64,000 nucleotides of DNA from Vampirovibrionales bacterium (GTDB lineage Bacteria; Cyanobacteriota; Vampirovibrionia; Vampirovibrionales; Vampirovibrionaceae). This document shows positions 1 to 64,000 of this stretch, piece after piece. Below the pieces are notes generated by a model. The model did not search any database and was not told the DNA's origin. It was given only the letters and a program-made list of their open reading frames with translations. Location of the stretch: assembly GCA_029262635.1 (NCBI GenBank), contig JAJCZA010000005.1, positions 248,001 through 312,000 on the forward strand. The letters run 5' to 3'. The position numbers and the translations under genes were made by a program. How positions within the stretch are numbered: position 1 is the first letter of the stretch; each line of letters starts with the position of its first letter.

Positions 1-45
1 ACTATTGATACATTATCTCCAATAATTAAAAAGGTTTTAACTACC

Positions 46-591
46 ATGTCACGAATCGGAAAAGCTCCCATTGAAGTCCCGGATAAAGTGGACGTCTCTA
101 TACAAGAGGCTGTCTCAGGTTACACCGTGACTGTTAAAGGCCCTCTGGGCGAGTTAACACGAACATTTCGGCCCGAAGTGGTTATCTCTCAGGAAGGTAA
201 TCTCATTACCGTTGCCCGTAAAAAAGAAGATCGGGTTTCTCGTTCGCTTCACGGGTTAAGTCGCACCTTGCTAAACAACATGGTGGTCGGTGTTAGCAAC
301 GGCTTTGAAAAGAACCTAGAAATTAATGGTGTAGGCTACCGTGCCGCCGTCCAAGGCAAGGTGTTAAATTTGGCACTTGGCTTTAGTCACCCCGTTGACA
401 TTCCTATTCCTGAAGGGATTGAAGTCAAAGTAGATAACAACACGAAGCTTTCCATTAAAGGTTACGATAAGCAGTTAGTGGGCGATTTGTCCGCATTAAT
501 TCGAAGTAAACGCCCACCGGAGCCTTACAAAGGCAAGGGTGTTAAATATGCTGGCGAACAAATTCGCCGTAAAGCCGGTAAAGCCGGTTAA
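46..591 (+). CDS. rplF: 50S ribosomal protein L6
   Basis: L6 binds 23S rRNA near the sarcin-ricin loop and the factor-binding region of the large subunit. The 181-residue product has the usual L6 length with two repeated alpha/beta domains, begins [12 protein letters not shown] and carries the C-terminal family signature [11 protein letters not shown] near residue 160. An AAGG lies 11 bases before the ATG. It is followed 32 bases later by rplR in the standard spc-operon order, so the upstream genes (rpsH and others) are expected just outside the window. No oddities. Confidence 0.97.
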
Positions 592-623
592 TCTGCACAT
601 CAAACAATAGGAAACCTCTTCTC

Positions 624-992
624 ATGGCTAGTAAACTCAATCGACGTGACCGTGTTCGAAAGCGTCATTACCGTCTCCGCCGAACCCTTTCAGGAACAAC
701 TGAACAACCTCGTTTGGCTATTTTTCGCAGTAGTAAGCATATTTACGCTCAGCTGATTGACGACCATTCGGGCAAAACACTGGCTTCGGCTAGCACCGTG
801 GATAAGGAACTACGAAGTAAGCTAAAATCCGGGGCCAATATTGATGCCGCGAAAGAAGTCGGGACGCTCATAGCTACCCGAGCTCAAAGTGCCGGTGTTC
901 AAAACATTGTCTTTGATCGAGGTGGAAACCCCTACCATGGTCGAGTTGCCGCTCTTGCTGACGCCGCCCGTGAAGGTGGGCTTCAGTTCTAG
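624..992 (+). CDS. rplR: 50S ribosomal protein L18
   Basis: L18 binds 5S rRNA and anchors it in the central protuberance of the large subunit. The 122-residue product has the basic N-terminus ([16 protein letters not shown]), the RPRLAIFRS-like strand (here [16 protein letters not shown]) and the C-terminal [20 protein letters not shown] block typical of L18. It follows rplF directly. Unusually it is the last gene of the run: a strong terminator starts 40 bases after the stop, whereas rpsE (S5) would normally be next. Confidence 0.97.
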
Positions 993-1031
993 TCGGCAAA
1001 GCTGACATTTAGGATTTATTCCAGATTTTTT

Positions 1032-1064
1032 AAAAGCTCCGTTTTATTATCAAACGGAGCTTTT
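1032..1064 (+). terminator. Rho-independent terminator after rplR
   Basis: A perfect 13-bp inverted repeat, AAAAGCTCCGTTT and AAACGGAGCTTTT, encloses a 7-base loop and ends in a T run. It closes the ribosomal operon after rplR. It also faces the min operon and could work in both directions. Confidence 0.9.
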
Positions 1065-1110
1065 AAGTAGTTTACACCTAGTTAATCGTTCATTAAAACC
1101 GGCTCCGCCA

Positions 1111-1147
1111 GTAAAGAAAGAGGAAGCCATTAACAATCGTGGCTTCC
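1111..1147 (-). terminator. Probable terminator of the min operon
   Basis: On the minus strand an 8-bp inverted repeat, GGAAGCCA and TGGCTTCC with a 10-base loop, is followed by a T-rich stretch (TCTTTCTTTA). It lies about 40 bases after the minE stop. Confidence 0.55.
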
Positions 1148-1188
1148 AGGGATAGTCGGTTGATGAAAATTCGTCGTCAATCGGTGGT

Positions 1189-1596
1189 TCAAGAAGTGGC
1201 TGGCGTCACTGTCTTTTTATCACCGTCTTTTTTCATAATTTGTTTCTTGCTCTTCAGATCGTTTTTTCGTAACTCATCGCCCTCGCGACGAGCCAGCTGA
1301 ATGTTTGCAACCAGTGCAATGGTGTTGGAATCACTCTCGAGATTCAATTCCAATGCGTCCCGATCAATTTCAACGTACCTCGAAATCACTTCCACCAGCT
1401 CTTCCCTCATCATTTCAAGGGTTTCTGATGACAGTTTAGTTCGATCATGCATTAAAACCAATTTCAGGCGGTTACACGCATCTTTTTTGGAACTCTGATC
1501 CAAAGAACGCCCTGACGATGACGTTCTACGACGGGTTTCCTCAGCGGGTGAGGGAACTGTCGTATCCAGATTGAACAGCTTACTTAGCCATCCCAT
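1189..1596 (-). CDS. minE: Cell division topological specificity factor MinE
   Basis: MinE stimulates the MinD ATPase and drives pole-to-pole oscillation of MinCD so that the Z ring forms at mid-cell. The protein of about 135 residues has the N-terminal membrane-targeting segment (MGWLSKLFN), the MinD-contact region containing RLKLVLMHDR, and the dimerisation core LVEVISRYVEID with the late ANIQLARR strand. The start was placed at 1596 rather than at an ATG 27 bases upstream, because AAGGAG sits 7 bases before it. A linker between the targeting helix and the core is rich in Ser and Arg, and the Lys-rich C-terminal tail (about 25 residues) is longer than in the E. coli protein (88 residues). 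Last gene of minC-minD-minE. Confidence 0.93.
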   Translation of the reverse strand: MGWLSKLFNLDTTVPSPAEETRRRTSSSGRSLDQSSKKDACNRLKLVLMHDRTKLSSETLEMMREELVEVISRYVEIDRDALELNLESDSNTIALVANIQLARREGDELRKNDLKSKKQIMKKDGDKKTVTPATS

Positions 1597-1673
1597 TAGA
1601 TTTCTCCTTTTGCTATTTCTCATGGCCCATTCTGATCCTCAAGTTACTCGATTCATTCGTACTGAATTGAGCG

Positions 1674-2495
1674 TTAGGCTGTTCGTGACTTTTTCCCGAA
1701 GAAGTCTTTTACTTTGTCCATCCAAGACGCAGGGGCATCCAAATCCAGATAAGGGACATCTTCTCCGGCAACACGACGGGCAATATTCCGATACGCCTGA
1801 CCCGCCAACGAGTCATCGACCGAGACGATGGGTTCGCCCTTATTGGTACTAATAATGATGTCCTGGTCCTCCGGCACAATCCCTAACAACTTAATGGACA
1901 AAATATCTAAAACGTCGTCAATGTCCATCATGTCATTGCTCTTCATCATGCCGGGACGAACCCGGTTAATCACCAATTTATAGTTAATCATTTCTTCCTT
2001 GGCTTCAAGAAGCCCAATAATCCGATCGGCATCTCGAACCGAGGACATTTCCGGCGTTACCACCACAATGGCTTCAGAGGCGGCGACCACCGCATTCTGG
2101 AAACCTTGCTCAATACCCGCTGGGCTATCCACAATGACAAAATCCATGTCTTGTTTCAGCTCATCGCACACTTTAAGCATCATATCCTGTTGCAAGGCCG
2201 ATTTATCCCGAGTCTGAGCGGCCGGTAGCAATGACAAGTTAGGTAGGCGCTTATCTTTAACCAGCGCCTGATGCAACTTGCATCGGCCTTCAATTACATC
2301 AATCAGATTATAAACAATTCGGTTCTCCAGACCCATCAGAATATCCAAGTTTCTCAACCCAATATCCGTATCGATCATGGCAACCTTGTATCCCATACGA
2401 GCCAAGCCGGTTGCAATGTTTGCAGAAGCTGTGGTTTTGCCCACACCGCCCTTTCCCGACGTAATAACGATGACTCGACCTTCTTTGTTTGTCAT
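1674..2495 (-). CDS. minD: Septum site-determining ATPase MinD
   Basis: MinD is a membrane-binding P-loop ATPase that recruits MinC and is released by MinE. The deviant Walker A SGKGGVGKTT lies near the N-terminus, followed by switch motif DTDIGLRNLD and the Walker B region VIVDSPAGIEQGF. The C-terminal WMDKVKDFFGKK resembles the amphipathic membrane-targeting helix of MinD. The chosen ATG at 2495 follows GAGGT by 11 bases; an alternative ATG at 2513 overlaps the minC stop as ATGA and would add six residues. The product is about 273 residues, normal for the family. Confidence 0.96.
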   Translation of the reverse strand: MTNKEGRVIVITSGKGGVGKTTASANIATGLARMGYKVAMIDTDIGLRNLDILMGLENRIVYNLIDVIEGRCKLHQALVKDKRLPNLSLLPAAQTRDKSALQQDMMLKVCDELKQDMDFVIVDSPAGIEQGFQNAVVAASEAIVVVTPEMSSVRDADRIIGLLEAKEEMINYKLVINRVRPGMMKSNDMMDIDDVLDILSIKLLGIVPEDQDIIISTNKGEPIVSVDDSLAGQAYRNIARRVAGEDVPYLDLDAPASWMDKVKDFFGKKSRTA

Positions 2496-2509
2496 GTTGC
2501 AGGGTGACC

Positions 2510-3559
2510 TCATCTTCCAATCACATCATTAAATATCTTGATTTCGCCTTCAGAAATCCGAGCCACCTCAGGCATCGGAATACTTTTATCCTCGTCCGGC
2601 TTATGGTTAAAAATCCGATCCGGGCGTCGAGCAATCACGTCACCAACACGCAATTGAACCGCCTCAATTTTCAGGGCACGAATTTCAGCATACCGGTCGC
2701 CTTTCGCTCCCGCATGCGCGACACCTCGCAACTCGCCCCAAATCATAATATTCCCGCTTGCCGCAATTTCACTCCCTCCATGAACATCACCAACAATGAC
2801 CAAATTGCCGTCATAACGAATCACTTGTCCTGAACGTAGTGTGCCTTCTAAATACAAGGTGGGGCGTTCTTGAGGGAAAGAATCCGATTCAAAGGTCTCT
2901 ATTTTCTTCACTTCGTCCTGCTCTACAAGGAAAGGCGAAACCACCTCAGAGTCGAGCATTGGCGCCGGATCATCTTCCGATTGTCGCATGGGTGTTAAAA
3001 ACTCCCGATCCAACGCATCAATAGCGTCCATACCGAGAGACATAGTATCGCCAAAAGGGAGCGATGGACCCAAAGCACCTGAGGTGCCATATGTTCCGGT
3101 TGCTTGTCCGACTGGCTGACTTTGAGCCTGACTCATCGCCACACACTGTTGTGAATTCAATTTTGTCATCACTTTAAAAGCTTTAGCCTCTGCAGGCTTT
3201 TCCCGGACAAAAAGCCCGTTATCCAGCGCCGCCTGTTGAGTCTGAGGGAGCAGTGCATAAACTGTTTCCAGATGAGCACCATGCTGACGAATCAGCTTGC
3301 TAATTTTAGAGAACACTTTCGGGGTTAACAAAAGTCCGCCACAATTAAGTTCAACGGCATAATCGCCCCCATCGGGCAAGTTCATGGTCGACACAAACGA
3401 CTCCAAAACCCGAAGAGCCTGAGCCGAATTGGCAACATTCGAAACATCAACCAACATTACTCTCTCTGTATCCTTTGTCCGAGCCATAAAGCGAATGAAA
3501 GCTCCCATTAAGTAGACTACTGTAAAACGCACCGGCTCAACAACAAATAAATGATTCAT
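2510..3559 (-). CDS. minC: Septum site-determining protein MinC
   Basis: MinC inhibits FtsZ polymerisation away from mid-cell when bound to MinD. The C-terminal beta-helical MinD-binding domain is clear (GDVHGGSEIAASGNI, WGELRGVAHAG), ending in the usual region that reads out Glu/Ile/Ala-rich strands. The N-terminal FtsZ-inhibiting domain spans roughly residues 25-120. A Gln/Ser/Pro-rich linker of about 80 residues joins them, longer than usual; cyanobacterial MinC proteins often have such linkers. The start is uncertain: no good Shine-Dalgarno precedes the ATG at 3559, and ATG at 3487 (MARTKDTERVML) is an alternative. First gene of the operon; its stop is followed 14 bases later by minD. Confidence 0.93.
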   Translation of the reverse strand: MNHLFVVEPVRFTVVYLMGAFIRFMARTKDTERVMLVDVSNVANSAQALRVLESFVSTMNLPDGGDYAVELNCGGLLLTPKVFSKISKLIRQHGAHLETVYALLPQTQQAALDNGLFVREKPAEAKAFKVMTKLNSQQCVAMSQAQSQPVGQATGTYGTSGALGPSLPFGDTMSLGMDAIDALDREFLTPMRQSEDDPAPMLDSEVVSPFLVEQDEVKKIETFESDSFPQERPTLYLEGTLRSGQVIRYDGNLVIVGDVHGGSEIAASGNIMIWGELRGVAHAGAKGDRYAEIRALKIEAVQLRVGDVIARRPDRIFNHKPDEDKSIPMPEVARISEGEIKIFNDVIGR

Positions 3560-3562
3560 TTA

Positions 3563-3596
3563 TTTACTTATTCTGAGCTTACGTAAGTAAATTATA
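3563..3596 (-). promoter_or_regulatory. Promoter -10 and leader dyad of the min operon
   Basis: On the minus strand TATAAT occupies 3596-3591. Just downstream lies an 8-bp perfect inverted repeat, TTTACTTA (3563-3570) and TAAGTAAA (3584-3591), with a 13-base spacer containing the palindrome CTTACGTAAG edge. No convincing -35 hexamer is present at the right spacing, so an activator or another sigma factor could be involved. Confidence 0.4.
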
Positions 3597-3758
3597 TCGG
3601 GTCTAAGTCAAGAAACCCTGAACTGTAACGGTTTTTAAATGTAAAATGTTGTGAACATCGCCATTCACCTTCTCCATGCCAAGCAATCCCCCGATTAAAT
3701 CAATCCAACAGAGGCACTGAGATTTATTCAAACATTTTTATACTCTTTTAGGTTGTTT

Positions 3759-5015
3759 TTACGGGTAAAGTCCACGAATATTTTTTGCGGTTGCCACTCG
3801 CCCGACACCCAACATCATAGCCGCCGTTCGCAGATCGACATTTTTACGCTGATACAGCTCATAAACTTCATCAAACGCCTGTTCCATCAGAAAATCCAGC
3901 TTTTCAACCACTTGTTCTTCACTCCAGAATAAGTGCTGAATGTCCTGAACCCACTCGAAGTAGGAGACCACAACCCCGCCAGCGTTAGCTAAAATCCCCG
4001 GTATAATTAACACACCTTTATCCAGTAAAATCTGATCGGCCTCTGTCGTTAATGGGCCGTTGGCACCTTCCGCAATGATTTTTGCCTGGATCCGATCGGC
4101 ATTTTTTTCCGTGATCACATTCGCCACGGCTGCTGGTACCAGCACATCGACCCTTTCTTCCAGCAAGGCCATACCGTCTATTTTTTCAGACCCTTCAAAC
4201 CCGACCACGCTTCCGGTTTCTTTCATAAACTCAAACAACTTATAAATATCTAGCCCGGCAGGATTTCGAATCGCGCCATGGACATCACTCACCGCAACCA
4301 CTTTCATCCCTTTTTCATAGAGGTGCTTGGCTGTGACACTACCCACATTACCAAAGCCTTGAATTGCGACAGTCGGCGCGTTTAGCTCTGGGTAACGTTT
4401 TTCCAGTGCCTTTTTCACGGTAAGGGCAACCCCTCTCCCGGTAGCCTCAATCCGCCCCAACGTTCCACCAACACTAACCGGTTTTCCGGTTACCACGCCA
4501 GGTACAGCATAGCCCACAAAGTTACTGTACGTATCCATAATCCAGGCCATGGTTTGTTCATTGGTGTACATATCCGGTGCCGGAATATCTTTTTCCGGGC
4601 CAATGATACTTAAAATCTCCGTGGTATAGCGTCGAGCGACTCGCTCCATTTCATTATCGCTCATTTCCTCAGGGTAACAGCAGACGCCGCCCTTCGCACC
4701 ACCATAAGGTAAGTTTAACAAAGCACATTTCCAGGTCATCCACATGGCCAGTGCCGTTACCTCACCCAGAGTCACGTGATGATGAAAGCGGATCCCCCCT
4801 TTGGACGGACCTAACGTCATGTCATGCTGAACACGGTAACCCGTAAGCACCTTGGTATCCCCATTATCCAAACGTATGGGCACCGAAACGATCAGGGATT
4901 TCCTGGGATAACGCAACCGAGCATGCACGCTGGAATCTAAGTTCATGGCCTTGGCCACATTATCCAATTGTCTTTGGGCCATTAAAAAAGTGGGATCCTG
5001 AAGATACTCTTTCAT
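3759..5015 (-). CDS. gdhA: Glutamate dehydrogenase (Glu/Leu/Phe/Val family)
   Basis: Catalyses reversible oxidative deamination of glutamate to 2-oxoglutarate and ammonia with NAD(P). The 418-residue chain shows the substrate-binding KGGIRFH region, the catalytic-lysine motif PYGGAKGGV, the PAPDM segment, and the Rossmann motif IQGFGNVGS of the C-terminal domain. Its length matches hexameric small GDHs of the RocG/GudB class. The start at 5015 was preferred because AGGA lies 6 bases upstream; an ATG at 5048 would add 11 residues. It stands alone on the minus strand, divergent from the S4 protein gene. With the threonine and glycine pathways in this window it suggests amino-acid catabolism, though direction and cofactor cannot be read from sequence. 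Confidence 0.93.
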   Translation of the reverse strand: MKEYLQDPTFLMAQRQLDNVAKAMNLDSSVHARLRYPRKSLIVSVPIRLDNGDTKVLTGYRVQHDMTLGPSKGGIRFHHHVTLGEVTALAMWMTWKCALLNLPYGGAKGGVCCYPEEMSDNEMERVARRYTTEILSIIGPEKDIPAPDMYTNEQTMAWIMDTYSNFVGYAVPGVVTGKPVSVGGTLGRIEATGRGVALTVKKALEKRYPELNAPTVAIQGFGNVGSVTAKHLYEKGMKVVAVSDVHGAIRNPAGLDIYKLFEFMKETGSVVGFEGSEKIDGMALLEERVDVLVPAAVANVITEKNADRIQAKIIAEGANGPLTTEADQILLDKGVLIIPGILANAGGVVVSYFEWVQDIQHLFWSEEQVVEKLDFLMEQAFDEVYELYQRKNVDLRTAAMMLGVGRVATAKNIRGLYP

Positions 5016-5049
5016 GAGAAGTCCTGACGCCTCATTCTGTCCAATCAAT

Positions 5050-5079
5050 ACGTTAATATCACGTTAAAATAAAACGTTA
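5050..5079. repeat. Three direct repeats of ACGTTA between gdhA and the S4 gene
   Basis: ACGTTA occurs at 5050-5055, 5061-5066 and 5074-5079, spaced 11 and 13 bases apart, so all three lie roughly on one face of the helix. They sit in the 108-bp divergent intergenic region, close to the start of the minus-strand gdhA gene. An operator for gdhA is an inference. Confidence 0.45.
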
Positions 5080-5123
5080 TGCTCGATTATGCTACGGTGG
5101 GGAAAAAATGGAAAGTAAAAATC

Positions 5124-5399
5124 ATGCGTTTAGACAAATTCTTAAAAATATCTCGATTGGTTAAACGTCGGCCCGTCGCAAATGAACTGTGCGATGCCGG
5201 GAATGTAAAAATAGACCAACGAACCGCCAAAGCTTCCGCCGAAGTCTCTGTCGGCCAAACCCTCACCCTCCAGTTTGGCAATCGAACAGTTGTTGTTGAA
5301 ATCCTTGACGTTCCAGAAAAAGCGGTACCCGCTCAATCCGCCTCTAAACTTTACCGGATTCTCTCAGAAACGCGCTCTCCACAGGGCCCTCCTCTATAA
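5124..5399 (+). CDS. rqcP: S4-domain RNA-binding protein, RqcP/YabO-like
   Basis: A 91-residue protein that is essentially one S4 RNA-binding domain: MRLDKFLKISRLVKRRPVA, then the turn AGNVKIDQRTAKAS and strand VSVGQTLTLQFGNRTVVVEI, ending in SASKLYRIL. Length and C-terminal pattern match the RqcP (YabO) group, which helps RqcH add alanine tails on stalled 50S-peptidyl-tRNA complexes; the Hsp15 family is the alternative. The start at 5124 is the ATG from which family similarity begins; an upstream in-frame ATG at 5079 would add 15 unrelated residues. No strong Shine-Dalgarno is present. RqcH is not in this window, so the functional link is by family only. Confidence 0.8.
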   Translation: MRLDKFLKISRLVKRRPVANELCDAGNVKIDQRTAKASAEVSVGQTLTLQFGNRTVVVEILDVPEKAVPAQSASKLYRILSETRSPQGPPL

Positions 5400-5524
5400 A
5401 TTCATTCCATAAAAGAATTTTAAAAAACGGCCGATACAGCTCTAAGCGACCCAAACAAATTTAAAAAGTCGCTTCATTTTTTTTATTTTTTTAATACCGA
5501 CAAATCAATCATAAGGAGCATACT

Positions 5525-5737
5525 ATGTCCTCTGAAGGTAAAAGTAAAATGTTAGCAGGAATCTTTGCCATTGTATTGGGCGGACTGGGCGTTCATAAGT
5601 TTTATCTGGGTAATATTATTCTCGGTATCGTTTACCTGATTTTTTGCTGGACAGGTATCCCATCGCTCATTGGTCTGGTTGAAGGCATTATTTACCTGAC
5701 TCAGTCCGATGAAGACTTCGCAGTGAAATACGGTTAA
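5525..5737 (+). CDS. TM2 domain membrane protein
   Basis: A 70-residue protein with an excellent AAGGAG 7 bases before the ATG. The pattern GGLGVHKFYLGNIILGIVY, a short Cys-Trp turn and a second hydrophobic helix (LIGLVEGIIYL) is the TM2 domain: two membrane helices joined by a tight turn. Function of bacterial TM2 proteins is unknown. It stands alone between the S4 gene and enolase. Confidence 0.85.
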   Translation: MSSEGKSKMLAGIFAIVLGGLGVHKFYLGNIILGIVYLIFCWTGIPSLIGLVEGIIYLTQSDEDFAVKYG

Positions 5738-5790
5738 ACCCAATTAATGACGTTCTCCAGTGTCATTTAAAACAGCTTTCATCCCCCTGA

Positions 5791-7191
<1,401 letters not shown>

Positions 7192-7220
7192 TTACAGTGG
7201 CTTTCAGGTTTTGTTCAACT

Positions 7221-7226
7221 TATAAT
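7221..7226 (+). promoter_or_regulatory. Probable -10 element of hpf
   Basis: TATAAT in the 85-bp gap between eno and hpf, 51 bases before the hpf ATG. No clear -35 is visible, which fits a regulated or stress-type promoter. Confidence 0.4.
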
Positions 7227-7276
7227 GAATAGAAGATCATCATTCTAATCCATAGAATAAGAGAGGACGCCTCGAA

Positions 7277-7738
7277 ATGAAAATTATTGTTAGCGGACGG
7301 AACATCGACTTAACCAAAGCCATTAAAGATCACGTAACCGACAAGTTTGACAAGCTGGATCATCACTTTGATTTTATTCAGGAAATTCATGTGTTTTTAA
7401 GTGTTGAAAAAAACCCAAAGATCAAAGAGAAACACCTGGCTGAAGCAACGGTTCACGTTAACGGGGCCATTGTTCGGGTTGAAACCAAATCTGAAAATCT
7501 CTATAGCAGTATCGATGATCTGGTTCGAAAAGTGGACCGTAGCTTGAAAAAGCATAAAACCAAATTACTTCGGCGTTCCAAACACGACCACATGAGCGAA
7601 AGTATTCGTAAACAGGGTTTTAAAGAAGCCCTTGCTGAAGAAAAAGAAGCCAACGCTGACGAACAAGACATGGAAGTTCCTGAAGAAGAGGTCTTTCTTA
7701 CTTTCCTCGAAAGTGAAACTGAAGCAACCGTTCAGTGA
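7277..7738 (+). CDS. hpf: Ribosome hibernation promoting factor (HPF/RaiA family)
   Basis: HPF proteins bind the 30S A and P sites and silence idle ribosomes. The first 100 or so residues follow the S30AE domain: MKIIVSGRNIDLTKAIKDHV, the strand HVFLSVEKNP, AEATVHVNGAIVRVE and the basic helix DRSLKKHKTKLLRR. The protein is 153 residues, longer than short HPF but lacking the C-terminal dimerisation domain of long HPF; its tail is acidic instead. GAGAGG precedes the ATG by 10 bases and TATAAT is found at 7221-7226. A strong hairpin follows the stop. Confidence 0.92.
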   Translation: MKIIVSGRNIDLTKAIKDHVTDKFDKLDHHFDFIQEIHVFLSVEKNPKIKEKHLAEATVHVNGAIVRVETKSENLYSSIDDLVRKVDRSLKKHKTKLLRRSKHDHMSESIRKQGFKEALAEEKEANADEQDMEVPEEEVFLTFLESETEATVQ

Positions 7739-7766
7739 GATCTTCCTGTTTGCAAAGTATTTTCCC

Positions 7767-7828
7767 AAAAACGCTCCTTTCTATATTAAAATGGTGAAAA
7801 CAACATTTTAATGCGAAGGAGCGTTTTT
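7767..7828 (+). terminator. Two-tier hairpin: hpf terminator that contains the next gene's Shine-Dalgarno
   Basis: A perfect 13-bp outer stem (7767-7779 with 7816-7828: AAAAACGCTCCTT and AAGGAGCGTTTTT) encloses a perfect 9-bp inner stem (ATTAAAATG 7785-7793 with CATTTTAAT 7804-7812). The 3' arm ends in five T, as in an intrinsic terminator. The same arm holds AAGGAG, the only good Shine-Dalgarno for the gene starting at 7834, so readthrough RNA would hide it. Confidence 0.8.
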
Positions 7829-7833
7829 CATTG

Positions 7834-8178
7834 ATGAACGAACAAGATAAACTCCCGGTGGCCCTCTCCTATTTTTTCATGCCCCTCTGGATTGTCCCCT
7901 TGATTATTTTTCTCATTAAAAAAGATGATTCGGACACCGTCAAATTTTTAATTCTACAATCCCTAACTGTTTCCGTTCTGCTACTTATTCTTTGGATCTC
8001 ACTCAGTATCTTTTCCGTTATTCCCATTTTAGGCGCATTAGTCGCCTTTCTGGTTGGTCCTTTGGCTTTTTTGGCCACACTGGTGTATGGCATCGTTCTT
8101 GGCGTTCAGATACTCAATAAAGGCACCGAACCTGAAATCCCAATGATTAGCACGTTTGTCCGCAACAGCTTAATGTAG
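7834..8178 (+). CDS. DUF4870-type small membrane protein
   Basis: A 114-residue protein with three or four hydrophobic helices: one at residues 10-28, two across the middle and a final one near 75-95. The layout LSYFFMPLWIVPLIIFLIKKDDSDTV followed by polar QSLT resembles the DUF4870/Tic20-like family; its role is unknown. Two starts are possible, TTG at 7831 (9 bases after AAGGAG) and ATG at 7834 (12 bases); ATG is given here. The Shine-Dalgarno lies in the 3' arm of the preceding hairpin, suggesting control of translation or a separate transcript beginning within the hairpin. Confidence 0.75.
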   Translation: MNEQDKLPVALSYFFMPLWIVPLIIFLIKKDDSDTVKFLILQSLTVSVLLLILWISLSIFSVIPILGALVAFLVGPLAFLATLVYGIVLGVQILNKGTEPEIPMISTFVRNSLM

Positions 8179-8189
8179 CCGTCCCTATT

Positions 8190-8852
8190 TTAAGCGATCG
8201 TGTTCTCCTCGTTCAGCTGAGTTTGTTCCAGCCAAACAAATTTATAGGCGTCAATTTCATCCCCATTCTCCATGTCCATGGGCAGAGCAAAAACCAATCC
8301 AATCAACAAGGTGAATAAAACGCCTGCCAGCAACATTAAATTAAACAACAGACCCACAGCCGGAAAGAGACGGGAACGCCCTCGTTGCATAAACGCACCA
8401 ACACTTAAGCCCACACCGCCAGCTCCACCAAAGAACAAAGCAACCCAACCTAGCGCCAATAAAACATACCAGAGTGGATCCGTGTCTTCGGGTAAAAACA
8501 GCACGATGATAATCGATACAACAAACAGCAATCCCAACAAAATAGAGACCACCGTTGAAGCCACTCCCAGCGAGGATACTCGTTTTGGTGTCACCATCAC
8601 GCCTGCCGCTTCTCGGTGAACCATTTTTATCTGGGTTTCCGGACCGTCCTTTAACGACAAGCCACAATAATAGCAGACCAGATTCCCAGCCGAATTGTTC
8701 TCATGGCACCAGCCACAAGGTTGACTCGACCCGCCTGTCTCATAGCTCGCTTCGCCTGGAACCGGAACACAACAAATTTCATCATCAATCAGGCGAAGCT
8801 CTTCCAGATTCATCGCCGGTTCTATCCGATTCAAATTATCCTGTCCAGACAT
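8190..8852 (-). CDS. Zinc-ribbon membrane protein of unknown function
   Basis: A 220-residue protein not matched to a named family. Residues 46-65 hold a zinc ribbon, CGWCHENN...CYYCGLSL, with the two CxxC pairs 13 residues apart. Three strongly hydrophobic segments follow (about 97-120, 127-150 and 163-190). The topology suggests a cytoplasmic zinc-ribbon head on a membrane anchor. It lies 78 bases downstream of the DUF58 gene on the same strand and may be co-transcribed with it. Confidence 0.6.
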   Translation of the reverse strand: MSGQDNLNRIEPAMNLEELRLIDDEICCVPVPGEASYETGGSSQPCGWCHENNSAGNLVCYYCGLSLKDGPETQIKMVHREAAGVMVTPKRVSSLGVASTVVSILLGLLFVVSIIIVLFLPEDTDPLWYVLLALGWVALFFGGAGGVGLSVGAFMQRGRSRLFPAVGLLFNLMLLAGVLFTLLIGLVFALPMDMENGDEIDAYKFVWLEQTQLNEENTIA

Positions 8853-8930
8853 ACGATTTTTCGTTTCCGTTCATCACCGTCATAGAGTTTATCGTATGAT
8901 TTTAGGAAAACTTTAAAAAACAGGCACCCA

Positions 8931-10373
8931 CTACAGTCGGTTTTTCAATTTAACCGCCAAATACCGATTCACCAAATCTTCATCCATTTTTTCTGGCTCC
9001 GTATCAATGACAATGACGCCAAACCCCTTAAGCAACTCCCGTAACGCCTTTTCTCGAAGGTTAATCAAATCGAGCGCCACCCCTTTCTCATAAACAGCCA
9101 TGGATGTTTCAGGATAGCTGTCTGCGATCTTCCGAACCTCACTATCCGAAAGCGTTACAAGCATTAATAAATGATCGTTTGAAAACGCTTTTAAGCTTCG
9201 GATCAGGGAACGAGAAGCCAGCGGATCAATAAGATCCGTAAAAATAATAACCAGCGAACGGTGTTTTAATCGCCGGACCGATTGAGCCATAATCTGTTCA
9301 TAGATCGGCTCAATGGACACGGGCTTTATATCGTGCAAATTCTCAAGCAGTTGATTCAAATGCTTTCGTCCGCCAGCCATAGCGGAAAACTCAATCATTT
9401 CTCGATGAAAAACCCCAATACCAACCTGATCCCCCCGCTCAATCGCAACAGCAGAAAACGAGAGTGCGGCATTCAGTGCCCAGTCAAATTTAGACAACCC
9501 CTGCACTCGCCCCTGCATTTTCCGGCCCGCGTCCAGCAGAATCATAATTGGTTGATCCACCTCCGGGCTATAAGTCTGGACAATCGGCATATCCATCCGA
9601 GCCGTGGCTTGCCAGTCCATTCGACGCATGTCATCACCAGGTAAATACGTTCGTAACCCGGCAAAATCGGTTCCCTCTCCTCCCAGCACTCGTCTACGAA
9701 GTTCACCGACATTCCGGCTTTTTGAAAAGCGGATCCGCATTTCCTGAATCCGTTTTAAATCAGGATAAACTTTAACCCGTTCCGATCGGCCGCCTTTTTT
9801 GAGAATCCACAGCAAGCCCCACCGACTTTTGTAACGGAAATAAATTTCCCCAAAATGAAAGGTTCCTCGAGCCTTGGGTTTTACGTGATATTCCACATGA
9901 AGCCGTTTTCTCGGTGACAAAACCATCGGAAAAACAATGGCATTCCCTTCTCGTTCGCCTAACTGCCCCGCAATCGGATCCCCCCAGTGAAACCCTTCTG
10001 GAATGCCGTCTGTAACCCAGCCTTCAACCGGTCGGACACTGTCGTTATATAAATGGAGCACCACCGGATTGTTCTGGTTAATCGAAAGCTTCGAAGAAAG
10101 GGTTCGTCGCATTTCAATGTGTCCCGGCTCTACCGTTAATAGAAATCGATCCACCAGCATGGCTAAAAACAAAGCCACATTATACAGCTCTATCACAGTC
10201 ATAATAGTCGGCATAAAAAAGGAAAGAACAGCTAACCCAATAGGAACGGCTAAAAGAAGAAACAAACGTCCTGAAGGTCTTGCGCCACCCATTCCAGATA
10301 ATAACCCCATCGTCATCAAAAACATGATGAGGTGGACATAGCCGTCTTTTAGAAATTCAAGCCAAAGAAGCAT
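8931..10373 (-). CDS. DUF58 domain protein (von Willebrand-A-like)
   Basis: A protein of about 480 residues with two N-terminal membrane helices, a beta-rich middle (PGHIEMRRTLSSKLSINQ) and the DUF58 signature GEGTDFAGLRTYLPGDDMRRMDWQA split by MDMPIVQTYSPE. It is followed by a von Willebrand-A-like fold (IMILLDAGRKM, DQVGIGVFHRE, SLVIIFTDLIDP). DUF58 proteins usually pair with a MoxR AAA ATPase as chaperone-like systems for metal insertion or envelope assembly; no MoxR gene lies nearby. The open frame extends upstream into the neighbouring gene (to 10493); ATG at 10373 avoids that overlap and begins the first membrane helix. Confidence 0.85.
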   Translation of the reverse strand: MLLWLEFLKDGYVHLIMFLMTMGLLSGMGGARPSGRLFLLLAVPIGLAVLSFFMPTIMTVIELYNVALFLAMLVDRFLLTVEPGHIEMRRTLSSKLSINQNNPVVLHLYNDSVRPVEGWVTDGIPEGFHWGDPIAGQLGEREGNAIVFPMVLSPRKRLHVEYHVKPKARGTFHFGEIYFRYKSRWGLLWILKKGGRSERVKVYPDLKRIQEMRIRFSKSRNVGELRRRVLGGEGTDFAGLRTYLPGDDMRRMDWQATARMDMPIVQTYSPEVDQPIMILLDAGRKMQGRVQGLSKFDWALNAALSFSAVAIERGDQVGIGVFHREMIEFSAMAGGRKHLNQLLENLHDIKPVSIEPIYEQIMAQSVRRLKHRSLVIIFTDLIDPLASRSLIRSLKAFSNDHLLMLVTLSDSEVRKIADSYPETSMAVYEKGVALDLINLREKALRELLKGFGVIVIDTEPEKMDEDLVNRYLAVKLKNRL

Positions 10374-10396
10374 GATAACAGGTTGAGAACGCCTTT

Positions 10397-11248
10397 TTAA
10401 ACAACACGTTTTAACGGTTCCAACATCATACAGGACTCCCGATCCCAGAACAGTTGATAATGCTCTCCATACGTTCCTTTGTAAAAGGTCCATGCCGTAT
10501 AAGCACCCACCATCGCATCCAACACGGAGCTTGGTGCCAAATTCGTTGGCATATCCTGAAGCGTCAGGTGTTTTCGAATCGTTGCCTGAAGAGCTTTACA
10601 CCCTCTCGGGGTTCGGGTTCGGAACGGAATGGATAAACCATAGCGGGGTTTAGCCAAATGGTTGAAATAGAGAAGCACACACACGCCCCGTTCAGTCAGG
10701 GTACGATACAGCGTCCAAGCCCGCTCAGACCAACGGTTGGTAAACGCCTCGTTTTCGATCTGCCGCCCTTCCTCAAACACATGAGGCTCTGTCCCTATGT
10801 TTAAAGCCTCCAACTGTTTTTTTTCGGCCTCCCGTTCCAAGCGGAACGGAAACATCTTCACCTCCTGCTGACGCCATCTCCCTTGAATTGATAAACTTTT
10901 CGGCACATCCAAAGCAACAACCAGACTTCTAGGTGGGCCCAAGCCTGACACAAAGGCGAGAATCTGTTCATCAGACCCCAACTTATCCATTCGTAATATG
11001 GTCTTTTCACGATCCACAACAACCGTGCCCGTCTCCAACATATCGTTGGGGGCCAGATCAATCCCGGCGAAAAGCCACTTATCCCGAGACTCTGGCCGTT
11101 GCGCCTCTGTTAACTCGGATTTTAAATACGTGGTGGGAGTAAAGCTCATGATGATTTCGGTTCCTTGTGACACAGGGATAAGCCCTGTTTTTGCACTTTC
11201 TTTTGTCTTCTGTCTTAAATTTTCCCTTACGGTGTCTCTCGGATTCAT
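10397..11248 (-). CDS. DUF429-like predicted nuclease
   Basis: A 283-residue protein. GIDLAPNDMLETGTVVVD near residue 62, ALDVPKSL near 112 and the C-terminal SSVLDAMVGAYTAWTFYKGTYG match the layout of DUF429 proteins, which are predicted to have an RNase H-like fold with acidic residues at the ends of these strands. The catalytic reading is inferred from fold only. An internal Met at residue 34 (MSFTPTTY) could be the true start. It ends 24 bases before the DUF58 gene start and diverges from ychF across 54 bases. Confidence 0.55.
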   Translation of the reverse strand: MNPRDTVRENLRQKTKESAKTGLIPVSQGTEIIMSFTPTTYLKSELTEAQRPESRDKWLFAGIDLAPNDMLETGTVVVDREKTILRMDKLGSDEQILAFVSGLGPPRSLVVALDVPKSLSIQGRWRQQEVKMFPFRLEREAEKKQLEALNIGTEPHVFEEGRQIENEAFTNRWSERAWTLYRTLTERGVCVLLYFNHLAKPRYGLSIPFRTRTPRGCKALQATIRKHLTLQDMPTNLAPSSVLDAMVGAYTAWTFYKGTYGEHYQLFWDRESCMMLEPLKRVV

Positions 11249-11302
11249 TCTGTAGTACCCTGTCTTTGTATTATCGTATAAAAACCTCTGGAGCGCATCA
11301 CC

Positions 11303-12415
11303 TTGCTAAAAGCCGGAATCGTTGGACTCCCTAACGTCGGAAAATCCACTCTGTTTAATGCCCTAACCTCATCTTATCAGGCCGAGAGCGCTAACTACCC
11401 TTTTTGCACCATCGAACCCAACATCGGTATCGTCAAGGTGCCAGACACTCGGCTTCAATCGTTGGTCACTATCGTCAATCAGGTAGGCCGTTGCGAAAAG
11501 GTTACCCCGGCCGCCTTTGAGTTCATGGATATTGCGGGACTCGTCAAAGGAGCCAGCAAGGGCGAAGGCTTAGGCAATCAATTTTTAGCAAACATCCGGG
11601 AAGTGGACGCCATTGTCCACGTAGTCCGATGCTTTGAGGATGACGACATTACCCACGTAGAAGGTACTGTTGACCCGATTAGAGATCTTGAAACCATCTA
11701 CATCGAGCTTTGCATGGCCGATGCCACTTCACTACAAAAACGCATTGAGAAACTAAAAAAGCAGGCCAAAGCGCAGGACAAGGACGCCATGGCCGATCTC
11801 GCCCTATTTGAAAAAATTAAACCGATTATTGACGAAGGGGGGGTGGTTCGTCGGAATAACTTGAATGAGGACGAAATCAAACGGCTGGATCAAGCTCAAC
11901 TCCTCAGCGTTAAACCCATGCTCTATGCCGCGAACCTTTCTGAAGCCGAGCTAACCGACCCCGGCAATAACCCACATTACAATCATTTGGTAAAACATGC
12001 TCAAGACGAAGGGCGGTTGGTTGTACCCATCTGCGCCCAAATCGAGGCCGAGCTCACCCAGCTTGAAGACGACGAACGCGCTTCCTACCTAGAAAGCCTC
12101 GGCGTCAAAACCTCTGGCGTGGACCAACTGATTAAAGCCTCCTTTGATACGCTGGGTTTAATCAACTATTTTACCGCCGGCGTAAAAGAAGTTCGGGCCT
12201 GGCCATTTGAGAGAGGACTGACCGCTCCGCAATGCGCAGGCATTATCCATACCGATTTTGAAAAGGGCTTTATCCGGGCCGAAGTGACGGCATTTAAAGA
12301 TTATGTGGCCTGCGCCGGTGAAAAAGTAGCTAAGGAGAAGGGCCTCACTCGCCTTGAAGGCAAAGAATACCTCATGCAAGATGGTGACGTTGTCCACTTC
12401 CGTTTCAACGTCTAG
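11303..12415 (+). CDS. ychF: Redox-regulated ATPase YchF
   Basis: YchF is an Obg-related universally conserved P-loop protein that binds ribosomes and hydrolyses ATP. The 370-residue product has G1 GLPNVGKST, the [18 protein letters not shown]3 region, a coiled-coil insert around residues 130-170, and YAANLSEAE. The last carries NxxE in place of the NKxD guanine-specificity motif, the change that makes YchF prefer ATP. The C-terminal TGS-like domain ends [12 protein letters not shown]. The start is TTG at 11303 with GGAG 9 bases before it; TTG is supported because the conserved N-terminus ([10 protein letters not shown]) begins directly there. Confidence 0.96.
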
Positions 12416-12461
12416 GCCGATACAACTGACTTTGTTTTAGGGGCTTTAGACATATAAAACA

Positions 12462-12498
12462 AAAGACCCCATAGCTTTTTAAGCCCTATGGGATCTTT
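12462..12498. terminator. Shared terminator-like hairpin after ychF
   Basis: AAAGACCCCATAG pairs with CTATGGGATCTTT with a single C-A mismatch and a T-rich loop. It sits between the convergent ychF and the small secreted-protein gene and may serve both. Confidence 0.6.
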
Positions 12499-12519
12499 CA
12501 TTGATTCTATGTATTCGTT

Positions 12520-12780
12520 CTATTTGCCTGTTCGATAGCCTTTTTTGTAGCCTTCTTTTTCATTGGCGCTCATTCCGCCATAACCATCTCTTTTGGCTTG
12601 GCCTTGTGTATAATTTTTACTTGCGGCCGCACCCTTCTTTTGTGCCGCATTATAACGCTGTTGAGCCTGCTTTTTTTCAGCGGCACTCATATCAGATTGT
12701 CCAAACTGTTGCTGAGCGAAAGCTGGAGCAGCAGAAGCAATAACACTCAAAACAAGGGCGAAACTCAGTATATATTTCAT
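12520..12780 (-). CDS. Small exported protein, unknown function
   Basis: An 86-residue protein with a clear signal peptide (MKYILSFALVLSVIASAAPAFA, cleavage expected after AFA). The mature part of about 64 residues is hydrophilic and rich in Gln, Lys, Gly and Ala, with two similar motifs, MSAAEKKQAQQRY and MSANEKEGYKKGY, suggesting an internal duplication of a short charged helix. AAGGA lies 7 bases upstream of the ATG at 12780; the TTG six bases earlier is not needed. Not recognised as a named family. Confidence 0.7.
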   Translation of the reverse strand: MKYILSFALVLSVIASAAPAFAQQQFGQSDMSAAEKKQAQQRYNAAQKKGAAASKNYTQGQAKRDGYGGMSANEKEGYKKGYRTGK

Positions 12781-12896
12781 CGTCAAATCCTTTTCTATTA
12801 TTTATTATGAATAACCGGTCTTCATTCCGTTCAGGGATTCTATTATAAACCCCGAACTATTTTGGATTCTAAACGAAACGATCGAAAAACATCAAT

Positions 12897-12961
12897 TAGC
12901 CTTTAGGCTATTGCTCGACCCTGAACTTTGAGGCATGTTAATCTATCTACCCTAAGGTAGA
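12897..12961. repeat. Two short dyads upstream of the Cys-rich peptide
   Basis: Two small inverted repeats share one design: TAGCC-TTTA-GGCTA (12897-12910) and TCTACC-CTAA-GGTAGA (12946-12961). They lie 115 and 51 bases before the ATG at 13012 and could be operator sites or small hairpins in the leader. Confidence 0.35.
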
Positions 12962-13011
12962 AAGGACCATAAAAAAGTAAATAAAAGAAAGAAACAGGGA
13001 GATTAACTCAA

Positions 13012-13176
13012 ATGAAAAAAGCGTTCATTATTATTGCCATTGCATCCCTTGCTATTGGCTATTTTTCTATGTCGTCTAACACACCCAAATGTAATGCCGG
13101 TGGTGGCTCTTTGGACTGTATTCACTGCACATCCAACTGTTGTGATGGTGACGGCAATTGTACTGAGTGTCCCTAA
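13012..13176 (+). CDS. Cys-rich small exported peptide (54 aa)
   Basis: A 54-codon gene. The N-terminus MKKAFIIIAIASLAIGYFS is a signal peptide or single membrane anchor. The remainder of about 34 residues holds seven cysteines in 27 positions (C27, C36, C39, C43, C44, C50, C53), ending CIHCTSNCCDGDGNCTECP. GGGAG lies 10 bases before the ATG, and a strong terminator follows 43 bases after the stop, so the gene has a complete expression unit. The cysteine density suggests a disulphide-bonded or metal-binding peptide outside the cytoplasm. It is not recognised. A bacteriocin-like, metal-handling or adhesion role are all open. Confidence 0.65.
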   Translation: MKKAFIIIAIASLAIGYFSMSSNTPKCNAGGGSLDCIHCTSNCCDGDGNCTECP

Positions 13177-13218
13177 AAGAAGGGTTATAAAAGACTCTTT
13201 TAAAATTAAATTTCACAA

Positions 13219-13256
13219 AAAGAGACGGTTCCTGATTAAGTTTGAGCCGTCTCTTT
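13219..13256. terminator. Terminator after the Cys-rich peptide
   Basis: AAAGAGACGG pairs perfectly with CCGTCTCTTT, extended by three more pairs including one G-U, with T-rich flanks on both strands. It ends the 54-aa gene and may also stop transcripts from the minus strand. Confidence 0.8.
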
Positions 13257-13265
13257 TATTTATAT

Positions 13266-13514
13266 CTAAAGGGCACAACCGCAGGCGGCATCTCCCACCA
13301 GACCGAGCTCCAAGCCCGTAATGGAAGTATCCTCTTTGGCATTTGTATAAGTATAAGTGACTCGGCCTGTACCATTGCCTTTTGCCGGATCCTTTTCACA
13401 AGTCACTTCATTTGACGACTCAAAATTAACAGAACAAAACAATTCACAAATAACAAGCCTAAGCCGTCCAACGCAATCGAGGATCCCGATGAAGGGGTCG
13501 AGAATCGCCCACAA
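13266..13514 (-). CDS. Doubtful Cys-containing ORF, possibly broken
   Basis: An 82-codon frame that can only start with TTG and has no Shine-Dalgarno. Its last 45 residues look protein-like (TCEKDPAKGNGTGRVTYTYT, ending GDAACGCAL), with six cysteines overall. It overlaps the downstream end of the 74-codon frame at 13459-13683 by 56 bases. It may be the 3' half of a gene broken by a frameshift, or chance. Not recognised. Confidence 0.25.
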   Translation of the reverse strand: MWAILDPFIGILDCVGRLRLVICELFCSVNFESSNEVTCEKDPAKGNGTGRVTYTYTNAKEDTSITGLELGLVGDAACGCAL

Positions 13515-13683
13515 ATTCTTCCCACCAAGAAACGGGTGATAAAGGTTTATTCATTTCTCTTCTCGCCATATAATAGGGCCAATAATCACTCGAAGGTTGT
13601 GGGCGACTCAAGGGCGGGGGCGCCAAAGGTCGTCTATGATTTAAATTTTGATAAGCCATCGTATTGTTATACATCGTCATCAA
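13459..13683 (-). CDS. Doubtful Pro/Arg-rich small ORF
   Basis: A 74-codon frame beginning with ATG ATG ACG ATG. The product is rich in Pro, Arg, Tyr and Trp (RRPLAPPPLSRPQPSSDYWP). There is no evident Shine-Dalgarno or family match. It could be a real small gene, or the 5' part of a gene continuing in the frame at 13266-13514. Confidence 0.3.
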   Translation of the reverse strand: MMTMYNNTMAYQNLNHRRPLAPPPLSRPQPSSDYWPYYMARREMNKPLSPVSWWEEFVGDSRPLHRDPRLRWTA

Positions 13684-13827
13684 CCATTCAATTTGTTTTG
13701 TTGTTATAGAAGAATCTTAGTGTATTATACACATTATCTTTATCACTGTTTCTCTTAAAACAACCGGTTCTTTAAAATTGCCTTTTTAATCCCAATTTTT
13801 TACTCCTCTTCTTTCTCTTCTTCTTTT

Positions 13828-13856
13828 TTGATTAAAAAACACCTTTTCCTTACAAT
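13828..13856 (+). promoter_or_regulatory. Sigma-70 type promoter of tdh-kbl
   Basis: TTGATT (13828-13833) and TACAAT (13851-13856) are separated by exactly 17 bases, 49 bases before the tdh ATG. A long C/T tract lies just upstream. The gap 13684-13827 shows nothing else. Confidence 0.7.
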
Positions 13857-13905
13857 AGACAGGTTATTCAATGGGATTACCAGAAAAGGTGGATAGGATC
13901 TTTAA

Positions 13906-14934
13906 ATGAAAGCCATCCAAAAACCATCCGCCGAGGCGGGATTTAAATTAATCGAAGCGGAAAAACCCGTTATCGGGCCCGATGATGTCCTGATAAAAGT
14001 TTCTACCGCCTCCATTTGTGGTACGGACCTCCACATCACTCAATGGGATCAGTGGAGTGCATCCCGTATCAAGCCGCCTCTCATTTATGGCCATGAATTT
14101 TGCGGCATCATCTCCGAAATCGGAAAAAATGTGGAAAACTACCACGTGGGGGACTACGTTTCCGCCGAAATGCATCTGCCATGCCGAACATGCTACCAAT
14201 GCATGACCGGTCATTTCCACATCTGCGAAAACTGTAAAATCTTTGGCATTGACCTCAACGGATGCTTTGCCGAATTCGTGAAAATCCCTCAATGGCAGTT
14301 AGTCAGAATTCCAAAAACCATTTCGCCTGAATACGGCGCATGTCTAGACTCTCTGGGAAACGCCGTTCATGCGGTTTCCAAAGGAGAGGTCTCCGGAAAG
14401 ACTGTCCTCATCACGGGCTGTGGCCCGGTAGGTCTGTTCGCCATTAAAGTCGCCAAAGCACTGGGAGCCACTCGAGTCTTCGCTTCCGATATCTCCCCCT
14501 ACCGCATGGAAATGGCTCATAAAGCCCAAGCGGATCAAGTGTTCGACGCCTCCAAGGTCACCGTTTCCGACGAAGTCAAAAAACTGACCAAAGGGCGCGG
14601 CGTGGACGTTGTCTTGGAAATGTCCGGTAGCTCTATTGCCATTAAAGATGCATTCAAAGCCTTGCGCCTAGCTGGCACTCTGGTCATGTTCGGGATTTGC
14701 GGATCACCCGTCGAACTGAACCTAAACGAAGACATCATTTTTAAGGAAACACGTATCATTGGCTGCAACGGTCGAGAAATTTTTAAGACCTGGTATCTGA
14801 TGCTGGAACTTTTAGAATCGGGCCAGCTGGATATTGATTTTATCATCACCCACCAGTTTCCGCTGGAGGCGTTCGGCAAGGCCATTGAACTCATCGCCAC
14901 CGGCAACAGCGGCAAAGTAATTCTGACGCCCTAA
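13906..14934 (+). CDS. tdh: L-threonine 3-dehydrogenase (zinc MDR family)
   Basis: Oxidises L-threonine to 2-amino-3-ketobutyrate with NAD. The 342-residue medium-chain dehydrogenase has the catalytic zinc ligands in SICGTDLHI and GHEFCG, the four structural zinc cysteines in CRTCYQCMTGHFHIC and the Rossmann motif GCGPVGLFAIKVAKALGA. The N-terminal TQWDQWS segment and overall length favour TDH over other sugar or alcohol dehydrogenases. The next gene, 40 bases downstream, is kbl, the standard partner in the tdh-kbl operon, which makes the call secure. AGGA lies 7 bases before the ATG. Confidence 0.92.
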   Translation: MKAIQKPSAEAGFKLIEAEKPVIGPDDVLIKVSTASICGTDLHITQWDQWSASRIKPPLIYGHEFCGIISEIGKNVENYHVGDYVSAEMHLPCRTCYQCMTGHFHICENCKIFGIDLNGCFAEFVKIPQWQLVRIPKTISPEYGACLDSLGNAVHAVSKGEVSGKTVLITGCGPVGLFAIKVAKALGATRVFASDISPYRMEMAHKAQADQVFDASKVTVSDEVKKLTKGRGVDVVLEMSGSSIAIKDAFKALRLAGTLVMFGICGSPVELNLNEDIIFKETRIIGCNGREIFKTWYLMLELLESGQLDIDFIITHQFPLEAFGKAIELIATGNSGKVILTP

Positions 14935-14974
14935 CACGTTCGACATTTTATTTTTCAACAGGAGACACCCGCCC

Positions 14975-16171
14975 ATGTCCGTATCCACCTCTCATTCCAA
15001 CCGTCTGGATTTTTTACAGGATGAAATCCAACGTCTGAAAGACGAACATCTCTATCAGGAATTGGTTGTCCTGGAAGGGCCTCAGGATACGGAAATCACC
15101 CTCGGCGGTAAAAAGTTGATTAACTTCTCCGCCAACAACTATTTAGGTTTATGCACCCACCCCAAACTAAAGCAGGCGGCAAAAAAAGCCATCGATGACT
15201 ACGGCGTAGGCGCAGGTGCCGTTCGAACCATCATTGGGACGCTGGATACTCATCAGGAACTGGAGAAAAAGCTAGCGGAATTCAAAGACGTGGAAGCCAC
15301 ACTAGTCTTTCAAAGCGGATTTCTCGCCAACACCGCCGCCATTACCGCCGTGGTCAGCGAAGGCGACATGGTCATCAGCGACGCCCTGAACCATGCCAGC
15401 ATTATTGATGCCATCCGCATGGTACGCAACATCGACAAGGCCGTCTACGCTCATTCGGATATGAAAGATCTGGAGAAAAAACTGAAATCCGCCCAAAACC
15501 ACCGACGCCGACTGGTCGTCACCGACGGTGTGTTTTCCATGGATGGCGACGTGGCCAAGCTCCCGGAAATCGCCAAACTTTGTCAAAAATACAACGCCAT
15601 GATGATGGTGGATGACGCCCACGGCAGTGGCGTATTTGGCAGCCATGGGCAAGGGACCGTGGCTCATTTTGATCTTCACGGCCAAGTGGATATCGTCGTC
15701 GGAACTATGTCTAAAGCCTTTGGCGCCATGGGTGGCTATGTCGCCTGTACTCAGGCCATGCGAGACATTATGATTAATAAAGCCCGCCCTTTTCTTTTCA
15801 GCACCCCCCATCCGCCTTCGGTCACAGCCTCATGCATCGCCGCCGTGGATTTACTCCAAAGCGATGCCTCTCTGACGGAAAAACTCTGGTACAACACTCG
15901 GTATTTCAAAGCAGGCATGCGTTCCATTGGCTACGAAATTAACAGCGAATCACCCATTATTCCTGTAATCGCCGGGAGTAGCGAAAAAGCCGTTCAGCTC
16001 ATGAATCGATTGAACGACGAAGGCATCTACGCCCGTGCCATTGTGTTCCCCACCGTGGCCCGAGACAAAGCACGGGTTCGATTGATTATCAGCGCCGCCC
16101 ATACCCAATCTCAGCTTGATTATGCCATTGAGACTTTTGAAAAAGTGGGAAAAGAATTGACAATTATCTAA
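14975..16171 (+). CDS. kbl: Glycine C-acetyltransferase (2-amino-3-ketobutyrate CoA ligase)
   Basis: PLP enzyme that splits 2-amino-3-ketobutyrate with CoA into glycine and acetyl-CoA, taking the unstable product of TDH. The 398-residue chain is an alpha-oxoamine synthase: NFSANNYLGL, GAGAVRTIIGT, LNHASIIDAIR, VDDAHGSGVFG and the PLP lysine in TMSKAFGAMGG. The related enzymes BioF and HemA share these motifs; pairing with tdh decides in favour of Kbl. GGAGA precedes the ATG by 9 bases. Glycine made here can feed the glycine cleavage genes at 43064-47806. Confidence 0.94.
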   Translation: MSVSTSHSNRLDFLQDEIQRLKDEHLYQELVVLEGPQDTEITLGGKKLINFSANNYLGLCTHPKLKQAAKKAIDDYGVGAGAVRTIIGTLDTHQELEKKLAEFKDVEATLVFQSGFLANTAAITAVVSEGDMVISDALNHASIIDAIRMVRNIDKAVYAHSDMKDLEKKLKSAQNHRRRLVVTDGVFSMDGDVAKLPEIAKLCQKYNAMMMVDDAHGSGVFGSHGQGTVAHFDLHGQVDIVVGTMSKAFGAMGGYVACTQAMRDIMINKARPFLFSTPHPPSVTASCIAAVDLLQSDASLTEKLWYNTRYFKAGMRSIGYEINSESPIIPVIAGSSEKAVQLMNRLNDEGIYARAIVFPTVARDKARVRLIISAAHTQSQLDYAIETFEKVGKELTII

Positions 16172-16387
16172 AAAATTTAAATTCTAAATTTTTTATAAAT
16201 TTCTAAACCCACTAGCACAGAAACACAATAAACTGTTTTTATACTGATATAAGCACGGACATGTTTTTCCTTCCACGCTTTAGCAGAAGGAGCGCTCCGG
16301 GCGAACAGGGGTTGTATCGATACGAACACAGACGAACAAGTCCATTGTGAACGTTTCTTTCAGGATATCAGGCAGGGTATATTCATT

Positions 16388-17140
16388 ATGATTGGTAGTA
16401 TCATTAATTATTTTAACAGTGGTGACACCTCTCTCAATCCACAAGAGGAAAAAAACCACTCTGGTAAACCACGGCAAAACCAGCAGACTAATGCATCTCA
16501 GCGACTGGATCAAGCAAACTGGGCGCCAGCCTTCCGTGAAAGTAGCGGACTACTTGACCGTGAACTCTTTAGCAACTCAGCCAGCCAGAACAATCGACTT
16601 TTATCCTCCATGCGCGAGGGCCATGACCTACTTAATCTTCAAATTTCGCAGAGAGGGGCTTCCTCTTCCAATTCAGCTTTGGGTGGTGCCATGCAAATTG
16701 GTTCTGAATGGAACCGGGATCAGAAAGTTCAACTCTCCAACTATACGCCGTCAAGCAATGCAACGGCTGAATCTATCGCTCAATCCGCCGAACACGCTGC
16801 AAAAAGCATGAACAGCTCAGGACTTTGTTACCGAGGCGTAAAAAAAGGACTCGCTAAAAATGGGGTTCACCTCACCGGCGGTTCTGCTTACATGGCCGCC
16901 CCTCAACTAGCGCGCGATGAACGGTTTATTGAAGTGGCTCCCGGCAATATCCGGCGAGGTGATGTGATCGTCCACAACAGAAGCGGGGGTAAAGAACATG
17001 GCCACATTGCCGTCGCTTTAGGTCATGGGAAAGAAGCCAGTGACCAGGTGATAAACCTAGTCTCAGGACGAGCCTATGGAGGAACTCGAGTTTTTCGAGC
17101 CAAAGCGCCGTCAGATACTTCAGCCTCGGACATTGCTTAA
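16388..17140 (+). CDS. Putative NlpC/P60- or CHAP-like cysteine hydrolase
   Basis: A 250-residue protein. The first 120 residues are polar, Ser/Asn/Gln-rich and probably disordered. From about residue 128 there is a compact domain with Cys147 in SSGLCYRGVKKGLAKNG, the segment IRRGDVIVHN, and His206 in HGHIAVALGHG. This order (Cys at a helix start, then a GD-V strand, then GHIA/V) is the layout of NlpC/P60 and CHAP peptidases that cut peptidoglycan peptides. No signal peptide is visible, so export would need another route. The family assignment is inferred from motif order. It stands alone after kbl, with a weak Shine-Dalgarno. Confidence 0.5.
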   Translation: MIGSIINYFNSGDTSLNPQEEKNHSGKPRQNQQTNASQRLDQANWAPAFRESSGLLDRELFSNSASQNNRLLSSMREGHDLLNLQISQRGASSSNSALGGAMQIGSEWNRDQKVQLSNYTPSSNATAESIAQSAEHAAKSMNSSGLCYRGVKKGLAKNGVHLTGGSAYMAAPQLARDERFIEVAPGNIRRGDVIVHNRSGGKEHGHIAVALGHGKEASDQVINLVSGRAYGGTRVFRAKAPSDTSASDIA

Positions 17141-17188
17141 TTTTTAAATTTTCACTTTAGAGAACAGACTGTAAGATCAGAGAGCATG

Positions 17189-17219
17189 GGCGGTATCGGT
17201 TTAATCGACCGGTACCGCC
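17189..17219. terminator. Inverted repeat after the hydrolase gene
   Basis: GGCGGTATCGGT pairs with ACCGGTACCGCC over 12 positions with one G-U, around a 7-base loop. There is no T run on the plus strand, so it may be an imperfect terminator or a protein site. Confidence 0.45.
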
Positions 17220-17271
17220 TGATCCTATAAGTATAAGAGCTCCTGAAAAACCTCTTCAATTGCCAATCGTT

Positions 17272-17280
17272 TGGTATAAT
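17272..17280 (+). promoter_or_regulatory. Extended -10 promoter candidate for the HD-GYP gene
   Basis: TGGTATAAT combines the extended -10 TGn with a consensus TATAAT, giving a leader of about 110 bases before the GTG start at 17396. No good -35 is present, as is common for extended -10 promoters. Confidence 0.5.
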
Positions 17281-17395
17281 AAAATTCAAACGGATCATGA
17301 GCAGGGTTTCAATATCAAAAAATTGAATCCCACCCTCACGTTTTTAAGATAGTCGACGAACAGCAACATCAGCATAGAAAGTAGAGTGCCCCCTG

Positions 17396-19372
17396 GTGAA
17401 TAAAGCCGTTTATTCCAAATGGGCGACCCGTGTGTTCACCGCACTGGACGGTTTCGCCACCAACCTGTTACATGCCGAAGCGTATCAGGCGGAGCAAAAA
17501 CGCCATGCGGACAAAAAACCAACCCGCTCTCGCTTACTCGTGCCCGAAGACGATGTACGCCATCTCATGACCTCCGCCCAGTCACTGGAAGATATTTGGC
17601 GCTTTTTTATCAAACGACTGAACACCAGCTCCAATCCGGATTTAATGTGCTTCTCCGTACTGGATGATAGCAACGATTACATCCGTATTAAGTTCTTATC
17701 ACCCCAATCCCTCGAAAAAACGTTTGACTCGCCCATTATTTCCATGGCCTACCGAGACAACCACCTGGTTCAGGCCGCCATCAAAAAGGACACCACTTTT
17801 ACCTCTCGGCTAGATACCTTAGGTGAACACATTTCCCCCTACTTTGAACCTTCTCAAGCCAAAAACCTCAATATTTTTACCGTCCCCTTTATCGCAGATG
17901 GCCGCAGTGTCGCCATGATCACCCTCGGGTTTTCAGAAGTCGACGCGTTCTCTCAGGCCAAACTCTCTTACGTGTACACCCTCCGGGATCAAATCGCCCA
18001 ACTCGTTTGGAACCTAACTTTAAAAGAACGGATGAGTTGCCAAACTCAGGTGGATACCCTAACCGGCCTGCTCACCCACTCCTACTTTCAGCAAGTTCTA
18101 AGCATGGAACTGGAGAAAACCCATCATCAAAACAGCGCCCTAACCACCATGATTCTGGATATTAATAACCTTCAGGACATTAACCACGATCTGGGCCATT
18201 CAGCAGGTGACGAAGCCATTTGCCACCTGGCCTCCACCATTCGTCGGTTTATCCGAGGGGTCGATACGGTGGCCCGGTACGGTGGTAACGAGATTGTGGT
18301 TCTCTTACCCGAAACGGATCCGACCGCTGCCGATCAAGTTGCCCAACGATTTTTAAACGGCTTAAAAGACAATATTCCCGACTACCTACAGGACATTTCA
18401 GCTAACGTCGGCTATGCAACCTTTCCCCATGACACCAAAAACAGGGAAAATCTCCTAAAATATACCGAGCAAGCCCTCCACCTCGCCAAGTTCAAGGGCG
18501 GAAAAACCGATACATCCGCCCGAGTGGCCTACCGAGAAACCAAACAGATTAACGATAAAACCGTGTTAGAAGTCTTTGCCTCTCACGTGGCCAAGAAATA
18601 CAACAACCACAAGATTTTCGAAGAACTCCAGAATGTGGTGGAACAAAAAGGGAATTTCGCCAACGCGGCCAACGTCTCTCCCGAACACATGATGTTGGAA
18701 ACCATTGGTTCCCTTGCCGGTGCGCTGGATGCCAAAGATCAGTACACTCGAGGACACTCTCAGGCCGTAGCCAACTACGCCGTGGCTCTGTGTCATGCAC
18801 TGGACTTAGAAGCTCACGAAGTCGAGCAAATTCGTCTGGCGGCCTTTCTCCACGACATTGGAAAAATTGGTATCCCGGAAAGCATCCTATGCAAAGCCGG
18901 CCCCCTTAACGAAAAAGAGTGGGAAGTTATGAAACGTCACCCGGTCATTGGCGCTCGTCAGATTCTCGCCCCAGTGACGGCTTTAAAAGAGATTTTACCC
19001 ATGGTGGAATACCACCATGAGAACTGGGATGGAACGGGTTACCCGGAAGGGTTAAAAGGTGAAAGCATTCCACTAGGTGCCCGGATTGTCTCTATTGTAG
19101 ATGCTTTCCACGGCCTAACCTCTGATCGTTCCTATCGAAAGGCCCTGCCCATTGATCAAGCCGCTAACATCCTTCTTGATGGCGCTCACACCAAATGGGA
19201 CCCCCACCTGGTCAACGTCTTCATCAAAATCCTCAACATCGCCACCCCAAAAGCTGAGGACCTTGAGAGCGATCACGAGGCCGAAACCACAGCCCCATCG
19301 GCGCCCCAACCGACAACCACCACCGAGCCGGAGCTCTCCGCTCCAGCCAATGTTCAAACGAAAGCCAGCTAA
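17396..19372 (+). CDS. GAF-like / degenerate GGDEF / HD-GYP protein
   Basis: A 658-residue cytoplasmic signalling protein. Residues about 50-215 look like a GAF-type sensor. A GGDEF domain follows (DTLTGLLTHSYFQ, LDINNLQDINHDLGHSAGDEAI), but the catalytic motif reads GGNEI near residue 294: the acidic third position is Asn, so cyclase activity is probably lost. The C-terminal HD-GYP domain is complete: GHSQAVANYAV, HDIGKIG (residue 486), HHENWDGTGYPEGL (547) and VDAFHGLTSDRSYR. It is therefore expected to break down cyclic di-GMP, with the GGDEF domain perhaps sensing GTP. A Pro/Thr-rich tail ends the protein. The start is GTG with a poor Shine-Dalgarno. Confidence 0.9.
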   Translation: MNKAVYSKWATRVFTALDGFATNLLHAEAYQAEQKRHADKKPTRSRLLVPEDDVRHLMTSAQSLEDIWRFFIKRLNTSSNPDLMCFSVLDDSNDYIRIKFLSPQSLEKTFDSPIISMAYRDNHLVQAAIKKDTTFTSRLDTLGEHISPYFEPSQAKNLNIFTVPFIADGRSVAMITLGFSEVDAFSQAKLSYVYTLRDQIAQLVWNLTLKERMSCQTQVDTLTGLLTHSYFQQVLSMELEKTHHQNSALTTMILDINNLQDINHDLGHSAGDEAICHLASTIRRFIRGVDTVARYGGNEIVVLLPETDPTAADQVAQRFLNGLKDNIPDYLQDISANVGYATFPHDTKNRENLLKYTEQALHLAKFKGGKTDTSARVAYRETKQINDKTVLEVFASHVAKKYNNHKIFEELQNVVEQKGNFANAANVSPEHMMLETIGSLAGALDAKDQYTRGHSQAVANYAVALCHALDLEAHEVEQIRLAAFLHDIGKIGIPESILCKAGPLNEKEWEVMKRHPVIGARQILAPVTALKEILPMVEYHHENWDGTGYPEGLKGESIPLGARIVSIVDAFHGLTSDRSYRKALPIDQAANILLDGAHTKWDPHLVNVFIKILNIATPKAEDLESDHEAETTAPSAPQPTTTTEPELSAPANVQTKAS

Positions 19373-19588
19373 ACAAACGCAAGTCCCGCATTGACGCCAA
19401 GTTCTAGACAAAAAATTTTAAAATTTTACTGAAAGTTGCCCTAGTCAATCAGTAACGATCGTACGTTATAAAAAACTCCTTAATTCAAGCATCATAAACG
19501 CTATTATTGTTTTAACAACATACCACCTGTTAAAAGCGGGGCATAGCGAATAACGTTTACGACGCCCACAGCCTTTTCTCACGTTAAG

Positions 19589-19618
19589 TTGACACTAAGA
19601 CAGCGGGTTGGGTACAAT
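19589..19618 (+). promoter_or_regulatory. Sigma-70 promoter of the rpoZ-like gene
   Basis: A consensus TTGACA (19589-19594) and TACAAT (19613-19618) with an 18-base spacer, 39 bases upstream of the ATG. One of the best promoters in the window. Confidence 0.8.
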
Positions 19619-19657
19619 GAATGGTTCATCTATTAGAGTAGCCGGAGAGAAGATCTT

Positions 19658-19891
19658 ATGTCCTCAACCATCACCCAAATCGCATGCGACCTCAACGAAG
19701 AAGTCGAAAATCGCTATTTTCTCGTTCTCCAAATTGCAGAACTGGCCAAACGTTTGCTGGAAGACGCCAAAGAGAAACAGCACAACGACCCCTTTTCCTC
19801 CATCGGCAGTACCTCGTCCGAAAAAGTAATTTATCAGGCGCTTATTATGAAGGGCAGTGAGATCGACATCGGCAACGGCCTGATCGGCTAA
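19658..19891 (+). CDS. rpoZ: Probable RNA polymerase omega subunit
   Basis: A 77-residue protein. ENRYFLVLQIAELAKRLLEDA matches the first helices of omega (NRY/F-LV-IA-RA pattern), and SSEKVIYQALIMKGSEIDI matches the later helix that contacts the beta-prime C-terminus (KP-QAI-EI pattern). Omega aids folding and assembly of beta-prime and in some bacteria contributes to ppGpp sensing. GGAGA lies 9 bases before the ATG, and a consensus promoter is at 19589. The final residues diverge from better-known omegas, so the call rests on pattern and length only. Confidence 0.65.
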   Translation: MSSTITQIACDLNEEVENRYFLVLQIAELAKRLLEDAKEKQHNDPFSSIGSTSSEKVIYQALIMKGSEIDIGNGLIG

Positions 19892-19909
19892 CCACAAAGC
19901 AGTTTAACG

Positions 19910-20722
19910 TTAAACGTTCGCCTTCTCAGAAGCTTTTTCCGTGCCTTCCATTAAAAGAGAAGGCCCCGGTTCCTGTTTGATCGCCACACGGCCAGTGCCA
20001 TCCACTCGATTGAGCATGATTTTCAGATTATGTTTAGCGATGTACTCATCTACAGCGTCTCGAGCGCCCTGCCAATCGCCATAATCGTCAATAATCAATA
20101 CGCCACCAACCGCTAGCCTGGGAAATAAGTGTTCTAGTTCATGCCGGGTGGACTCGTACCAATCCGTATCCAGACGTAGCAAAGCAATATCCCCTTGAGG
20201 CATTTTATCTGGAATCGTCTCCTCCACCATGCCCTTAATCAGATGGACTCTTTCCATCGGGTAGCCCGTGGTTTTAATGTTGGCCGTCACATCTTCCAGC
20301 GATGCGTAACACCATGTATTAACACCACCCTGAGTTTGCGACTCTTCCCACTTCCCCTGAGCGGTATCACCTGTCCGAGAAATATCTTTCTCTGTCGGAG
20401 GAGACATCCCCTCATACGTATCAAAAAGGAACATGTCTCGGTTCGTCTCCTTTTGTTCCATAAGCGTTAGCGCCGCCGCCATAGAACTTCCTCCCCGCCA
20501 TACGCCACACTCAACAATAGCACCCGGCACCTGATGGCGCACTAGGTATTCTACCGCTTTATACACACTATAAATCCGGGCATTGGAAGTCATGGTATAG
20601 GGACGCACTTGATTAACGATCCTTAAAGCCTCCGGTTCAAAATCTCGGGGAATATATCGAGAAACCTCGTACCCTAGTTGATGCGCCATTTTTTTAATCA
20701 GTTTAATGAGTCCTTTTTTCAT
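19910..20722 (-). CDS. TylF/MycF-type O-methyltransferase
   Basis: A 270-residue SAM-dependent methyltransferase of the macrocin O-methyltransferase (TylF) family, whose members methylate hydroxyls of sugars and natural products. SAM-binding motif I is VECGVWRGGSSM; FLFDTYEGMSPP, LLRLDTDWYESTRH and IIDDYGDWQGARDAVDEY are the family's acidic and metal-binding signatures. The N-terminus is basic (MKKGLIKLIKKMAHQLG). The substrate is unknown; a surface sugar is a reasonable guess. It is a single gene, convergent with the omega gene. Confidence 0.85.
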   Translation of the reverse strand: MKKGLIKLIKKMAHQLGYEVSRYIPRDFEPEALRIVNQVRPYTMTSNARIYSVYKAVEYLVRHQVPGAIVECGVWRGGSSMAAALTLMEQKETNRDMFLFDTYEGMSPPTEKDISRTGDTAQGKWEESQTQGGVNTWCYASLEDVTANIKTTGYPMERVHLIKGMVEETIPDKMPQGDIALLRLDTDWYESTRHELEHLFPRLAVGGVLIIDDYGDWQGARDAVDEYIAKHNLKIMLNRVDGTGRVAIKQEPGPSLLMEGTEKASEKANV

Positions 20723-21200
20723 ACCCAGCCCTTTTTCTCTTCTTTTTTACAAGTCACACATTTTTCACAGAAAGCTTGTTCATTGGCTTTCGGGTACACT
20801 AACGCACCCACTCTGATTTTATCTTACACAGCTTCCAACCAAAGCGCATAACCCAAACAGCCGAACTCGTCATTAAACTCAAATTTTTTTTACGCTCACA
20901 ATTGCAACAACAATTTAACAAATTTTCGTTGCAATTTCATCTCTATACCTAGAAAAACATTAAATAAAAAGCTATACTGTCTTCATAAGGTGTTTGCGTT
21001 AAACCCTTTGTGTTGGTGAGAAAAATAACGGACTGTTCGATTTTTAGGTCAACTTTCGTGAGGTAAAAACAGATTCGTCTTTAGTTGCACCGTTATTTTC
21101 TCGATTGCCCCCTCGTCTGACACTAAAAACGGATACGTAAGATAAGATACACCCGAAGTAAGTGCTGTTTCACTTTTTCGGGAAGGAGGATCCATTAGCA
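20723..21200. other. Non-coding region with two inverted repeats
   Basis: No convincing gene. It contains AATTGCAAC (20900-20908) and GTTGCAATT (20928-20936), a perfect 9-bp inverted repeat with a 19-base spacer. Further on, GAGAAAAATAACGG (21018-21031) can pair with CCGTTATTTTCTC (21090-21102) with one bulged A across a 58-base interior. TATACT at 20973-20978 is a possible -10. The second repeat would lie in the leader RNA of the small gene at 21201. Confidence 0.5.
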
Positions 21201-21392
21201 ATGAATCGTAACCATCGTTTTGACCCCTTTGATACGCATGGCGGCAAGTATAGTAGCCATAAAATTCCAAAATGGCAGGCGCACAATGCGGATTTACTGG
21301 ATTACATGCACGAAGACGATGATTTTAGAGTAGAACCCCTATCCCTGGAGACCTTCCATTCGGCTCCTGAGAAGCTGGTGTCAGAGACCTAA
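21201..21392 (+). CDS. Small acidic protein, unknown function (63 aa)
   Basis: A 63-residue hydrophilic protein (MNRNHRFDPFDTHGGKYSSH start; acidic LDYMHEDDDFRVEPLS middle). The start at 21201 was chosen because AAGGAGG lies 11 bases upstream; the open frame itself runs back to 21162. There is no signal peptide or family match. It is followed by a hairpin terminator, so it looks like a complete single-gene unit with a long, structured leader. Confidence 0.55.
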   Translation: MNRNHRFDPFDTHGGKYSSHKIPKWQAHNADLLDYMHEDDDFRVEPLSLETFHSAPEKLVSET

Positions 21393-21439
21393 ATTCAAGT
21401 CAAAGCCTTAGATAAATACTTTTTTATTAACTAAATTAC

Positions 21440-21478
21440 GCCGGGAATGGCTTTGCTGTTCTCGGCAACGCTTTTCTC
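21440..21478 (+). terminator. Hairpin terminator after the 63-aa gene
   Basis: GCCGGGAA (21440-21447) pairs with TTCTCGGC (21459-21466), eight pairs with one G-U and an 11-base loop. A pyrimidine-rich stretch follows. Confidence 0.5.
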
Positions 21479-21564
21479 TTCCTTCAATATCCCCCTTATA
21501 AAAACCTTGACCTCCCTAACAGACTTCTCAATACGAAAAGGTGCATTTTATGTAAAATAGGGGG

Positions 21565-23496
21565 ATGAAAGACTTTTTAGGCGATTTTTTAAATCAAATT
21601 AACCACTACAATCAAGTGGTTGATGACTATAAAAAAGCCACTGACGCCGCACCCGACCATGCGTTGGCTTTTGTCAACTGGGGTATTCAACTGGCACAAG
21701 AGGGTCAGATAGAAGCCGCTCTGGAAAAGTTTGAAAAGGCCGCTACCATGGCACCTGATCGTGCCGAATGCTATACCAACTGGGGGGTTGCGCTGGCCAA
21801 GGTAAACCGACTGGACGATGCCATTGAAAAATTTAAAACCGCCGCCCGGTACGCTCCCGATGCCATGGGTAATTTTATCCTCTGGGGCGCCGCACTCGTG
21901 GAAAAAGGCGAGACAGAAGAAGCAAAGAAAAAATACGAACAGGCCATTGAAACGGCCCCACAGAGCCCGGAACCGTTTGTCAACTGGGGTATTGCACTCG
22001 CGCGGGTTGGCGAATACCACAGTGCCATCAAACAGTTTAAAGCCGCTCTGGCCCTTCGTCGGTACCAACCACAGGTCTATTTTCTCTGGGGTGCCGTCTT
22101 AGCCGAACTGGAAGACTATTCGGAAGCCATCGAGAAATTCAAAATCACCCTGCGCCATGTCCCAAAACATGCTGAAGCCACTTACTTCTGGAGTGTCGCC
22201 CTCAACCGGCTGGGACATCACGAGGAGGCCATTGAAATTTCCAGAAAAGCACTGGCCCTAAACGCCGACCGTCCCGAAGTCTATATGAACCTTGGCGATG
22301 CCTTGGCAAACACCCAACGCTTGGACGTGGCCATCGCCAACTATCGCCATGCGCTCATGCTGAACCCTGACCTGGCTGAAGCGTATAAAAGCTGGGGAAT
22401 CGCCCTCATCAAACTTAAAAAATACGACGAAGCCTTTAAAAAATTTGAAAAAGCCCTTGCGTTGAATCCCGAAGTTGAAGACGTTTACGCCCAATGGGGA
22501 TCGGCTCTGGTCGAACAAAAACAATATAAGGAAGCCTTGCCCTACCTGGACAAAGCCCATGCCACCGATCCTGAAAATGCGGATGTGTTACTCAATTGGT
22601 CGCTGGCATTAATTCGACTTGGCATTACAGATTTAGCACTCGACAAGCTCTTTGAAGTGGAAAGTCTGGAACGCTGGAACCCGAACGTTCATTATCTGTT
22701 GGGCACCCACTATCTGGGACTGGAAAATTATGAAAAAGCCATTGACCACTTGAAAAAAACCATCGCTGAAGATCCAGAATTTGAAGATGCGGCTATTAAT
22801 TTGGCACTGGCCTACTGCGAAGTAGACAACCCTCAAGAAGCCATCCGCACCATCCGTCCTGTTATCCGGAAATCTCCCGAGGATCCAAAAGCCAATTTTT
22901 TCTACGGGACGATTTTATACCGTTGCGCTGAGGAGAACGACTGGAAAGACGCCATTAGCCGTCTCACCCAAGCTATCGAACTGGCTGATATCCAAAACCA
23001 GCCCTATCCGGAGCCTCGTATCGCACTAGGCGAGATCCGAATCAAGCAGAAAGAATTCTCCCAAGCACAAACGTTACTGGAAGCGGCCCTAACCATGGAT
23101 GAATCCAGCTTCCCGGCGCACTATTTACTCGGGCTGGCCCACTTCCGTCAAGGACAGAAAACCGGCGAGAAAGCTCTTTTAACTCAAGCCCTTCAGCAAG
23201 TCAATCAAGCCCTTACTCTGGCCCCAAACCACTTAGAAGCCTTGTCATTACAAGCCTACATCCAAAGTGCTCTAAGCGAGACACCTATCAAGACCCTTGA
23301 ACAAGCGTTCAACGACCTCATCCAGCATGAGTCTTCGCCTTTTGTTCTCGAAGAAGTCGGGCTCCTTCGGTTTTACGAGGCGAAAGCCTTAAAAGAATTG
23401 GGTGTACTCGATAAAAGTAAACAACACCACGATGAAGCCCTTCGCCTGGCTCCTCACATCGCATCTCAATATGACACAACCCTCTTTGCCGGTTGA
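21565..23496 (+). CDS. Large tetratricopeptide repeat protein
   Basis: A 643-residue protein made almost wholly of TPR units of about 34 residues from residue 25 on, at least a dozen by eye (for example NWGIQLAQEGQIEAALEKF, NLGDALANTQRLDVAIANY). The Trp-Gly at the start of several helices (NWG, LWG, QWG) is a repeated local variant. No signal peptide or catalytic domain is seen, so it is probably a cytoplasmic scaffold. The ATG follows a GGGG run and a TGTAAAAT element (21551-21558), implying a very short leader. Partners are unknown. The DUF561 gene follows in the same direction about 100 bases later. Confidence 0.88.
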   Translation: MKDFLGDFLNQINHYNQVVDDYKKATDAAPDHALAFVNWGIQLAQEGQIEAALEKFEKAATMAPDRAECYTNWGVALAKVNRLDDAIEKFKTAARYAPDAMGNFILWGAALVEKGETEEAKKKYEQAIETAPQSPEPFVNWGIALARVGEYHSAIKQFKAALALRRYQPQVYFLWGAVLAELEDYSEAIEKFKITLRHVPKHAEATYFWSVALNRLGHHEEAIEISRKALALNADRPEVYMNLGDALANTQRLDVAIANYRHALMLNPDLAEAYKSWGIALIKLKKYDEAFKKFEKALALNPEVEDVYAQWGSALVEQKQYKEALPYLDKAHATDPENADVLLNWSLALIRLGITDLALDKLFEVESLERWNPNVHYLLGTHYLGLENYEKAIDHLKKTIAEDPEFEDAAINLALAYCEVDNPQEAIRTIRPVIRKSPEDPKANFFYGTILYRCAEENDWKDAISRLTQAIELADIQNQPYPEPRIALGEIRIKQKEFSQAQTLLEAALTMDESSFPAHYLLGLAHFRQGQKTGEKALLTQALQQVNQALTLAPNHLEALSLQAYIQSALSETPIKTLEQAFNDLIQHESSPFVLEEVGLLRFYEAKALKELGVLDKSKQHHDEALRLAPHIASQYDTTLFAG

Positions 23497-23597
23497 CAGG
23501 CTCTATGACCATTAGGAATAATAAAACTCACATCCAACCCTTTATCTTATTCTATTTATTATCCGTTATATTCACTTTAGGGAGACTGAACAACACT

Positions 23598-24362
23598 ATG
23601 CTTTCAAGAACACAGCGCTTAATCACCGCCCTTCAAAACAAACAGGCGGTAAAAGTCATTGCCGGTATTACCAACACCCATCTACCCCACGTCCTTGCCG
23701 TGGTTCAGGCCGCCACCGAAGCCAACGCCACGGCCGTAGATATTGCCTCAGAACCAACTATCGTACGGGCCGTCCGTCAGGCTACAGACTTGCCCGTTTT
23801 CGTTTCAGACATCGACCCCAACGCTTTGGCGCAAGCCGCCAGCAACGGAGCTGATGTGGTGGAATTGGGCAACTACGATGGTCTCTACGCTCAAGGGCAA
23901 TTTTTCAGTCATGACGACGTACTTCGCCTCACCAAAGAAACGTTGGCACTTATTCTCGAAACCACCCTTCTTTCCGTCACCATCCCCGGTCACCTGAGCC
24001 TTGACACCCAAATTCGGATGGCTCAGGAATTAGAAGCCATGGGTGCCCACATGATCCAAACTGAAGGCGCTTCAAGGGCATTAGCCACTGAACCCAGCGT
24101 AACCACGCTATCGGCTAATGAAAAAGCCGAAATCACCCTAAACAACACCCGAGTGTTGGCCCGTAGCACTACCCTGCCAGTTATTACCGCCAGTGGTATT
24201 ACGGTTAAAAACGCCACTCAGGCCCTTGATATGGGTGCCGCCGGTGTGGGTGTGGGTTCCACCATAAATCAGCTCACCGAAGTGGCGCCCATGGTTGAAG
24301 TCATTCAAGCCCTAATGGCGCAGGTGAACACCCATCAACCTAACGTTTCGCTTACCGCCTAG
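23598..24362 (+). CDS. DUF561/Ycf23 family protein
   Basis: A 254-residue TIM-barrel-like protein. KVIAGITNTHLPHVLAVVQAA, ATAVDIASEP, VFVSDIDP, ADVVELGNYDGLY, LLSVTIPGHLSLDTQ, GAHMIQTEGA and AAGVGVGSTINQL follow the whole length of the DUF561/Ycf23 family, known from cyanobacteria and red-algal plastids. Its biochemical function is unknown; the fold suggests binding of a phosphate-containing ligand. The start is taken at ATG 23598, where similarity begins; the frame is open back to 23493. AGGGAG lies 13 bases upstream. A strong terminator follows. Together with the oxidoreductase at 49200-50207 it is the best lineage marker here. Confidence 0.85.
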   Translation: MLSRTQRLITALQNKQAVKVIAGITNTHLPHVLAVVQAATEANATAVDIASEPTIVRAVRQATDLPVFVSDIDPNALAQAASNGADVVELGNYDGLYAQGQFFSHDDVLRLTKETLALILETTLLSVTIPGHLSLDTQIRMAQELEAMGAHMIQTEGASRALATEPSVTTLSANEKAEITLNNTRVLARSTTLPVITASGITVKNATQALDMGAAGVGVGSTINQLTEVAPMVEVIQALMAQVNTHQPNVSLTA

Positions 24363-24386
24363 GGTTATTTCCCTTCCTCTTTTATC

Positions 24387-24423
24387 ACCGGGCCGTTTTT
24401 AAACTAAAAGACGGCCCGGTTTA
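24387..24423 (+). terminator. Terminator after the DUF561 gene
   Basis: ACCGGGCCGT and ACGGCCCGGT form a perfect 10-bp GC-rich stem with a 14-base loop, ending in TTTACT. Confidence 0.85.
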
Positions 24424-24897
24424 CTAATTTTGAACGTTCACCCATCAAGAAAAAAGGCTTAGCCCCGATCTCAAACCAAGCCAGCCATAAACATAAAAAA
24501 ATTCAATAGGACTCTTTTTGATATAAAGATTAAACCACGACATTGGAAGTCTCAGCTCTTCAAGCGCTTCCCGTGATTTTTAGAAAATCAAGTTAAGAAT
24601 ATTAAAAACAAGAAAATCGGGGCGTTTCAATCATACCGTCTGTCTTTCTTACTCTGATCAATTTTAACAAAATGTCACGGGGTTTTTACCCTAAGAATCC
24701 CATGGGCTTTGTTATAATAAAATCTGCTTAAAGCAAAACACAACGCAATGATACAGTTTTACCCGAGGAACACACCACTCCCGGTAAGGCTGTTTTTCTT
24801 TTGGAGGTTTTTTAAACAGGCCGTTTGTTTCCTTACAAGACTTCCGGTAAAATCAAACCAACTTCCAGCATAACGTGCCAACGAAAGCCCTTCCTCC
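24424..24897. other. Non-coding region upstream of uppS
   Basis: No gene found. Visible elements are the palindrome TGAACGTTCA (24431-24440), the 17-bp perfect dyad TGATTTTTAGAAAATCA (24574-24590), which resembles a metalloregulator box, and a TATAAT (24713-24718) that could start a leader of about 175 bases ahead of uppS. No known riboswitch pattern was recognised in that leader. Confidence 0.4.
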
Positions 24898-25650
24898 ATG
24901 CCCTCTCCCTCTCTCCTAAGCCAACATCAAGCAACCATCGAGAAACTTATCGAAGCCGGTAAGCTTGGTCACGTGGCTATTATCATGGACGGCAACCGGC
25001 GGTGGGCTCAAGAACGTTACCTTCCCAAAGCAGTCGGCCATGGCGAAGGCGTCAGAACGCTAAAAAAACTGGTTGAGTTCGCAGGTCAAATCCAACTAGG
25101 TGTTCTCACGGTTTATGCATTTTCCACCGAAAACTGGAATCGGGAGAAAACCGAAGTCGACGTTCTCATGAAGCTATTTGTGGAAACCATCCATAAAGAG
25201 TTGGATCACCTCTGTCAGAATAACGTTCGCCTCCGATTCATCGGTGACCTATCGGCGTTTTCTAAAGGATTACAAACACAAATCCATCAAGCCATGGTCA
25301 AAACAGAGAACAACACCGGCCTGTGCCTTCAGATCGCTCTAAACTACGGTGGCCGTCATGACATTGTTCAAGCGGTTCAAGTGTTAGCTCAACAGGTTCA
25401 GACAGGTACCCTTCAGCCCGAAGAAATTACCGAGGAGCAGCTCAGTCGCCTCCTATATACACAAGAAACACCGGATCCCGATCTACTCATTCGCACGGGC
25501 GGTGAATATCGCCTGAGCAATTACCTCCTTTGGCAATCCGCTTATGCTGAACTTTATATAACAGACACCCTCTGGCCCGACTTTACCCCCGACGAGTTGA
25601 CGAAGGCGTTAGTTGAATTTTCCAACCGGCAACGGCGTTACGGCAAGTAA
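24898..25650 (+). CDS. uppS: Isoprenyl transferase (undecaprenyl diphosphate synthase)
   Basis: Condenses isopentenyl diphosphate units in cis onto farnesyl diphosphate to make the C55 carrier for peptidoglycan and glycans. The 250-residue product has HVAIIMDGNRRWAQ (catalytic Asp), GHGEGVRTLKKL, TVYAFSTENW, ALNYGGRHDI and the C-terminal PDLLIRTGGEYRLSNYLLWQSAYAE split around the substrate-binding Arg residues. The ATG at 24898 leaves a slightly long N-terminus and has no clear Shine-Dalgarno. Its lipid product would serve the glycosylation cassette at 57313-61065. Confidence 0.95.
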   Translation: MPSPSLLSQHQATIEKLIEAGKLGHVAIIMDGNRRWAQERYLPKAVGHGEGVRTLKKLVEFAGQIQLGVLTVYAFSTENWNREKTEVDVLMKLFVETIHKELDHLCQNNVRLRFIGDLSAFSKGLQTQIHQAMVKTENNTGLCLQIALNYGGRHDIVQAVQVLAQQVQTGTLQPEEITEEQLSRLLYTQETPDPDLLIRTGGEYRLSNYLLWQSAYAELYITDTLWPDFTPDELTKALVEFSNRQRRYGK

Positions 25651-25661
25651 CCCAAAGCCCC

Positions 25662-26483
25662 TTAATGAACTGGCAGAAAAGAGTGCAGAGTGGACACTTC
25701 CTGATGACTGGAATCCGGCGCCCCCCACAAAGCTTGGAACACCAGGTAGCCCCCCAGCCCCATAATTAAAACCGAACTCAAAACGCGAATCACTTGGGGC
25801 GCATTTAATGAAAATCGGGAAAACCGGCGAGTCATTTTATTTTTCAAAAACTGAAACGATTGCTGACGAAGTCCGATAAGAGACAGCCCCAACAACACAA
25901 CCACAAAGGCCAAGCCCACGCTAAACGTCAACAAATAACCAACCACGGCGGATAAATCATGCAGTTCACCGGCGACCATAGCCGATGTAAGCATGACCAA
26001 AGGCAAAGGCGATGGACACAGACCGCTGGCAAGGCCCAACATCAAAATTTCAATCAGTGAGGATTCCGATTCTCCCTTTAGAGCCAGAGCTTGATGTGAG
26101 CAATGAGAGGCGTGTCCAGACAAGCAGGTTTCCGTTTCATCCCCATGGGTCTTTGATACCGGAGTTTTCGATCCTGGCCTAAACGAACGCCATAGCATCA
26201 AGCCGCCGACGGTTAAAATTAATCCGCCCGAAAAAACTTCAACCCAACGAAGCCAATCCTCATGGGTATCCAAAAAACTCGACAACACCCAAGTTGCCAA
26301 CAGTGCGACGGTCAGAACCGACACGGTATGAGACACAGCCACCACACCGCCCAAAATCCAGGCATCCCGTTTTCGTCCCCGGTTTCCCACCAGGTATGTG
26401 GTCACCAACGTCTTGCCATGACCAGGTTCCAAGGCATGAACCGCCCCTAAACCAAACGCCGCCGGGATTAACAATGCATCCAT
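25662..26483 (-). CDS. NicO/RcnA-family nickel-cobalt transporter
   Basis: A 273-residue polytopic membrane protein. The N-terminal GLGAVHALEPGHGKTLVTTYLVG is the NicO/RcnA signature with its metal-binding HALxPGHGK motif. A His/Cys-rich cytoplasmic loop near residues 115-130 (KTHGDETETCLSGHASHCSH) separates the halves, and SGLCPSPLPLVML starts the second. Members export, or less often import, Ni(II) and Co(II); the histidine loop favours efflux or metal sensing. The start overlaps the ridA stop (TGATG), so the two genes are translationally coupled. Confidence 0.85.
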   Translation of the reverse strand: MDALLIPAAFGLGAVHALEPGHGKTLVTTYLVGNRGRKRDAWILGGVVAVSHTVSVLTVALLATWVLSSFLDTHEDWLRWVEVFSGGLILTVGGLMLWRSFRPGSKTPVSKTHGDETETCLSGHASHCSHQALALKGESESSLIEILMLGLASGLCPSPLPLVMLTSAMVAGELHDLSAVVGYLLTFSVGLAFVVVLLGLSLIGLRQQSFQFLKNKMTRRFSRFSLNAPQVIRVLSSVLIMGLGGYLVFQALWGAPDSSHQEVSTLHSFLPVH

Positions 26484-26992
26484 CAGTGGCTGCCCCCCTC
26501 TCTTCCGGCACCTGCATCCGGCTTTAACTCAACGATCAGGTCCAGTTCAACCGTCGCATTGAGCGGAAGCGATGCCACACCCACCGCAGAGCGAGCATGT
26601 CTCCCGGCTTCCCCAAACAGGGCCAGCAAAAGGTCTGATGCGCCATTGATAACAGCTGGTTGCTGAAAAAAGGTCGGTGCACTGCACACATAGCCGGTCA
26701 ACTTCACAATGCGAGCAATCTGCTTTAAATCACCAATTTCAGCCCGAATAGCGCTAAGCGCATTAAGAACACAATGTCGGGCCGCTTCACAAGCTTCAGT
26801 CTCATCCATGGTATAACTGCCCACCGCTCCGGTTGCAAAAAGCCGTCCGTTCACTAACGGCAACATACCTGAAGTGAAAAGAAAATTACCCACACGTAAA
26901 CAAGAAACATAGCTCCCGACTGGCTTTGGGGCAGGCGGCAGTTCGTCAATAATAGATTCCAGTGTCAGAGAGGCGACAGACGTTGTTGTCAT
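26483..26992 (-). CDS. RidA/YjgF family protein
   Basis: A 169-residue RidA-like protein. SYVSCLRVGNFLFTSGMLPLVNGRL, ARHCVLNALSAIRAEIGDL, VKLTGYVCSAPTFFQQP and the C-terminal GRHARSAVGVASLPLNATVELDLIV follow the fold of the YjgF-like subgroup. Canonical RidA hydrolyses reactive enamines made by PLP enzymes; Arg (HARSAVG) is at the active-site position. It is first in a two-gene operon with the NicO transporter, an unusual pairing. Promoter and tandem repeat upstream are described separately. Confidence 0.88.
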   Translation of the reverse strand: MTTTSVASLTLESIIDELPPAPKPVGSYVSCLRVGNFLFTSGMLPLVNGRLFATGAVGSYTMDETEACEAARHCVLNALSAIRAEIGDLKQIARIVKLTGYVCSAPTFFQQPAVINGASDLLLALFGEAGRHARSAVGVASLPLNATVELDLIVELKPDAGAGREGGSH

Positions 26993-27032
26993 ATCAAATG
27001 GGCTTCTTTTTAATCGCTTGAGGGTCTCTATA

Positions 27033-27073
27033 GTTATAGTCCAGTTCTAAAGTTATTGCAACTTTATTGCAAC
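27033..27073 (-). promoter_or_regulatory. ridA-nicO promoter with tandem TTATTGCAAC operator
   Basis: Read on the minus strand, TTGCAA (27061-27056) and TATAAC (27038-27033) are separated by 17 bases and form the promoter. TTATTGCAAC occurs twice on the plus strand (27053-27062 and 27064-27073) with an 11-bp period; the proximal copy contains the -35. This placement suits repression by a dimeric or cooperatively bound regulator. Confidence 0.6.
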
Positions 27074-27128
27074 AAGCTTCACCTATTGTAAAAAACACCC
27101 TCAATAAACCCAGCCTTGACACCAAGCG

Positions 27129-27326
27129 CTAAGAATCCACTAAATCATCCAACTTGCATCCCAACATGTGGCAAACCTTTAACATCATCGGCAAGCGAGG
27201 ATACGTTCGACCTTGATTCCAGTACATTACCGTCTGATGATCTACCATCAAGCGCTCTGATAACTCCCGCATAGTCCACCCTTTATTTTTTAAGGAAATT
27301 TCAGAAACTTTCAATCGTAAAAGCAT
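27129..27326 (-). CDS. Small XRE-family HTH regulator
   Basis: A 65-residue protein that is a single Cro/CI-type helix-turn-helix: KGWTMRELSERLMVDHQTVMYWNQGRTYPRLPMMLKVCHMLGC reads in order helix 2, turn, recognition helix (QTVMYWNQG) and helix 4. There is no effector domain. It is divergent from another HTH-like gene at 27615, with a large palindrome between them that it may bind. Confidence 0.8.
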   Translation of the reverse strand: MLLRLKVSEISLKNKGWTMRELSERLMVDHQTVMYWNQGRTYPRLPMMLKVCHMLGCKLDDLVDS

Positions 27327-27506
27327 ATGTTCGATCCTTCCCTATCCAGTTGATTGTTAACATTCCATAACACAACAAAATCAGCTCTACTTTGAAAACC
27401 GAATATTTACCTACTTCGGCCCTTAAGCATTTTGTATTAAAATAAAAATGAGGATTACTTCCCCCCAACCGGTTCAAGGTTGCAGATTCTTTCCTTTAAT
27501 TATATC

Positions 27507-27552
27507 ATTTCTGAAAGATTTATTTCAATAATGAAATTATTATTTCAGAAAT
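27507..27552. promoter_or_regulatory. 46-bp palindromic operator with nested TTTCnGAAA boxes
   Basis: ATTTCTGAAA (27507-27516) and TTTCAGAAAT (27543-27552) are perfect mirror images around 27529.5, and ATTTCA (27522-27527) with TGAAAT (27532-27537) share exactly the same centre. Each outer arm is itself a TTTC-N-GAAA palindrome. It lies between two divergent HTH genes, 63 bases before the plus-strand start. Confidence 0.65.
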
Positions 27553-27614
27553 CCCTTTATTCCTTTTCCAACCGTTTTTTCCTTTTAAACCCGAACAATC
27601 ATTAGGAGTCGGTG

Positions 27615-28028
27615 ATGAAACCCTCAGATAGCTACCTTGGACAAGCAATCCAGCTATTCCTGCTCAAACAGGGCTACTTAGTCGACGAGCTGGCTCGGCA
27701 ACTGGAAATGACCTCCGAAGGCTTGTCCAATCTGATTCATGGGCGCCGACGCTTCCGAGATGAAACCTTGACACGTTTAGCGGTCACCCCCATATTTCAG
27801 CAAGGATGCTTTTCGTTGCAACGGCTTAAAGCCCTCCGTGCCATGGACGAATATAACTTGAATGAACTCATTCTCGCGGTGGTTGAATATGTGAAGCGAG
27901 GTGAAATTGAGCGTCTTCCAAAGGATTTCTTTGCCCAGCTTCAGGAAGAGTTGGAGAAAAATGGATTCCCACCTGCTCTCGCTGATAAGAAGCATGCGCT
28001 ACTTGAAATAGCTCAATCATCCCCATAG
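27615..28028 (+). CDS. HTH-like regulatory protein, unknown family
   Basis: A 137-residue protein. Residues about 8-50 resemble a Cro/CI-type helix-turn-helix (LGQAIQLFLLKQGYLVDELARQLEMTSEGLSNLIHGRR split at the turn). The rest is helical and Leu/Glu-rich with no known domain. AGGAG lies 6 bases before ATG 27615; the GTG three bases earlier is less likely. It shares an intergenic operator-like palindrome with the divergent XRE gene, so the pair probably forms a small switch. Confidence 0.6.
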   Translation: MKPSDSYLGQAIQLFLLKQGYLVDELARQLEMTSEGLSNLIHGRRRFRDETLTRLAVTPIFQQGCFSLQRLKALRAMDEYNLNELILAVVEYVKRGEIERLPKDFFAQLQEELEKNGFPPALADKKHALLEIAQSSP

Positions 28029-28152
28029 TAAATTCATTTAACTCCATACCATTTAAATTCCCCAAACCTAAAAAAGCGAATGAATTAAATCGGAAGCCTC
28101 TCTTTGAGGAGCTGACGAGTATCTCAGCCCCTGTAGTCAACGCGCCTTATTT

Positions 28153-28227
28153 TTGCTCACACAGATCCTACCTTTTTATAATACTGGAGAAACCCACCTC
28201 AGTAGCCGGGTATATGTTCGGTTTTTT
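28153..28227 (+). ncRNA. Promoter and terminator without a gene: possible small RNA
   Basis: TTGCTC (28153-28158) and TATAAT (28177-28182) with an 18-base spacer form a fair promoter. About 25 bases later CCGGG-TATATG-TTCGG is followed by TTTTTT (28206-28227), a short terminator. No coding frame lies between. The transcript would be about 40 bases and would run toward the 3' end of the convergent gene at 28252. The signals are visible; the RNA is an inference. Confidence 0.3.
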
Positions 28228-28251
28228 GTTTCCGTTCATTTTAACCTTGTT

Positions 28252-29427
28252 TTAGGAAATCCCGGAACCCGTTAACAGGCTTTTAATCTGCCGATAGATC
28301 CAATCCGTATATTTGAAATTCTTCTCCAGCATCTCCGACCGAATATACATCTGTTGCAATGCCGGTAACACCGGATAAATAAAACCATGGCCCGGTGATT
28401 TTTCCGAAATTAAAGGGTCTCGCATCTGATAAATTTCCCGAACCGCCTGATTCAAGCGATCCGGACTTTGATCATAATAGCGCAAAGCCAAGTCCAGGTT
28501 GGGCTCCTTTATATTTCCCTTAAGCTCTCGCCAAACAAAGGACTGTTCACGGTAAGCATCCTCTTCCTCTAGAATAGACGAGACCCCGTCCCCGTCCAGA
28601 GCATGGACAAGTTCGTGAGACAAGTACGTCGCAAGTACACGGGAATCCGAAAAGGCCAACTCCGGCGAAAATCGGATGGTGCGTTTCTGATGGTCATATT
28701 CTGCCAGATTGGCCACCCCGTTCACTCGCTGGGTTGGCGAAAAATCATACTGGATCTGATCCATAATGCTCGCCTCTTTGTGTGCTCCTCGCTGGAGGTA
28801 ATAGGTTTTTAGCAGGGTTTTCGCCTGGTTCACTCTTTCATAACCTCGTCCCAATACCTTAAATTGCGTCATAAAAGGCGACGTACGGGGCTCAGCGATA
28901 ACCTTTAAATAGGCTAAATTCCGGGCCGCCGAATCGTAACCTGGCTCTTGCCCTAATATGTATTCATAATGCGCCCGAGCCTCATCCCGACGACCTAACT
29001 TTGCAAGCTGTTCCGCCAACGAAATACGCGCTTCATGATCATCCGGCGTAATGCGCAACAGGTTTTCAAACGCTTGAACGGCTTGCAATGGCTGGCCCAC
29101 CACAATATGGGTTCGCCCCAAGTTATAATATGCATCGGTATACTGGGAATCTTCAACAATGGCTTGTTCATATTCCACAATGGCCATGTAAGGCAACTGA
29201 ACACTCCGATATTCGTTCCCTTTTTCCTTATGCCTTTCGGCCCGATAACGATTCATGCTGATGGCGTTATACGTATCGGCAACCATGGACTGAACCGCCG
29301 GGTAATACGGTTGCGAATGAGGAAGTGGCAATGAAACCGGAGACGAGAGAACAGGCTGGAGCAGAGCTTGTGGCGCCATGCGCTCATAAGCTCTAGAAGG
29401 TGAAGAGTAGACACCGGGATAAGTCAT
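28252..29427 (-). CDS. TPR protein with HELVH zinc-peptidase-like motif
   Basis: A 391-residue protein. Residues 60-175 hold three TPR-like units (YNLGRTHIVVGQPLQAVQAF and neighbours). A second domain has HELVH at residues 271-275, the zinc site of HExxH metallopeptidases, with a cluster EEEDAYREQ 13-20 residues later that could supply a glutamate third ligand as in gluzincins. No signal peptide is visible. The Pro-rich N-terminus is probably disordered. The combination of TPRs with a C-terminal zincin is not one I can name; proteolytic activity is inferred from the motif only. Confidence 0.7.
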   Translation of the reverse strand: MTYPGVYSSPSRAYERMAPQALLQPVLSSPVSLPLPHSQPYYPAVQSMVADTYNAISMNRYRAERHKEKGNEYRSVQLPYMAIVEYEQAIVEDSQYTDAYYNLGRTHIVVGQPLQAVQAFENLLRITPDDHEARISLAEQLAKLGRRDEARAHYEYILGQEPGYDSAARNLAYLKVIAEPRTSPFMTQFKVLGRGYERVNQAKTLLKTYYLQRGAHKEASIMDQIQYDFSPTQRVNGVANLAEYDHQKRTIRFSPELAFSDSRVLATYLSHELVHALDGDGVSSILEEEDAYREQSFVWRELKGNIKEPNLDLALRYYDQSPDRLNQAVREIYQMRDPLISEKSPGHGFIYPVLPALQQMYIRSEMLEKNFKYTDWIYRQIKSLLTGSGIS

Positions 29428-29573
29428 CGTAAAAGAGAAACATCATGAGGTTCACAAGGACAATTCAACGAGACGATTCGAACCTTTTAACCGTCCATCT
29501 ATCCACAACAAAACCGCTCAATCTAAAAAGTTGCAACCCTAACGTCAATCAAGAACAACAAAAGCCAACAATG

Positions 29574-30197
29574 CTATTTAAATCGTTTAAGCCGTCTCGA
29601 CAACGCCTGTAACCTTACCAGAAAGAGTGTTTCTTCGTTTTCCTTGGCTTTTTCTATCAACCTGCCCAATTCATCACCCATATCTGGCAACGCCTTTTTC
29701 TTTGCGGCATTGGGGTCATAAATACTCATGCCAGCTAATGATTGTTGAATACGTCGATAGACTTCAAAAGCCGGATCCGTAATCGATGTGTCAGCCACCT
29801 TCGTCACGGTGATATCAAGCTTCTTTTTTCCTCGACGAACCAATAACTGAAGGTTCGCACCCGCTCCGCCCTGATTCAATTGGCTTAAGAGTTCTCGGCA
29901 CCGCTTAATTCTTTCGCCATTCACCACTTGGATGACATCCCCACTTTGAATCCCGGCTTTTTCAGCAGGTGTTCCCGAAAACACTTTAACCACCAGCGCT
30001 CCCTTGGGCGGTTTTTTCATTCCCAAATGCTTTAAATACGCGGTTCTTGGCTCATCAAACACGGCTCCTGTACTGGAACGGCTCAGTAAAGACCCTTGCG
30101 ATTGAGCGTCTGCACTGGCTTTACAGCCCAAAACAACCAGTAGACCCAAGATTAGGGTCAAACTTAGAAATGTAGAGAGAGAGAGGATTTTCATCAT
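29574..30197 (-). CDS. PDZ-domain lipoprotein
   Basis: A 207-residue lipoprotein. The N-terminal signal ends in a lipobox, LVVLGC (Cys25), so the mature protein should be lipid-anchored at a membrane. Residues 50-125 form a PDZ domain (MKKPPKGALVVKVFSGTPAEKAGIQSGD split before its GLGF-like strand; VIQVVNGERI). The C-terminus is helical and charged. No protease domain is present, so it may be an adaptor or substrate-binding factor. AGGTGATAA immediately precedes the two candidate ATGs; the first is given. Confidence 0.8.
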   Translation of the reverse strand: MMKILSLSTFLSLTLILGLLVVLGCKASADAQSQGSLLSRSSTGAVFDEPRTAYLKHLGMKKPPKGALVVKVFSGTPAEKAGIQSGDVIQVVNGERIKRCRELLSQLNQGGAGANLQLLVRRGKKKLDITVTKVADTSITDPAFEVYRRIQQSLAGMSIYDPNAAKKKALPDMGDELGRLIEKAKENEETLFLVRLQALSRRLKRFK

Positions 30198-30420
30198 TTA
30201 TCACCTCGTCGTCGGTGTTCTCTTTAGACTACCACACACATAAAAATCCACCGCACCGGTCACCACGACCGGCCTGAAAGATGTATTTTTGTAACAGCTG
30301 GTAAGGAATTGCGATTTAAAATAGCACTCATGATGTTTCAGCAAGGTTAAATGGGTCAGACGCTCCAACTATCGTCTTTGAGAAGTTGAAAAGTTATGAG
30401 TATGAGAAGGAATCTCTCCT

Positions 30421-31002
30421 ATGGTTCACCTACCCCCTACCCAAAGCCCCGTCCAATTTGGCGCCGTTTATCGAATTAAATTCGATCCCGATAAATCGCT
30501 TGCTAAAGCCCTTGAACAACGGTTCAAGGACAAAGGTATTCGCGCAGATGCCTACTACAACCACAACGAAGGTTCGAGAAAAACCAGTTTGATTGTGACC
30601 GGAGACGAGTACAGAACGTTAGAGAGTCTTAAAAAAGACATACCCCTATTCACTAAGGTCCGTAATCTCCATTCCTTAGATTCAATAGCTCAGACGGCCA
30701 ATACGTTTGTCAACAAGCTCAATGCCATGTTTGAGATGAAAGAGGGTTCGATCGATTTTGAGACCGCTAACCATCGCCACCTTTTGCACGATGAAAAAGG
30801 AATCGGCTTTAAACCAGGCAAGCTTTTATCACTTGCCCAGCAGACGCTGAAAGAGGAAAAAACACCTGAAACAACAAAAGAACTCCAAACCTTATTCGAA
30901 GACAATCTCAACAACCAACTTTTTGTTAAATCCACTAAACAAATTTATATCCGTCCCATCACCGTTATCCAGCCCGAAGAAAACACTTCCACTCACATCT
31001 AG
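30421..31002 (+). CDS. Hypothetical protein, 193 aa
   Basis: Not recognised. The start is supported by AAGGA 9 bases upstream of ATG. The protein is hydrophilic, predicted alpha/beta in the first half (SPVQFGAVYRIKFDPD, TSLIVTGDEYRTLESLKKDI) and helical in the second (KLLSLAQQTLKEEK). No signal peptide or membrane segment. A single gene between divergent and convergent neighbours. Confidence 0.65.
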   Translation: MVHLPPTQSPVQFGAVYRIKFDPDKSLAKALEQRFKDKGIRADAYYNHNEGSRKTSLIVTGDEYRTLESLKKDIPLFTKVRNLHSLDSIAQTANTFVNKLNAMFEMKEGSIDFETANHRHLLHDEKGIGFKPGKLLSLAQQTLKEEKTPETTKELQTLFEDNLNNQLFVKSTKQIYIRPITVIQPEENTSTHI

Positions 31003-31026
31003 AAGATTCGATTAGATTCTGTGACC

Positions 31027-31533
31027 TCAAAGTAACAATTGATAGTGGTCCACGGCTTTATCTTTCTTGAAGCCAAGTGATTCGCACAAAGCCCGGGCAT
31101 CAGGCTGGCTTTGGGCAACCTCCAGAATCAATCCATGATCCCAGCGTTGTTTAAGGAAATCCCGAGCGTACGCAATCAACCGTTTTGCCACACCCCGCCG
31201 GCGGGTTTCGGGGATGACATAGAGATCATTCATGATCCAGATCTCATTCAGCGCCTCCGTGGAAAATGTGGGAAATAATTGTAAAAAGCCCAACAACATA
31301 TGCCGTTCTGGGTGCAGTTCCACGGATTCGGCCTCGCCTTCAAAGGCCAGCAGAATCAACGCGTCCTCATCCATCAATCGATTAAATAAAAACGTCCGAC
31401 ACGGCCCCACTTCACTCGGCACGCCCAATCCCATCCGGTACGTATTAAACAAAGGTAGTAGCCGCTCTAAATCTTCCATCTCGGCATGCCGAATGGTCAT
31501 GGTTTTCGATGGGGTTGAATGCACTTGTACCAT
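31027..31533 (-). CDS. GNAT-family N-acetyltransferase
   Basis: A 168-residue GNAT enzyme that transfers acetyl from acetyl-CoA to an unknown amine. MTIRHAEMEDLERLLPLFNTY is the first strand and helix, and WIMNDLYVIPETRRRGVAKRLI carries the acetyl-CoA-binding R/Q-x-x-G-x-A motif (RRRGVA); LILEVAQSQPDARALCESLGF is the C-terminal motif B. The start at 31533 follows GGAGG by 8 bases; the frame is open 11 residues further. Divergent from cysS. Confidence 0.85.
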   Translation of the reverse strand: MVQVHSTPSKTMTIRHAEMEDLERLLPLFNTYRMGLGVPSEVGPCRTFLFNRLMDEDALILLAFEGEAESVELHPERHMLLGFLQLFPTFSTEALNEIWIMNDLYVIPETRRRGVAKRLIAYARDFLKQRWDHGLILEVAQSQPDARALCESLGFKKDKAVDHYQLLL

Positions 31534-31605
31534 GAGGAGTCCCTCCAAATCGCCTGATATTGACATGACCTTTGTGGTTTTTGTATTTTCTCTTGAACCA
31601 CCTCC

Positions 31606-31614
31606 TGATACAAT
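31606..31614 (+). promoter_or_regulatory. Extended -10 promoter of cysS
   Basis: TGATACAAT has the TGn extension plus TACAAT, 47 bases before the cysS ATG. TTGAAC at 31593 is too close to act as its -35. Confidence 0.5.
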
Positions 31615-31660
31615 AGGAGCGCCTCATCATCCGTTCCCTTAATCCACAGGAGATCCTTTC

Positions 31661-33172
31661 ATGGCCTTTCACCTCCACAATACCCTTTCCGGAGGGAAAG
31701 AACCCTTTGAACCCATCGAGCCCGGAAAAATCCGCATGTACGTGTGTGGGCCTACGGTTTATGATGAAGCTCACCTAGGTCATGCCCGATGCTATATCAC
31801 CTGGGATGTACTCTACCGCTTTCTCCTGTATCTGGGCTATGAGGTCCGCTATGCCCGAAACATCACGGACGTGGATGATAAAATCCTGAACCGGGCCGAC
31901 GAACTCAATGAACCCTTTAAAGAGCTGGCCATTCGTTTTACCCAACACTTCCACGACGATATGGAGGCACTAAACACCCTGCCACCCACCGATGAACCTC
32001 GGGCCACGGATTATATTGATGAGATGATTACCGGCATTGAAGTTCTCATAACCAAAGGCATCGCTTACAAAACAGCCGACGGCAGTGTGTACTATCGAAC
32101 CGCCGCCAAGGCCGATTACGGCAAACTATGGAAACAGCCTTTAGACGAACTCAAACAGGAGGCTCGGGTTGAAAGTGAAGCAGGAAAAGAATCGCCTCTG
32201 GATTTTGCGCTTTGGAAAAGTACCAACGCCAATGACCCCAACAGTTGGCCCACCCCGTGGGGTCAGCCGGGTCGCCCCGGCTGGCACATGGAATGTTCTG
32301 CCATGAACCATCGGATTTTTGGCGACCAGATTGATATTCATACCGGCGGTGCGGATTTAATCTTCCCCCACCACGAAAACGAAATCGCCCAGTCCGAAGC
32401 CTGGACAGATAAAGCACCCTTTGCGAAGTACTGGCTCCACAACGGCTTTGTTAACGTCAGCGGCGAAAAAATGTCCAAAAGCCTTGGAAATTTTTCTACC
32501 ATCAAGCGAGTACTGGAACGCTACGACGGCAACACCCTTCGATATTTTCTGCTGGTCAACCACTACCGCATGCCCGTGGATCTCAACGACGACGCCCTCG
32601 TCGGGGCCAAAAACCGGATGGTGAAAATCCACCGTTCGTTTAAAGTCGCTTGCGACACGCTGGGCATCCACCCGGACGTACTCAAAGAATACCCAATCCT
32701 GACCCGAAATGACACAAGCAAAAACCCGTATCTTGCCGAATTTGAACAACACATGAGCGACGACATGAGCACGCCAAAAGCCCTGTCTGTTATGGACGAA
32801 ACCATTAAAGCCCTGAATCAGACCATCGCCCAAAACGCCGACGACCTGCCCAAGGTTCGACACCTGTTCGTTCAAGCCCTGTCTATTTTTTCCTATCTTG
32901 GTTTTAATAGCGCCCTCGTGTTCGCCGACGAGAACCCCCTTCCTCGCGAAACAGTCGATGCCCTACGAACCATCTACCGAGAGCTAACCGGCGAGTGGCT
33001 TGCCTCGGATAAAGATCCGGCGGTGATTCTCGACGAAATCCTGACCCTGCGCCAACGGGCCAAAGAGATCAAAAACTGGGAACAGGCCGACGCCATCCGC
33101 AAACACATGACGGATATTGGCATCAAACTCATTGATCAAAAAGACGGCAGCACCCAATGGGAACAGGTCTAG
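31661..33172 (+). CDS. cysS: Cysteinyl-tRNA synthetase
   Basis: Class I synthetase that charges tRNA-Cys. The 503-residue product has YVCGPTVYDEAHLGHAR (the zinc Cys and the HIGH motif, here HLGH), PGWHMECSAM with further zinc ligands, HHENEIAQSEA and the KMSKS loop (GEKMSKSLGNF). The DALR-type helical domain follows and the C-terminal part ends IRKHMTDIGIKLIDQKDG. GGAG lies 8 bases before the ATG. Its stop overlaps the start of the mini-RNase III gene, an arrangement known from other bacteria where cysS and mrnC are paired. Confidence 0.97.
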   Translation: MAFHLHNTLSGGKEPFEPIEPGKIRMYVCGPTVYDEAHLGHARCYITWDVLYRFLLYLGYEVRYARNITDVDDKILNRADELNEPFKELAIRFTQHFHDDMEALNTLPPTDEPRATDYIDEMITGIEVLITKGIAYKTADGSVYYRTAAKADYGKLWKQPLDELKQEARVESEAGKESPLDFALWKSTNANDPNSWPTPWGQPGRPGWHMECSAMNHRIFGDQIDIHTGGADLIFPHHENEIAQSEAWTDKAPFAKYWLHNGFVNVSGEKMSKSLGNFSTIKRVLERYDGNTLRYFLLVNHYRMPVDLNDDALVGAKNRMVKIHRSFKVACDTLGIHPDVLKEYPILTRNDTSKNPYLAEFEQHMSDDMSTPKALSVMDETIKALNQTIAQNADDLPKVRHLFVQALSIFSYLGFNSALVFADENPLPRETVDALRTIYRELTGEWLASDKDPAVILDEILTLRQRAKEIKNWEQADAIRKHMTDIGIKLIDQKDGSTQWEQV

Positions 33173-33579
33173 TGGACAACACACTTCCCCCTGAATCCTC
33201 CATTCATCCGCGGATTCTCGCCCACTTGGGCGACGCTGTTTACGAGGTGTTTGTCCGTGAGCTGGCGCTTAGACAAGGGTCTTCTAAGCTCGACGATGTC
33301 CATCGCTATACCACCCTCAGAGTTAGGGGCGAATTTCAGGCTCAACTCCTGCACCAACTCATAGACCACCTGAGCGATGAAGAAAAAGACATCATACGCC
33401 GAGGCCGAAATCTCCCCACCACCAGCAAACGTCGTTCGGATCACACCACCCACCGTCAAGCCAGCGCCTTCGAAGCTCTCATCGGCCACCTCCACCTCAA
33501 CCACCCTCAACGCCTTCAAAAGCTCTGGCACCTCATGATGCCGTATTTAACCCAGCCAGAAAGCTTCCCGAAACTGTAA
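33172..33579 (+). CDS. mrnC: Mini-ribonuclease III
   Basis: Mini-III is a dimeric RNase III catalytic domain without the double-stranded RNA-binding domain; it matures 23S rRNA in Bacillus. The protein of about 135 residues has AHLGDAVYEVFVRELAL (signature with catalytic Asp), EKDIIRRGRNLPTTS and HRQASAFEALIGHLHLN with the second acidic cluster. The likely start is GTG at 33172, overlapping the cysS stop by one base with AGG just upstream; ATG at 33157 would add five residues and has no Shine-Dalgarno. Confidence 0.9.
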   Translation: MDNTLPPESSIHPRILAHLGDAVYEVFVRELALRQGSSKLDDVHRYTTLRVRGEFQAQLLHQLIDHLSDEEKDIIRRGRNLPTTSKRRSDHTTHRQASAFEALIGHLHLNHPQRLQKLWHLMMPYLTQPESFPKL

Positions 33580-33637
33580 TGCAAGTACGAGACTACCACC
33601 GACAATAAAGCCAAGAAGTTTTAACCTGTCGGGCTCC

Positions 33638-34669
33638 TTACATCCGTTCGTCCATTGCCATAACGCCCTTGTTAGCCTTTTGAATAGATCTTCTTACCCG
33701 GCGAAGCTTAGGTAGCCCTTCTTCTTTTGATGGTATTCGATCCATCTGATGGACCCAACCGTTCCACTTCTCAACGCCCAACAGCCATTGACCAGACCTT
33801 TGAACCGGATTCCATGCCTGAACTTTTTTCTGATCACGAATCAGGCGATTGCCCGCCTGAACAATACGCTCCCTCAACTCGGCCGAACCCTCATGACGAA
33901 AATGCGTTAAGCGCCGCTGAGCTTCGTCAAACACATCATCAAAATAGTTCAATACCGGTTGAACGGAAGCACCAAAAATCTTTCGATCCAAAATTTCCAC
34001 CGTCTTCAAACTACCTGCCTCCAGATGATAAAACACTCGACGATAGTCGCTACGAGAGACTTGGAACCGACCATGAAAATCAACTAGATTCGCCAGAGAG
34101 CGATCCAAAAAGCCCACAATGACCTCGGTCTTTTTCTGACTCCGAAGCGCATTATACTGGAGTTCCTCAATGGGTTTGCGTCGACCAAAAAAGTCAGAAA
34201 AGTTCTCCGCTCCATGCTGAAGGGCCTTGGCGATGTCAATATTATATTGGATGGTATCCCGCAGGCGAATAGGCTCTTCCACAATCACGTACGTGTTAGG
34301 CGCTTTCATCGAAGGCCCTAAATCTTTCACTTTATCCGGCGGCATGAGTTCCAGGCTCTTTGACCCGACCAGCCCGGTAAACTTAATAGTCGCTGTCGTT
34401 CCCTCCGGAATTTGAATCGCATCCCGGGTCATCTGGATTTTAACGTTCACATGCTCGTCTTCAATCGCAACGTCATCCACATATCCCACGTCCACGCCCA
34501 TCAGCCGAACATTCGTTCCCCGAATAATCTCATTGGCATCGTGAAACTGAAGCGTAATCACCTGACGCTGACGGTTGGGCAAGGTGAATAAAAAATGAGA
34601 CCCGCCCCAAAAGACTCCGACCAACACCAGCCAGAGAATCAAATCCGAAAAGAGGGGGCGCCATTTCAT
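33638..34669 (-). CDS. MlaD/MCE-family lipid-transport protein
   Basis: A 343-residue protein with one N-terminal membrane anchor (LILWLVLVGVFWGGSHFLF) and an MCE domain at about 35-110 (ANEIIRGTNVRLMGVDVGYVDDV, TTATIKFTGLVGSKSLEL). MCE proteins form hexameric periplasmic rings that carry phospholipids between membranes, in complexes with an ABC ATPase and permease. Those partners are not adjacent here. The C-terminal 200 residues are helical and unlike MlaD, perhaps a needle-forming extension. It is a single gene facing mrnC. Confidence 0.85.
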   Translation of the reverse strand: MKWRPLFSDLILWLVLVGVFWGGSHFLFTLPNRQRQVITLQFHDANEIIRGTNVRLMGVDVGYVDDVAIEDEHVNVKIQMTRDAIQIPEGTTATIKFTGLVGSKSLELMPPDKVKDLGPSMKAPNTYVIVEEPIRLRDTIQYNIDIAKALQHGAENFSDFFGRRKPIEELQYNALRSQKKTEVIVGFLDRSLANLVDFHGRFQVSRSDYRRVFYHLEAGSLKTVEILDRKIFGASVQPVLNYFDDVFDEAQRRLTHFRHEGSAELRERIVQAGNRLIRDQKKVQAWNPVQRSGQWLLGVEKWNGWVHQMDRIPSKEEGLPKLRRVRRSIQKANKGVMAMDERM

Positions 34670-34797
34670 CGAAAAAACTCACTTTCTTTAAGGCTTATAC
34701 TTTCTGTTAAACTACTTTCCAGTCAGACTTCATCGTAAACATGGATTGATTCCCCTTTATTCTAACCTGTTCTACAAGCTTTTGGTTTTGATTCCTC

Positions 34798-35520
34798 ATG
34801 CCATCTTCCCAACCTTCATCTCAACCCCCCTCAACGCCCTCCGAAGTACCATGGAGCCGATACGACGTAGGTACCGCACTTCTCTTGGCCTATTTTGTCG
34901 TTCCATTAGTCACCCTTCAGCTCCAGCATCATGGTTTTTTTAAGTTCACCGCCAGCCACAGTATCCTGTTTCATCAAACGTTGAGCCTTCTCACCTGGTT
35001 CGTTATTTTGTGGCAAATTCGAAAGAAATACACCTGTGATGTACCCAGCTTGATTGGGCTTCGCCTGAGTCAGCCATGGTTCGACACCTTAAGCCAATAC
35101 ATTAAATACAGCACCCTTGGCATCATAGCTACGCTGGCCCTCATCCTGACTTTGTCTATCCTACAACCAACCCTTGGCCCTTTACCCTCACCTTACAAAG
35201 ATCTTTCGACCAACGAGTTAAAAACCATAGCATTGCTTGCCCTATGCTTGGCGCCTGTTCTAGAAGAAGTCGTCTTTCGTGGTTTTGTTCAAACCACCCT
35301 AATGAAATACCATCGCCCCTGGATCGCAGTTCTTCTGACCAGCTCTATTTTTACTCTATTACATTCGCTTTATCTAGATACTCCCATCGCTATGGTTTCC
35401 ACCTTCTTTCTCAGCAACCTGCTAGGCTATGTTCGCTTTAGAAGCAACACCCTGTACCCCGGCATAACAGTTCATTTATTCAATAATACCCTCGCCACCC
35501 TGGCTCTGAAGCTCTGGTAA
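34798..35520 (+). CDS. CPBP-family intramembrane metalloprotease
   Basis: A 240-residue polytopic membrane protein of the CPBP (Abi/CaaX protease) family. The three motifs are present in order: EEVVFRG near residue 156, FTLLH and HLFNN near the C-terminus, giving the Glu/His catalytic and metal-binding set. Bacterial members process or protect against small peptides or act in membrane regulation; the substrate here is unknown. The short N-terminus is Ser/Pro/Gln-rich. Confidence 0.88.
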   Translation: MPSSQPSSQPPSTPSEVPWSRYDVGTALLLAYFVVPLVTLQLQHHGFFKFTASHSILFHQTLSLLTWFVILWQIRKKYTCDVPSLIGLRLSQPWFDTLSQYIKYSTLGIIATLALILTLSILQPTLGPLPSPYKDLSTNELKTIALLALCLAPVLEEVVFRGFVQTTLMKYHRPWIAVLLTSSIFTLLHSLYLDTPIAMVSTFFLSNLLGYVRFRSNTLYPGITVHLFNNTLATLALKLW

Positions 35521-35559
35521 GGAAAATTGTCCTTTTATTTAACGCTTTCTCTAAATCCT

Positions 35560-36027
35560 CTAAATTTTCTCAGCTAAGAAATTAAGCGCCATCGAATACC
35601 CTTGCGCACCCAAGCCACAGAGAACGCCTGTCACATGAGAACTCACATAGGAGTGGTGACGAAACACCTCACGAGCGTAAATATTTGACAGGTGAACCTC
35701 CACGGAGGGATGCGGGTAGACCGCCATCGCGTCACCCAAGGCAACACTGGTATGCGTTAGTCCAGCCGGATTAATAATCAGCCCTTCCGTATCCTGAATA
35801 GACTGTTGAATCGCGTCAATCAGCTCGCCCTCATGGTTTGATTGGAAAAAAGCAACCGTGAGTCCCAACGTCTCACCCCGCATGGTCAAAAGATGATTCA
35901 CCTCATCCAACGTCTGATAACCATATGTTTCTGGCTCCCGCTGACCTAACAGATTCAGATTGGGCCCGTGAATGATGCGAATAAAAGGTTTTGGCGTCTT
36001 GTTTTGGGATTTAGCCGATACAACCAT
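35560..36027 (-). CDS. aroQ: Type II 3-dehydroquinate dehydratase
   Basis: Third step of the shikimate pathway: 3-dehydroquinate to 3-dehydroshikimate. The 155-residue product has IIHGPNLNLLGQREPETYG (with the lid Arg and catalytic Tyr), FFQSNHEGELIDAI, INPAGLTHTSVAL and VEVHLSNIYARE with the catalytic His. It lies 28 bases after prfB and is probably co-transcribed with it. Confidence 0.96.
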   Translation of the reverse strand: MVVSAKSQNKTPKPFIRIIHGPNLNLLGQREPETYGYQTLDEVNHLLTMRGETLGLTVAFFQSNHEGELIDAIQQSIQDTEGLIINPAGLTHTSVALGDAMAVYPHPSVEVHLSNIYAREVFRHHSYVSSHVTGVLCGLGAQGYSMALNFLAEKI

Positions 36028-36055
36028 ATGATCAGGCGCCCCTTTCTCTGTTTGT

Positions 36056-37196
36056 TTAAACGTTTTTCAGGGTCAACTGGGCTTGCTGATCCTGCCGTAA
36101 CTTGGTTTCAATAAATGGCTCCAATGCGCCATCCATCACCCCCTGCACGTCCGAAGTTTCATATCCGGTCCGGTGGTCTTTCACCATGGAGTACGGGTGA
36201 AATACGTAAGACCGGATCTGGCTTCCAAAATCAATACCCATAGACTCGCCTTTTAGTTCGGCCATTTTCGCTTCGTGTTCGGCAATTTTTCGGGCCAACA
36301 GTTTGGATTTTAAAAGTTCCATGGCGATTTCCTTGTTCTGCATCTGGCTTCGGCCTTGCGCCACCCGAATCGCAATATTCAACGGTTTATATAACAGCCG
36401 GACCGCTGTTTCCACTTTATTGACGTTCTGGCCTCCTGGCCCTCCACTGCGCATGGTCTCCCATTCCAAATCTTCCGGACTAATTTCAACATCTTCAGAT
36501 GAAATACCGCTCACTACTGGACTAACCTCTAATGAGGCAAAGCTGGTCTGCCGTTTTCCTGAAGAGTTAAAGGGCGACAAGCGCACCAGACGATGCACCC
36601 CTCGCTCCATACGAGCATAGCCATAAGCATGTTTCCCCATTAACTTAGCCACCGCGCTTTTGATTCCCGCTTCTTCGCCTTCGGACATATCCAACACATC
36701 CGTTTTGTAGCCCTTGGATTCTGCCCAACGCAAGTACATTCGCAAAAGCATCTGCGCCCAGTCCTGTGCGTCAGTCCCTCCCGCACCGGCATTAATTGTC
36801 AAAATGGCGTCGGATTCGTCATATTCACCACTTAACAAGCTTTGCAGTTCCCAGGAGTCCAACTCTTTTTCCAGTTGGGTCAGTTCGGGTTCTACTTCCG
36901 CCACAATAGACGCTTCCTCCGACACATCGTCCGATTCTTCGCCCATTTCAATCAACACGTACAGATCACTGCACCGAGACGCCCAACCCTTAACCATGGC
37001 CACATTCGCCTTAAGATCATTGAGTGCTTGCATGACCGTTTGGGCCCGTTGCTGATCACTCCAAAATTCCGGGATGCCCGATTGTTCCTCTAAAGAAACG
37101 ATTTGCTGATGTTGTTCTGGCGTGTCAAAGAAACCCCCTCGCCCCTTCAAGTCGAGGAGCCAAAGCGTCTAAACGTTTTTTCAGGTCAATCAGCAT
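36056..37196 (-). CDS. prfB: Peptide chain release factor 2, made by programmed +1 frameshift
   Basis: RF2 reads UGA and UAA stop codons and triggers peptide release. The zero frame starts at ATG 37196 (GGTGG 7 bases upstream) and encodes [23 protein letters not shown] before an in-frame UGA. A +1 shift there continues into a 356-codon frame ([10 protein letters not shown] onward) for about 379 residues in total. The decoding tripeptide is SPF ([12 protein letters not shown]) and the catalytic motif is GGQ ([11 protein letters not shown]). The frameshift is autoregulatory: low RF2 slows termination at UGA and favours the shift. aroQ follows. Confidence 0.96.
37124..37139 (-). promoter_or_regulatory. 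prfB programmed frameshift site
   Basis: Read on the minus strand: AGGGGG TTT CTT TGA C. It has the internal Shine-Dalgarno AGGGGG, three bases, the slippery CTT, the UGA stop and the weak-context C that define the prfB recoding signal in most bacteria. UGA is codon 24 from the ATG at 37196, and the shifted frame resumes with GAC at 37126. Confidence 0.97.
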
Positions 37197-37285
37197 AAAA
37201 CAACCACCTTTAGTCAAGCGTCACCCCGGCAAGGGTGCCCTCCATTGTACCGTGTTTTGGAATTTCAGCCAAATATGGGACGACA

Positions 37286-37313
37286 TTGCATTTTATAAAA
37301 ACTACAATACAAT
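37286..37313 (+). promoter_or_regulatory. Promoter candidate for the 84-aa gene
   Basis: TTGCAT (37286-37291) and TACAAT (37308-37313) are 16 bases apart, 72 bases before the ATG at 37385. An overlapping TACAAT starts at 37303. Confidence 0.5.
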
Positions 37314-37384
37314 CAGAAGACCTTAATCCCTCGACTTTAAACCACCCCATTGCATTACTGAGAATGAGAAGAGATATTTTTTAA

Positions 37385-37639
37385 ATGAGCCTATTTCTAC
37401 AAAAACTATTTAACCCCCAGACCCAAGCTCCTCAACAGCTCCCGGCAATGGTTCCCGTTGATGGGTTTCAGCCGCCGAAAACGCCAACCTATAACCCCTT
37501 TATGGTTGCACTAAACCGGGACTCAGAAGGATTTACCAAAGAGTACGGCGTTAACCGTCCTTTGGGCAAACCCATGTTTCTTGGCTATAAAGGTGATAAA
37601 GCCCTTTACGGCGGTTCCCGTCTGTTTATTCTGTACTAA
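37385..37639 (+). CDS. Hypothetical small protein, 84 aa
   Basis: Not recognised. The product is Pro/Gln-rich in its first half (NPQTQAPQQLPAMVP) and ends in an aromatic, glycine-containing stretch (MFLGYKGDKALYGGSRLFI). No signal peptide. A promoter lies upstream; the Shine-Dalgarno is weak. Its 3' end overlaps the 3' end of the convergent WYL gene by 14 bases. Confidence 0.5.
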   Translation: MSLFLQKLFNPQTQAPQQLPAMVPVDGFQPPKTPTYNPFMVALNRDSEGFTKEYGVNRPLGKPMFLGYKGDKALYGGSRLFILY

Positions 37640-38630
37640 CTTTATCCTCTCTGCCGACACCAACAGAGGCTTCCGAGACATAGACCGACAGCAAAGCATC
37701 GACCCGTTCAGTCATTTCCTCTCGAGCATAAGCCGGAGAAAGAACCTCGCAAGAGTGGCCGTAACGAAGCAAGCGTAGTAGCAGTGAAGGGTAGTCGTCG
37801 GTTCGCGCCTTAATCGCCCGTCGCCCATCTTCTCTTGCCACCTCTGTTTCCTGGGGGAATAACCGGTAGGTTTTAGCCAGTCGCCCGGTTAACGCAAAAA
37901 CAACGTTCACCATCTTTGGTTTGTGCTGTACTTTAAACGGAAGCTGGCGTACCAAACGAATAGAGTCCAAACGAAGAGTAACTCGCTTTAAATTCTGGCG
38001 ATCCAGTCCGATTAAATACAGTTTTTTCCCGTCCTGAGTCACTCGAGTCGGCTCAACCTGGAGGGTCACCCGTTCATCAGGTGTAATCTGGTAATCCAAT
38101 TCCAATACTTGCGCGTCCTTACACAGCTCCCGGTATCGCGTCAGCAACTCCCGACTCTCCCGGTATTTGCCCTCGATTAACATGGACGAATCGCCAAACA
38201 GCTGTTGAACCCGCTCCTCATCCAAAACCGTCCAGGCCACTTTCTGAAGAATTTGATAATAGCGAATATGCAAGTCTTCATCTGAAAAGGAGGCGAGTAA
38301 AGTTAACAACCTGTTGGCCGCTTCCAACTCTTCAGAGGAGAAATCAACTGGAAACGGATTTTTTAACAACTTATATTGAAAATGAGTCTGGCTATTCGCC
38401 CGAGGAATCTGACACCCGGCTTGTCGGAGCGTATTGATATATTTGGTAATGGTTTCACTATTGTAGGCCCGATTAATCAACGGGTTTTCAAGTAGTTTCA
38501 CGTTCAACCCCGCCAACGATAACGTCCGGTTTTGAACCAGCAATAACAAAATATAGAGCACCCGATAGGCGGAAACACTGTAGTTCAGATTCTCTTGAGT
38601 AACACTTAACCGCTTTTTCATATTTTTCAT
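37626..38630 (-). CDS. WYL-domain transcriptional regulator (second of pair)
   Basis: A 334-residue protein. The N-terminal 90 residues look like a winged helix (AYRVLYILLLLVQNR, TITKYINTLRQAGCQI). The middle holds a WYL-like Sm-fold (VLELDYQITPDERVTLQVEPTRVTQDGKKLYLIGLD) and the C-terminus the usual WCX extension. WYL proteins bind DNA and sense ligands, often nucleotides or nucleic acid. Its start overlaps the stop of the upstream paralogue by four bases (ATGA), so both are made from one operon and may form a heterodimer. Confidence 0.8.
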   Translation of the reverse strand: MKNMKKRLSVTQENLNYSVSAYRVLYILLLLVQNRTLSLAGLNVKLLENPLINRAYNSETITKYINTLRQAGCQIPRANSQTHFQYKLLKNPFPVDFSSEELEAANRLLTLLASFSDEDLHIRYYQILQKVAWTVLDEERVQQLFGDSSMLIEGKYRESRELLTRYRELCKDAQVLELDYQITPDERVTLQVEPTRVTQDGKKLYLIGLDRQNLKRVTLRLDSIRLVRQLPFKVQHKPKMVNVVFALTGRLAKTYRLFPQETEVAREDGRRAIKARTDDYPSLLLRLLRYGHSCEVLSPAYAREEMTERVDALLSVYVSEASVGVGREDKVSTE

Positions 38631-39622
38631 GACACGGGACTCTGTTCTTCATAATGACGTTTCATTGCCACCAGTGTCTCCAACACATCTGCCCGAAATT
38701 CGTCGGGAGCCATGATTTCAAACGCCCTTCCCATTTCGAATAGTTTTTGTTTTAACAGGAACCAGTCCCGGGTCTGAATGGTTACAGACATATAAGGCCG
38801 TTGCCCAGGCTCCTCCACGTAATGATACTGCTCGTCAAACCCCAACGGCACATAGGTCAATGGAATAACTTCGTATAAGCGTAGTTCAACCTGAAAAACC
38901 CCGTCCTGTATTTTCATTAATTGTTCGTGAATCAATTCAGGACCATCCGCAACTTCAAACGTCTGGATCCGATCCACTCGTAGCAAAACCGACTGTTCAT
39001 AGCCCAATCGACTCCCTTTTAAGAAGAGAACGCCTCGCTGGTAACAAATCAATTCCGGCAGAAAATAAAAAGATTCCTTTCCTTTCATCAAGGAATCATA
39101 CGTTATAAAAAGTAGTTTCCGCTGCCCAATCACTTGTTCCAGTTCTTGAATCAAAACCCGGCAACCTTCATAGTCAACGCTCCGTGTTTCCTTGAACAAA
39201 TCAAAAACGGCGGTGTCTCTCTGTTCCAAAGTGGATAACTGAAGGGTTTTTTTGAAAAACTGATCCAAATACAAAACCTGGTCATAGGTCATGTGCCATT
39301 CAGCCAGCTGTTTAATTTCAGCCAAAACTTCAATATCCTCAAGTTCCAGCGGGGCGCCAAAAGGTTGGTACAACAACTCGTAACGGTAACCATTGGAAGC
39401 CATCGGGCGAGAAATCTCACACCCTAATATTTTTAGCGTGTTTAAATAAAGCCATAGCGAATCTTCAGACAGTGTTTTCCCAATCAGCGGATCGTCCATA
39501 AACCGCTGGTTAAAGTCATTAATGCTCATCGGTGACACACAAAGCCACTGGAGCATTCGGAAGACTCGATATGCCGTTGTGTTTAGTACTGAGGCTTTTA
39601 CCAAAGGTTTATACTCTTTCAA
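38627..39622 (-). CDS. WYL-domain transcriptional regulator (first of pair)
   Basis: A 331-residue protein with the same layout as the following gene: winged-helix N-terminus (AYRVFRMLQWLCVSP, WLYLNTLKILGCEI), WYL-like core (LLFITYDSLMKGKESFYFLPELI, GVLFLKGSRLG) and a C-terminal extension. Sequence similarity between the two is clear in the first 100 residues, so they probably arose by duplication. The promoter region contains the dyad at 39717-39752. Confidence 0.8.
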   Translation of the reverse strand: MKEYKPLVKASVLNTTAYRVFRMLQWLCVSPMSINDFNQRFMDDPLIGKTLSEDSLWLYLNTLKILGCEISRPMASNGYRYELLYQPFGAPLELEDIEVLAEIKQLAEWHMTYDQVLYLDQFFKKTLQLSTLEQRDTAVFDLFKETRSVDYEGCRVLIQELEQVIGQRKLLFITYDSLMKGKESFYFLPELICYQRGVLFLKGSRLGYEQSVLLRVDRIQTFEVADGPELIHEQLMKIQDGVFQVELRLYEVIPLTYVPLGFDEQYHYVEEPGQRPYMSVTIQTRDWFLLKQKLFEMGRAFEIMAPDEFRADVLETLVAMKRHYEEQSPVS

Positions 39623-39716
39623 TACTGACTATTTCAACAACTCTACCCCTATTTAAATACTTATAAGTTCAAGTCAACCCGTAGCCTAAGTATAGATTAA
39701 CCAGAATATTTCTCTC

Positions 39717-39752
39717 TGTATAGGGTAAAATATTCGGTTTTAACCCTATACA
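39717..39752. promoter_or_regulatory. Operator-like inverted repeat between the WYL pair and the kinase gene
   Basis: TGTATAGGGT (39717-39726) and ACCCTATACA (39743-39752) are a perfect 10-bp inverted repeat with a 16-base AT-rich spacer; pairing extends inward (AAAA with TTTT) if one base is skipped. It lies 95 bases upstream of the WYL gene and 150 before the plus-strand kinase gene, a good place for autoregulation. On RNA it would also form a hairpin. Confidence 0.65.
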
Positions 39753-39901
39753 AGAGTGAAATAAAGTATACTAATACATTACCGATCTGTCTATATCCAA
39801 TGGCTCTCATCTCATTCAATATCAGAAACGTCGCCCTATAAATGGTTACTTTTTACCTTCCATTTGGTTAATCTTTCATAAAAGGCTAATATAAAAGGGC
39901 C

Positions 39902-40744
39902 ATGCAAGAAAAACTGGTTGCTGAAATCCAACAAATACTCCATAAAGACAGCCAGCAGGAAGTTCCTGTGGTTCAATCCATGTCGCTATTCTTCTGGCAA
40001 GCGCTTTCCCAATGGCTTTCTTCCCTCGCCAGACCCGCCAATCAGCCTCCGTCAAAATCTTTTACCATCGCTCTCGCAGGTGCTTCCGGTAGTGGCAAGT
40101 CTTATATCCGTGAAGAACTGGAATCCTCTCTCCTGTCTATCTCAAAGATTGCTTCCTTTACCCAGGACAATTACTACCGGGATTTTAAGGCCGATTTTCC
40201 ACACCTCTCGCTCACCCGATTTTACGATGAGATCGATTTTGATGACCCCACCCATATCCGGTTTGATAAACTGGCTGACGATCTGCAACGCGTTAAAAAA
40301 GCCAACTACGGGGACATATTAAAACTTCCCAAGCTCTGTTATGGAACCCCTCAAGCCAAACCCACTATTATCCCTGAAGGCCAGTCCATTCAAGTAGCCT
40401 CTTTTATTATCACGGAAGGCATTTTTGCCTTTTATGACCTTTCACTGACCCATTTATACGATTTAAAGATTTTTGTGGATATTGATGAGAATAAGCGACG
40501 AGAACGATGGCTCGCCAGAAACATTCGGGACAACCGGGGTACAACCGATAACATGTGGCAAACAACCGTTCATTGCTTGAAAAACCACATCCTACCCAGC
40601 CGGGAAGTGGCCGATTTGGTCATTAACAACAACGTTCCCCAAACTAGAATCAAAGACTTCATCCAGGAAACCACCTTACGCCTAGCTCATATCGTTCACC
40701 AACACCGGCAAGACGCCGCTCTAACAAACCCTCCATTCTCTTGA
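39902..40744 (+). CDS. Uridine kinase-like P-loop protein
   Basis: A 280-residue member of the uridine kinase/phosphoribulokinase group. The Walker A motif is GASGSGKS near residue 61, after an N-terminal extension of about 50 residues. TQDNYYRDFKADFP (the DxYY substrate region), FDDPTHIRFDKLADDL and IITEGIFAFYD follow, then ERWLARNIRDNRGTT resembling the kinase lid. True uridine kinases are nearer 210 residues, so substrate preference is uncertain. The Shine-Dalgarno is poor. Confidence 0.75.
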   Translation: MQEKLVAEIQQILHKDSQQEVPVVQSMSLFFWQALSQWLSSLARPANQPPSKSFTIALAGASGSGKSYIREELESSLLSISKIASFTQDNYYRDFKADFPHLSLTRFYDEIDFDDPTHIRFDKLADDLQRVKKANYGDILKLPKLCYGTPQAKPTIIPEGQSIQVASFIITEGIFAFYDLSLTHLYDLKIFVDIDENKRRERWLARNIRDNRGTTDNMWQTTVHCLKNHILPSREVADLVINNNVPQTRIKDFIQETTLRLAHIVHQHRQDAALTNPPFS

Positions 40745-40748
40745 GAGC

Positions 40749-41351
40749 CTACCCACTCTGGCCATTGTATTGATTCATCCCATTCTCCACTCCTTCGGCC
40801 AGAATTACCTCCACCGCTTCGGCGACCGTGTCCAATACGGTATCAAATTGTTTACGTTCGTCTGGCGTAAACCGTTCCAAAACATGATGAGTTAATCCCT
40901 TTTGCCCTTCTGGCAACCCAATTCCTATACGCAACCGAGGGAAGTCCTGACACCCGCCCAAGTGTTGAATAATGGATTTCATTCCATTCTGCCCCCCTGC
41001 ACTCCCGTTAGAACGAATGCGGAGTTTCCCCAACGGCAAAGCCACATCATCATAAATCACCAAAATCCGCTTTGGTTCAATTTGATAATAATGACACAGC
41101 TTAGAAACCGCTTCACCCGAAAGGTTCATGTATGTTGTGGGTTGTGCCAACACGATAGAAACCGTTGTTGAATCGGGAAGGAGAACACTCCCGGTTCCTA
41201 CCATGGCATTGAACTTCGTTTGAGGCTTCCCAGCTAGGTTCCATCGTTTTGAAAGCAATTCTACTGCCATAAACCCGGCGTTGTGTCGGGTGTTTTCATA
41301 CGCTTTCCCCGGGTTACCCAACCCAACAATTAACCAGCGCGTTCTTGGCAT
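40749..41351 (-). CDS. pth: Peptidyl-tRNA hydrolase
   Basis: Cleaves peptidyl-tRNA that falls off ribosomes. The 200-residue product has LIVGLGNPGKAYENTRHNAGF (catalytic Asn and His), AQPTTYMNLSGEAV, VIYDDVALPLGKLRIR (catalytic Asp) and GSAGGQNGMKSIIQHLG. In most homologues the last motif reads GGHNG; here the His is Gln, a change close to the substrate site. The start is ATG 41351. Convergent with the kinase gene, four bases between stops. Confidence 0.94.
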   Translation of the reverse strand: MPRTRWLIVGLGNPGKAYENTRHNAGFMAVELLSKRWNLAGKPQTKFNAMVGTGSVLLPDSTTVSIVLAQPTTYMNLSGEAVSKLCHYYQIEPKRILVIYDDVALPLGKLRIRSNGSAGGQNGMKSIIQHLGGCQDFPRLRIGIGLPEGQKGLTHHVLERFTPDERKQFDTVLDTVAEAVEVILAEGVENGMNQYNGQSG

Positions 41352-41524
41352 GACCCGAATATCCTTTTATATCTTTTAGCAATCCATTAATAAAATTTGT
41401 TACAAACAGCATACTGGAAACGCATAAAATTCTTAACACTTGTTTTTATACCTTTAGGTAATATTTTCTGTTTTTCATCTGTCTAATTTCCCCCCCTAAC
41501 TGAAGAAAGAGGAGTATTTGGGAA

Positions 41525-42715
41525 GTGCTTAAGTTCGTCCGACCGGGATTAAGCCTGCTTGCTTGTCTATTTCTCGTCCGTGCCATTTTATCGGCAGACG
41601 AAACAACCGTCAATCAAAGCTGGTTACCCATCCACATTTTCTACGCCATCACCGATATGATGATTATCCCTGAAGCCCTGTTCTATAAATTGATCCGAAT
41701 CCCCTTCACAGCGCTGCCTCCTCACTTAACCGATCTCTCCATCGGAGGCACCCTTGAACTATGTAGCGTACTCAACTTAATGATGATCACTTCCATACTG
41801 GGCATTATGGACGGTCTGGAAATCCTTCGAAAGAAAGCGGTTCGGGTTATTGAAAATATTGTCAGTATCATTGAGGAAGTGATTCAGCTGATTACCCATG
41901 TCCGCCAGCACCGTATGGAGAGCTTGGTGCTACGACAAGGGCAAGCTCTTAATATGACACCCACTCCTAGCCCACTCTATGGACAACCACACTCTCCCTT
42001 CGAACGCTTTTCGCAAAACCTGAACACCCAACCCATGCACCCATCCACCATGCCTTCTCCTCTGCCCATGGCCAACACCTACATTCCCAATGCTCAAGGA
42101 CAAATGCGAGAAGTCACCGTTTTATTCTGTGATATCCGAGGTTACACCGCCCTTGTCGAAAAATACTCTCCTCACCTAGTCGTCCAACAGCTAAATGAAT
42201 ATTTTTCGGCCATGACCCAGGTTATTTTCCAGCACCATGGTCGACTGGATAAGTATATGGGCGACGGCCTGATGGCTTACTTTGAAGCCACCGACGGCAC
42301 CTTGGCTTCCTCAGCAATTAATGGTGTCCTGGCGGCACTCGCGATGGAGAATGTCCTTAAACAGCTCAATCAACGTTGGCGAGAACAGGGACTCCCTGTG
42401 TTAGACATTGGTGTGGGAATTAATTCTGGCGTCGTGCTAGTGGGTAATATTGGCTCTCAAATGAAAATGGATTTCACCATCATCGGTGACAACGTGAATT
42501 TAGCGGCACGACTAGAGCCCATGAATAAAATTTTCAAAACCCGGATTATTATCAGCGAATCCACTTACCGATGTGTTAAAGGCAGAATCAAAACCCAGTG
42601 CCTAGGTAAAATGCCCATCCGGGGCAAGAAACACGACGTCAAAATTTATAACGTCATTTCATCCCAGCCATGCGCTTTGAAACCCGCAAAACCCTTTATA
42701 AAGCAGGTCGTTTAA
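41525..42715 (+). CDS. Membrane-bound class III adenylate cyclase
   Basis: A 396-residue protein with an N-terminal hydrophobic segment, a second one near residues 82-100, a coiled stretch, a Pro-rich linker and a C-terminal class III cyclase domain from about residue 195. Metal-binding Asp residues are in VLFCDIRGYTALV and YMGDGLMAYF; the purine-contacting Lys is in LDKYMGD and Asp in MDFTIIGDNVNLAARLE, where the transition-state Asn and Arg also lie. The Lys/Asp pair predicts ATP, so cyclic AMP, as product. The start is GTG with GGAG 10 bases upstream. Confidence 0.9.
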   Translation: MLKFVRPGLSLLACLFLVRAILSADETTVNQSWLPIHIFYAITDMMIIPEALFYKLIRIPFTALPPHLTDLSIGGTLELCSVLNLMMITSILGIMDGLEILRKKAVRVIENIVSIIEEVIQLITHVRQHRMESLVLRQGQALNMTPTPSPLYGQPHSPFERFSQNLNTQPMHPSTMPSPLPMANTYIPNAQGQMREVTVLFCDIRGYTALVEKYSPHLVVQQLNEYFSAMTQVIFQHHGRLDKYMGDGLMAYFEATDGTLASSAINGVLAALAMENVLKQLNQRWREQGLPVLDIGVGINSGVVLVGNIGSQMKMDFTIIGDNVNLAARLEPMNKIFKTRIIISESTYRCVKGRIKTQCLGKMPIRGKKHDVKIYNVISSQPCALKPAKPFIKQVV

Positions 42716-42796
42716 ATCGCCCGGCCGCCGATTAAAGTTTTGAACGAAGCCTCCGAATAAATATAAAGAGGTCGTTGAACGGAGCATCTAATTATT

Positions 42797-42949
42797 ATGA
42801 ATCATCAAAAACACCCTATAAAAAAAGAAGGCCCAAAAGTTATTACATTGGCCGCATTAAGAGAACCTGATCAGTCGTTGGCCATTCCCTTTGTTCTCTC
42901 CAGCGGGCTTTTTGGATTTATGTTTATGGCCATCGCTCTCTTTCAATAG
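42797..42949 (+). CDS. Single-pass membrane microprotein (50 aa)
   Basis: A 50-codon gene. The N-terminal 28 residues are basic and polar (MNHQKHPIKKEGPKVITL), followed by a C-terminal membrane helix (IPFVLSSGLFGFMFMAIALF). GGAG lies 12 bases upstream. The orientation suggests a tail-anchored protein. It is between the cyclase and gcvT. Not recognised. Confidence 0.5.
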   Translation: MNHQKHPIKKEGPKVITLAALREPDQSLAIPFVLSSGLFGFMFMAIALFQ

Positions 42950-42973
42950 ATTTTTTTAATTTTTTGGATTAAA

Positions 42974-43041
42974 TTGACAAGCCCTCCCACCTGTTCGACA
43001 ATGAAAACAGGTTGACAGAGCAAAGCAACACGACTTTGTTC
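42974..43041 (+). promoter_or_regulatory. Promoter and dyads upstream of gcvT
   Basis: TTGACA (42974-42979) with GACAAT (42997-43002) at 17 bases is the best promoter. ACCTGTT (42989-42995) and AACAGGT (43006-43012) are a 7-bp inverted repeat straddling the -10, a likely repressor site. A hairpin GAGCAAAG/CTTTGTTC (43018-43041) lies in the early leader. No glycine riboswitch pattern was seen. Confidence 0.55.
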
Positions 43042-43063
43042 TGTAAAAAAGGCGGGACTTTTC

Positions 43064-44236
43064 ATGACCATGGCAACACTTAAAAACACCCCATTATCCA
43101 CTGTTCATAGTGAAGCAGGCGCAAAAATGGTCGACTTCTCTGGCTGGAACATGCCCTTGCAGTTCAGCAAAGTTCTGGAAGAGCACCATCAGGTCCGAAA
43201 TAGCGTGGGACTCTTTGACATTTCCCACATGGGTCTGGTTTCTGTCACCAGCACACAAGGTCACCCACAACACGTTTTGGATTTTCTCAACACTCTGGTG
43301 CCGCAGGATCTATCCACACTTTATCCGGGTAAAGCGGTTTACACCCAGTTTTTAAACGAGCAGGGCGGAATTATTGACGACATTATCGTCTACATGCTAC
43401 CGGAAGGCGTTTGCTTACCCGGCTTTTCGGATTTTCTCGTCATTTGCAACGCCGGTAACACGGATATCGATTTGCAATGGATGAAGCAACACCAGCCGGA
43501 CACCATTCAAATCAAGCTTCAAGCCGATTATTCACTTTTAGCGCTTCAGGGGCCTGCCTTCGCAGCAGTTTTAAACCGACTCGGTATTGCACCAGAAACC
43601 TTGCCTAAACGGTTCCATCTGGCTCAGCAATGCCTGTCCCTATTGTCGCCTGGACCCATTGACGTTATAACCTGCCGAACCGGCTACACCGGTGAAGACG
43701 GCGTTGAATTAATTGTTCCTAACCGTTCCGTCGAAGACGTTTGGCAGGAACTTTTAAAAGCAGGTCAGCCGGAACACATTTGTCCCGTTGGTCTTGCCGC
43801 ACGAGACACCCTTCGTATTGAGGCCGCCTATCCACTTCATGGCCATGACATTTCCGTCGATTACACCCCCTTTGAAGCTGGGCTAGGCTGGTCCGTTAAA
43901 AAACTAGATAAACCCGGTGATTTCATTGGGAAAGCAGCCTTACGCCAGCAGAAAGCCCAAGGACTCAACCGAAAGTTTTATTGTTTTAAACTGGATAAAC
44001 GCACCATTGCCCGGCAAAACGATCTTATCCTAAACGATGCCGGTCAGGAAATCGGAATCGTAACCAGTGGCTCCATTTCACCCACACTCGGCGAACCCAT
44101 TGCCATGGGATACCTTAAAATAAATACCTCAAATTCCCCATCGAATAATTATCAACCCGGTGATAAAATACAAATACAGATTCGGGGCAAGGCTGTGGAT
44201 GCCCATATCGTAAGCCGGCCTTTTCTAAAAAATTAA
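43064..44236 (+). CDS. gcvT: Glycine cleavage system T protein (aminomethyltransferase)
   Basis: Transfers the methylene group from the aminomethyl-lipoyl arm of H protein to tetrahydrofolate, releasing ammonia. The 390-residue product has LSTVHSEAGAKMVDFSGWNMPLQF split by its opening helix, VGLFDISHMG, YTQFLNEQGGIIDDIIVYM with the folate-contacting Asp, and CRTGYTGEDGVEL and GLAARDTLRIEA. It starts the gcv cluster. The ATG at 43064 follows GGCGGGA by 6 bases; a second ATG two codons later is possible. Confidence 0.96.
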   Translation: MTMATLKNTPLSTVHSEAGAKMVDFSGWNMPLQFSKVLEEHHQVRNSVGLFDISHMGLVSVTSTQGHPQHVLDFLNTLVPQDLSTLYPGKAVYTQFLNEQGGIIDDIIVYMLPEGVCLPGFSDFLVICNAGNTDIDLQWMKQHQPDTIQIKLQADYSLLALQGPAFAAVLNRLGIAPETLPKRFHLAQQCLSLLSPGPIDVITCRTGYTGEDGVELIVPNRSVEDVWQELLKAGQPEHICPVGLAARDTLRIEAAYPLHGHDISVDYTPFEAGLGWSVKKLDKPGDFIGKAALRQQKAQGLNRKFYCFKLDKRTIARQNDLILNDAGQEIGIVTSGSISPTLGEPIAMGYLKINTSNSPSNNYQPGDKIQIQIRGKAVDAHIVSRPFLKN

Positions 44237-44276
44237 CTCATTTCCCTAAATGTTAGACAAAGGACAACCAATAACT

Positions 44277-44687
44277 ATGAGTAGCTTTATTAAAGACATC
44301 ATCCCGGAAGAGGGGCGTCTGCTTGAAACCCATGAATACGTATTAATTGGCGACGAAGACGACCGAGTTCGGGTGGGTATTAGCCATTTTGCCGCCGAAT
44401 CGTTGGGTGATGTGGTTTTTGTAGAACTCCCGGAAATTGGCCTAACCCTTGAAAAGGGCGACCCTTTTGGTTCCATCGAATCTGTTAAAGCCGCATCAGA
44501 CCTTTACTCGCCTGTTGGTGGCGAAGTGGTGGCTATCAACATGAAGCTTGAAGAAGAGCCCGAACTGGTCAACGACAACTGCTATGGCGATGGCTGGATG
44601 ATTGAGATTCAACTTAGCAACCCGGAAGAATTGAATGAATTAATGGAGCCAGAAGCTTACTTCAAGTTTCTGGATAACACCCAATAA
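44277..44687 (+). CDS. gcvH: Glycine cleavage system H protein
   Basis: The lipoyl carrier that shuttles the aminomethyl group between P, T and L proteins. The protein of about 136 residues has HEYVLIGDEDDRVRVGISHFA, LGDVVFVELPEIG, and the lipoylation site Lys in IESVKAASDLYSPVGG. The start at 44277 (MSSFIKDIIPEE) follows AAGGA by about 12 bases; an upstream ATG at 44250 would add nine unrelated residues. It is 40 bases after gcvT. Confidence 0.96.
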   Translation: MSSFIKDIIPEEGRLLETHEYVLIGDEDDRVRVGISHFAAESLGDVVFVELPEIGLTLEKGDPFGSIESVKAASDLYSPVGGEVVAINMKLEEEPELVNDNCYGDGWMIEIQLSNPEELNELMEPEAYFKFLDNTQ

Positions 44688-44748
44688 ACCTTGAAAACTC
44701 GATAAAAACTTAATCCGGCTGGATCGGGTTAATAAACATTACAAGACA

Positions 44749-44786
44749 AGAAGGCCTTTCCTACCGGGGACAGACCTTCTTTTTTC
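44749..44786 (+). terminator. Terminator between gcvH and gcvPA
   Basis: AGAAGGCCT pairs with AGACCTTCT (one mismatch) around a 14-base loop and runs directly into TTTTTT. A second hairpin, TTAATCCG/CGGGTTAA, precedes it at 44710-44732. It can end the gcvT-gcvH transcript or act as a partial terminator lowering gcvP expression. Confidence 0.7.
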
Positions 44787-44849
44787 CATGTTCAGCCAAT
44801 GTCTTTCATTGACCTACACCGGTTTTACGACTATATTCAGAGGGAAAGA

Positions 44850-46313
44850 ATGAGAAGAGATTACACCAACCCATCGGGAGCATTGACCGATCAGATGACA
44901 AATTTTCTCCCCCACACACCCGCCGATCGTCAGGCCCTGTGTGATGCCATTGGCATCACCTCACCGGAAGCACTTTTTGAGGATATTCCCGAATCCCTCC
45001 GCTCCCAACTGACCTATACGGTTCTCCCTCAACACGGCTTAAGCGAACAGGAACTCATGGAGGAACTTAAAACACTCGCCGATAACAATCAGGCCAACGG
45101 ATTTGCCAATTTCCTCGGCGGCGGCGCTTACCCTCGATTTATTCCCATGGGCGTCAACACCATCGCCAACCGTTCCGAATTTTATACCGCCTACACCCCT
45201 TACCAGCCTGAGATGAGCCAAGGCACCCTGCAGGTCGGGTTTGAGTTTCAGACCATGATCAGCGAACTGACCGGCATGGATGTGGCCAACGCCGCCGTTT
45301 ACGATGGCGGCACCGCCGTATCAGAAGCGGCGTTTATGGCGGTTCGAATCAAACGACGCAAAAAAATTCTCATCGCCAAAACCGTTCACCCTCAACACCG
45401 AGAAATTTTGGCCACCTATGTAGAAGGTCTCGGCGAAGTGACCGTCGAAACGTTTGATCCCGCTCATCTAGATCAAACCCTGAACACACTGGATGAAAAA
45501 GAAGCTAAAACCGTTGCCTGCGTTATTCTCCAACAACCCAACTACTTCGGCTCTCTTGAAACAACTCAGAACATTCAGGATTTTTGTCAGCAAAGCGGCG
45601 CATTATTTATTGTTTCCGCTGACCCTGTTTCCCTCGGGTTGCTAAAAGCCCCCAGCGATTACGGAGCCGATATTGTGGTAGGTGATATTCAACCGTTGGG
45701 TAATCACTTGGCCTATGGCGGCCCGTATGGTGGCTATATGGCTTGCAAGCAAAAATATATGCGTCAACTCCCCGGCCGTCTGGTGGGTCGAACCACCGAT
45801 CGGAAGGGACGCCCCTGCTATACTCTAACCCTGCAAACCCGGGAACAGCATATTCGGCGTGCCAAAGCCACCAGCAACATTTGCACCAGCCAAACCCTGA
45901 ATGTCTTAAAAGCCACAGTTTATCTGGCCTTACTCGGGCCTCAAGGGCTTAAGCACCTAGCCCACCTCTCCGTCCAACGGGCCCATTATCTGGCAGAACG
46001 CCTGGTCCAACTCGACGGTGTTGAGCTACTCCACCCAAAACAGCCCTTCTTCTCGGAGTTTGCACTCACCCTGCCGGTTCCTGTCAAACCCGTGTTGGAT
46101 AGCCTAAACACCCATCGCATTCTGGGTGGCTTGCCCCTAGCCGACGAGTACCCTGAGCATCCCAACAGCTTGCTAATTTCCGTAACGGAGCTCAATACCC
46201 CAGAACAATTGGAACAATACATCCGTTTTTTTTCTCAAGCTCTTTCCTTGACCCGGCCTGACTCACAGGCCGGGGTATCCACCTCACCAGCGTTGGAGGC
46301 GTACTCATCATGA
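44850..46313 (+). CDS. gcvPA: Glycine decarboxylase P protein, subunit 1
   Basis: N-terminal half of the two-subunit PLP glycine decarboxylase. HTPADRQALCDAIGI, FEDIPESL, NFLGGGAYPRFIP, EFYTAYTPYQPEMSQGTLQ and YDGGTAVSEAAFMA are diagnostic. The start was set at ATG 44850 (AGAGGG 6 bases before); ATG 44799 is also in frame and would add 17 residues, and 44895 is a shorter option. Product about 487 residues, slightly longer than the usual 450. Its last four bases overlap the gcvPB start. Confidence 0.94.
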   Translation: MRRDYTNPSGALTDQMTNFLPHTPADRQALCDAIGITSPEALFEDIPESLRSQLTYTVLPQHGLSEQELMEELKTLADNNQANGFANFLGGGAYPRFIPMGVNTIANRSEFYTAYTPYQPEMSQGTLQVGFEFQTMISELTGMDVANAAVYDGGTAVSEAAFMAVRIKRRKKILIAKTVHPQHREILATYVEGLGEVTVETFDPAHLDQTLNTLDEKEAKTVACVILQQPNYFGSLETTQNIQDFCQQSGALFIVSADPVSLGLLKAPSDYGADIVVGDIQPLGNHLAYGGPYGGYMACKQKYMRQLPGRLVGRTTDRKGRPCYTLTLQTREQHIRRAKATSNICTSQTLNVLKATVYLALLGPQGLKHLAHLSVQRAHYLAERLVQLDGVELLHPKQPFFSEFALTLPVPVKPVLDSLNTHRILGGLPLADEYPEHPNSLLISVTELNTPEQLEQYIRFFSQALSLTRPDSQAGVSTSPALEAYSS

Positions 46314-47806
46314 CCACCCAAGCCACCCCAGAGCCTTTAGCACCCCTTGAGCGCTCCCTATTCGAAAAATCCTCCCCCGGCCATCGGGGTCTGAGCCTCC
46401 CAGCAACGGGGGTTCCTGAACAGCCTCTTGACCAGCTTTTGCCTCCTGAATTACAACGAAAAGAATCCGCCAAACTCCCGGAGCTGGCCCAACTGGATAT
46501 TATTCGCCATTTTGTCCGACTTTCTAAATTGAACCACTCTATTGATGATGATTTTTACCCGCTGGGTTCCTGCACCATGAAATACAACCCCAAGGTCTGT
46601 GATTACTACGGCATGCTGGACGGACTGACTCAACTTCATCCCCGAACCCCCGATCATTTAAGCCAAGGGACCTTAGAAATTATTTATACCCTCCAGCAGT
46701 ATCTGGCGGACATTACCGGATTCCATCAGGTTAGCCTTCAACCGGCCGCCGGTGCGCAAGGTGAACTCGTCGGCATGATGATGATCAAAGCTCATTTCAA
46801 AAAGATTGGCGAAACCCAGCGAACCGAAGTCATTATCCCGGATTCCGCCCACGGCACAAACCCGGCTTCAGCAGCTATGTGTGGCTTTAAGGTGCTGGAA
46901 CTTAAAAGTGCTGAGAATGGTCTTGTGGATGTGGTCGGATTAAAGACTCTGTTGTCAGAGAAAACAGCCGCCGTTATGCTCACCAATCCCAGCACACTAG
47001 GCTTGTTCGAAAGAGATATTCTGGAAATCACCCAAACCGTCCATGATGCGGGCGGCCTGCTCTATTACGACGGCGCTAACCTAAATGCCGTTATGGGACA
47101 AGCCAAACCCGCCGACATGGGCTTTGATGTCATGCACATCAACACCCATAAAACGTTTGCAACACCTCATGGTGGTGGTGGCCCCGGTTGCGGACCGGTC
47201 GCAACAACGCCGTTACTCGCACCTTACCTACCCTCGCCCATTGTCGCCTTTGACAATGGACAGTATACTCTCCACAACAACCGCCCCGATTCCATTGGGC
47301 GTGTTAAGACCTTTAACGGCAATTTTGAAATGATGGCGCGTGCGTTTACCTATATTTCGGCTTACGGCGCTAAGGGACTGGCCCAAGTGACTCAAGATGC
47401 CGTCTTAAACGCTAATTACATCAGAAAACAACTGGAAGCTACCTATGAAATTCCTTATGATCAGGTATGCAAACACGAATTCGTCATGAACAGCCACCGT
47501 CAGAAAAAATATGATGAAAGACTAAACACCATGGCCATCGCCAAACGCCTGATGGATTACGGCATTCATCCGATGACTGTTTATTTTCCACTCATTGCCC
47601 ATGAAGCCATGATGGTAGAGCCAACAGAAACCGAATCCAAAGAAACGCTGGATCGCTTTATTGACGTTATGAGACAAATTGACGCCGAGTGCCGTAACAG
47701 TCCTGAGTTAATCCTCAATGCGCCTCACACAACCCCCGTTCAAAAGGTCGACGAAGTGTCTGCCGCTCGAAACCCGGATCTCAATTTTTACTGTTGCCCA
47801 ATTTAA
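46310..47806 (+). CDS. gcvPB: Glycine decarboxylase P protein, subunit 2
   Basis: C-terminal half of the glycine decarboxylase, carrying the PLP lysine in INTHKTFATPHGGGGPG. The 498-residue product also has DDFYPLGSCTMKYNPKVC, SLQPAAGAQGELVGMM, PDSAHGTNPASAAMCGF and MTNPSTLGLFE-like MLTNPSTLGLFERDI. It shares the ATGA overlap with gcvPA, so the two subunits are translated in balance. The complex decarboxylates glycine and passes the aminomethyl group to GcvH. Confidence 0.97.
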   Translation: MTTQATPEPLAPLERSLFEKSSPGHRGLSLPATGVPEQPLDQLLPPELQRKESAKLPELAQLDIIRHFVRLSKLNHSIDDDFYPLGSCTMKYNPKVCDYYGMLDGLTQLHPRTPDHLSQGTLEIIYTLQQYLADITGFHQVSLQPAAGAQGELVGMMMIKAHFKKIGETQRTEVIIPDSAHGTNPASAAMCGFKVLELKSAENGLVDVVGLKTLLSEKTAAVMLTNPSTLGLFERDILEITQTVHDAGGLLYYDGANLNAVMGQAKPADMGFDVMHINTHKTFATPHGGGGPGCGPVATTPLLAPYLPSPIVAFDNGQYTLHNNRPDSIGRVKTFNGNFEMMARAFTYISAYGAKGLAQVTQDAVLNANYIRKQLEATYEIPYDQVCKHEFVMNSHRQKKYDERLNTMAIAKRLMDYGIHPMTVYFPLIAHEAMMVEPTETESKETLDRFIDVMRQIDAECRNSPELILNAPHTTPVQKVDEVSAARNPDLNFYCCPI

Positions 47807-47820
47807 TCAGAGACTTTAAC

Positions 47821-48369
47821 TTACTCGTACCCCAGTTCAGTCATCCCCGCTGTTGCATCCGCCGGGCGGACTTTAACCGGTGGGACATTGCTCGCCTTAA
47901 CCGTATCCTTATAGAACGCTTTAGTCTTCTGCGTCACTTCTCGGGCCGATTCTTTCGCCTGATTAATTCCCACAGCATACTGCGCTAAAATATCCGAAGC
48001 CTCTTCATCCGTTATGGAGCCGGCCGCCTTTAACGCCGCGGCCTGAGCGACAAATTGGTTTCGCTCCTGTTCCAACATTAAAGCCTGATTCTTAGAGCTA
48101 ATCCCTGTCTTGTAAGCTGTCATCTTTGAACTCGGCGCATTTTGAGCCGCCTCTTGCGCTCTCGACAATGAGTCGTTATTCAACGTAATACCACCCACGG
48201 CCCCAGCAAAAGCAGTTTCATTCAGGTTATCAAAAAACCGTTTTTGTGCTCGCATCTCGGCATACGTCGGTGCCTTCGGGGGGCCCTCTGGACTCGTAGC
48301 ACTTTTGGGCTGACCCGAATTAGCAAACGTACCGGATACAAAACTGGCGACCTGGCTTAAGGCAGACAT
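47821..48369 (-). CDS. Hypothetical Ala/Gln-rich helical protein
   Basis: A 182-residue protein rich in Ala, Gln, Ser and Lys. It looks mostly helical, with a likely coiled-coil stretch (LMLEQERNQFVAQAAALKAAG) and no cysteines, signal peptide or membrane segment. Not recognised. It resembles the protein at 61081-61512 in composition, but I see no clear alignment. It stands alone, facing gcvPB. Confidence 0.6.
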   Translation of the reverse strand: MSALSQVASFVSGTFANSGQPKSATSPEGPPKAPTYAEMRAQKRFFDNLNETAFAGAVGGITLNNDSLSRAQEAAQNAPSSKMTAYKTGISSKNQALMLEQERNQFVAQAAALKAAGSITDEEASDILAQYAVGINQAKESAREVTQKTKAFYKDTVKASNVPPVKVRPADATAGMTELGYE

Positions 48370-48514
48370 ACGCTTAAATTACTCTCGCTCTCTTCTTTCG
48401 AGTTCAAAACACATTCGTCACAACTGAAGAATGGCAATACTCTATCTCACACTACTAAAATAAAAACAATTTTAAGGCCCTGATTGATCGCCGCGCCTCA
48501 CTTGTTACATTTTT

Positions 48515-49192
48515 TTACAAGAGCGAGTAGTTCTGCCATGCTTTAACCATGGGGTGCGAGGCATTCAACTTCCGATCATCCAATACGGGCAAGGCGTAGA
48601 GATAAGGCACTTCAAGAAAATTCTCAAACACCCACGGTAAGCTCTCAATAGCCAAATCGTCGGTTTCTGACGGCATATTGGAAATCACCACCCCTTTCAG
48701 CTCAATTTCTCGATGTTCCAAAGCGTCTACGGTGAGCAAAGTATGGTTGATAGTTCCCAAATCTGGACGAGTAACCAATAAAACCGGCAGATCCAGTCGT
48801 TCTATTAGGTCCACCAATTCAACACCATCTGCCAACGGAACCCGAACACCGCCCACGCCTTCCACAATTACCACTTCGTATTGAGCCTGAAGGGCTTTCA
48901 GCCTAAACTCAATGACATCCAAATCCACCGGGTCCGTTTCCATAACCGCTGTGGCAACAAACGGGGCTACCGGAGGGATCGTATTATAGCTATTCGCCGT
49001 ATCCACCGGAGTTTCTAGCAGAGAGTTCACCATCTCCAGATCCGAAACAATCTCCAATGAGGGCGAACCTGTTTGGATTGGTTTATACACACAAACCGAC
49101 CGGCCTCCCGCCTGAACAACTGCAGCGAGTAAGGCGGTTACCCTAGTCTTTCCGACACCTGTGTCCGTACCGGCAATAAATAACGAGGCCAT
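48515..49192 (-). CDS. bioD: Dethiobiotin synthetase
   Basis: Closes the ureido ring of dethiobiotin using ATP and CO2, the second-last step of biotin synthesis. The 225-residue product has the P-loop GTDTGVGKTRVTALLA at the N-terminus, VYKPIQTGS, VEGVGGVRVPL (Walker B-like glycine-rich loop) and VTRPDLGTINHTLLTVDAL. No other biotin gene lies in the window. It starts 8 bases after the oxidoreductase gene and is likely co-transcribed with it. Confidence 0.93.
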   Translation of the reverse strand: MASLFIAGTDTGVGKTRVTALLAAVVQAGGRSVCVYKPIQTGSPSLEIVSDLEMVNSLLETPVDTANSYNTIPPVAPFVATAVMETDPVDLDVIEFRLKALQAQYEVVIVEGVGGVRVPLADGVELVDLIERLDLPVLLVTRPDLGTINHTLLTVDALEHREIELKGVVISNMPSETDDLAIESLPWVFENFLEVPYLYALPVLDDRKLNASHPMVKAWQNYSLL

Positions 49193-49199
49193 TGAACGC

Positions 49200-50207
49200 T
49201 TAACTCACAGCGCTGGCCGGTTGACGAGAACCTTCCAGCGAGTACAACGGCATCAGATCCGCAGAGGTAACCAAACCACGGATCCCTTTTCTGTGCATCT
49301 GGATTCCTCGAAGAAGGAAACCAAGAGCCGGGCCGCAAACGTTATCCACCATAGTGGTTTCATCGCTCAAGACAAATTGGTGACTGCCTGTAACACCCGA
49401 AACCGTCCGACCTGTCACAGTCACAGTCGTACTAACCGGTTTTTTCGCATGGCGGGTATCTACTAGTCCACCGACCGTCACTCGATCTCGTGAGCACACA
49501 CCAGCCAGTTCCAGGATAATGTCATCGGCATGTTCCATGCCTTTCAGTTCAATCAGGCCATTTCGACGATTCAACTCCTCTTCTACCGCTTCATCGCTCA
49601 TGTTCGCCACTTTTTCCACATCAAAGCCTTCCAGGTGAATTAAATCCTCTCGAATCGTAGCTTTATAGGATTCCCAACAGGAAATCCCCACACCAAAATG
49701 CACATCCACCGATTCGACTTCCACAAACGATTGGGCCGCCACGGCTGCCACTGTGGTTAAGAAACCAGGGGTCGCCCCCGCTCCTGTAATATAGAGGGTA
49801 CCGCTTTGTTCAATCACATCATCCATGGCCAACAGATGTTCAACAGCCTGCGTACGCTTTAAAGCATCTACAAATACACCTTTAAACGGCGTTTCCCCCA
49901 GAATTTGACGCACTGTGCTGGCAAAAAACTCGACCGGTAAATTAGGGAGCGCCATAAAAATAGCATCGATAGAATCACCATGGGTTTTCAACAGATCCAT
50001 AATCGCCTGCGCCGAAGGAATGCCGCATTCAGGGTAATTCGCCACCGTCGCCAAAGGCTCAATGGTCTCCAACCTAAGTCCTTCCGCATCATAGCAATAG
50101 CCCTGACTATCGGCCATGGCCACCAGTTGAAATTCTGATTTATGCTGAACCACACGAGCCATCCCTTTGCCTAAACCACCGGCACCTAAAATCGCAAATC
50201 GAATCAT
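49200..50207 (-). CDS. Saccharopine dehydrogenase-like oxidoreductase
   Basis: A 335-residue NAD(P)-binding protein. The N-terminal Rossmann motif is LGAGGLGKGMARVV. IFMALPNLPVEFF, VFVDALKRTQAVEHLL, YITGAGATPGFLTTVAAVAAQSFVEVESV split before its strand, and HADDIILELAGVCSRDRVTVGG follow a conserved group I associate with cyanobacteria and annotate only as saccharopine dehydrogenase-like. The substrate is unknown. It is operonic with bioD, which might hint at a link to biotin or amino-acid metabolism, but neighbourhood is the only support. Confidence 0.8.
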   Translation of the reverse strand: MIRFAILGAGGLGKGMARVVQHKSEFQLVAMADSQGYCYDAEGLRLETIEPLATVANYPECGIPSAQAIMDLLKTHGDSIDAIFMALPNLPVEFFASTVRQILGETPFKGVFVDALKRTQAVEHLLAMDDVIEQSGTLYITGAGATPGFLTTVAAVAAQSFVEVESVDVHFGVGISCWESYKATIREDLIHLEGFDVEKVANMSDEAVEEELNRRNGLIELKGMEHADDIILELAGVCSRDRVTVGGLVDTRHAKKPVSTTVTVTGRTVSGVTGSHQFVLSDETTMVDNVCGPALGFLLRGIQMHRKGIRGLVTSADLMPLYSLEGSRQPASAVS

Positions 50208-50310
50208 GACGCAGACTATCCTCTCCGTTCAGTTAGTACGTTTTGTTAAAGTGGTTTCAGTGTAAAAAAAAGACAAGGGAGATTCAATGCGCTTCATTAT
50301 TTATTATCTT

Positions 50311-50805
50311 CTAAGTCATGGCCATGCGGCTATGTTGATGGTGACACAAGGCTAATCCCAATCCATCCGCCGCATCGTCTGGACGAGGAATCGTCCCTAA
50401 AACCAAAATTTGTGCCACCATCTCTTGCACTTCTCTTTTTTTCGCCTTTCCACTCCCAGTAATCGCTTGCTTCACCTGCATCGGCGTGTATTCCGCATAC
50501 GGAATCCCCTGTGTGTGAACCGCCAACAAAACCACCCCTCGAGCCTGTGTCACCGGCACCATGGTTTTCATGTTCTTAAAAAAGAAAATCTGCTCCACCG
50601 AGACCACATCCGGTTGATACCGATGCAAAACCGAGGTCAAATCCTCATAAATTTCTTGTAGCCTTGCCCCGTCTGACTTATCCTTGGACGTGGTAATCAC
50701 GCCCCATTCTGGGTTTTCATACACACCGAGCGACGTAACGTCAATAACGCCAAAGCCAACAATGCCAATGCCGGGATCAATACCTAAAATTCTCATCCAT
50801 TTCAT
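50311..50805 (-). CDS. ruvC: Crossover junction endodeoxyribonuclease RuvC
   Basis: Dimeric nuclease that resolves Holliday junctions. The 164-residue protein has MRILGIDPGIGIVGFGV (first catalytic Asp), VVSVEQIFFFKNMKT (Glu), AITGSGKAKKREVQEMVA and DAADGLGLALCHH (last Asp residues). The start at 50805 gives GGGGGCGAG about 11 bases upstream; ATG 50796 is equally plausible by homology. The frame continues to 50874 without a good start. It is divergent from lnt with 46 bases between starts. Confidence 0.95.
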   Translation of the reverse strand: MKWMRILGIDPGIGIVGFGVIDVTSLGVYENPEWGVITTSKDKSDGARLQEIYEDLTSVLHRYQPDVVSVEQIFFFKNMKTMVPVTQARGVVLLAVHTQGIPYAEYTPMQVKQAITGSGKAKKREVQEMVAQILVLGTIPRPDDAADGLGLALCHHQHSRMAMT

Positions 50806-50851
50806 TAAACGGGTTCTCGCCCCCAAAAGCAAGTCGAAGGAGCCTACCTTC

Positions 50852-52363
50852 GTGAAGCGCTTTTTGGGAGTCACTTTGAATCAAGGCACGTTAGAAACGG
50901 GGCTTTATCTGATCCTCTGTGGAGGATTGCTTGGACTTTCCGCACCGGGGATCGGGTTGTGGTTTCTCGCTTGGGTGGCTTTGATTCCGATATTTTTCTG
51001 GCTAAGGCGTACCCCCTCATCGGCCACCTGTTTTCAGGGAGGATTTATCGTCGGGTTTATTTTCCACGCCATCTATCTCTGCTGGTTTACAGGACTTCAC
51101 CCCATGACGTGGCTGGGCTTTACCCCATGGCAAAGCCTATTCATTGCCTACACCACATGGGGTCTGATTTCTACGCTGGGCGGTCTTCTGTTTGGCCTCT
51201 TGTTTATAGGCTACCGCAAGCTCTATGACTTCAGACTCGACGTTTTTCTCTTTCCCCTGCTCTGGGTCTTCGGCACTTGGCTTTATATTCAACTGAGCGA
51301 AGTTTATGTCCCATGGGCTTTACTCCAATATACGCAGGCTTCAGTTCCGCTGATGCGAGAGGTCGCGGGTTCCTTGGGTGATGGAAGTATTGCCGGGTTA
51401 ATTTTATTCCACAATACGGCCTTAACAGCCCTTATTCAACGACACTTAAACCAGAAAAAAACCGACCTTTATCGAATCGGCGTAACCGTAACCGCCATTC
51501 CTCTTTTGCTGGCTCTCTCAATTTGGACTGAATCACCTGCCAATACAACCCCATCAGGTTTTCCCTTCCCCGTTGCTGTAATCCAGGGCAACCTCCCGAT
51601 TGAAACCATCCGTTCGCCTGAAAAAGCACGACGAGGAGCAGAAATCGCTTACCTTCGGCCGCTTCAGGAAGCACGGCTCTCCTCCCAGACCCTGATCGTT
51701 CTACCAGAAGAAGGCATTGTCACCGACTGGGTAAAACAAAATCATCCATCGGGTAACCTGCAAGTTCAAAGGCTTCAAGCCCTAGCCAATCAGAGGGAAT
51801 GGACACTAGCACTCGGCGTGTCCTCTCAAAAAGACACCCACTACTACAACAGCATTCTTCTAATTCAACCGCATCAACCGGCAGCTTTCTACAACAAGTC
51901 AATCCTTGTCCCCTTTGGCGAAACGACCCCCCGCCTCCACGGGCTTTTACCGAAACACTGGCTGGAGCAACTGCTGGCTGGCTTAGGCGTCCCCTACGCC
52001 AACCTTTTTGACGCCGGAAAAACAACACAGCCCCTTGAGCTTAAATCAAATCACCCGGCCCATCCCATAAGCCTCAGTGGGTTGGTTTGCTTCGAACTAG
52101 CCTACCCACGGGTTATCAACCATCCACCGGGTGATATTTTAGTCAACACCAGTAACTTGGGCTGGTTCCACCAACACCCGTTTCTCGAAGCCCAATTCCT
52201 TGCTTTAGGGCAAATCCGGGCCGCTCAAGCCAAACGCCCGCTTATTATTGCCGCCAACACCGGCATTTCTGCCCTGATTAACCCTCAAGGCCAAATCCTT
52301 CAAAAAACCCTCTCCGGTAAAAAAGCACAGCTCTTTTTAGATTTTAATCCCTCTCAAAAATAG
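50852..52363 (+). CDS. lnt: Apolipoprotein N-acyltransferase
   Basis: Adds the third acyl chain to the N-terminal cysteine of lipoproteins in the inner membrane, needed for outer-membrane sorting in diderms. The 503-residue protein has six or so membrane helices in the first 220 residues and a nitrilase-like domain. The catalytic triad is visible: Glu in LPEEGIV (about 285), Lys in YNKSILVPFGE (346) and Cys in GLVCFELAYP (412). The start is GTG 50852, with AAGGAG 9 bases before it; the longer frame from 50684 overlaps ruvC and lacks family similarity. Confidence 0.95.
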   Translation: MKRFLGVTLNQGTLETGLYLILCGGLLGLSAPGIGLWFLAWVALIPIFFWLRRTPSSATCFQGGFIVGFIFHAIYLCWFTGLHPMTWLGFTPWQSLFIAYTTWGLISTLGGLLFGLLFIGYRKLYDFRLDVFLFPLLWVFGTWLYIQLSEVYVPWALLQYTQASVPLMREVAGSLGDGSIAGLILFHNTALTALIQRHLNQKKTDLYRIGVTVTAIPLLLALSIWTESPANTTPSGFPFPVAVIQGNLPIETIRSPEKARRGAEIAYLRPLQEARLSSQTLIVLPEEGIVTDWVKQNHPSGNLQVQRLQALANQREWTLALGVSSQKDTHYYNSILLIQPHQPAAFYNKSILVPFGETTPRLHGLLPKHWLEQLLAGLGVPYANLFDAGKTTQPLELKSNHPAHPISLSGLVCFELAYPRVINHPPGDILVNTSNLGWFHQHPFLEAQFLALGQIRAAQAKRPLIIAANTGISALINPQGQILQKTLSGKKAQLFLDFNPSQK

Positions 52364-52587
52364 CCTTCCACTCTCAACCAAACCCCTTAATTTAACACCC
52401 TGTTTGTTTGTCGTTATTTTTATAAGGCAATTTTATCTCGTCAACAAAAGACACTTATGGTAGCCTTATTTTGGTCTCTTTTAAATTCATGCGCACAAAA
52501 ACACGTTGAGCAGGTTTTAAGAAACAGAACAACACAACCAAAAAAAGATGCTATTCAGCCCCTCAGCGTTTTTAAGGAGCCGCCGTT

Positions 52588-53322
52588 ATGTCTGGACTAC
52601 CCCCAAGCCACTATCCACCGCCAACAGGCTACAACTTTACACCGCCAGCCCACTACAACATGGCACCACCCACCTTTTATCCAAACGCCGGTCGGCCCGC
52701 CGCTCCAATGATTCCGGGACAGACTTTTGCTCCGACAAACCCAGCCCAGTCTTCGGCTGAACTCCAACAACTTCGAGCCATGGCCGAGCAATTAAAACCG
52801 TTAGGTGTTCAGTTTGATGTGGACGCTGTGGAACGGATGGTTCAATCGGGTATGCCTATGGAACAAGCCGTTATGCAACAAATGGCAGCTTCTGGCTTAC
52901 CAGTACCCGGCGGCGAAAACCCTGGAAGCCCAATGAGCTTACCTGGTGGTCTCTCCCCTTTAAACCAGAACGAAGACCCTAATCGGTCTGGGGCTATGGT
53001 CATGCGCGATGGCACCGTTTGGGACACCAAAAGTAACACAGGCGGCATGGGATTCTTCGGTAAACTAATATTAACCGCCGCCGCTTTAGGGATTGTTGGC
53101 TTTGGGTTCCGACACTTTCGGCTCGCTCAAAAAGAGTCTATTAAAGGGGCCGTAGAAAACCTGAATAATAATGCGGCCGCTGATTTCCTGACGAGTAACC
53201 CGGTCTCAAAGTGGCTGAGAGAAAAAACACCCCAAACCATCAAAGAATCGCTTCGCCGTACCGGTGAAACCCTGAAAAACTGGCTGGGGTTTAGTGAGAC
53301 TACTGCCAAAGCGGCCAGCTAA
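52588..53322 (+). CDS. Pro-rich protein with one membrane helix, unknown function
   Basis: A 244-residue protein. Residues 1-60 are Pro/Tyr/Asn-rich (PPSHYPPPTGYNFTPPAHYN) and likely disordered. A helical segment follows (ELQQLRAMAEQLKPLGVQFD), then a Gly/Pro linker, one membrane helix (FFGKLILTAAALGIVGFGF, about residue 155) and a polar C-terminal helical part. AAGGAG lies 8 bases before the ATG. Not recognised. Confidence 0.65.
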   Translation: MSGLPPSHYPPPTGYNFTPPAHYNMAPPTFYPNAGRPAAPMIPGQTFAPTNPAQSSAELQQLRAMAEQLKPLGVQFDVDAVERMVQSGMPMEQAVMQQMAASGLPVPGGENPGSPMSLPGGLSPLNQNEDPNRSGAMVMRDGTVWDTKSNTGGMGFFGKLILTAAALGIVGFGFRHFRLAQKESIKGAVENLNNNAAADFLTSNPVSKWLREKTPQTIKESLRRTGETLKNWLGFSETTAKAAS

Positions 53323-53408
53323 AAGGGATTCCGAAATAGAATCTGTTTCATTCGTCTATAATGAGAAGACCTCTTTTTATTTAAAAATGATTCAGGATAA
53401 TCGATGTC

Positions 53409-54380
53409 ATGCTGACCTCCATTGAAAAGACACGCCCCTCGAAGCTGATTCCTTCCAGGCTCAGGCCCGGTGACACCATTGCCATTATCTCACCCGCAGC
53501 ACCCACCGAAAACCCGGACGAGCTATTTTTGAAGGGCCTCCGGCTACTAGAAGAGCAGGGGTTCCAGGCCAAACTCATGCCTCACGCCAAAAATCGGGAT
53601 GCTTATCTGGCAGGTACGGATGCCGAACGCGCTAACGATTTAACCGAAGCCTTCCTCGACCCGGAAGTCAAAGCGATTCTCTGCGCGCGAGGCGGGTACG
53701 GTTGCTCTCGAATTTTACCGCTACTGGACTTATCTCTTATCCAAAAAAACCCTAAAATCTTTATTGGGTTTAGCGATGTGACCGTCCTTCATCTTGCTTT
53801 TTACCAACAAGCGGGACTGACCGGATTTTACGGCCCCATGCTCACATCCAACCTCATCCATCCAGAACCGTTTAGCCAACAGTGTCTGTTAAATATGATT
53901 ACTGCCCAGCATAAAGTCCCTTATGAAATCCCCAACACTGAGTCTTACCATTGCCTCCAGCCGGGTACCATAGAAGCACCTTTAATAGGCGGGAATCTAA
54001 CCTTGCTAGCCTCTTTATGCGGTACACCCTATCAACCTCAAACGCAGGGACATATCTTGTTTATTGAAGACTGGAAGGAATCCTACTACTCTATTGACCG
54101 TCAATTCCAACAAATGAAACTGGCTGGATTGTTTGATGGAATTAAAGGCTTACTGTTCTGTGATTTTTCCAGCATGGACGACACGGAACCCTCTCCTCCT
54201 TTTTCTCTTGGCGAACTGTTCCAACGCCTCACCCCATTTCTTCAAGAAAAACAGATACCGATAGGTCTCGGGTTTTCAGTCGGCCATGGGGAACAAACCG
54301 GTACTCTGCCCATCGGTATCCAAACCCGCTTTAACGCCACAGCTGGTACGCTCACCCTGTTGGAATCACCGGTTTTATAA
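53409..54380 (+). CDS. ldcA: LD-carboxypeptidase (S66 family)
   Basis: Cytoplasmic serine peptidase that removes D-Ala from the tetrapeptide of recycled peptidoglycan. The 323-residue product has RPGDTIAIISPAAP, ARGGYGCSRILPLLD, the nucleophile Ser in IGFSDVTVLHLA, LFIEDWKESYYSIDR with the Glu, and FSVGHGEQTGTLPIG with the His of the Ser-Glu-His triad. TATAAT at 53357-53362 is a possible -10. A single gene. Confidence 0.93.
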   Translation: MLTSIEKTRPSKLIPSRLRPGDTIAIISPAAPTENPDELFLKGLRLLEEQGFQAKLMPHAKNRDAYLAGTDAERANDLTEAFLDPEVKAILCARGGYGCSRILPLLDLSLIQKNPKIFIGFSDVTVLHLAFYQQAGLTGFYGPMLTSNLIHPEPFSQQCLLNMITAQHKVPYEIPNTESYHCLQPGTIEAPLIGGNLTLLASLCGTPYQPQTQGHILFIEDWKESYYSIDRQFQQMKLAGLFDGIKGLLFCDFSSMDDTEPSPPFSLGELFQRLTPFLQEKQIPIGLGFSVGHGEQTGTLPIGIQTRFNATAGTLTLLESPVL

Positions 54381-54411
54381 GCGCATTTTAATCTTATCAA
54401 AGAACGTAAAT

Positions 54412-56235
54412 TTATTCTGCCAAGGTCTCACCCCTCTTTAAAACCGGTACCACCCGTTTAGCTTCAATCAGAGCCTCCCGAACCCCTTCTCTCAGTGCTG
54501 GTTCCTGTGGATGACTCATACCCGTCATATTTTCCTGTACGGCTGGTGGTGTCTTTTTCTGCACAGCCTTTTCAAGTTTAGATCTAGGTACGGCCCGAGG
54601 CTCAGGCCCCAAAGGCATGTCCTCTAACACTTGTTGGTTTCCCTTAGGGGGCTGTATTTCAAGCGGCTCTGCTACCATCCCTTCTTCTGATTCTGATGAC
54701 GATTCTTCAGATGCTTCTGGCTTCTCCGTCGATGCTTTTTCAGCCGTTTTTTCTCCCAAAAGGGTTAAGCCCATAGCTCGAACATCAAGGGGCAGAGCTG
54801 TTTCCACGCTCCCATTTTTTAAATCCACCACAAACAACTGATCTGTCCCAGCAGTAGTGACATACGCCTTCTCATCCACTTCAGAAACCGCCAGTGCCGT
54901 CGGAAAAGACCCTGGTTCCAAAATAACTCTGGACTCTGCCCGTGTTTTTGTTTTTAAATCAATCACATCCAATCGGGCATTACCCGCCGAGAGTACATAC
55001 AGTTGATCTTTTGCTATTAAGGGCGCAAAACTCACCGGCTTTTTCCCCACATCAATAACCGCCAATGGCTCACCTGTTTCCAAGTCCATGGCCATGACCT
55101 GATGTGAAGAACGGCTAGCCATCCACAGGGTTGTTTTCTTTCGATCCCGCTCATCCAGCCACATGGCTGAAATGTTTTTTAACCCCGGCAAAGTGCGCAC
55201 CACCTGCTGGCTAACCAAATCCAAATCGTACACCTTGCCCGCCGTATAATCGGCGACATACACATGCCAATTCCAGTGAGAGCGAAGCATTTCTCCGCCA
55301 TTTCCAGGTAACAGAATTTTGGACGTGCCCACCAGTTCCACCGTACTGACAACCGTCAGAAAATTGGAAAACCGATGACTGACCAACAACTGATCCTCGC
55401 CCTCAACATAGAGAACTCCAGTCGGTTTTGACCCCACCGCCACACGAGCTTTCACCAGATTAGAGAACGTATCCACGACAACTAACTCATCGGTTGTCAA
55501 ACAGGAAACATAAACCGCATGCCCCTCCTCAGATGGGATGACTCGAGACGCCACACAGTTTAACTCGACAGTTTCTTTTTTCATCCCCTGTTCTGGATCA
55601 ATCACGACTAGGGTTTGCCGATCCAGATCGGTTAAGTACAATGTTTTTTTAACCGGCGAGTGTCGAGCGGTATCAAACACTTTTTGGGCAATAGCTTCCG
55701 GCGTATCAGCCACCACATCCTGACTGGCCTGCGGATCATACGGCAGATCCCCAAGAATCACCTTAAGCTCCGTGGGGATATAAAGATTGGGCGGAAGCAA
55801 TAAATCCTGAGGCAGGAGTCCTTCTTTTAGCTCAATCGGATACATCTCCAATTTGGCCAGCGCCAGCTTGCCGGATGCCGTGTTAATCAACCGAATAAGA
55901 AACAGGTTGTTATCAAAATGAATTAAATCGGGATACGGTTTATCCGTAGGCGCCTCGTTTAAAATTTGACTGGGGTTTTCCGACATGGAAGGATCTTGAG
56001 GAAAAATAGGCAAGTACACCATGCCATTAGGAAACGTGACCATTCCGTCAAACCGAACCTTCACACCGGCATCCTTCTCTCGAAGGTAGGACATCACGGT
56101 AGGTGGCAATTCAGTCGCGGTCGCCGTTAATGAAGCGGGAAACATCAACCCCAGAACAATCGCACCGAACCCGGCCATGATTATTGTTCTCACCCATCGA
56201 GGCGACTTTACATTCCCAAATGCCCATAATCTCAT
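54412..56235 (-). CDS. Exported YVTN-type beta-propeller protein
   Basis: A 607-residue protein with an N-terminal signal (RTIIMAGFGAIVLGLMFPASL). Residues about 190-480 contain repeated propeller blades such as KKTLYLTDLDRQTLVVIDPE, AVYVSCLTTDELVVVDTFSN and LYVLSAGNARLDVIDLKT (YVTN-like). The C-terminal 120 residues are acidic, Ser/Glu/Pro-rich and probably disordered. Such propellers are typically surface or periplasmic binding proteins. Partners unknown. GGAT precedes the ATG. Confidence 0.8.
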   Translation of the reverse strand: MRLWAFGNVKSPRWVRTIIMAGFGAIVLGLMFPASLTATATELPPTVMSYLREKDAGVKVRFDGMVTFPNGMVYLPIFPQDPSMSENPSQILNEAPTDKPYPDLIHFDNNLFLIRLINTASGKLALAKLEMYPIELKEGLLPQDLLLPPNLYIPTELKVILGDLPYDPQASQDVVADTPEAIAQKVFDTARHSPVKKTLYLTDLDRQTLVVIDPEQGMKKETVELNCVASRVIPSEEGHAVYVSCLTTDELVVVDTFSNLVKARVAVGSKPTGVLYVEGEDQLLVSHRFSNFLTVVSTVELVGTSKILLPGNGGEMLRSHWNWHVYVADYTAGKVYDLDLVSQQVVRTLPGLKNISAMWLDERDRKKTTLWMASRSSHQVMAMDLETGEPLAVIDVGKKPVSFAPLIAKDQLYVLSAGNARLDVIDLKTKTRAESRVILEPGSFPTALAVSEVDEKAYVTTAGTDQLFVVDLKNGSVETALPLDVRAMGLTLLGEKTAEKASTEKPEASEESSSESEEGMVAEPLEIQPPKGNQQVLEDMPLGPEPRAVPRSKLEKAVQKKTPPAVQENMTGMSHPQEPALREGVREALIEAKRVVPVLKRGETLAE

Positions 56236-56312
56236 TAAAACATCCCTTTTACGGTACTGAACATCCTATTATAGCCGGGACAAGAGAAAAAAGAACCTCT
56301 TTCGATTAAATT

Positions 56313-57269
56313 TTATAAAAGCCCACCATGGCCAGTAATCGTTTGAGGGACTTGAACCACCCCTTCAAAGACATAGTCCGCTGGGCCCGTCATCAAAACA
56401 TGGTTGGAGGTTTCTCGTTCCCATTGAACCTGCAAGATACCTCCCGGCAAATGAATCGCCACGGAATGGCCTGTTTTTCCATTTAATGCCGAGGCCACCG
56501 CTGTCGCACAGGCACCTGTACCACACGCCAATGTAAAGCCGCAACCCCGTTCCCAAACCCGAAGCCGCAAAGTTTGTTCATCAACCACATCCACAAATTC
56601 CACATTGGTTTTTTGGGGAAAGCGAGGATGGGTTTCAATAGCCGGCCCAAAAATTGCCGGATCCAGAGGTTCTGCCAGATCCTCCTGAAAAATCATACAG
56701 TGGGGATTCCCCATACTAACCGCTGTTATAGGAACCGTTTGACCCAACACGGTTAAGGGTTCATTTTGAATCACCGTTCTCTTCTTTTCGTCACCCTCCA
56801 CAAAAGGAATCCGCTTGGGATCTAGAATAGGCGCTCCCATATCAACAGTCACGGTAGCGTCTTTATTAATTTTAGGCACCATCAGTCCGGCTGGGGTTTC
56901 CACCCGGAACGTGTCTGAGTCGATTATTCCAAGATCCCGAACCAGACGGGCAAAACAACGGATTCCATTACCGCACATCTCCGCTTGACTACCATCACTG
57001 TTAAAAAAGACGAACTGAATATCAAATTGCTCTGGATCCGTGGCAGGGGCAATGATGACCAAACCGTCAGACCCAATTCCAAAATGGCGATCCGATACAT
57101 ACGCTGCCAGACGGGGCTGGTCCGTTCCCACTGGAATATCCTCCCCTTTCATCATGACAAAATCGTTACCCAGCCCCTGCATTTTAATAAAGGGCAACGC
57201 CCCATAATCCGGCTTGAAGACCGATGTGTTTTTTACAGCAGTAGCACATTTCTTAATATCCATCATCAT
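56313..57269 (-). CDS. dapF: Diaminopimelate epimerase
   Basis: Converts LL- to meso-diaminopimelate for peptidoglycan and lysine. The protein of about 318 residues has FIKMQGLGNDFVMM, the first catalytic Cys in AEMCGNGIRCFAR, SMGNPHCMIF, and the second in LACGTGACATAVA. The start is placed at ATG 57269, first of three consecutive ATG codons, with GGA 6 bases upstream; the open frame continues to 57344 but would then overlap the divergent glycosyltransferase gene. Presence of DapF predicts meso-DAP-type peptidoglycan. Confidence 0.95.
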   Translation of the reverse strand: MMMDIKKCATAVKNTSVFKPDYGALPFIKMQGLGNDFVMMKGEDIPVGTDQPRLAAYVSDRHFGIGSDGLVIIAPATDPEQFDIQFVFFNSDGSQAEMCGNGIRCFARLVRDLGIIDSDTFRVETPAGLMVPKINKDATVTVDMGAPILDPKRIPFVEGDEKKRTVIQNEPLTVLGQTVPITAVSMGNPHCMIFQEDLAEPLDPAIFGPAIETHPRFPQKTNVEFVDVVDEQTLRLRVWERGCGFTLACGTGACATAVASALNGKTGHSVAIHLPGGILQVQWERETSNHVLMTGPADYVFEGVVQVPQTITGHGGLL

Positions 57270-57312
57270 TTTATTTCCAATCGTGACTCTACGGTTATAA
57301 AATACTAACACC

Positions 57313-59064
57313 ATGCTCGATGTCTTAAAAGCCCCTAAAACCAACCCAGCCCCAAACGGGCCTTATGGCCTCCTTTTTGGATCATGGCCTGTTCTCGCTC
57401 TAGCCGGGCTTTGCCTTATTTTATTTTTCTATAAATTGGGAAGCTACCCGTTTTTCGACGTAGACGAACCTCGTTATGCTGAAACAGCCCGAGAAATGCT
57501 AGAACGAAACGACTGGATCACACCCTACTTTAACTATGAGCTTCGATTGAACAAACCGGTCATGTTCTACTGGCTCATTGCTTTTTCATATCAACTGTTT
57601 GGGATATCCGAGTTTGCGGCGCGTTTCTTCAGTGCCCTTTCAGCTATGGGGATGGTTTTCATCACCTATGGATTAGGTCGATGGTGGATTAACCCACGAT
57701 TTGGTTTATTTAGCGCTCTCATCCTCGCAACCACCATTGAGGTCATTGGCCTCTCTCGTATGGCCATTATCGACATGACCTTAGCCTTCTTCATTAGCAG
57801 TACAATCATATCCCTGTTTCTCGTAGCGCACCACTCTAAAAAGTGGTGGCTGGTGGCGGGCCTACTTTCTGGACTGGCTATTTTAACCAAAGGGCCGGTT
57901 GGTATTATTTTACCGGGAGCGATTTTCGTTGTTTACACCCTGTTGACCCGACAGTTCAAAGCCTGTTTTCTCAATCGATGGTTCCCACTTGCCTTAATAA
58001 CCAGCCTGACCGTTGCGTTACCTTGGTATATAGCCGCTTGGCAGGTGCATGGCCAGCTCTTCCTTGATGAGGTTTACCACAACAACTTCTCCCGGTTTTC
58101 CGGCGGCATTAATTACCATATTAAACCCTGGTATTTTTATCTCCCCGTTATTGCCGTGGGCTTTATGCCCTGGAGCCTGTTCCTTCCTTTAGGGGTTTTT
58201 CAGGGCATTAAACATCTGAAGCAGCCCAACCAACCCGCTTATTTTCTATCTCTTTTTGCCTTAATCTGGGCAGGGCTAATTTTTCTGTTTTTCTCGATGG
58301 CTCAAACCAAACTACTGACCTATGTTCTTCCCCTCTTCCCTGCCCTTGCTCTGCTAACCGGGTTCGTCTTTGAGCAACTTGCTCAATCAATTTCTACAAC
58401 AGCACCCAACACCTCCAGCCAATGGTCTTACCGTGCCTGTTGGATTCTATCGGGGTTATTGGCCGTGGTCCTTGTGATTCTCGCCCCGCTTTTTGTTGGC
58501 CAACCTGCAACCTTCCTGCCTAAAATCGCCCAACAAATTAATCAGTTAACGGAAAACCCCCTCAGCCTAGTGGCTGTCGCGAGTCTTGCTTTGGGCTCCA
58601 TCTTCATGACCTTTTTTATCCTTCGAAGACAAATGATGTTCGCCCTTGCAAGCCAAGCCATCGCTTTTACTCTCTTGGTTGTCTGCGCTTTGAACAGCAT
58701 TTTACCTAGTATCAACGAAGTAACTCAAGGTGCCATGCTATCTTTCGCTGAGCAGGCCAAGGGCGAGCCCCTGGCCATCTATGAAATTACCCGGCCCAGC
58801 CTGACCTATTACAGCCGTAAAAAAATCCCTCACGTTGGTCGAGACGACTATGGTAAACTAGATGCGCTTCTCACCTCCGTCGAAACGGACAACCCTCAAA
58901 ACGCTAGGGAGCGCTTACTTTACATCATTACCAAAAACAGCCTCCACTCCGATCTAGCATCCGTCATTCCCAAGGGAAGTCAACTAACCCTGATTGATAA
59001 ACAGACGGTTTATAGTCTATTTACCCTTAAAAAGCCAAAAATTCAGAGGATTTCCACCCCATGA
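57313..59064 (+). CDS. ArnT-like membrane glycosyltransferase (GT83)
   Basis: A 583-residue polytopic protein of the ArnT/PMT_2 group, which transfers sugars from an undecaprenyl-phosphate donor to lipid A or other periplasmic acceptors. The first periplasmic loop has the conserved DVDEPRYAETAREML (acidic catalytic pair) and RLNKPVMFYWLIAFSYQLFG split by its helix; about ten further helices follow, then a soluble C-terminus. Its last four bases overlap the GT2 gene. The acceptor and sugar cannot be read from sequence. Confidence 0.88.
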   Translation: MLDVLKAPKTNPAPNGPYGLLFGSWPVLALAGLCLILFFYKLGSYPFFDVDEPRYAETAREMLERNDWITPYFNYELRLNKPVMFYWLIAFSYQLFGISEFAARFFSALSAMGMVFITYGLGRWWINPRFGLFSALILATTIEVIGLSRMAIIDMTLAFFISSTIISLFLVAHHSKKWWLVAGLLSGLAILTKGPVGIILPGAIFVVYTLLTRQFKACFLNRWFPLALITSLTVALPWYIAAWQVHGQLFLDEVYHNNFSRFSGGINYHIKPWYFYLPVIAVGFMPWSLFLPLGVFQGIKHLKQPNQPAYFLSLFALIWAGLIFLFFSMAQTKLLTYVLPLFPALALLTGFVFEQLAQSISTTAPNTSSQWSYRACWILSGLLAVVLVILAPLFVGQPATFLPKIAQQINQLTENPLSLVAVASLALGSIFMTFFILRRQMMFALASQAIAFTLLVVCALNSILPSINEVTQGAMLSFAEQAKGEPLAIYEITRPSLTYYSRKKIPHVGRDDYGKLDALLTSVETDNPQNARERLLYIITKNSLHSDLASVIPKGSQLTLIDKQTVYSLFTLKKPKIQRISTP

Positions 59065-60122
59065 CCATGGACACTCCTACCCACAGCCCTTTTCAACTTC
59101 ATCCAACCGACCCAAAAACCTTCGATAACAAACCCTATGGTTCCTTACCCGACTTTGACCCTAAAGCAGGAAAGGGCGTTGATGTCTCCTTTATCGCCCC
59201 CGTTTTTAACGAGGAAGAAAACGTCCAACCCTTGGTCGAAGAAATCTATCAAGCAGGCCTGAAGCTGAATCGTCCGTTTGAAATCCTGCTGGTCGACGAT
59301 GGCTCTTCCGACAGCACCATCCCCAGACTACGCCAACTCGCTCAAGACTACCCGGTTCTTAGAGTCGTCAGCTTTAAAAGAAATTTTGGTCAAACCGCAG
59401 CCACGGCCGCTGGGTTTGCCTACGCCAGAGGGCAATACATTGTTACACTGGATGGCGACCTGCAAAACGACCCAGCAGACGCCCCTCGCCTTGTCGAAAT
59501 GCTGGAAGCGGAGAATCTGGATATTATTCAAGGTTGGCGCAAAAACCGCAAAGATAAAGCCCTTTCCCGAAAACTCCCTTCCGCTATTGCCAATTGGATC
59601 ATTGCCAAGGTCACCGGGGTTAAAACCCACGATAACGGTTGCTCCCTAAAAGTATATCGGGCGGATGTTGCTAAAAATATTCAGCTTTACGGTGAAATGC
59701 ATCGATTCATTCCGGCTCTGGCGAGTATCGATGGCGCTTCTTTTAAGGAAGTTCCGGTCAACCACCGGGAGCGAAACGCCGGAACGAGTAAATACGGCAT
59801 TTCCAGAACCTTTAAAGTGATTCTGGACCTCTTGACCGTCTTGATGATGAAAAAATTCTTTACCCGTCCCATTCATTTATTTGGGCGGGCGGGCCTTCTG
59901 CTCTTCTTCTTCGGCTTGGTTATCAACCTGTACCTTGTCTTTGATAAGTTGGTCATCGGCCATGATATCGGGACACGCCCCTTGCTTATTCTGGGGATGC
60001 TCCTGATTTTATCGGGCATTCAGCTGATTAGTACCGGACTCATTGCCGAGATTCAGGTTCGAACCTATTTCGAGTCCCAGAACAAGCCCATTTACAACGT
60101 CAAAGAAATCATCGAAAGCTAG
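59061..60122 (+). CDS. GT2 polyprenyl-phosphate glycosyltransferase
   Basis: A 353-residue protein of the GtrB/ArnC/DPM1 type. VSFIAPVFNEEENVQPL, ILLVDDGSSDST, VVSFKRNFGQTAATAAGF, LDGDLQNDP (the DxD metal site) and HRERNAGTSKYG are all present, followed by two C-terminal membrane helices (LLLFFFGLVINLYLVF, LLILGMLLILSGIQLI). It should load a sugar onto undecaprenyl phosphate on the cytoplasmic face, for use by the ArnT-like enzyme. It overlaps that gene by four bases (ATGA). Confidence 0.92.
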   Translation: MTMDTPTHSPFQLHPTDPKTFDNKPYGSLPDFDPKAGKGVDVSFIAPVFNEEENVQPLVEEIYQAGLKLNRPFEILLVDDGSSDSTIPRLRQLAQDYPVLRVVSFKRNFGQTAATAAGFAYARGQYIVTLDGDLQNDPADAPRLVEMLEAENLDIIQGWRKNRKDKALSRKLPSAIANWIIAKVTGVKTHDNGCSLKVYRADVAKNIQLYGEMHRFIPALASIDGASFKEVPVNHRERNAGTSKYGISRTFKVILDLLTVLMMKKFFTRPIHLFGRAGLLLFFFGLVINLYLVFDKLVIGHDIGTRPLLILGMLLILSGIQLISTGLIAEIQVRTYFESQNKPIYNVKEIIES

Positions 60123-60126
60123 TTCA

Positions 60127-61065
60127 TTGAACGCCTCGGTTAAAACATTGATCAAAATCACCCTAAGTCTTGGGTTATTGGCTTTTATTTTTTACACCGC
60201 CGACGTAAGCGATACATTTCAACAGCTTTCATCCGCCAATCTCTGGTTTATCCCCATTGGGGTCGGAATTTATCTCATCAGTCAATGGGTTAGCTCGTAC
60301 CGATGGCAATTTCTCTCTAAACCACTTGGCTTTGACCTCTCTACCCGTGAATTTTTTGACTATTACATGATCGGCATGTACCTAAACCTGTTTTTGCCCG
60401 GATCCATTGGCGGCGACGTCGGCCGAGTCTATTATCTGGCCAAATCCAGCAATCGACGCAAACGAGAAGCTCTCCTAACCCTACTGGCTGAACGGGGGGT
60501 TGGTCTAATAGCACTCTTGTTTATTACCGGCATGGTCTGCCTTACTCCGCAAGCGGAGCCAATCCCCTTGCCTATCCGATTTGGGGTACTTGGCCTTTCT
60601 ACAATGCTTTTCATCGGGTTTATAGCACTTCATTGGATTCCTTTAGATCCCCTTATCAAAAGATTTCCTCGACTCGAACTCCTTCAACAAGCTAATGTCT
60701 ATTGGAAAGATATTCCTCTGCTCATTAAATCGGTCGCTATTTCTGTTTTTGTCCACAGCTTTATGGTCGCTATCCATGCCATGATTGCCCATGCCCTCGG
60801 GCTGGAGATTAACCTCATTTACCTTATCGCCGTTTATGGACTGGTCACCCTTTTAAGTGTCACTCCTATTTTTTTCAATGGCATTGGTCTTCGTGAGGGA
60901 GGTTACCAGTATATGCTCGGGCTTATCGGTATCTCCGCTTCTGCCGGTCTAGCCTTTGGTTTATACTGGTTCTTAATTTCCACCCTAACAAGCCTCACCG
61001 GCGGCTTGGTTTTCATTAAAGGTCACTACAAAACGCCAACAGCCGATGAAGCAGTAATCAATTAG
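60127..61065 (+). CDS. LPG-synthase-TM / UPF0104 family membrane protein
   Basis: A protein of about 312 residues with seven or eight membrane helices of the UPF0104 (YbhN) family. The conserved LNLFLPGSIGGDVGRVYYL, RREALLTLLAERGVGL and GIGLREGGYQYML motifs are clear. Such proteins move or flip lipid-linked substrates in several pathways. The start is put at TTG 60127, five bases after the GT2 stop; the longer frame overlaps that gene. As third gene of the cassette it is a candidate flippase for the GT2 product. The Shine-Dalgarno is weak. Confidence 0.82.
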   Translation: MNASVKTLIKITLSLGLLAFIFYTADVSDTFQQLSSANLWFIPIGVGIYLISQWVSSYRWQFLSKPLGFDLSTREFFDYYMIGMYLNLFLPGSIGGDVGRVYYLAKSSNRRKREALLTLLAERGVGLIALLFITGMVCLTPQAEPIPLPIRFGVLGLSTMLFIGFIALHWIPLDPLIKRFPRLELLQQANVYWKDIPLLIKSVAISVFVHSFMVAIHAMIAHALGLEINLIYLIAVYGLVTLLSVTPIFFNGIGLREGGYQYMLGLIGISASAGLAFGLYWFLISTLTSLTGGLVFIKGHYKTPTADEAVIN

Positions 61066-61080
61066 GCCTCTGCACTTAGG

Positions 61081-61512
61081 CTATCCGGTTTGACTACCTG
61101 GATCTAGAACGGCAAGTTGATACAAATATTGACCATATTGATAGCTATAATCCCGATTCGCATTACCTAACGCTGCCGCATTTTGACTGGCAGTATACTG
61201 AACTGACGGGCTATCAGCATTTCCGGCCGACAAATGAGACTGACTCTGGGCAAGCGATAAATTGGACTCAAACCGATCTATCTTCGATGTCAGGCTGGCT
61301 TCCTGCTGGTCCCAACCGTCCGAAATAATTGAATACACTTCGCTTTCCTGTGTCGCTGTTAACGTTAATCCTTCCTGATTCGCTTCAAGAGCTGACAGAT
61401 TAGAATCAGTCGCTTTCGGCTTTGCAACATTTGCAAGAGAAGCTTGACTACCTACAGCACTATTCGTACCTGGCACTGGATTAGTTCCCTGTGGCACACC
61501 CATACTAAGCAT
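61081..61512 (-). CDS. Hypothetical Ser/Ala/Gln-rich protein
   Basis: A protein of about 143 residues, rich in Ser, Ala, Gln and Asn, without membrane segment or cysteines; the middle is helical (EVYSIISDGWDQQEASLTSK) and the C-terminus Tyr-rich (DYSYQYGQYLYQLAVLD). The start at 61512 (MLSMGVPQG) has GGAGA about 13 bases before; the frame is open 11 residues further. Not recognised. It faces the UPF0104 gene. Confidence 0.55.
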   Translation of the reverse strand: MLSMGVPQGTNPVPGTNSAVGSQASLANVAKPKATDSNLSALEANQEGLTLTATQESEVYSIISDGWDQQEASLTSKIDRFESNLSLAQSQSHLSAGNADSPSVQYTASQNAAALGNANRDYSYQYGQYLYQLAVLDPGSQTG

Positions 61513-61796
61513 TATTAACTTACTTCTCCTCTCAAATTCAGACAATATTTTTCTCTAACGAATATACTACTTATAACAATAAAAACAAATTCAGGCTAAA
61601 AATTGCCCTTCTTTCTTCAAAATCACTAAAATACCCCTATTCGATGTTTTCAGCCCGAAGAGTCCAGAATAAGAGCGTAAACATATAAAGGACACTATGG
61701 TTTTCCTCTCCGGTTTTAGGTAGAATGGTAGTTGTTGCTCTATGCATTATCCTTGTCCGAATCACTCAAAAACCTTGACCGGAGACTATTTCCTTT

Positions 61797-63713
61797 ATGA
61801 ACTATTTGCCGTCATTGACCCTCAACAAAGCCCCTCTCGCCTTTCTCCTTTCGCTTGTTCTCGGCTTTTCATCCGGCCTTCCTTCTTTTGCGGAAGACCC
61901 AACAACCACAGAGGAAGCCATCCCGACCCCCCTTTCTGACTTTGCCCCGGATGAAATCCGGCCGGCTCGGGGAAAACGCTACGATCAGGGCCTAACCATC
62001 ACAAAAGTCTCCATTAAAGGAAACCGGCTCATTGAAGGTGGGCTTATTCGAGAAGCCATGGCATCCCGCTCCGGGAGCCTTTATAGTAAACGAAATCTTC
62101 AACGGGATCTTCGGCGCATCTACAACATGGGCTACTTTACCGAGAAGATTAAAGCCGTTCCTATCGCCACCAACAACGGCATCCACCTCCGTATTGAAGT
62201 GGAAGAAAACGCACCGGTTACCGGTATCAATATTGATGGCAATACCCTGATTAATGACGAAGAACTTCAGGCCATTTTTGCTGGCCAGACCGGGATGCCT
62301 CAAAACATTGGCCAACTAAACGAAAGCATTGAAAAAATTGAAAAAGTCTATGCCAAAAAAGGCTATGTTCTGGCCCGGGTAAAAAACATTTCCGATGACC
62401 CTGATGGGGTCATTAACCTGGAAGTTAATGAGGGTGAAATTAACGACATTCACTTCATTGGCAACCGAAAAACGAAAGATTATGTCGTTAAACGGATGAT
62501 GCTCACCAAAAAAGGCGATACCTATAACGAGAAAGTCTTGACCGAAGACTTGAAGCGGGTTTTTTCCAGTCAGTCTTTTTCTGATGTCCGCCGAGTCATC
62601 ACCGTCTCACCGGATGACCCAGACAAATACGACCTTAGCATTGAGCTGGACGAAAAGAAAACCGGCGCCATTTCCATGGGCGGCGGAGTTGATACCGGAA
62701 CCGGCCTGTTCGGTTCCGTCGGTTACACGGATCCCAACTTTCGAGGTCGGGGCGAAAACTTTACCTCCATTGCCGCCGTCGGTACCGGTGTTATTGGCCG
62801 AGGCGACAGTCTGGCTGATGCTCGCACATATCAGTTTGATGTCGGTTGGAGTACACCCAGTTTCCGACAGACCGATAACGCGATCTCAACCAACCTATAC
62901 GGTCGGGATATGGCGAGCATTAACGTCCCTCTCGGCATCGAACGTCGTATTGGAACCGGCGTCACCTGGTCTCGTCCCATTAAATCCATTAAAAACACCG
63001 CCTTTAGTTTAGGGCTCACGGGTGAGCGGGTCTCTCTCCGAGAAGGGGGCACCAGTTCCGATCTGTCGGATCTTGGGATTACCGGACGAGGTACTCAACT
63101 CGACGGCGGTACGTTTATTAACCTATCGCCCACCATCGCATACGACACTCGAAATAACCGGTTTGCCCCAACAAAAGGGCAGTTAAGTACCCTTTCCCTT
63201 TCAGGAGCCTATGGTGTTGGTGGCGGATCTTACGGGACCGTTTCAGCCAACGTTCGTAAATACATCAAACTCCATAAGAACGTCACTCTCGCCTTAAACG
63301 CCCAAGGGGGCAGCGCTTTAATTGGTGACATTCCCACCTTTAACATGTTCCGGGTCGGTGGCTCTTATTCGGTTCGAGGATTTCAAGAGGGTGGTCTTGG
63401 TATTGGTAACGGATTCCTTATTGGTAGCGCCGAAGTCCGGACCAAACTCCCTTTGTTTGGCAAGTTGAAAAAAATTCCGTTTCTGGATAACCTAGGCGCT
63501 GCTTTCTTCCTCGACGCCGGGAAAGTCGTGGATCAAGCCAAGCTGACCAGCGGCCAATTCGGTCACGACGGGTTTGGTGCGTCCGCAGGGGCTGGGCTTC
63601 GCCTTACGATTCCAGGAGTTGGCCCGGTTCGAATCGACTACGCCATTCCCATCGCCGGAGGCAACAGTAACTTCTATCGGCGCTTTAATTTCGGCGTCGG
63701 ACAGAAGTTCTAG
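61797..63713 (+). CDS. bamA: Outer membrane assembly factor BamA / Omp85
   Basis: Inserts beta-barrel proteins into the outer membrane. The 638-residue precursor has a signal peptide (ending SFAED), a short acidic/Pro stretch, three POTRA domains (about 65-140, 140-215 and 215-290: TKVSIKGNRLIEGG, INIDGNTLINDEELQ, IHFIGNRKTKDYV) and a 16-strand barrel with the VRGF motif in SYSVRGFQEGG and a C-terminal Phe (GVGQKF). Three POTRAs, against five in E. coli, fit cyanobacterial Omp85. GGAGA lies 11 bases upstream. skp follows. Confidence 0.96.
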   Translation: MNYLPSLTLNKAPLAFLLSLVLGFSSGLPSFAEDPTTTEEAIPTPLSDFAPDEIRPARGKRYDQGLTITKVSIKGNRLIEGGLIREAMASRSGSLYSKRNLQRDLRRIYNMGYFTEKIKAVPIATNNGIHLRIEVEENAPVTGINIDGNTLINDEELQAIFAGQTGMPQNIGQLNESIEKIEKVYAKKGYVLARVKNISDDPDGVINLEVNEGEINDIHFIGNRKTKDYVVKRMMLTKKGDTYNEKVLTEDLKRVFSSQSFSDVRRVITVSPDDPDKYDLSIELDEKKTGAISMGGGVDTGTGLFGSVGYTDPNFRGRGENFTSIAAVGTGVIGRGDSLADARTYQFDVGWSTPSFRQTDNAISTNLYGRDMASINVPLGIERRIGTGVTWSRPIKSIKNTAFSLGLTGERVSLREGGTSSDLSDLGITGRGTQLDGGTFINLSPTIAYDTRNNRFAPTKGQLSTLSLSGAYGVGGGSYGTVSANVRKYIKLHKNVTLALNAQGGSALIGDIPTFNMFRVGGSYSVRGFQEGGLGIGNGFLIGSAEVRTKLPLFGKLKKIPFLDNLGAAFFLDAGKVVDQAKLTSGQFGHDGFGASAGAGLRLTIPGVGPVRIDYAIPIAGGNSNFYRRFNFGVGQKF

Positions 63714-63745
63714 TCGACCTGCTCCAATGAAACGAAAATGGAAAC

Positions 63746-63774
63746 TTGCTAGGATCGCTTGTGGATCCTATAAT
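63746..63774 (+). promoter_or_regulatory. Sigma-70 promoter of the skp-like gene
   Basis: TTGCTA (63746-63751) and TATAAT (63769-63774) with a 17-base spacer, 31 bases before the ATG at 63806. It allows the skp-like gene to be expressed apart from bamA. Confidence 0.75.
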
Positions 63775-63805
63775 ACAGTGAACATGTCAATAGGAGACTC
63801 ACCCC

Positions 63806-64000
63806 ATGAGGCAGATTTATTCCATCGCAATGGCTCTCATTGCAACGATTGTTTTCTCGTTTAGTGCTGTTGCGCAAGCGGATAATATCGGTTACGTTGA
63901 TTTTGATAAGATCTTAAGCGGGTATGATAAAGCCCTGAGCGTTCTTTCAGATATCAAAGTTCGCGAAGCCGAAATTCGCAAGATGCAGGCCGATTTTGTA
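63806..64000 (+). CDS. skp: OmpH/Skp-family periplasmic chaperone (5' part)
   Basis: The first 65 codons of a gene cut by the window end. MRQIYSIAMALIATIVFSFSAVAQ is a signal peptide; the mature start NIGYVDFDKILSGYDKAL matches the conserved strand and helix of Skp/OmpH, followed by the coiled-coil arm (VREAEIRKMQADFV). Skp holds unfolded outer-membrane proteins in the periplasm and is typically found after bamA, as here. AGGAG lies 9 bases before the ATG. Confidence 0.85.
   Translation, partial: MRQIYSIAMALIATIVFSFSAVAQADNIGYVDFDKILSGYDKALSVLSDIKVREAEIRKMQADFV

Follow-up and report, generated by a model that had tools for sequence, protein, structure and literature searches.

Bacterial metallothioneins and small Zn-ribbon-like proteins of the CxxC...CxxC type are short and Cys-dense and carry paired CxxC motifs. 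Secreted peptides of the knottin or defensin type have a signal peptide, a short Cys-rich mature part, and a CC pair. RiPP precursors rich in Cys, for example the SCIFF peptides, are about 50 residues long with a Cys-rich C-terminal part. In these respects all three resemble the predicted product of P0001, a small gene in the window, which is the 64-kb stretch of Vampirovibrionales DNA analysed here. P0001 looks like a real, unusual, and isolated small gene, whose translation and export we infer from its sequence; beyond the cell membrane, its product probably either binds metal ions or forms disulfides. The features of the locus are as follows.

12461 to 12498, unstranded: weaker hairpin, possible terminator between the convergent ychF and P0002 genes (by reading).
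12520 to 12780, minus strand: P0002, an 86-residue, Cys-free protein rich in Lys, Gln, Ala, and Gly, with a predicted cleavable signal peptide (ORF, codon score).
12897 to 12910, unstranded: dyad TAGCCTTTAGGCTA, possible operator (dyad count; not above chance).
12947 to 12960, unstranded: dyad CTACCCTAAGGTAG, with a half-site in common with the first (dyad count; not above chance).
12997 to 13001, plus strand: ribosome-site-like GGGAG, with the ATG 10 nt downstream (by reading).
13012 to 13176, plus strand: P0001, a 54-residue Cys-rich mini-protein, predicted to be exported or membrane-anchored (ORF, chance tests, homologue searches).
13217 to 13261, plus strand: strong hairpin with a T-rich tail, a predicted terminator usable from the minus strand as well (folding).

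The P0001 ORF consists of 54 codons and a stop. Its N-terminus has a KK pair followed by a 15-residue hydrophobic run (A4-F18), and the hydrophobic 12-mer has a mean of 2.96. Seven cysteines, at positions 27, 36, 39, 43, 44, 50, and 53, lie within 27 residues, forming two CxxC motifs (C36/C39 and C50/C53) spaced by 10 residues as CxxC-x10-CxxC, in addition to C27 and the CC pair C43-C44. Signal cleavage is possible after G16 or S21 according to the -3/-1 rule applied by eye, both sites being weak, and the predicted mature part contains an odd number of cysteines. The preliminary description of a small signal-bearing gene with seven cysteines was accurate in its coordinates and Cys count, and the GGGAG site and the strong terminator are both present. 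The terminator hairpin has a folding energy of -23.1 kcal/mol and a z of -5.1 on the plus strand, with equal stability in 0 of 200 shuffles; read from the minus strand its z is -2.5. A consensus terminator scan does not list this hairpin, probably because its loop exceeds the length permitted by that scan.

Chance was assessed with 2000 dinucleotide shuffles of positions 12416-13905, counting ORFs in which cysteines come after an N-terminus that is basic and hydrophobic, criteria that were fixed post hoc with P0001 already known. Such ORFs with at least 4, 5, 6, and 7 cysteines arose in 8, 3, 0, and 0 of the 2000 shuffles, respectively. P0001 is the sole signal-like ORF with at least six cysteines in the window, and none of 30 whole-window shuffles gave one. 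The codon usage is equivocal: the score of 0.047 bits per codon lies at percentile 3 of in-frame and percentile 98 of out-of-frame 54-codon pieces, and the Cys-rich tail alone, at -0.26 bits per codon, is similar to non-coding frames. Codon usage neither establishes nor rules out that P0001 is coding.

P0001 lies between ychF (11303-12415, plus strand) and a zinc-type dehydrogenase gene (13906-14934, plus strand; Pfam), which we take to be tdh because a kbl-like aminotransferase-fold gene comes next. The 1490 bp between ychF and tdh hold P0002 on the minus strand, P0001 on the plus strand, and further small minus-strand ORFs. This gap is variable, since in the seven relatives that keep ychF beside tdh the distance is roughly 176, 135, 672, and 657 bp (L034, L035, L036, and L037) and roughly 101, 101, and 1793 bp (L039, L040, and L042); in six other ychF loci no tdh start was found within the stretch compared, which in one case is only 329 bp long. 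Different small ORFs occupy the gap (12416-13905 in the window) in different relatives. Judged from the genomes compared, only this lineage has the small genes of the gap, whether it gained them or kept them. An 82-codon ORF with a TTG start (13266-13514, minus strand) faces P0001, and the hairpin between them is shared. The last 48 codons of this ORF are coding-like (0.21 bits per codon), it has a sub-threshold TIG match, and in 194 genomes it finds nothing except itself. It may be what is left of a larger exported protein. A 74-codon ORF rich in Pro, Tyr, and Trp (13459-13683, minus strand), located before tdh, overlaps it in another frame and has no family match and a weak codon score. Ten neighbouring ORFs were scanned; they include YchF, the zinc-type dehydrogenase, a class I/II aminotransferase-fold enzyme, and DUF58, DUF4870, and GGDEF-HD proteins, while three have no family and one has a single match below the cut-off. 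Among these ten, no metal-transport or metal-regulator gene is adjacent, and no immunity, transporter, processing, or RiPP-modifying gene was recognised.

The predicted exported protein on the opposite strand was also correctly described: P0002 has a clear predicted signal peptide with a classical cleavage site by eye (AFA|QQQ) and a codon score of 0.24 bits. At an E value of 0.001 it matches nothing but itself among 386 phylum genomes; two matches with E values of 0.005-0.006 among 58 relatives are partial and lie inside longer frames. Its Pfam and NCBIfam matches are all below cut-off (best E 0.0006, with 20 of the 150 bits needed). The two genes are divergent and 231 bp apart, and neither is conserved; their treatment as one functional locus is unproven. 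The two similar dyads noted between them are present and have the half-site TA[GC]CCT in common, but their frequency is no higher than chance: there are five short dyads, whereas the shuffles have 2.7 on average and 17% of them reach as many, and at least one dyad with 6-bp arms occurs in 47% of shuffles. The region between the genes folds no better than shuffles (z -0.78). The region of the weaker hairpin at 12461-12498 has a fold z of -1.7, its minimum-energy fold being a different pairing.

A search for P0001 in 194 genomes, consisting of its own and 193 relatives, found no homologue in the relatives. Matches with E values up to 1 occurred in 44 genomes (its own included), the best non-self E value being 0.009, and among the 22 loci taken from those listed (L001-L022, self included) no non-self locus has a small signal-bearing Cys-rich ORF. 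Two other matches in its own genome are weak; one falls in a CxxC-repeat stretch within a 425-residue frame, and the other is noise. Pfam and NCBIfam each gave 0 families at E values up to 10, in searches whose filters discard weak matches in proteins so short, and there was no PHROG family or PDB sequence match. A peptide-pattern scan of genome contigs and searches of viral contigs and phages found no convincing match; a plasmid match with an E value of 10 is noise. The exact seven-Cys spacing occurs in at least 117 stretches of the genome contigs. Among those listed, 65 loci (67 ORFs) read without an internal stop, and six of these 67 ORFs have at most 10 cysteines per 28 residues, none of them like P0001. 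A six-Cys scan matched 123 of 382 class genomes, its backwards control matched some as well, and the matches listed are mostly readings of TGC/TGT repeats. One reading at L178, CVNCITNCCDTRFICTCC, looked like P0001, but its frame has no signal-bearing start. No description of the peptide was found in the literature searched, including passages of PMC4451040.

Since none of the relatives searched carries P0001, its Cys pattern has no counterpart for comparison, and the idea that the pattern is conserved is not supported. The preliminary description named two observations that would together count against it, the lack of a conserved Cys pattern in relatives and the lack of transcription or translation, and the first of them formally holds. 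P0001 is a predicted lineage-restricted orphan small gene of a kind already known, the small exported Cys-rich orphans; orphan here means that it was not found outside its genus-level lineage, its own genus label appearing only for itself among the matches listed.

The Cys-rich tail is atypical of exported proteins here because those of the window are Cys-poor. The six proteins that a crude predictor classes as exported and soluble contain 4 cysteines in 2031 residues (0.20 per 100 residues), one of these cysteines being a likely lipid anchor, compared with 1.0 per 100 residues in predicted cytosolic proteins. The opinion that Cys-rich exported peptides are uncommon in this setting is supported by this difference and by the lack of a second ORF of this type in the window. 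Standard oxidative folding is not evident from the gene content of the genome, which is 95.9% complete and has no match to VKOR, DsbB, or Thioredoxin_4 (DsbA-like). The same families matched 3, 6, and 9 of 14 control genomes, respectively. VKOR was found in none of 18 genomes of its own order (G000-G017) and in 3 of the 29 genomes searched, all three more distant than that order. The search for disulfide machinery covered these three families. Given no match to the three, several disulfides are a less obvious way than metal to hold the fold.

Tentatively, we favour a reading in which P0001 is a thiolate peptide, either tethered to the membrane or secreted, and binds a soft metal ion. The Sec route would insert P0001 with its N-terminus inside. 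Under the positive-inside rule, a basic N-terminus before a hydrophobic run leaves the following tail facing outwards, and the tail of P0001 is therefore predicted to face outwards, given its KK before the 15-residue run. The Cys-rich tail of 28 residues would then be on the outer side of the cytoplasmic membrane, where it would stay anchored unless signal peptidase frees it by cutting after residue 16 or 21. The two CxxC pairs, together with C27 and C43-C44, would in this reading supply the thiolates that hold the metal ion (Zn, Cu, or similar), and P0001 would be a small peptide that binds or buffers metal outside the cytoplasm. This metal-binding role is favoured by the odd Cys number, the two CxxC motifs, and the missing oxidases, as well as by the complete gene architecture and an ORF type unexpected by chance. 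It also gains from the Cys core, which is modelled with some confidence: the single-sequence model has a mean pLDDT of 67.8 and a pTM of 0.40, with block means of about 81 in the Cys core and low values in the rest. On the other hand, the model is low overall and matches nothing in Foldseek or VIA. The role is further weakened by the lack of a homologue and hence of Cys conservation, by codon usage in the tail that is not gene-like, by the weak cleavage site, and by the absence of a metal-transport or regulator neighbour. Zn-ribbon-like sites are usually cytoplasmic, which also argues against it, as does the chance that the genome has other thioredoxin-fold oxidants, such as PF01323, beyond the three families covered. 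The particular case of an exported thiolate-cluster mini-protein whose cysteines are held by metal or by an unrecognised oxidant, in an order apparently without VKOR and a genome without DsbB or Thioredoxin_4, is quite unlikely.

It is somewhat unlikely, though credible, that P0001 is instead a secreted disulfide-bonded peptide, either a knotted mini-protein or an antimicrobial or antagonistic peptide acting on other cells, with six of its seven cysteines paired and oxidised by oxygen or by an oxidant outside those searched. A signal-like N-terminus, dense cysteines, and a short mature part all suit such a peptide, and without C39 the order C-C-CC-C-C is like that of inhibitor knots. Against this, the Cys number is odd, the genome matches none of the three oxidant families, no immunity, transporter, or processing gene was recognised alongside, and curated peptide families and solved structures gave no match.

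Equally probable is a young or decaying lineage-specific ORF, perhaps transcribed and of unsettled function, in a ychF-tdh gap that gathers short-lived small ORFs. The absence of P0001 from all 193 relatives, the orphan status of the adjoining small ORFs, the 101 to 1793 bp range of the gap in seven relatives, and the weak codon signal are all consistent with recent origin or decay. However, the gene signals are complete with a strong terminator, the combination of a signal and seven cysteines was not produced by shuffling, and the apparent youth may reflect sparse sampling, with no congener among the genomes compared. It is very improbable that the locus is a small non-coding RNA or a toxin-antitoxin-like unit of type I with the short membrane peptide as toxin. 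The short hydrophobic ORF, the terminator, and a weak minus-strand Rfam match to the OrzO-P antitoxin would fit. However, this match, one of two from Rfam, both sub-threshold, scores 23.7 bits (E 0.48), far below the gathering score of 60, and sits on the terminator hairpin, and type I toxins do not usually have such a Cys-rich tail.

If untranslated, P0001 is another orphan small gene. If translated, its product becomes a candidate peptide, metal-binding or antagonistic, from a lineage that has been little studied, and it would allow a concrete test of how a bacterium without the three searched disulfide-machinery families keeps so Cys-dense a peptide on the outside of its membrane. Compared with metallothioneins and Zn-ribbon-like proteins, P0001 differs in its signal-like N-terminus, whereas those proteins are cytoplasmic without a signal, and it matches no curated Pfam or NCBIfam family. 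In contrast to SCIFF-type RiPP precursors, it has a Sec-like N-terminus and no NCBIfam match, and no modifying enzyme was recognised among the ten ORFs beside it. Knottin- or defensin-like peptides, as secreted disulfide-rich peptides, are expected to have an even mature Cys number, whereas P0001 has seven cysteines, no fold or sequence match, and a host without a match to the three families tested. The host without the tested disulfide machinery is the twist in what is otherwise a known kind of small gene.
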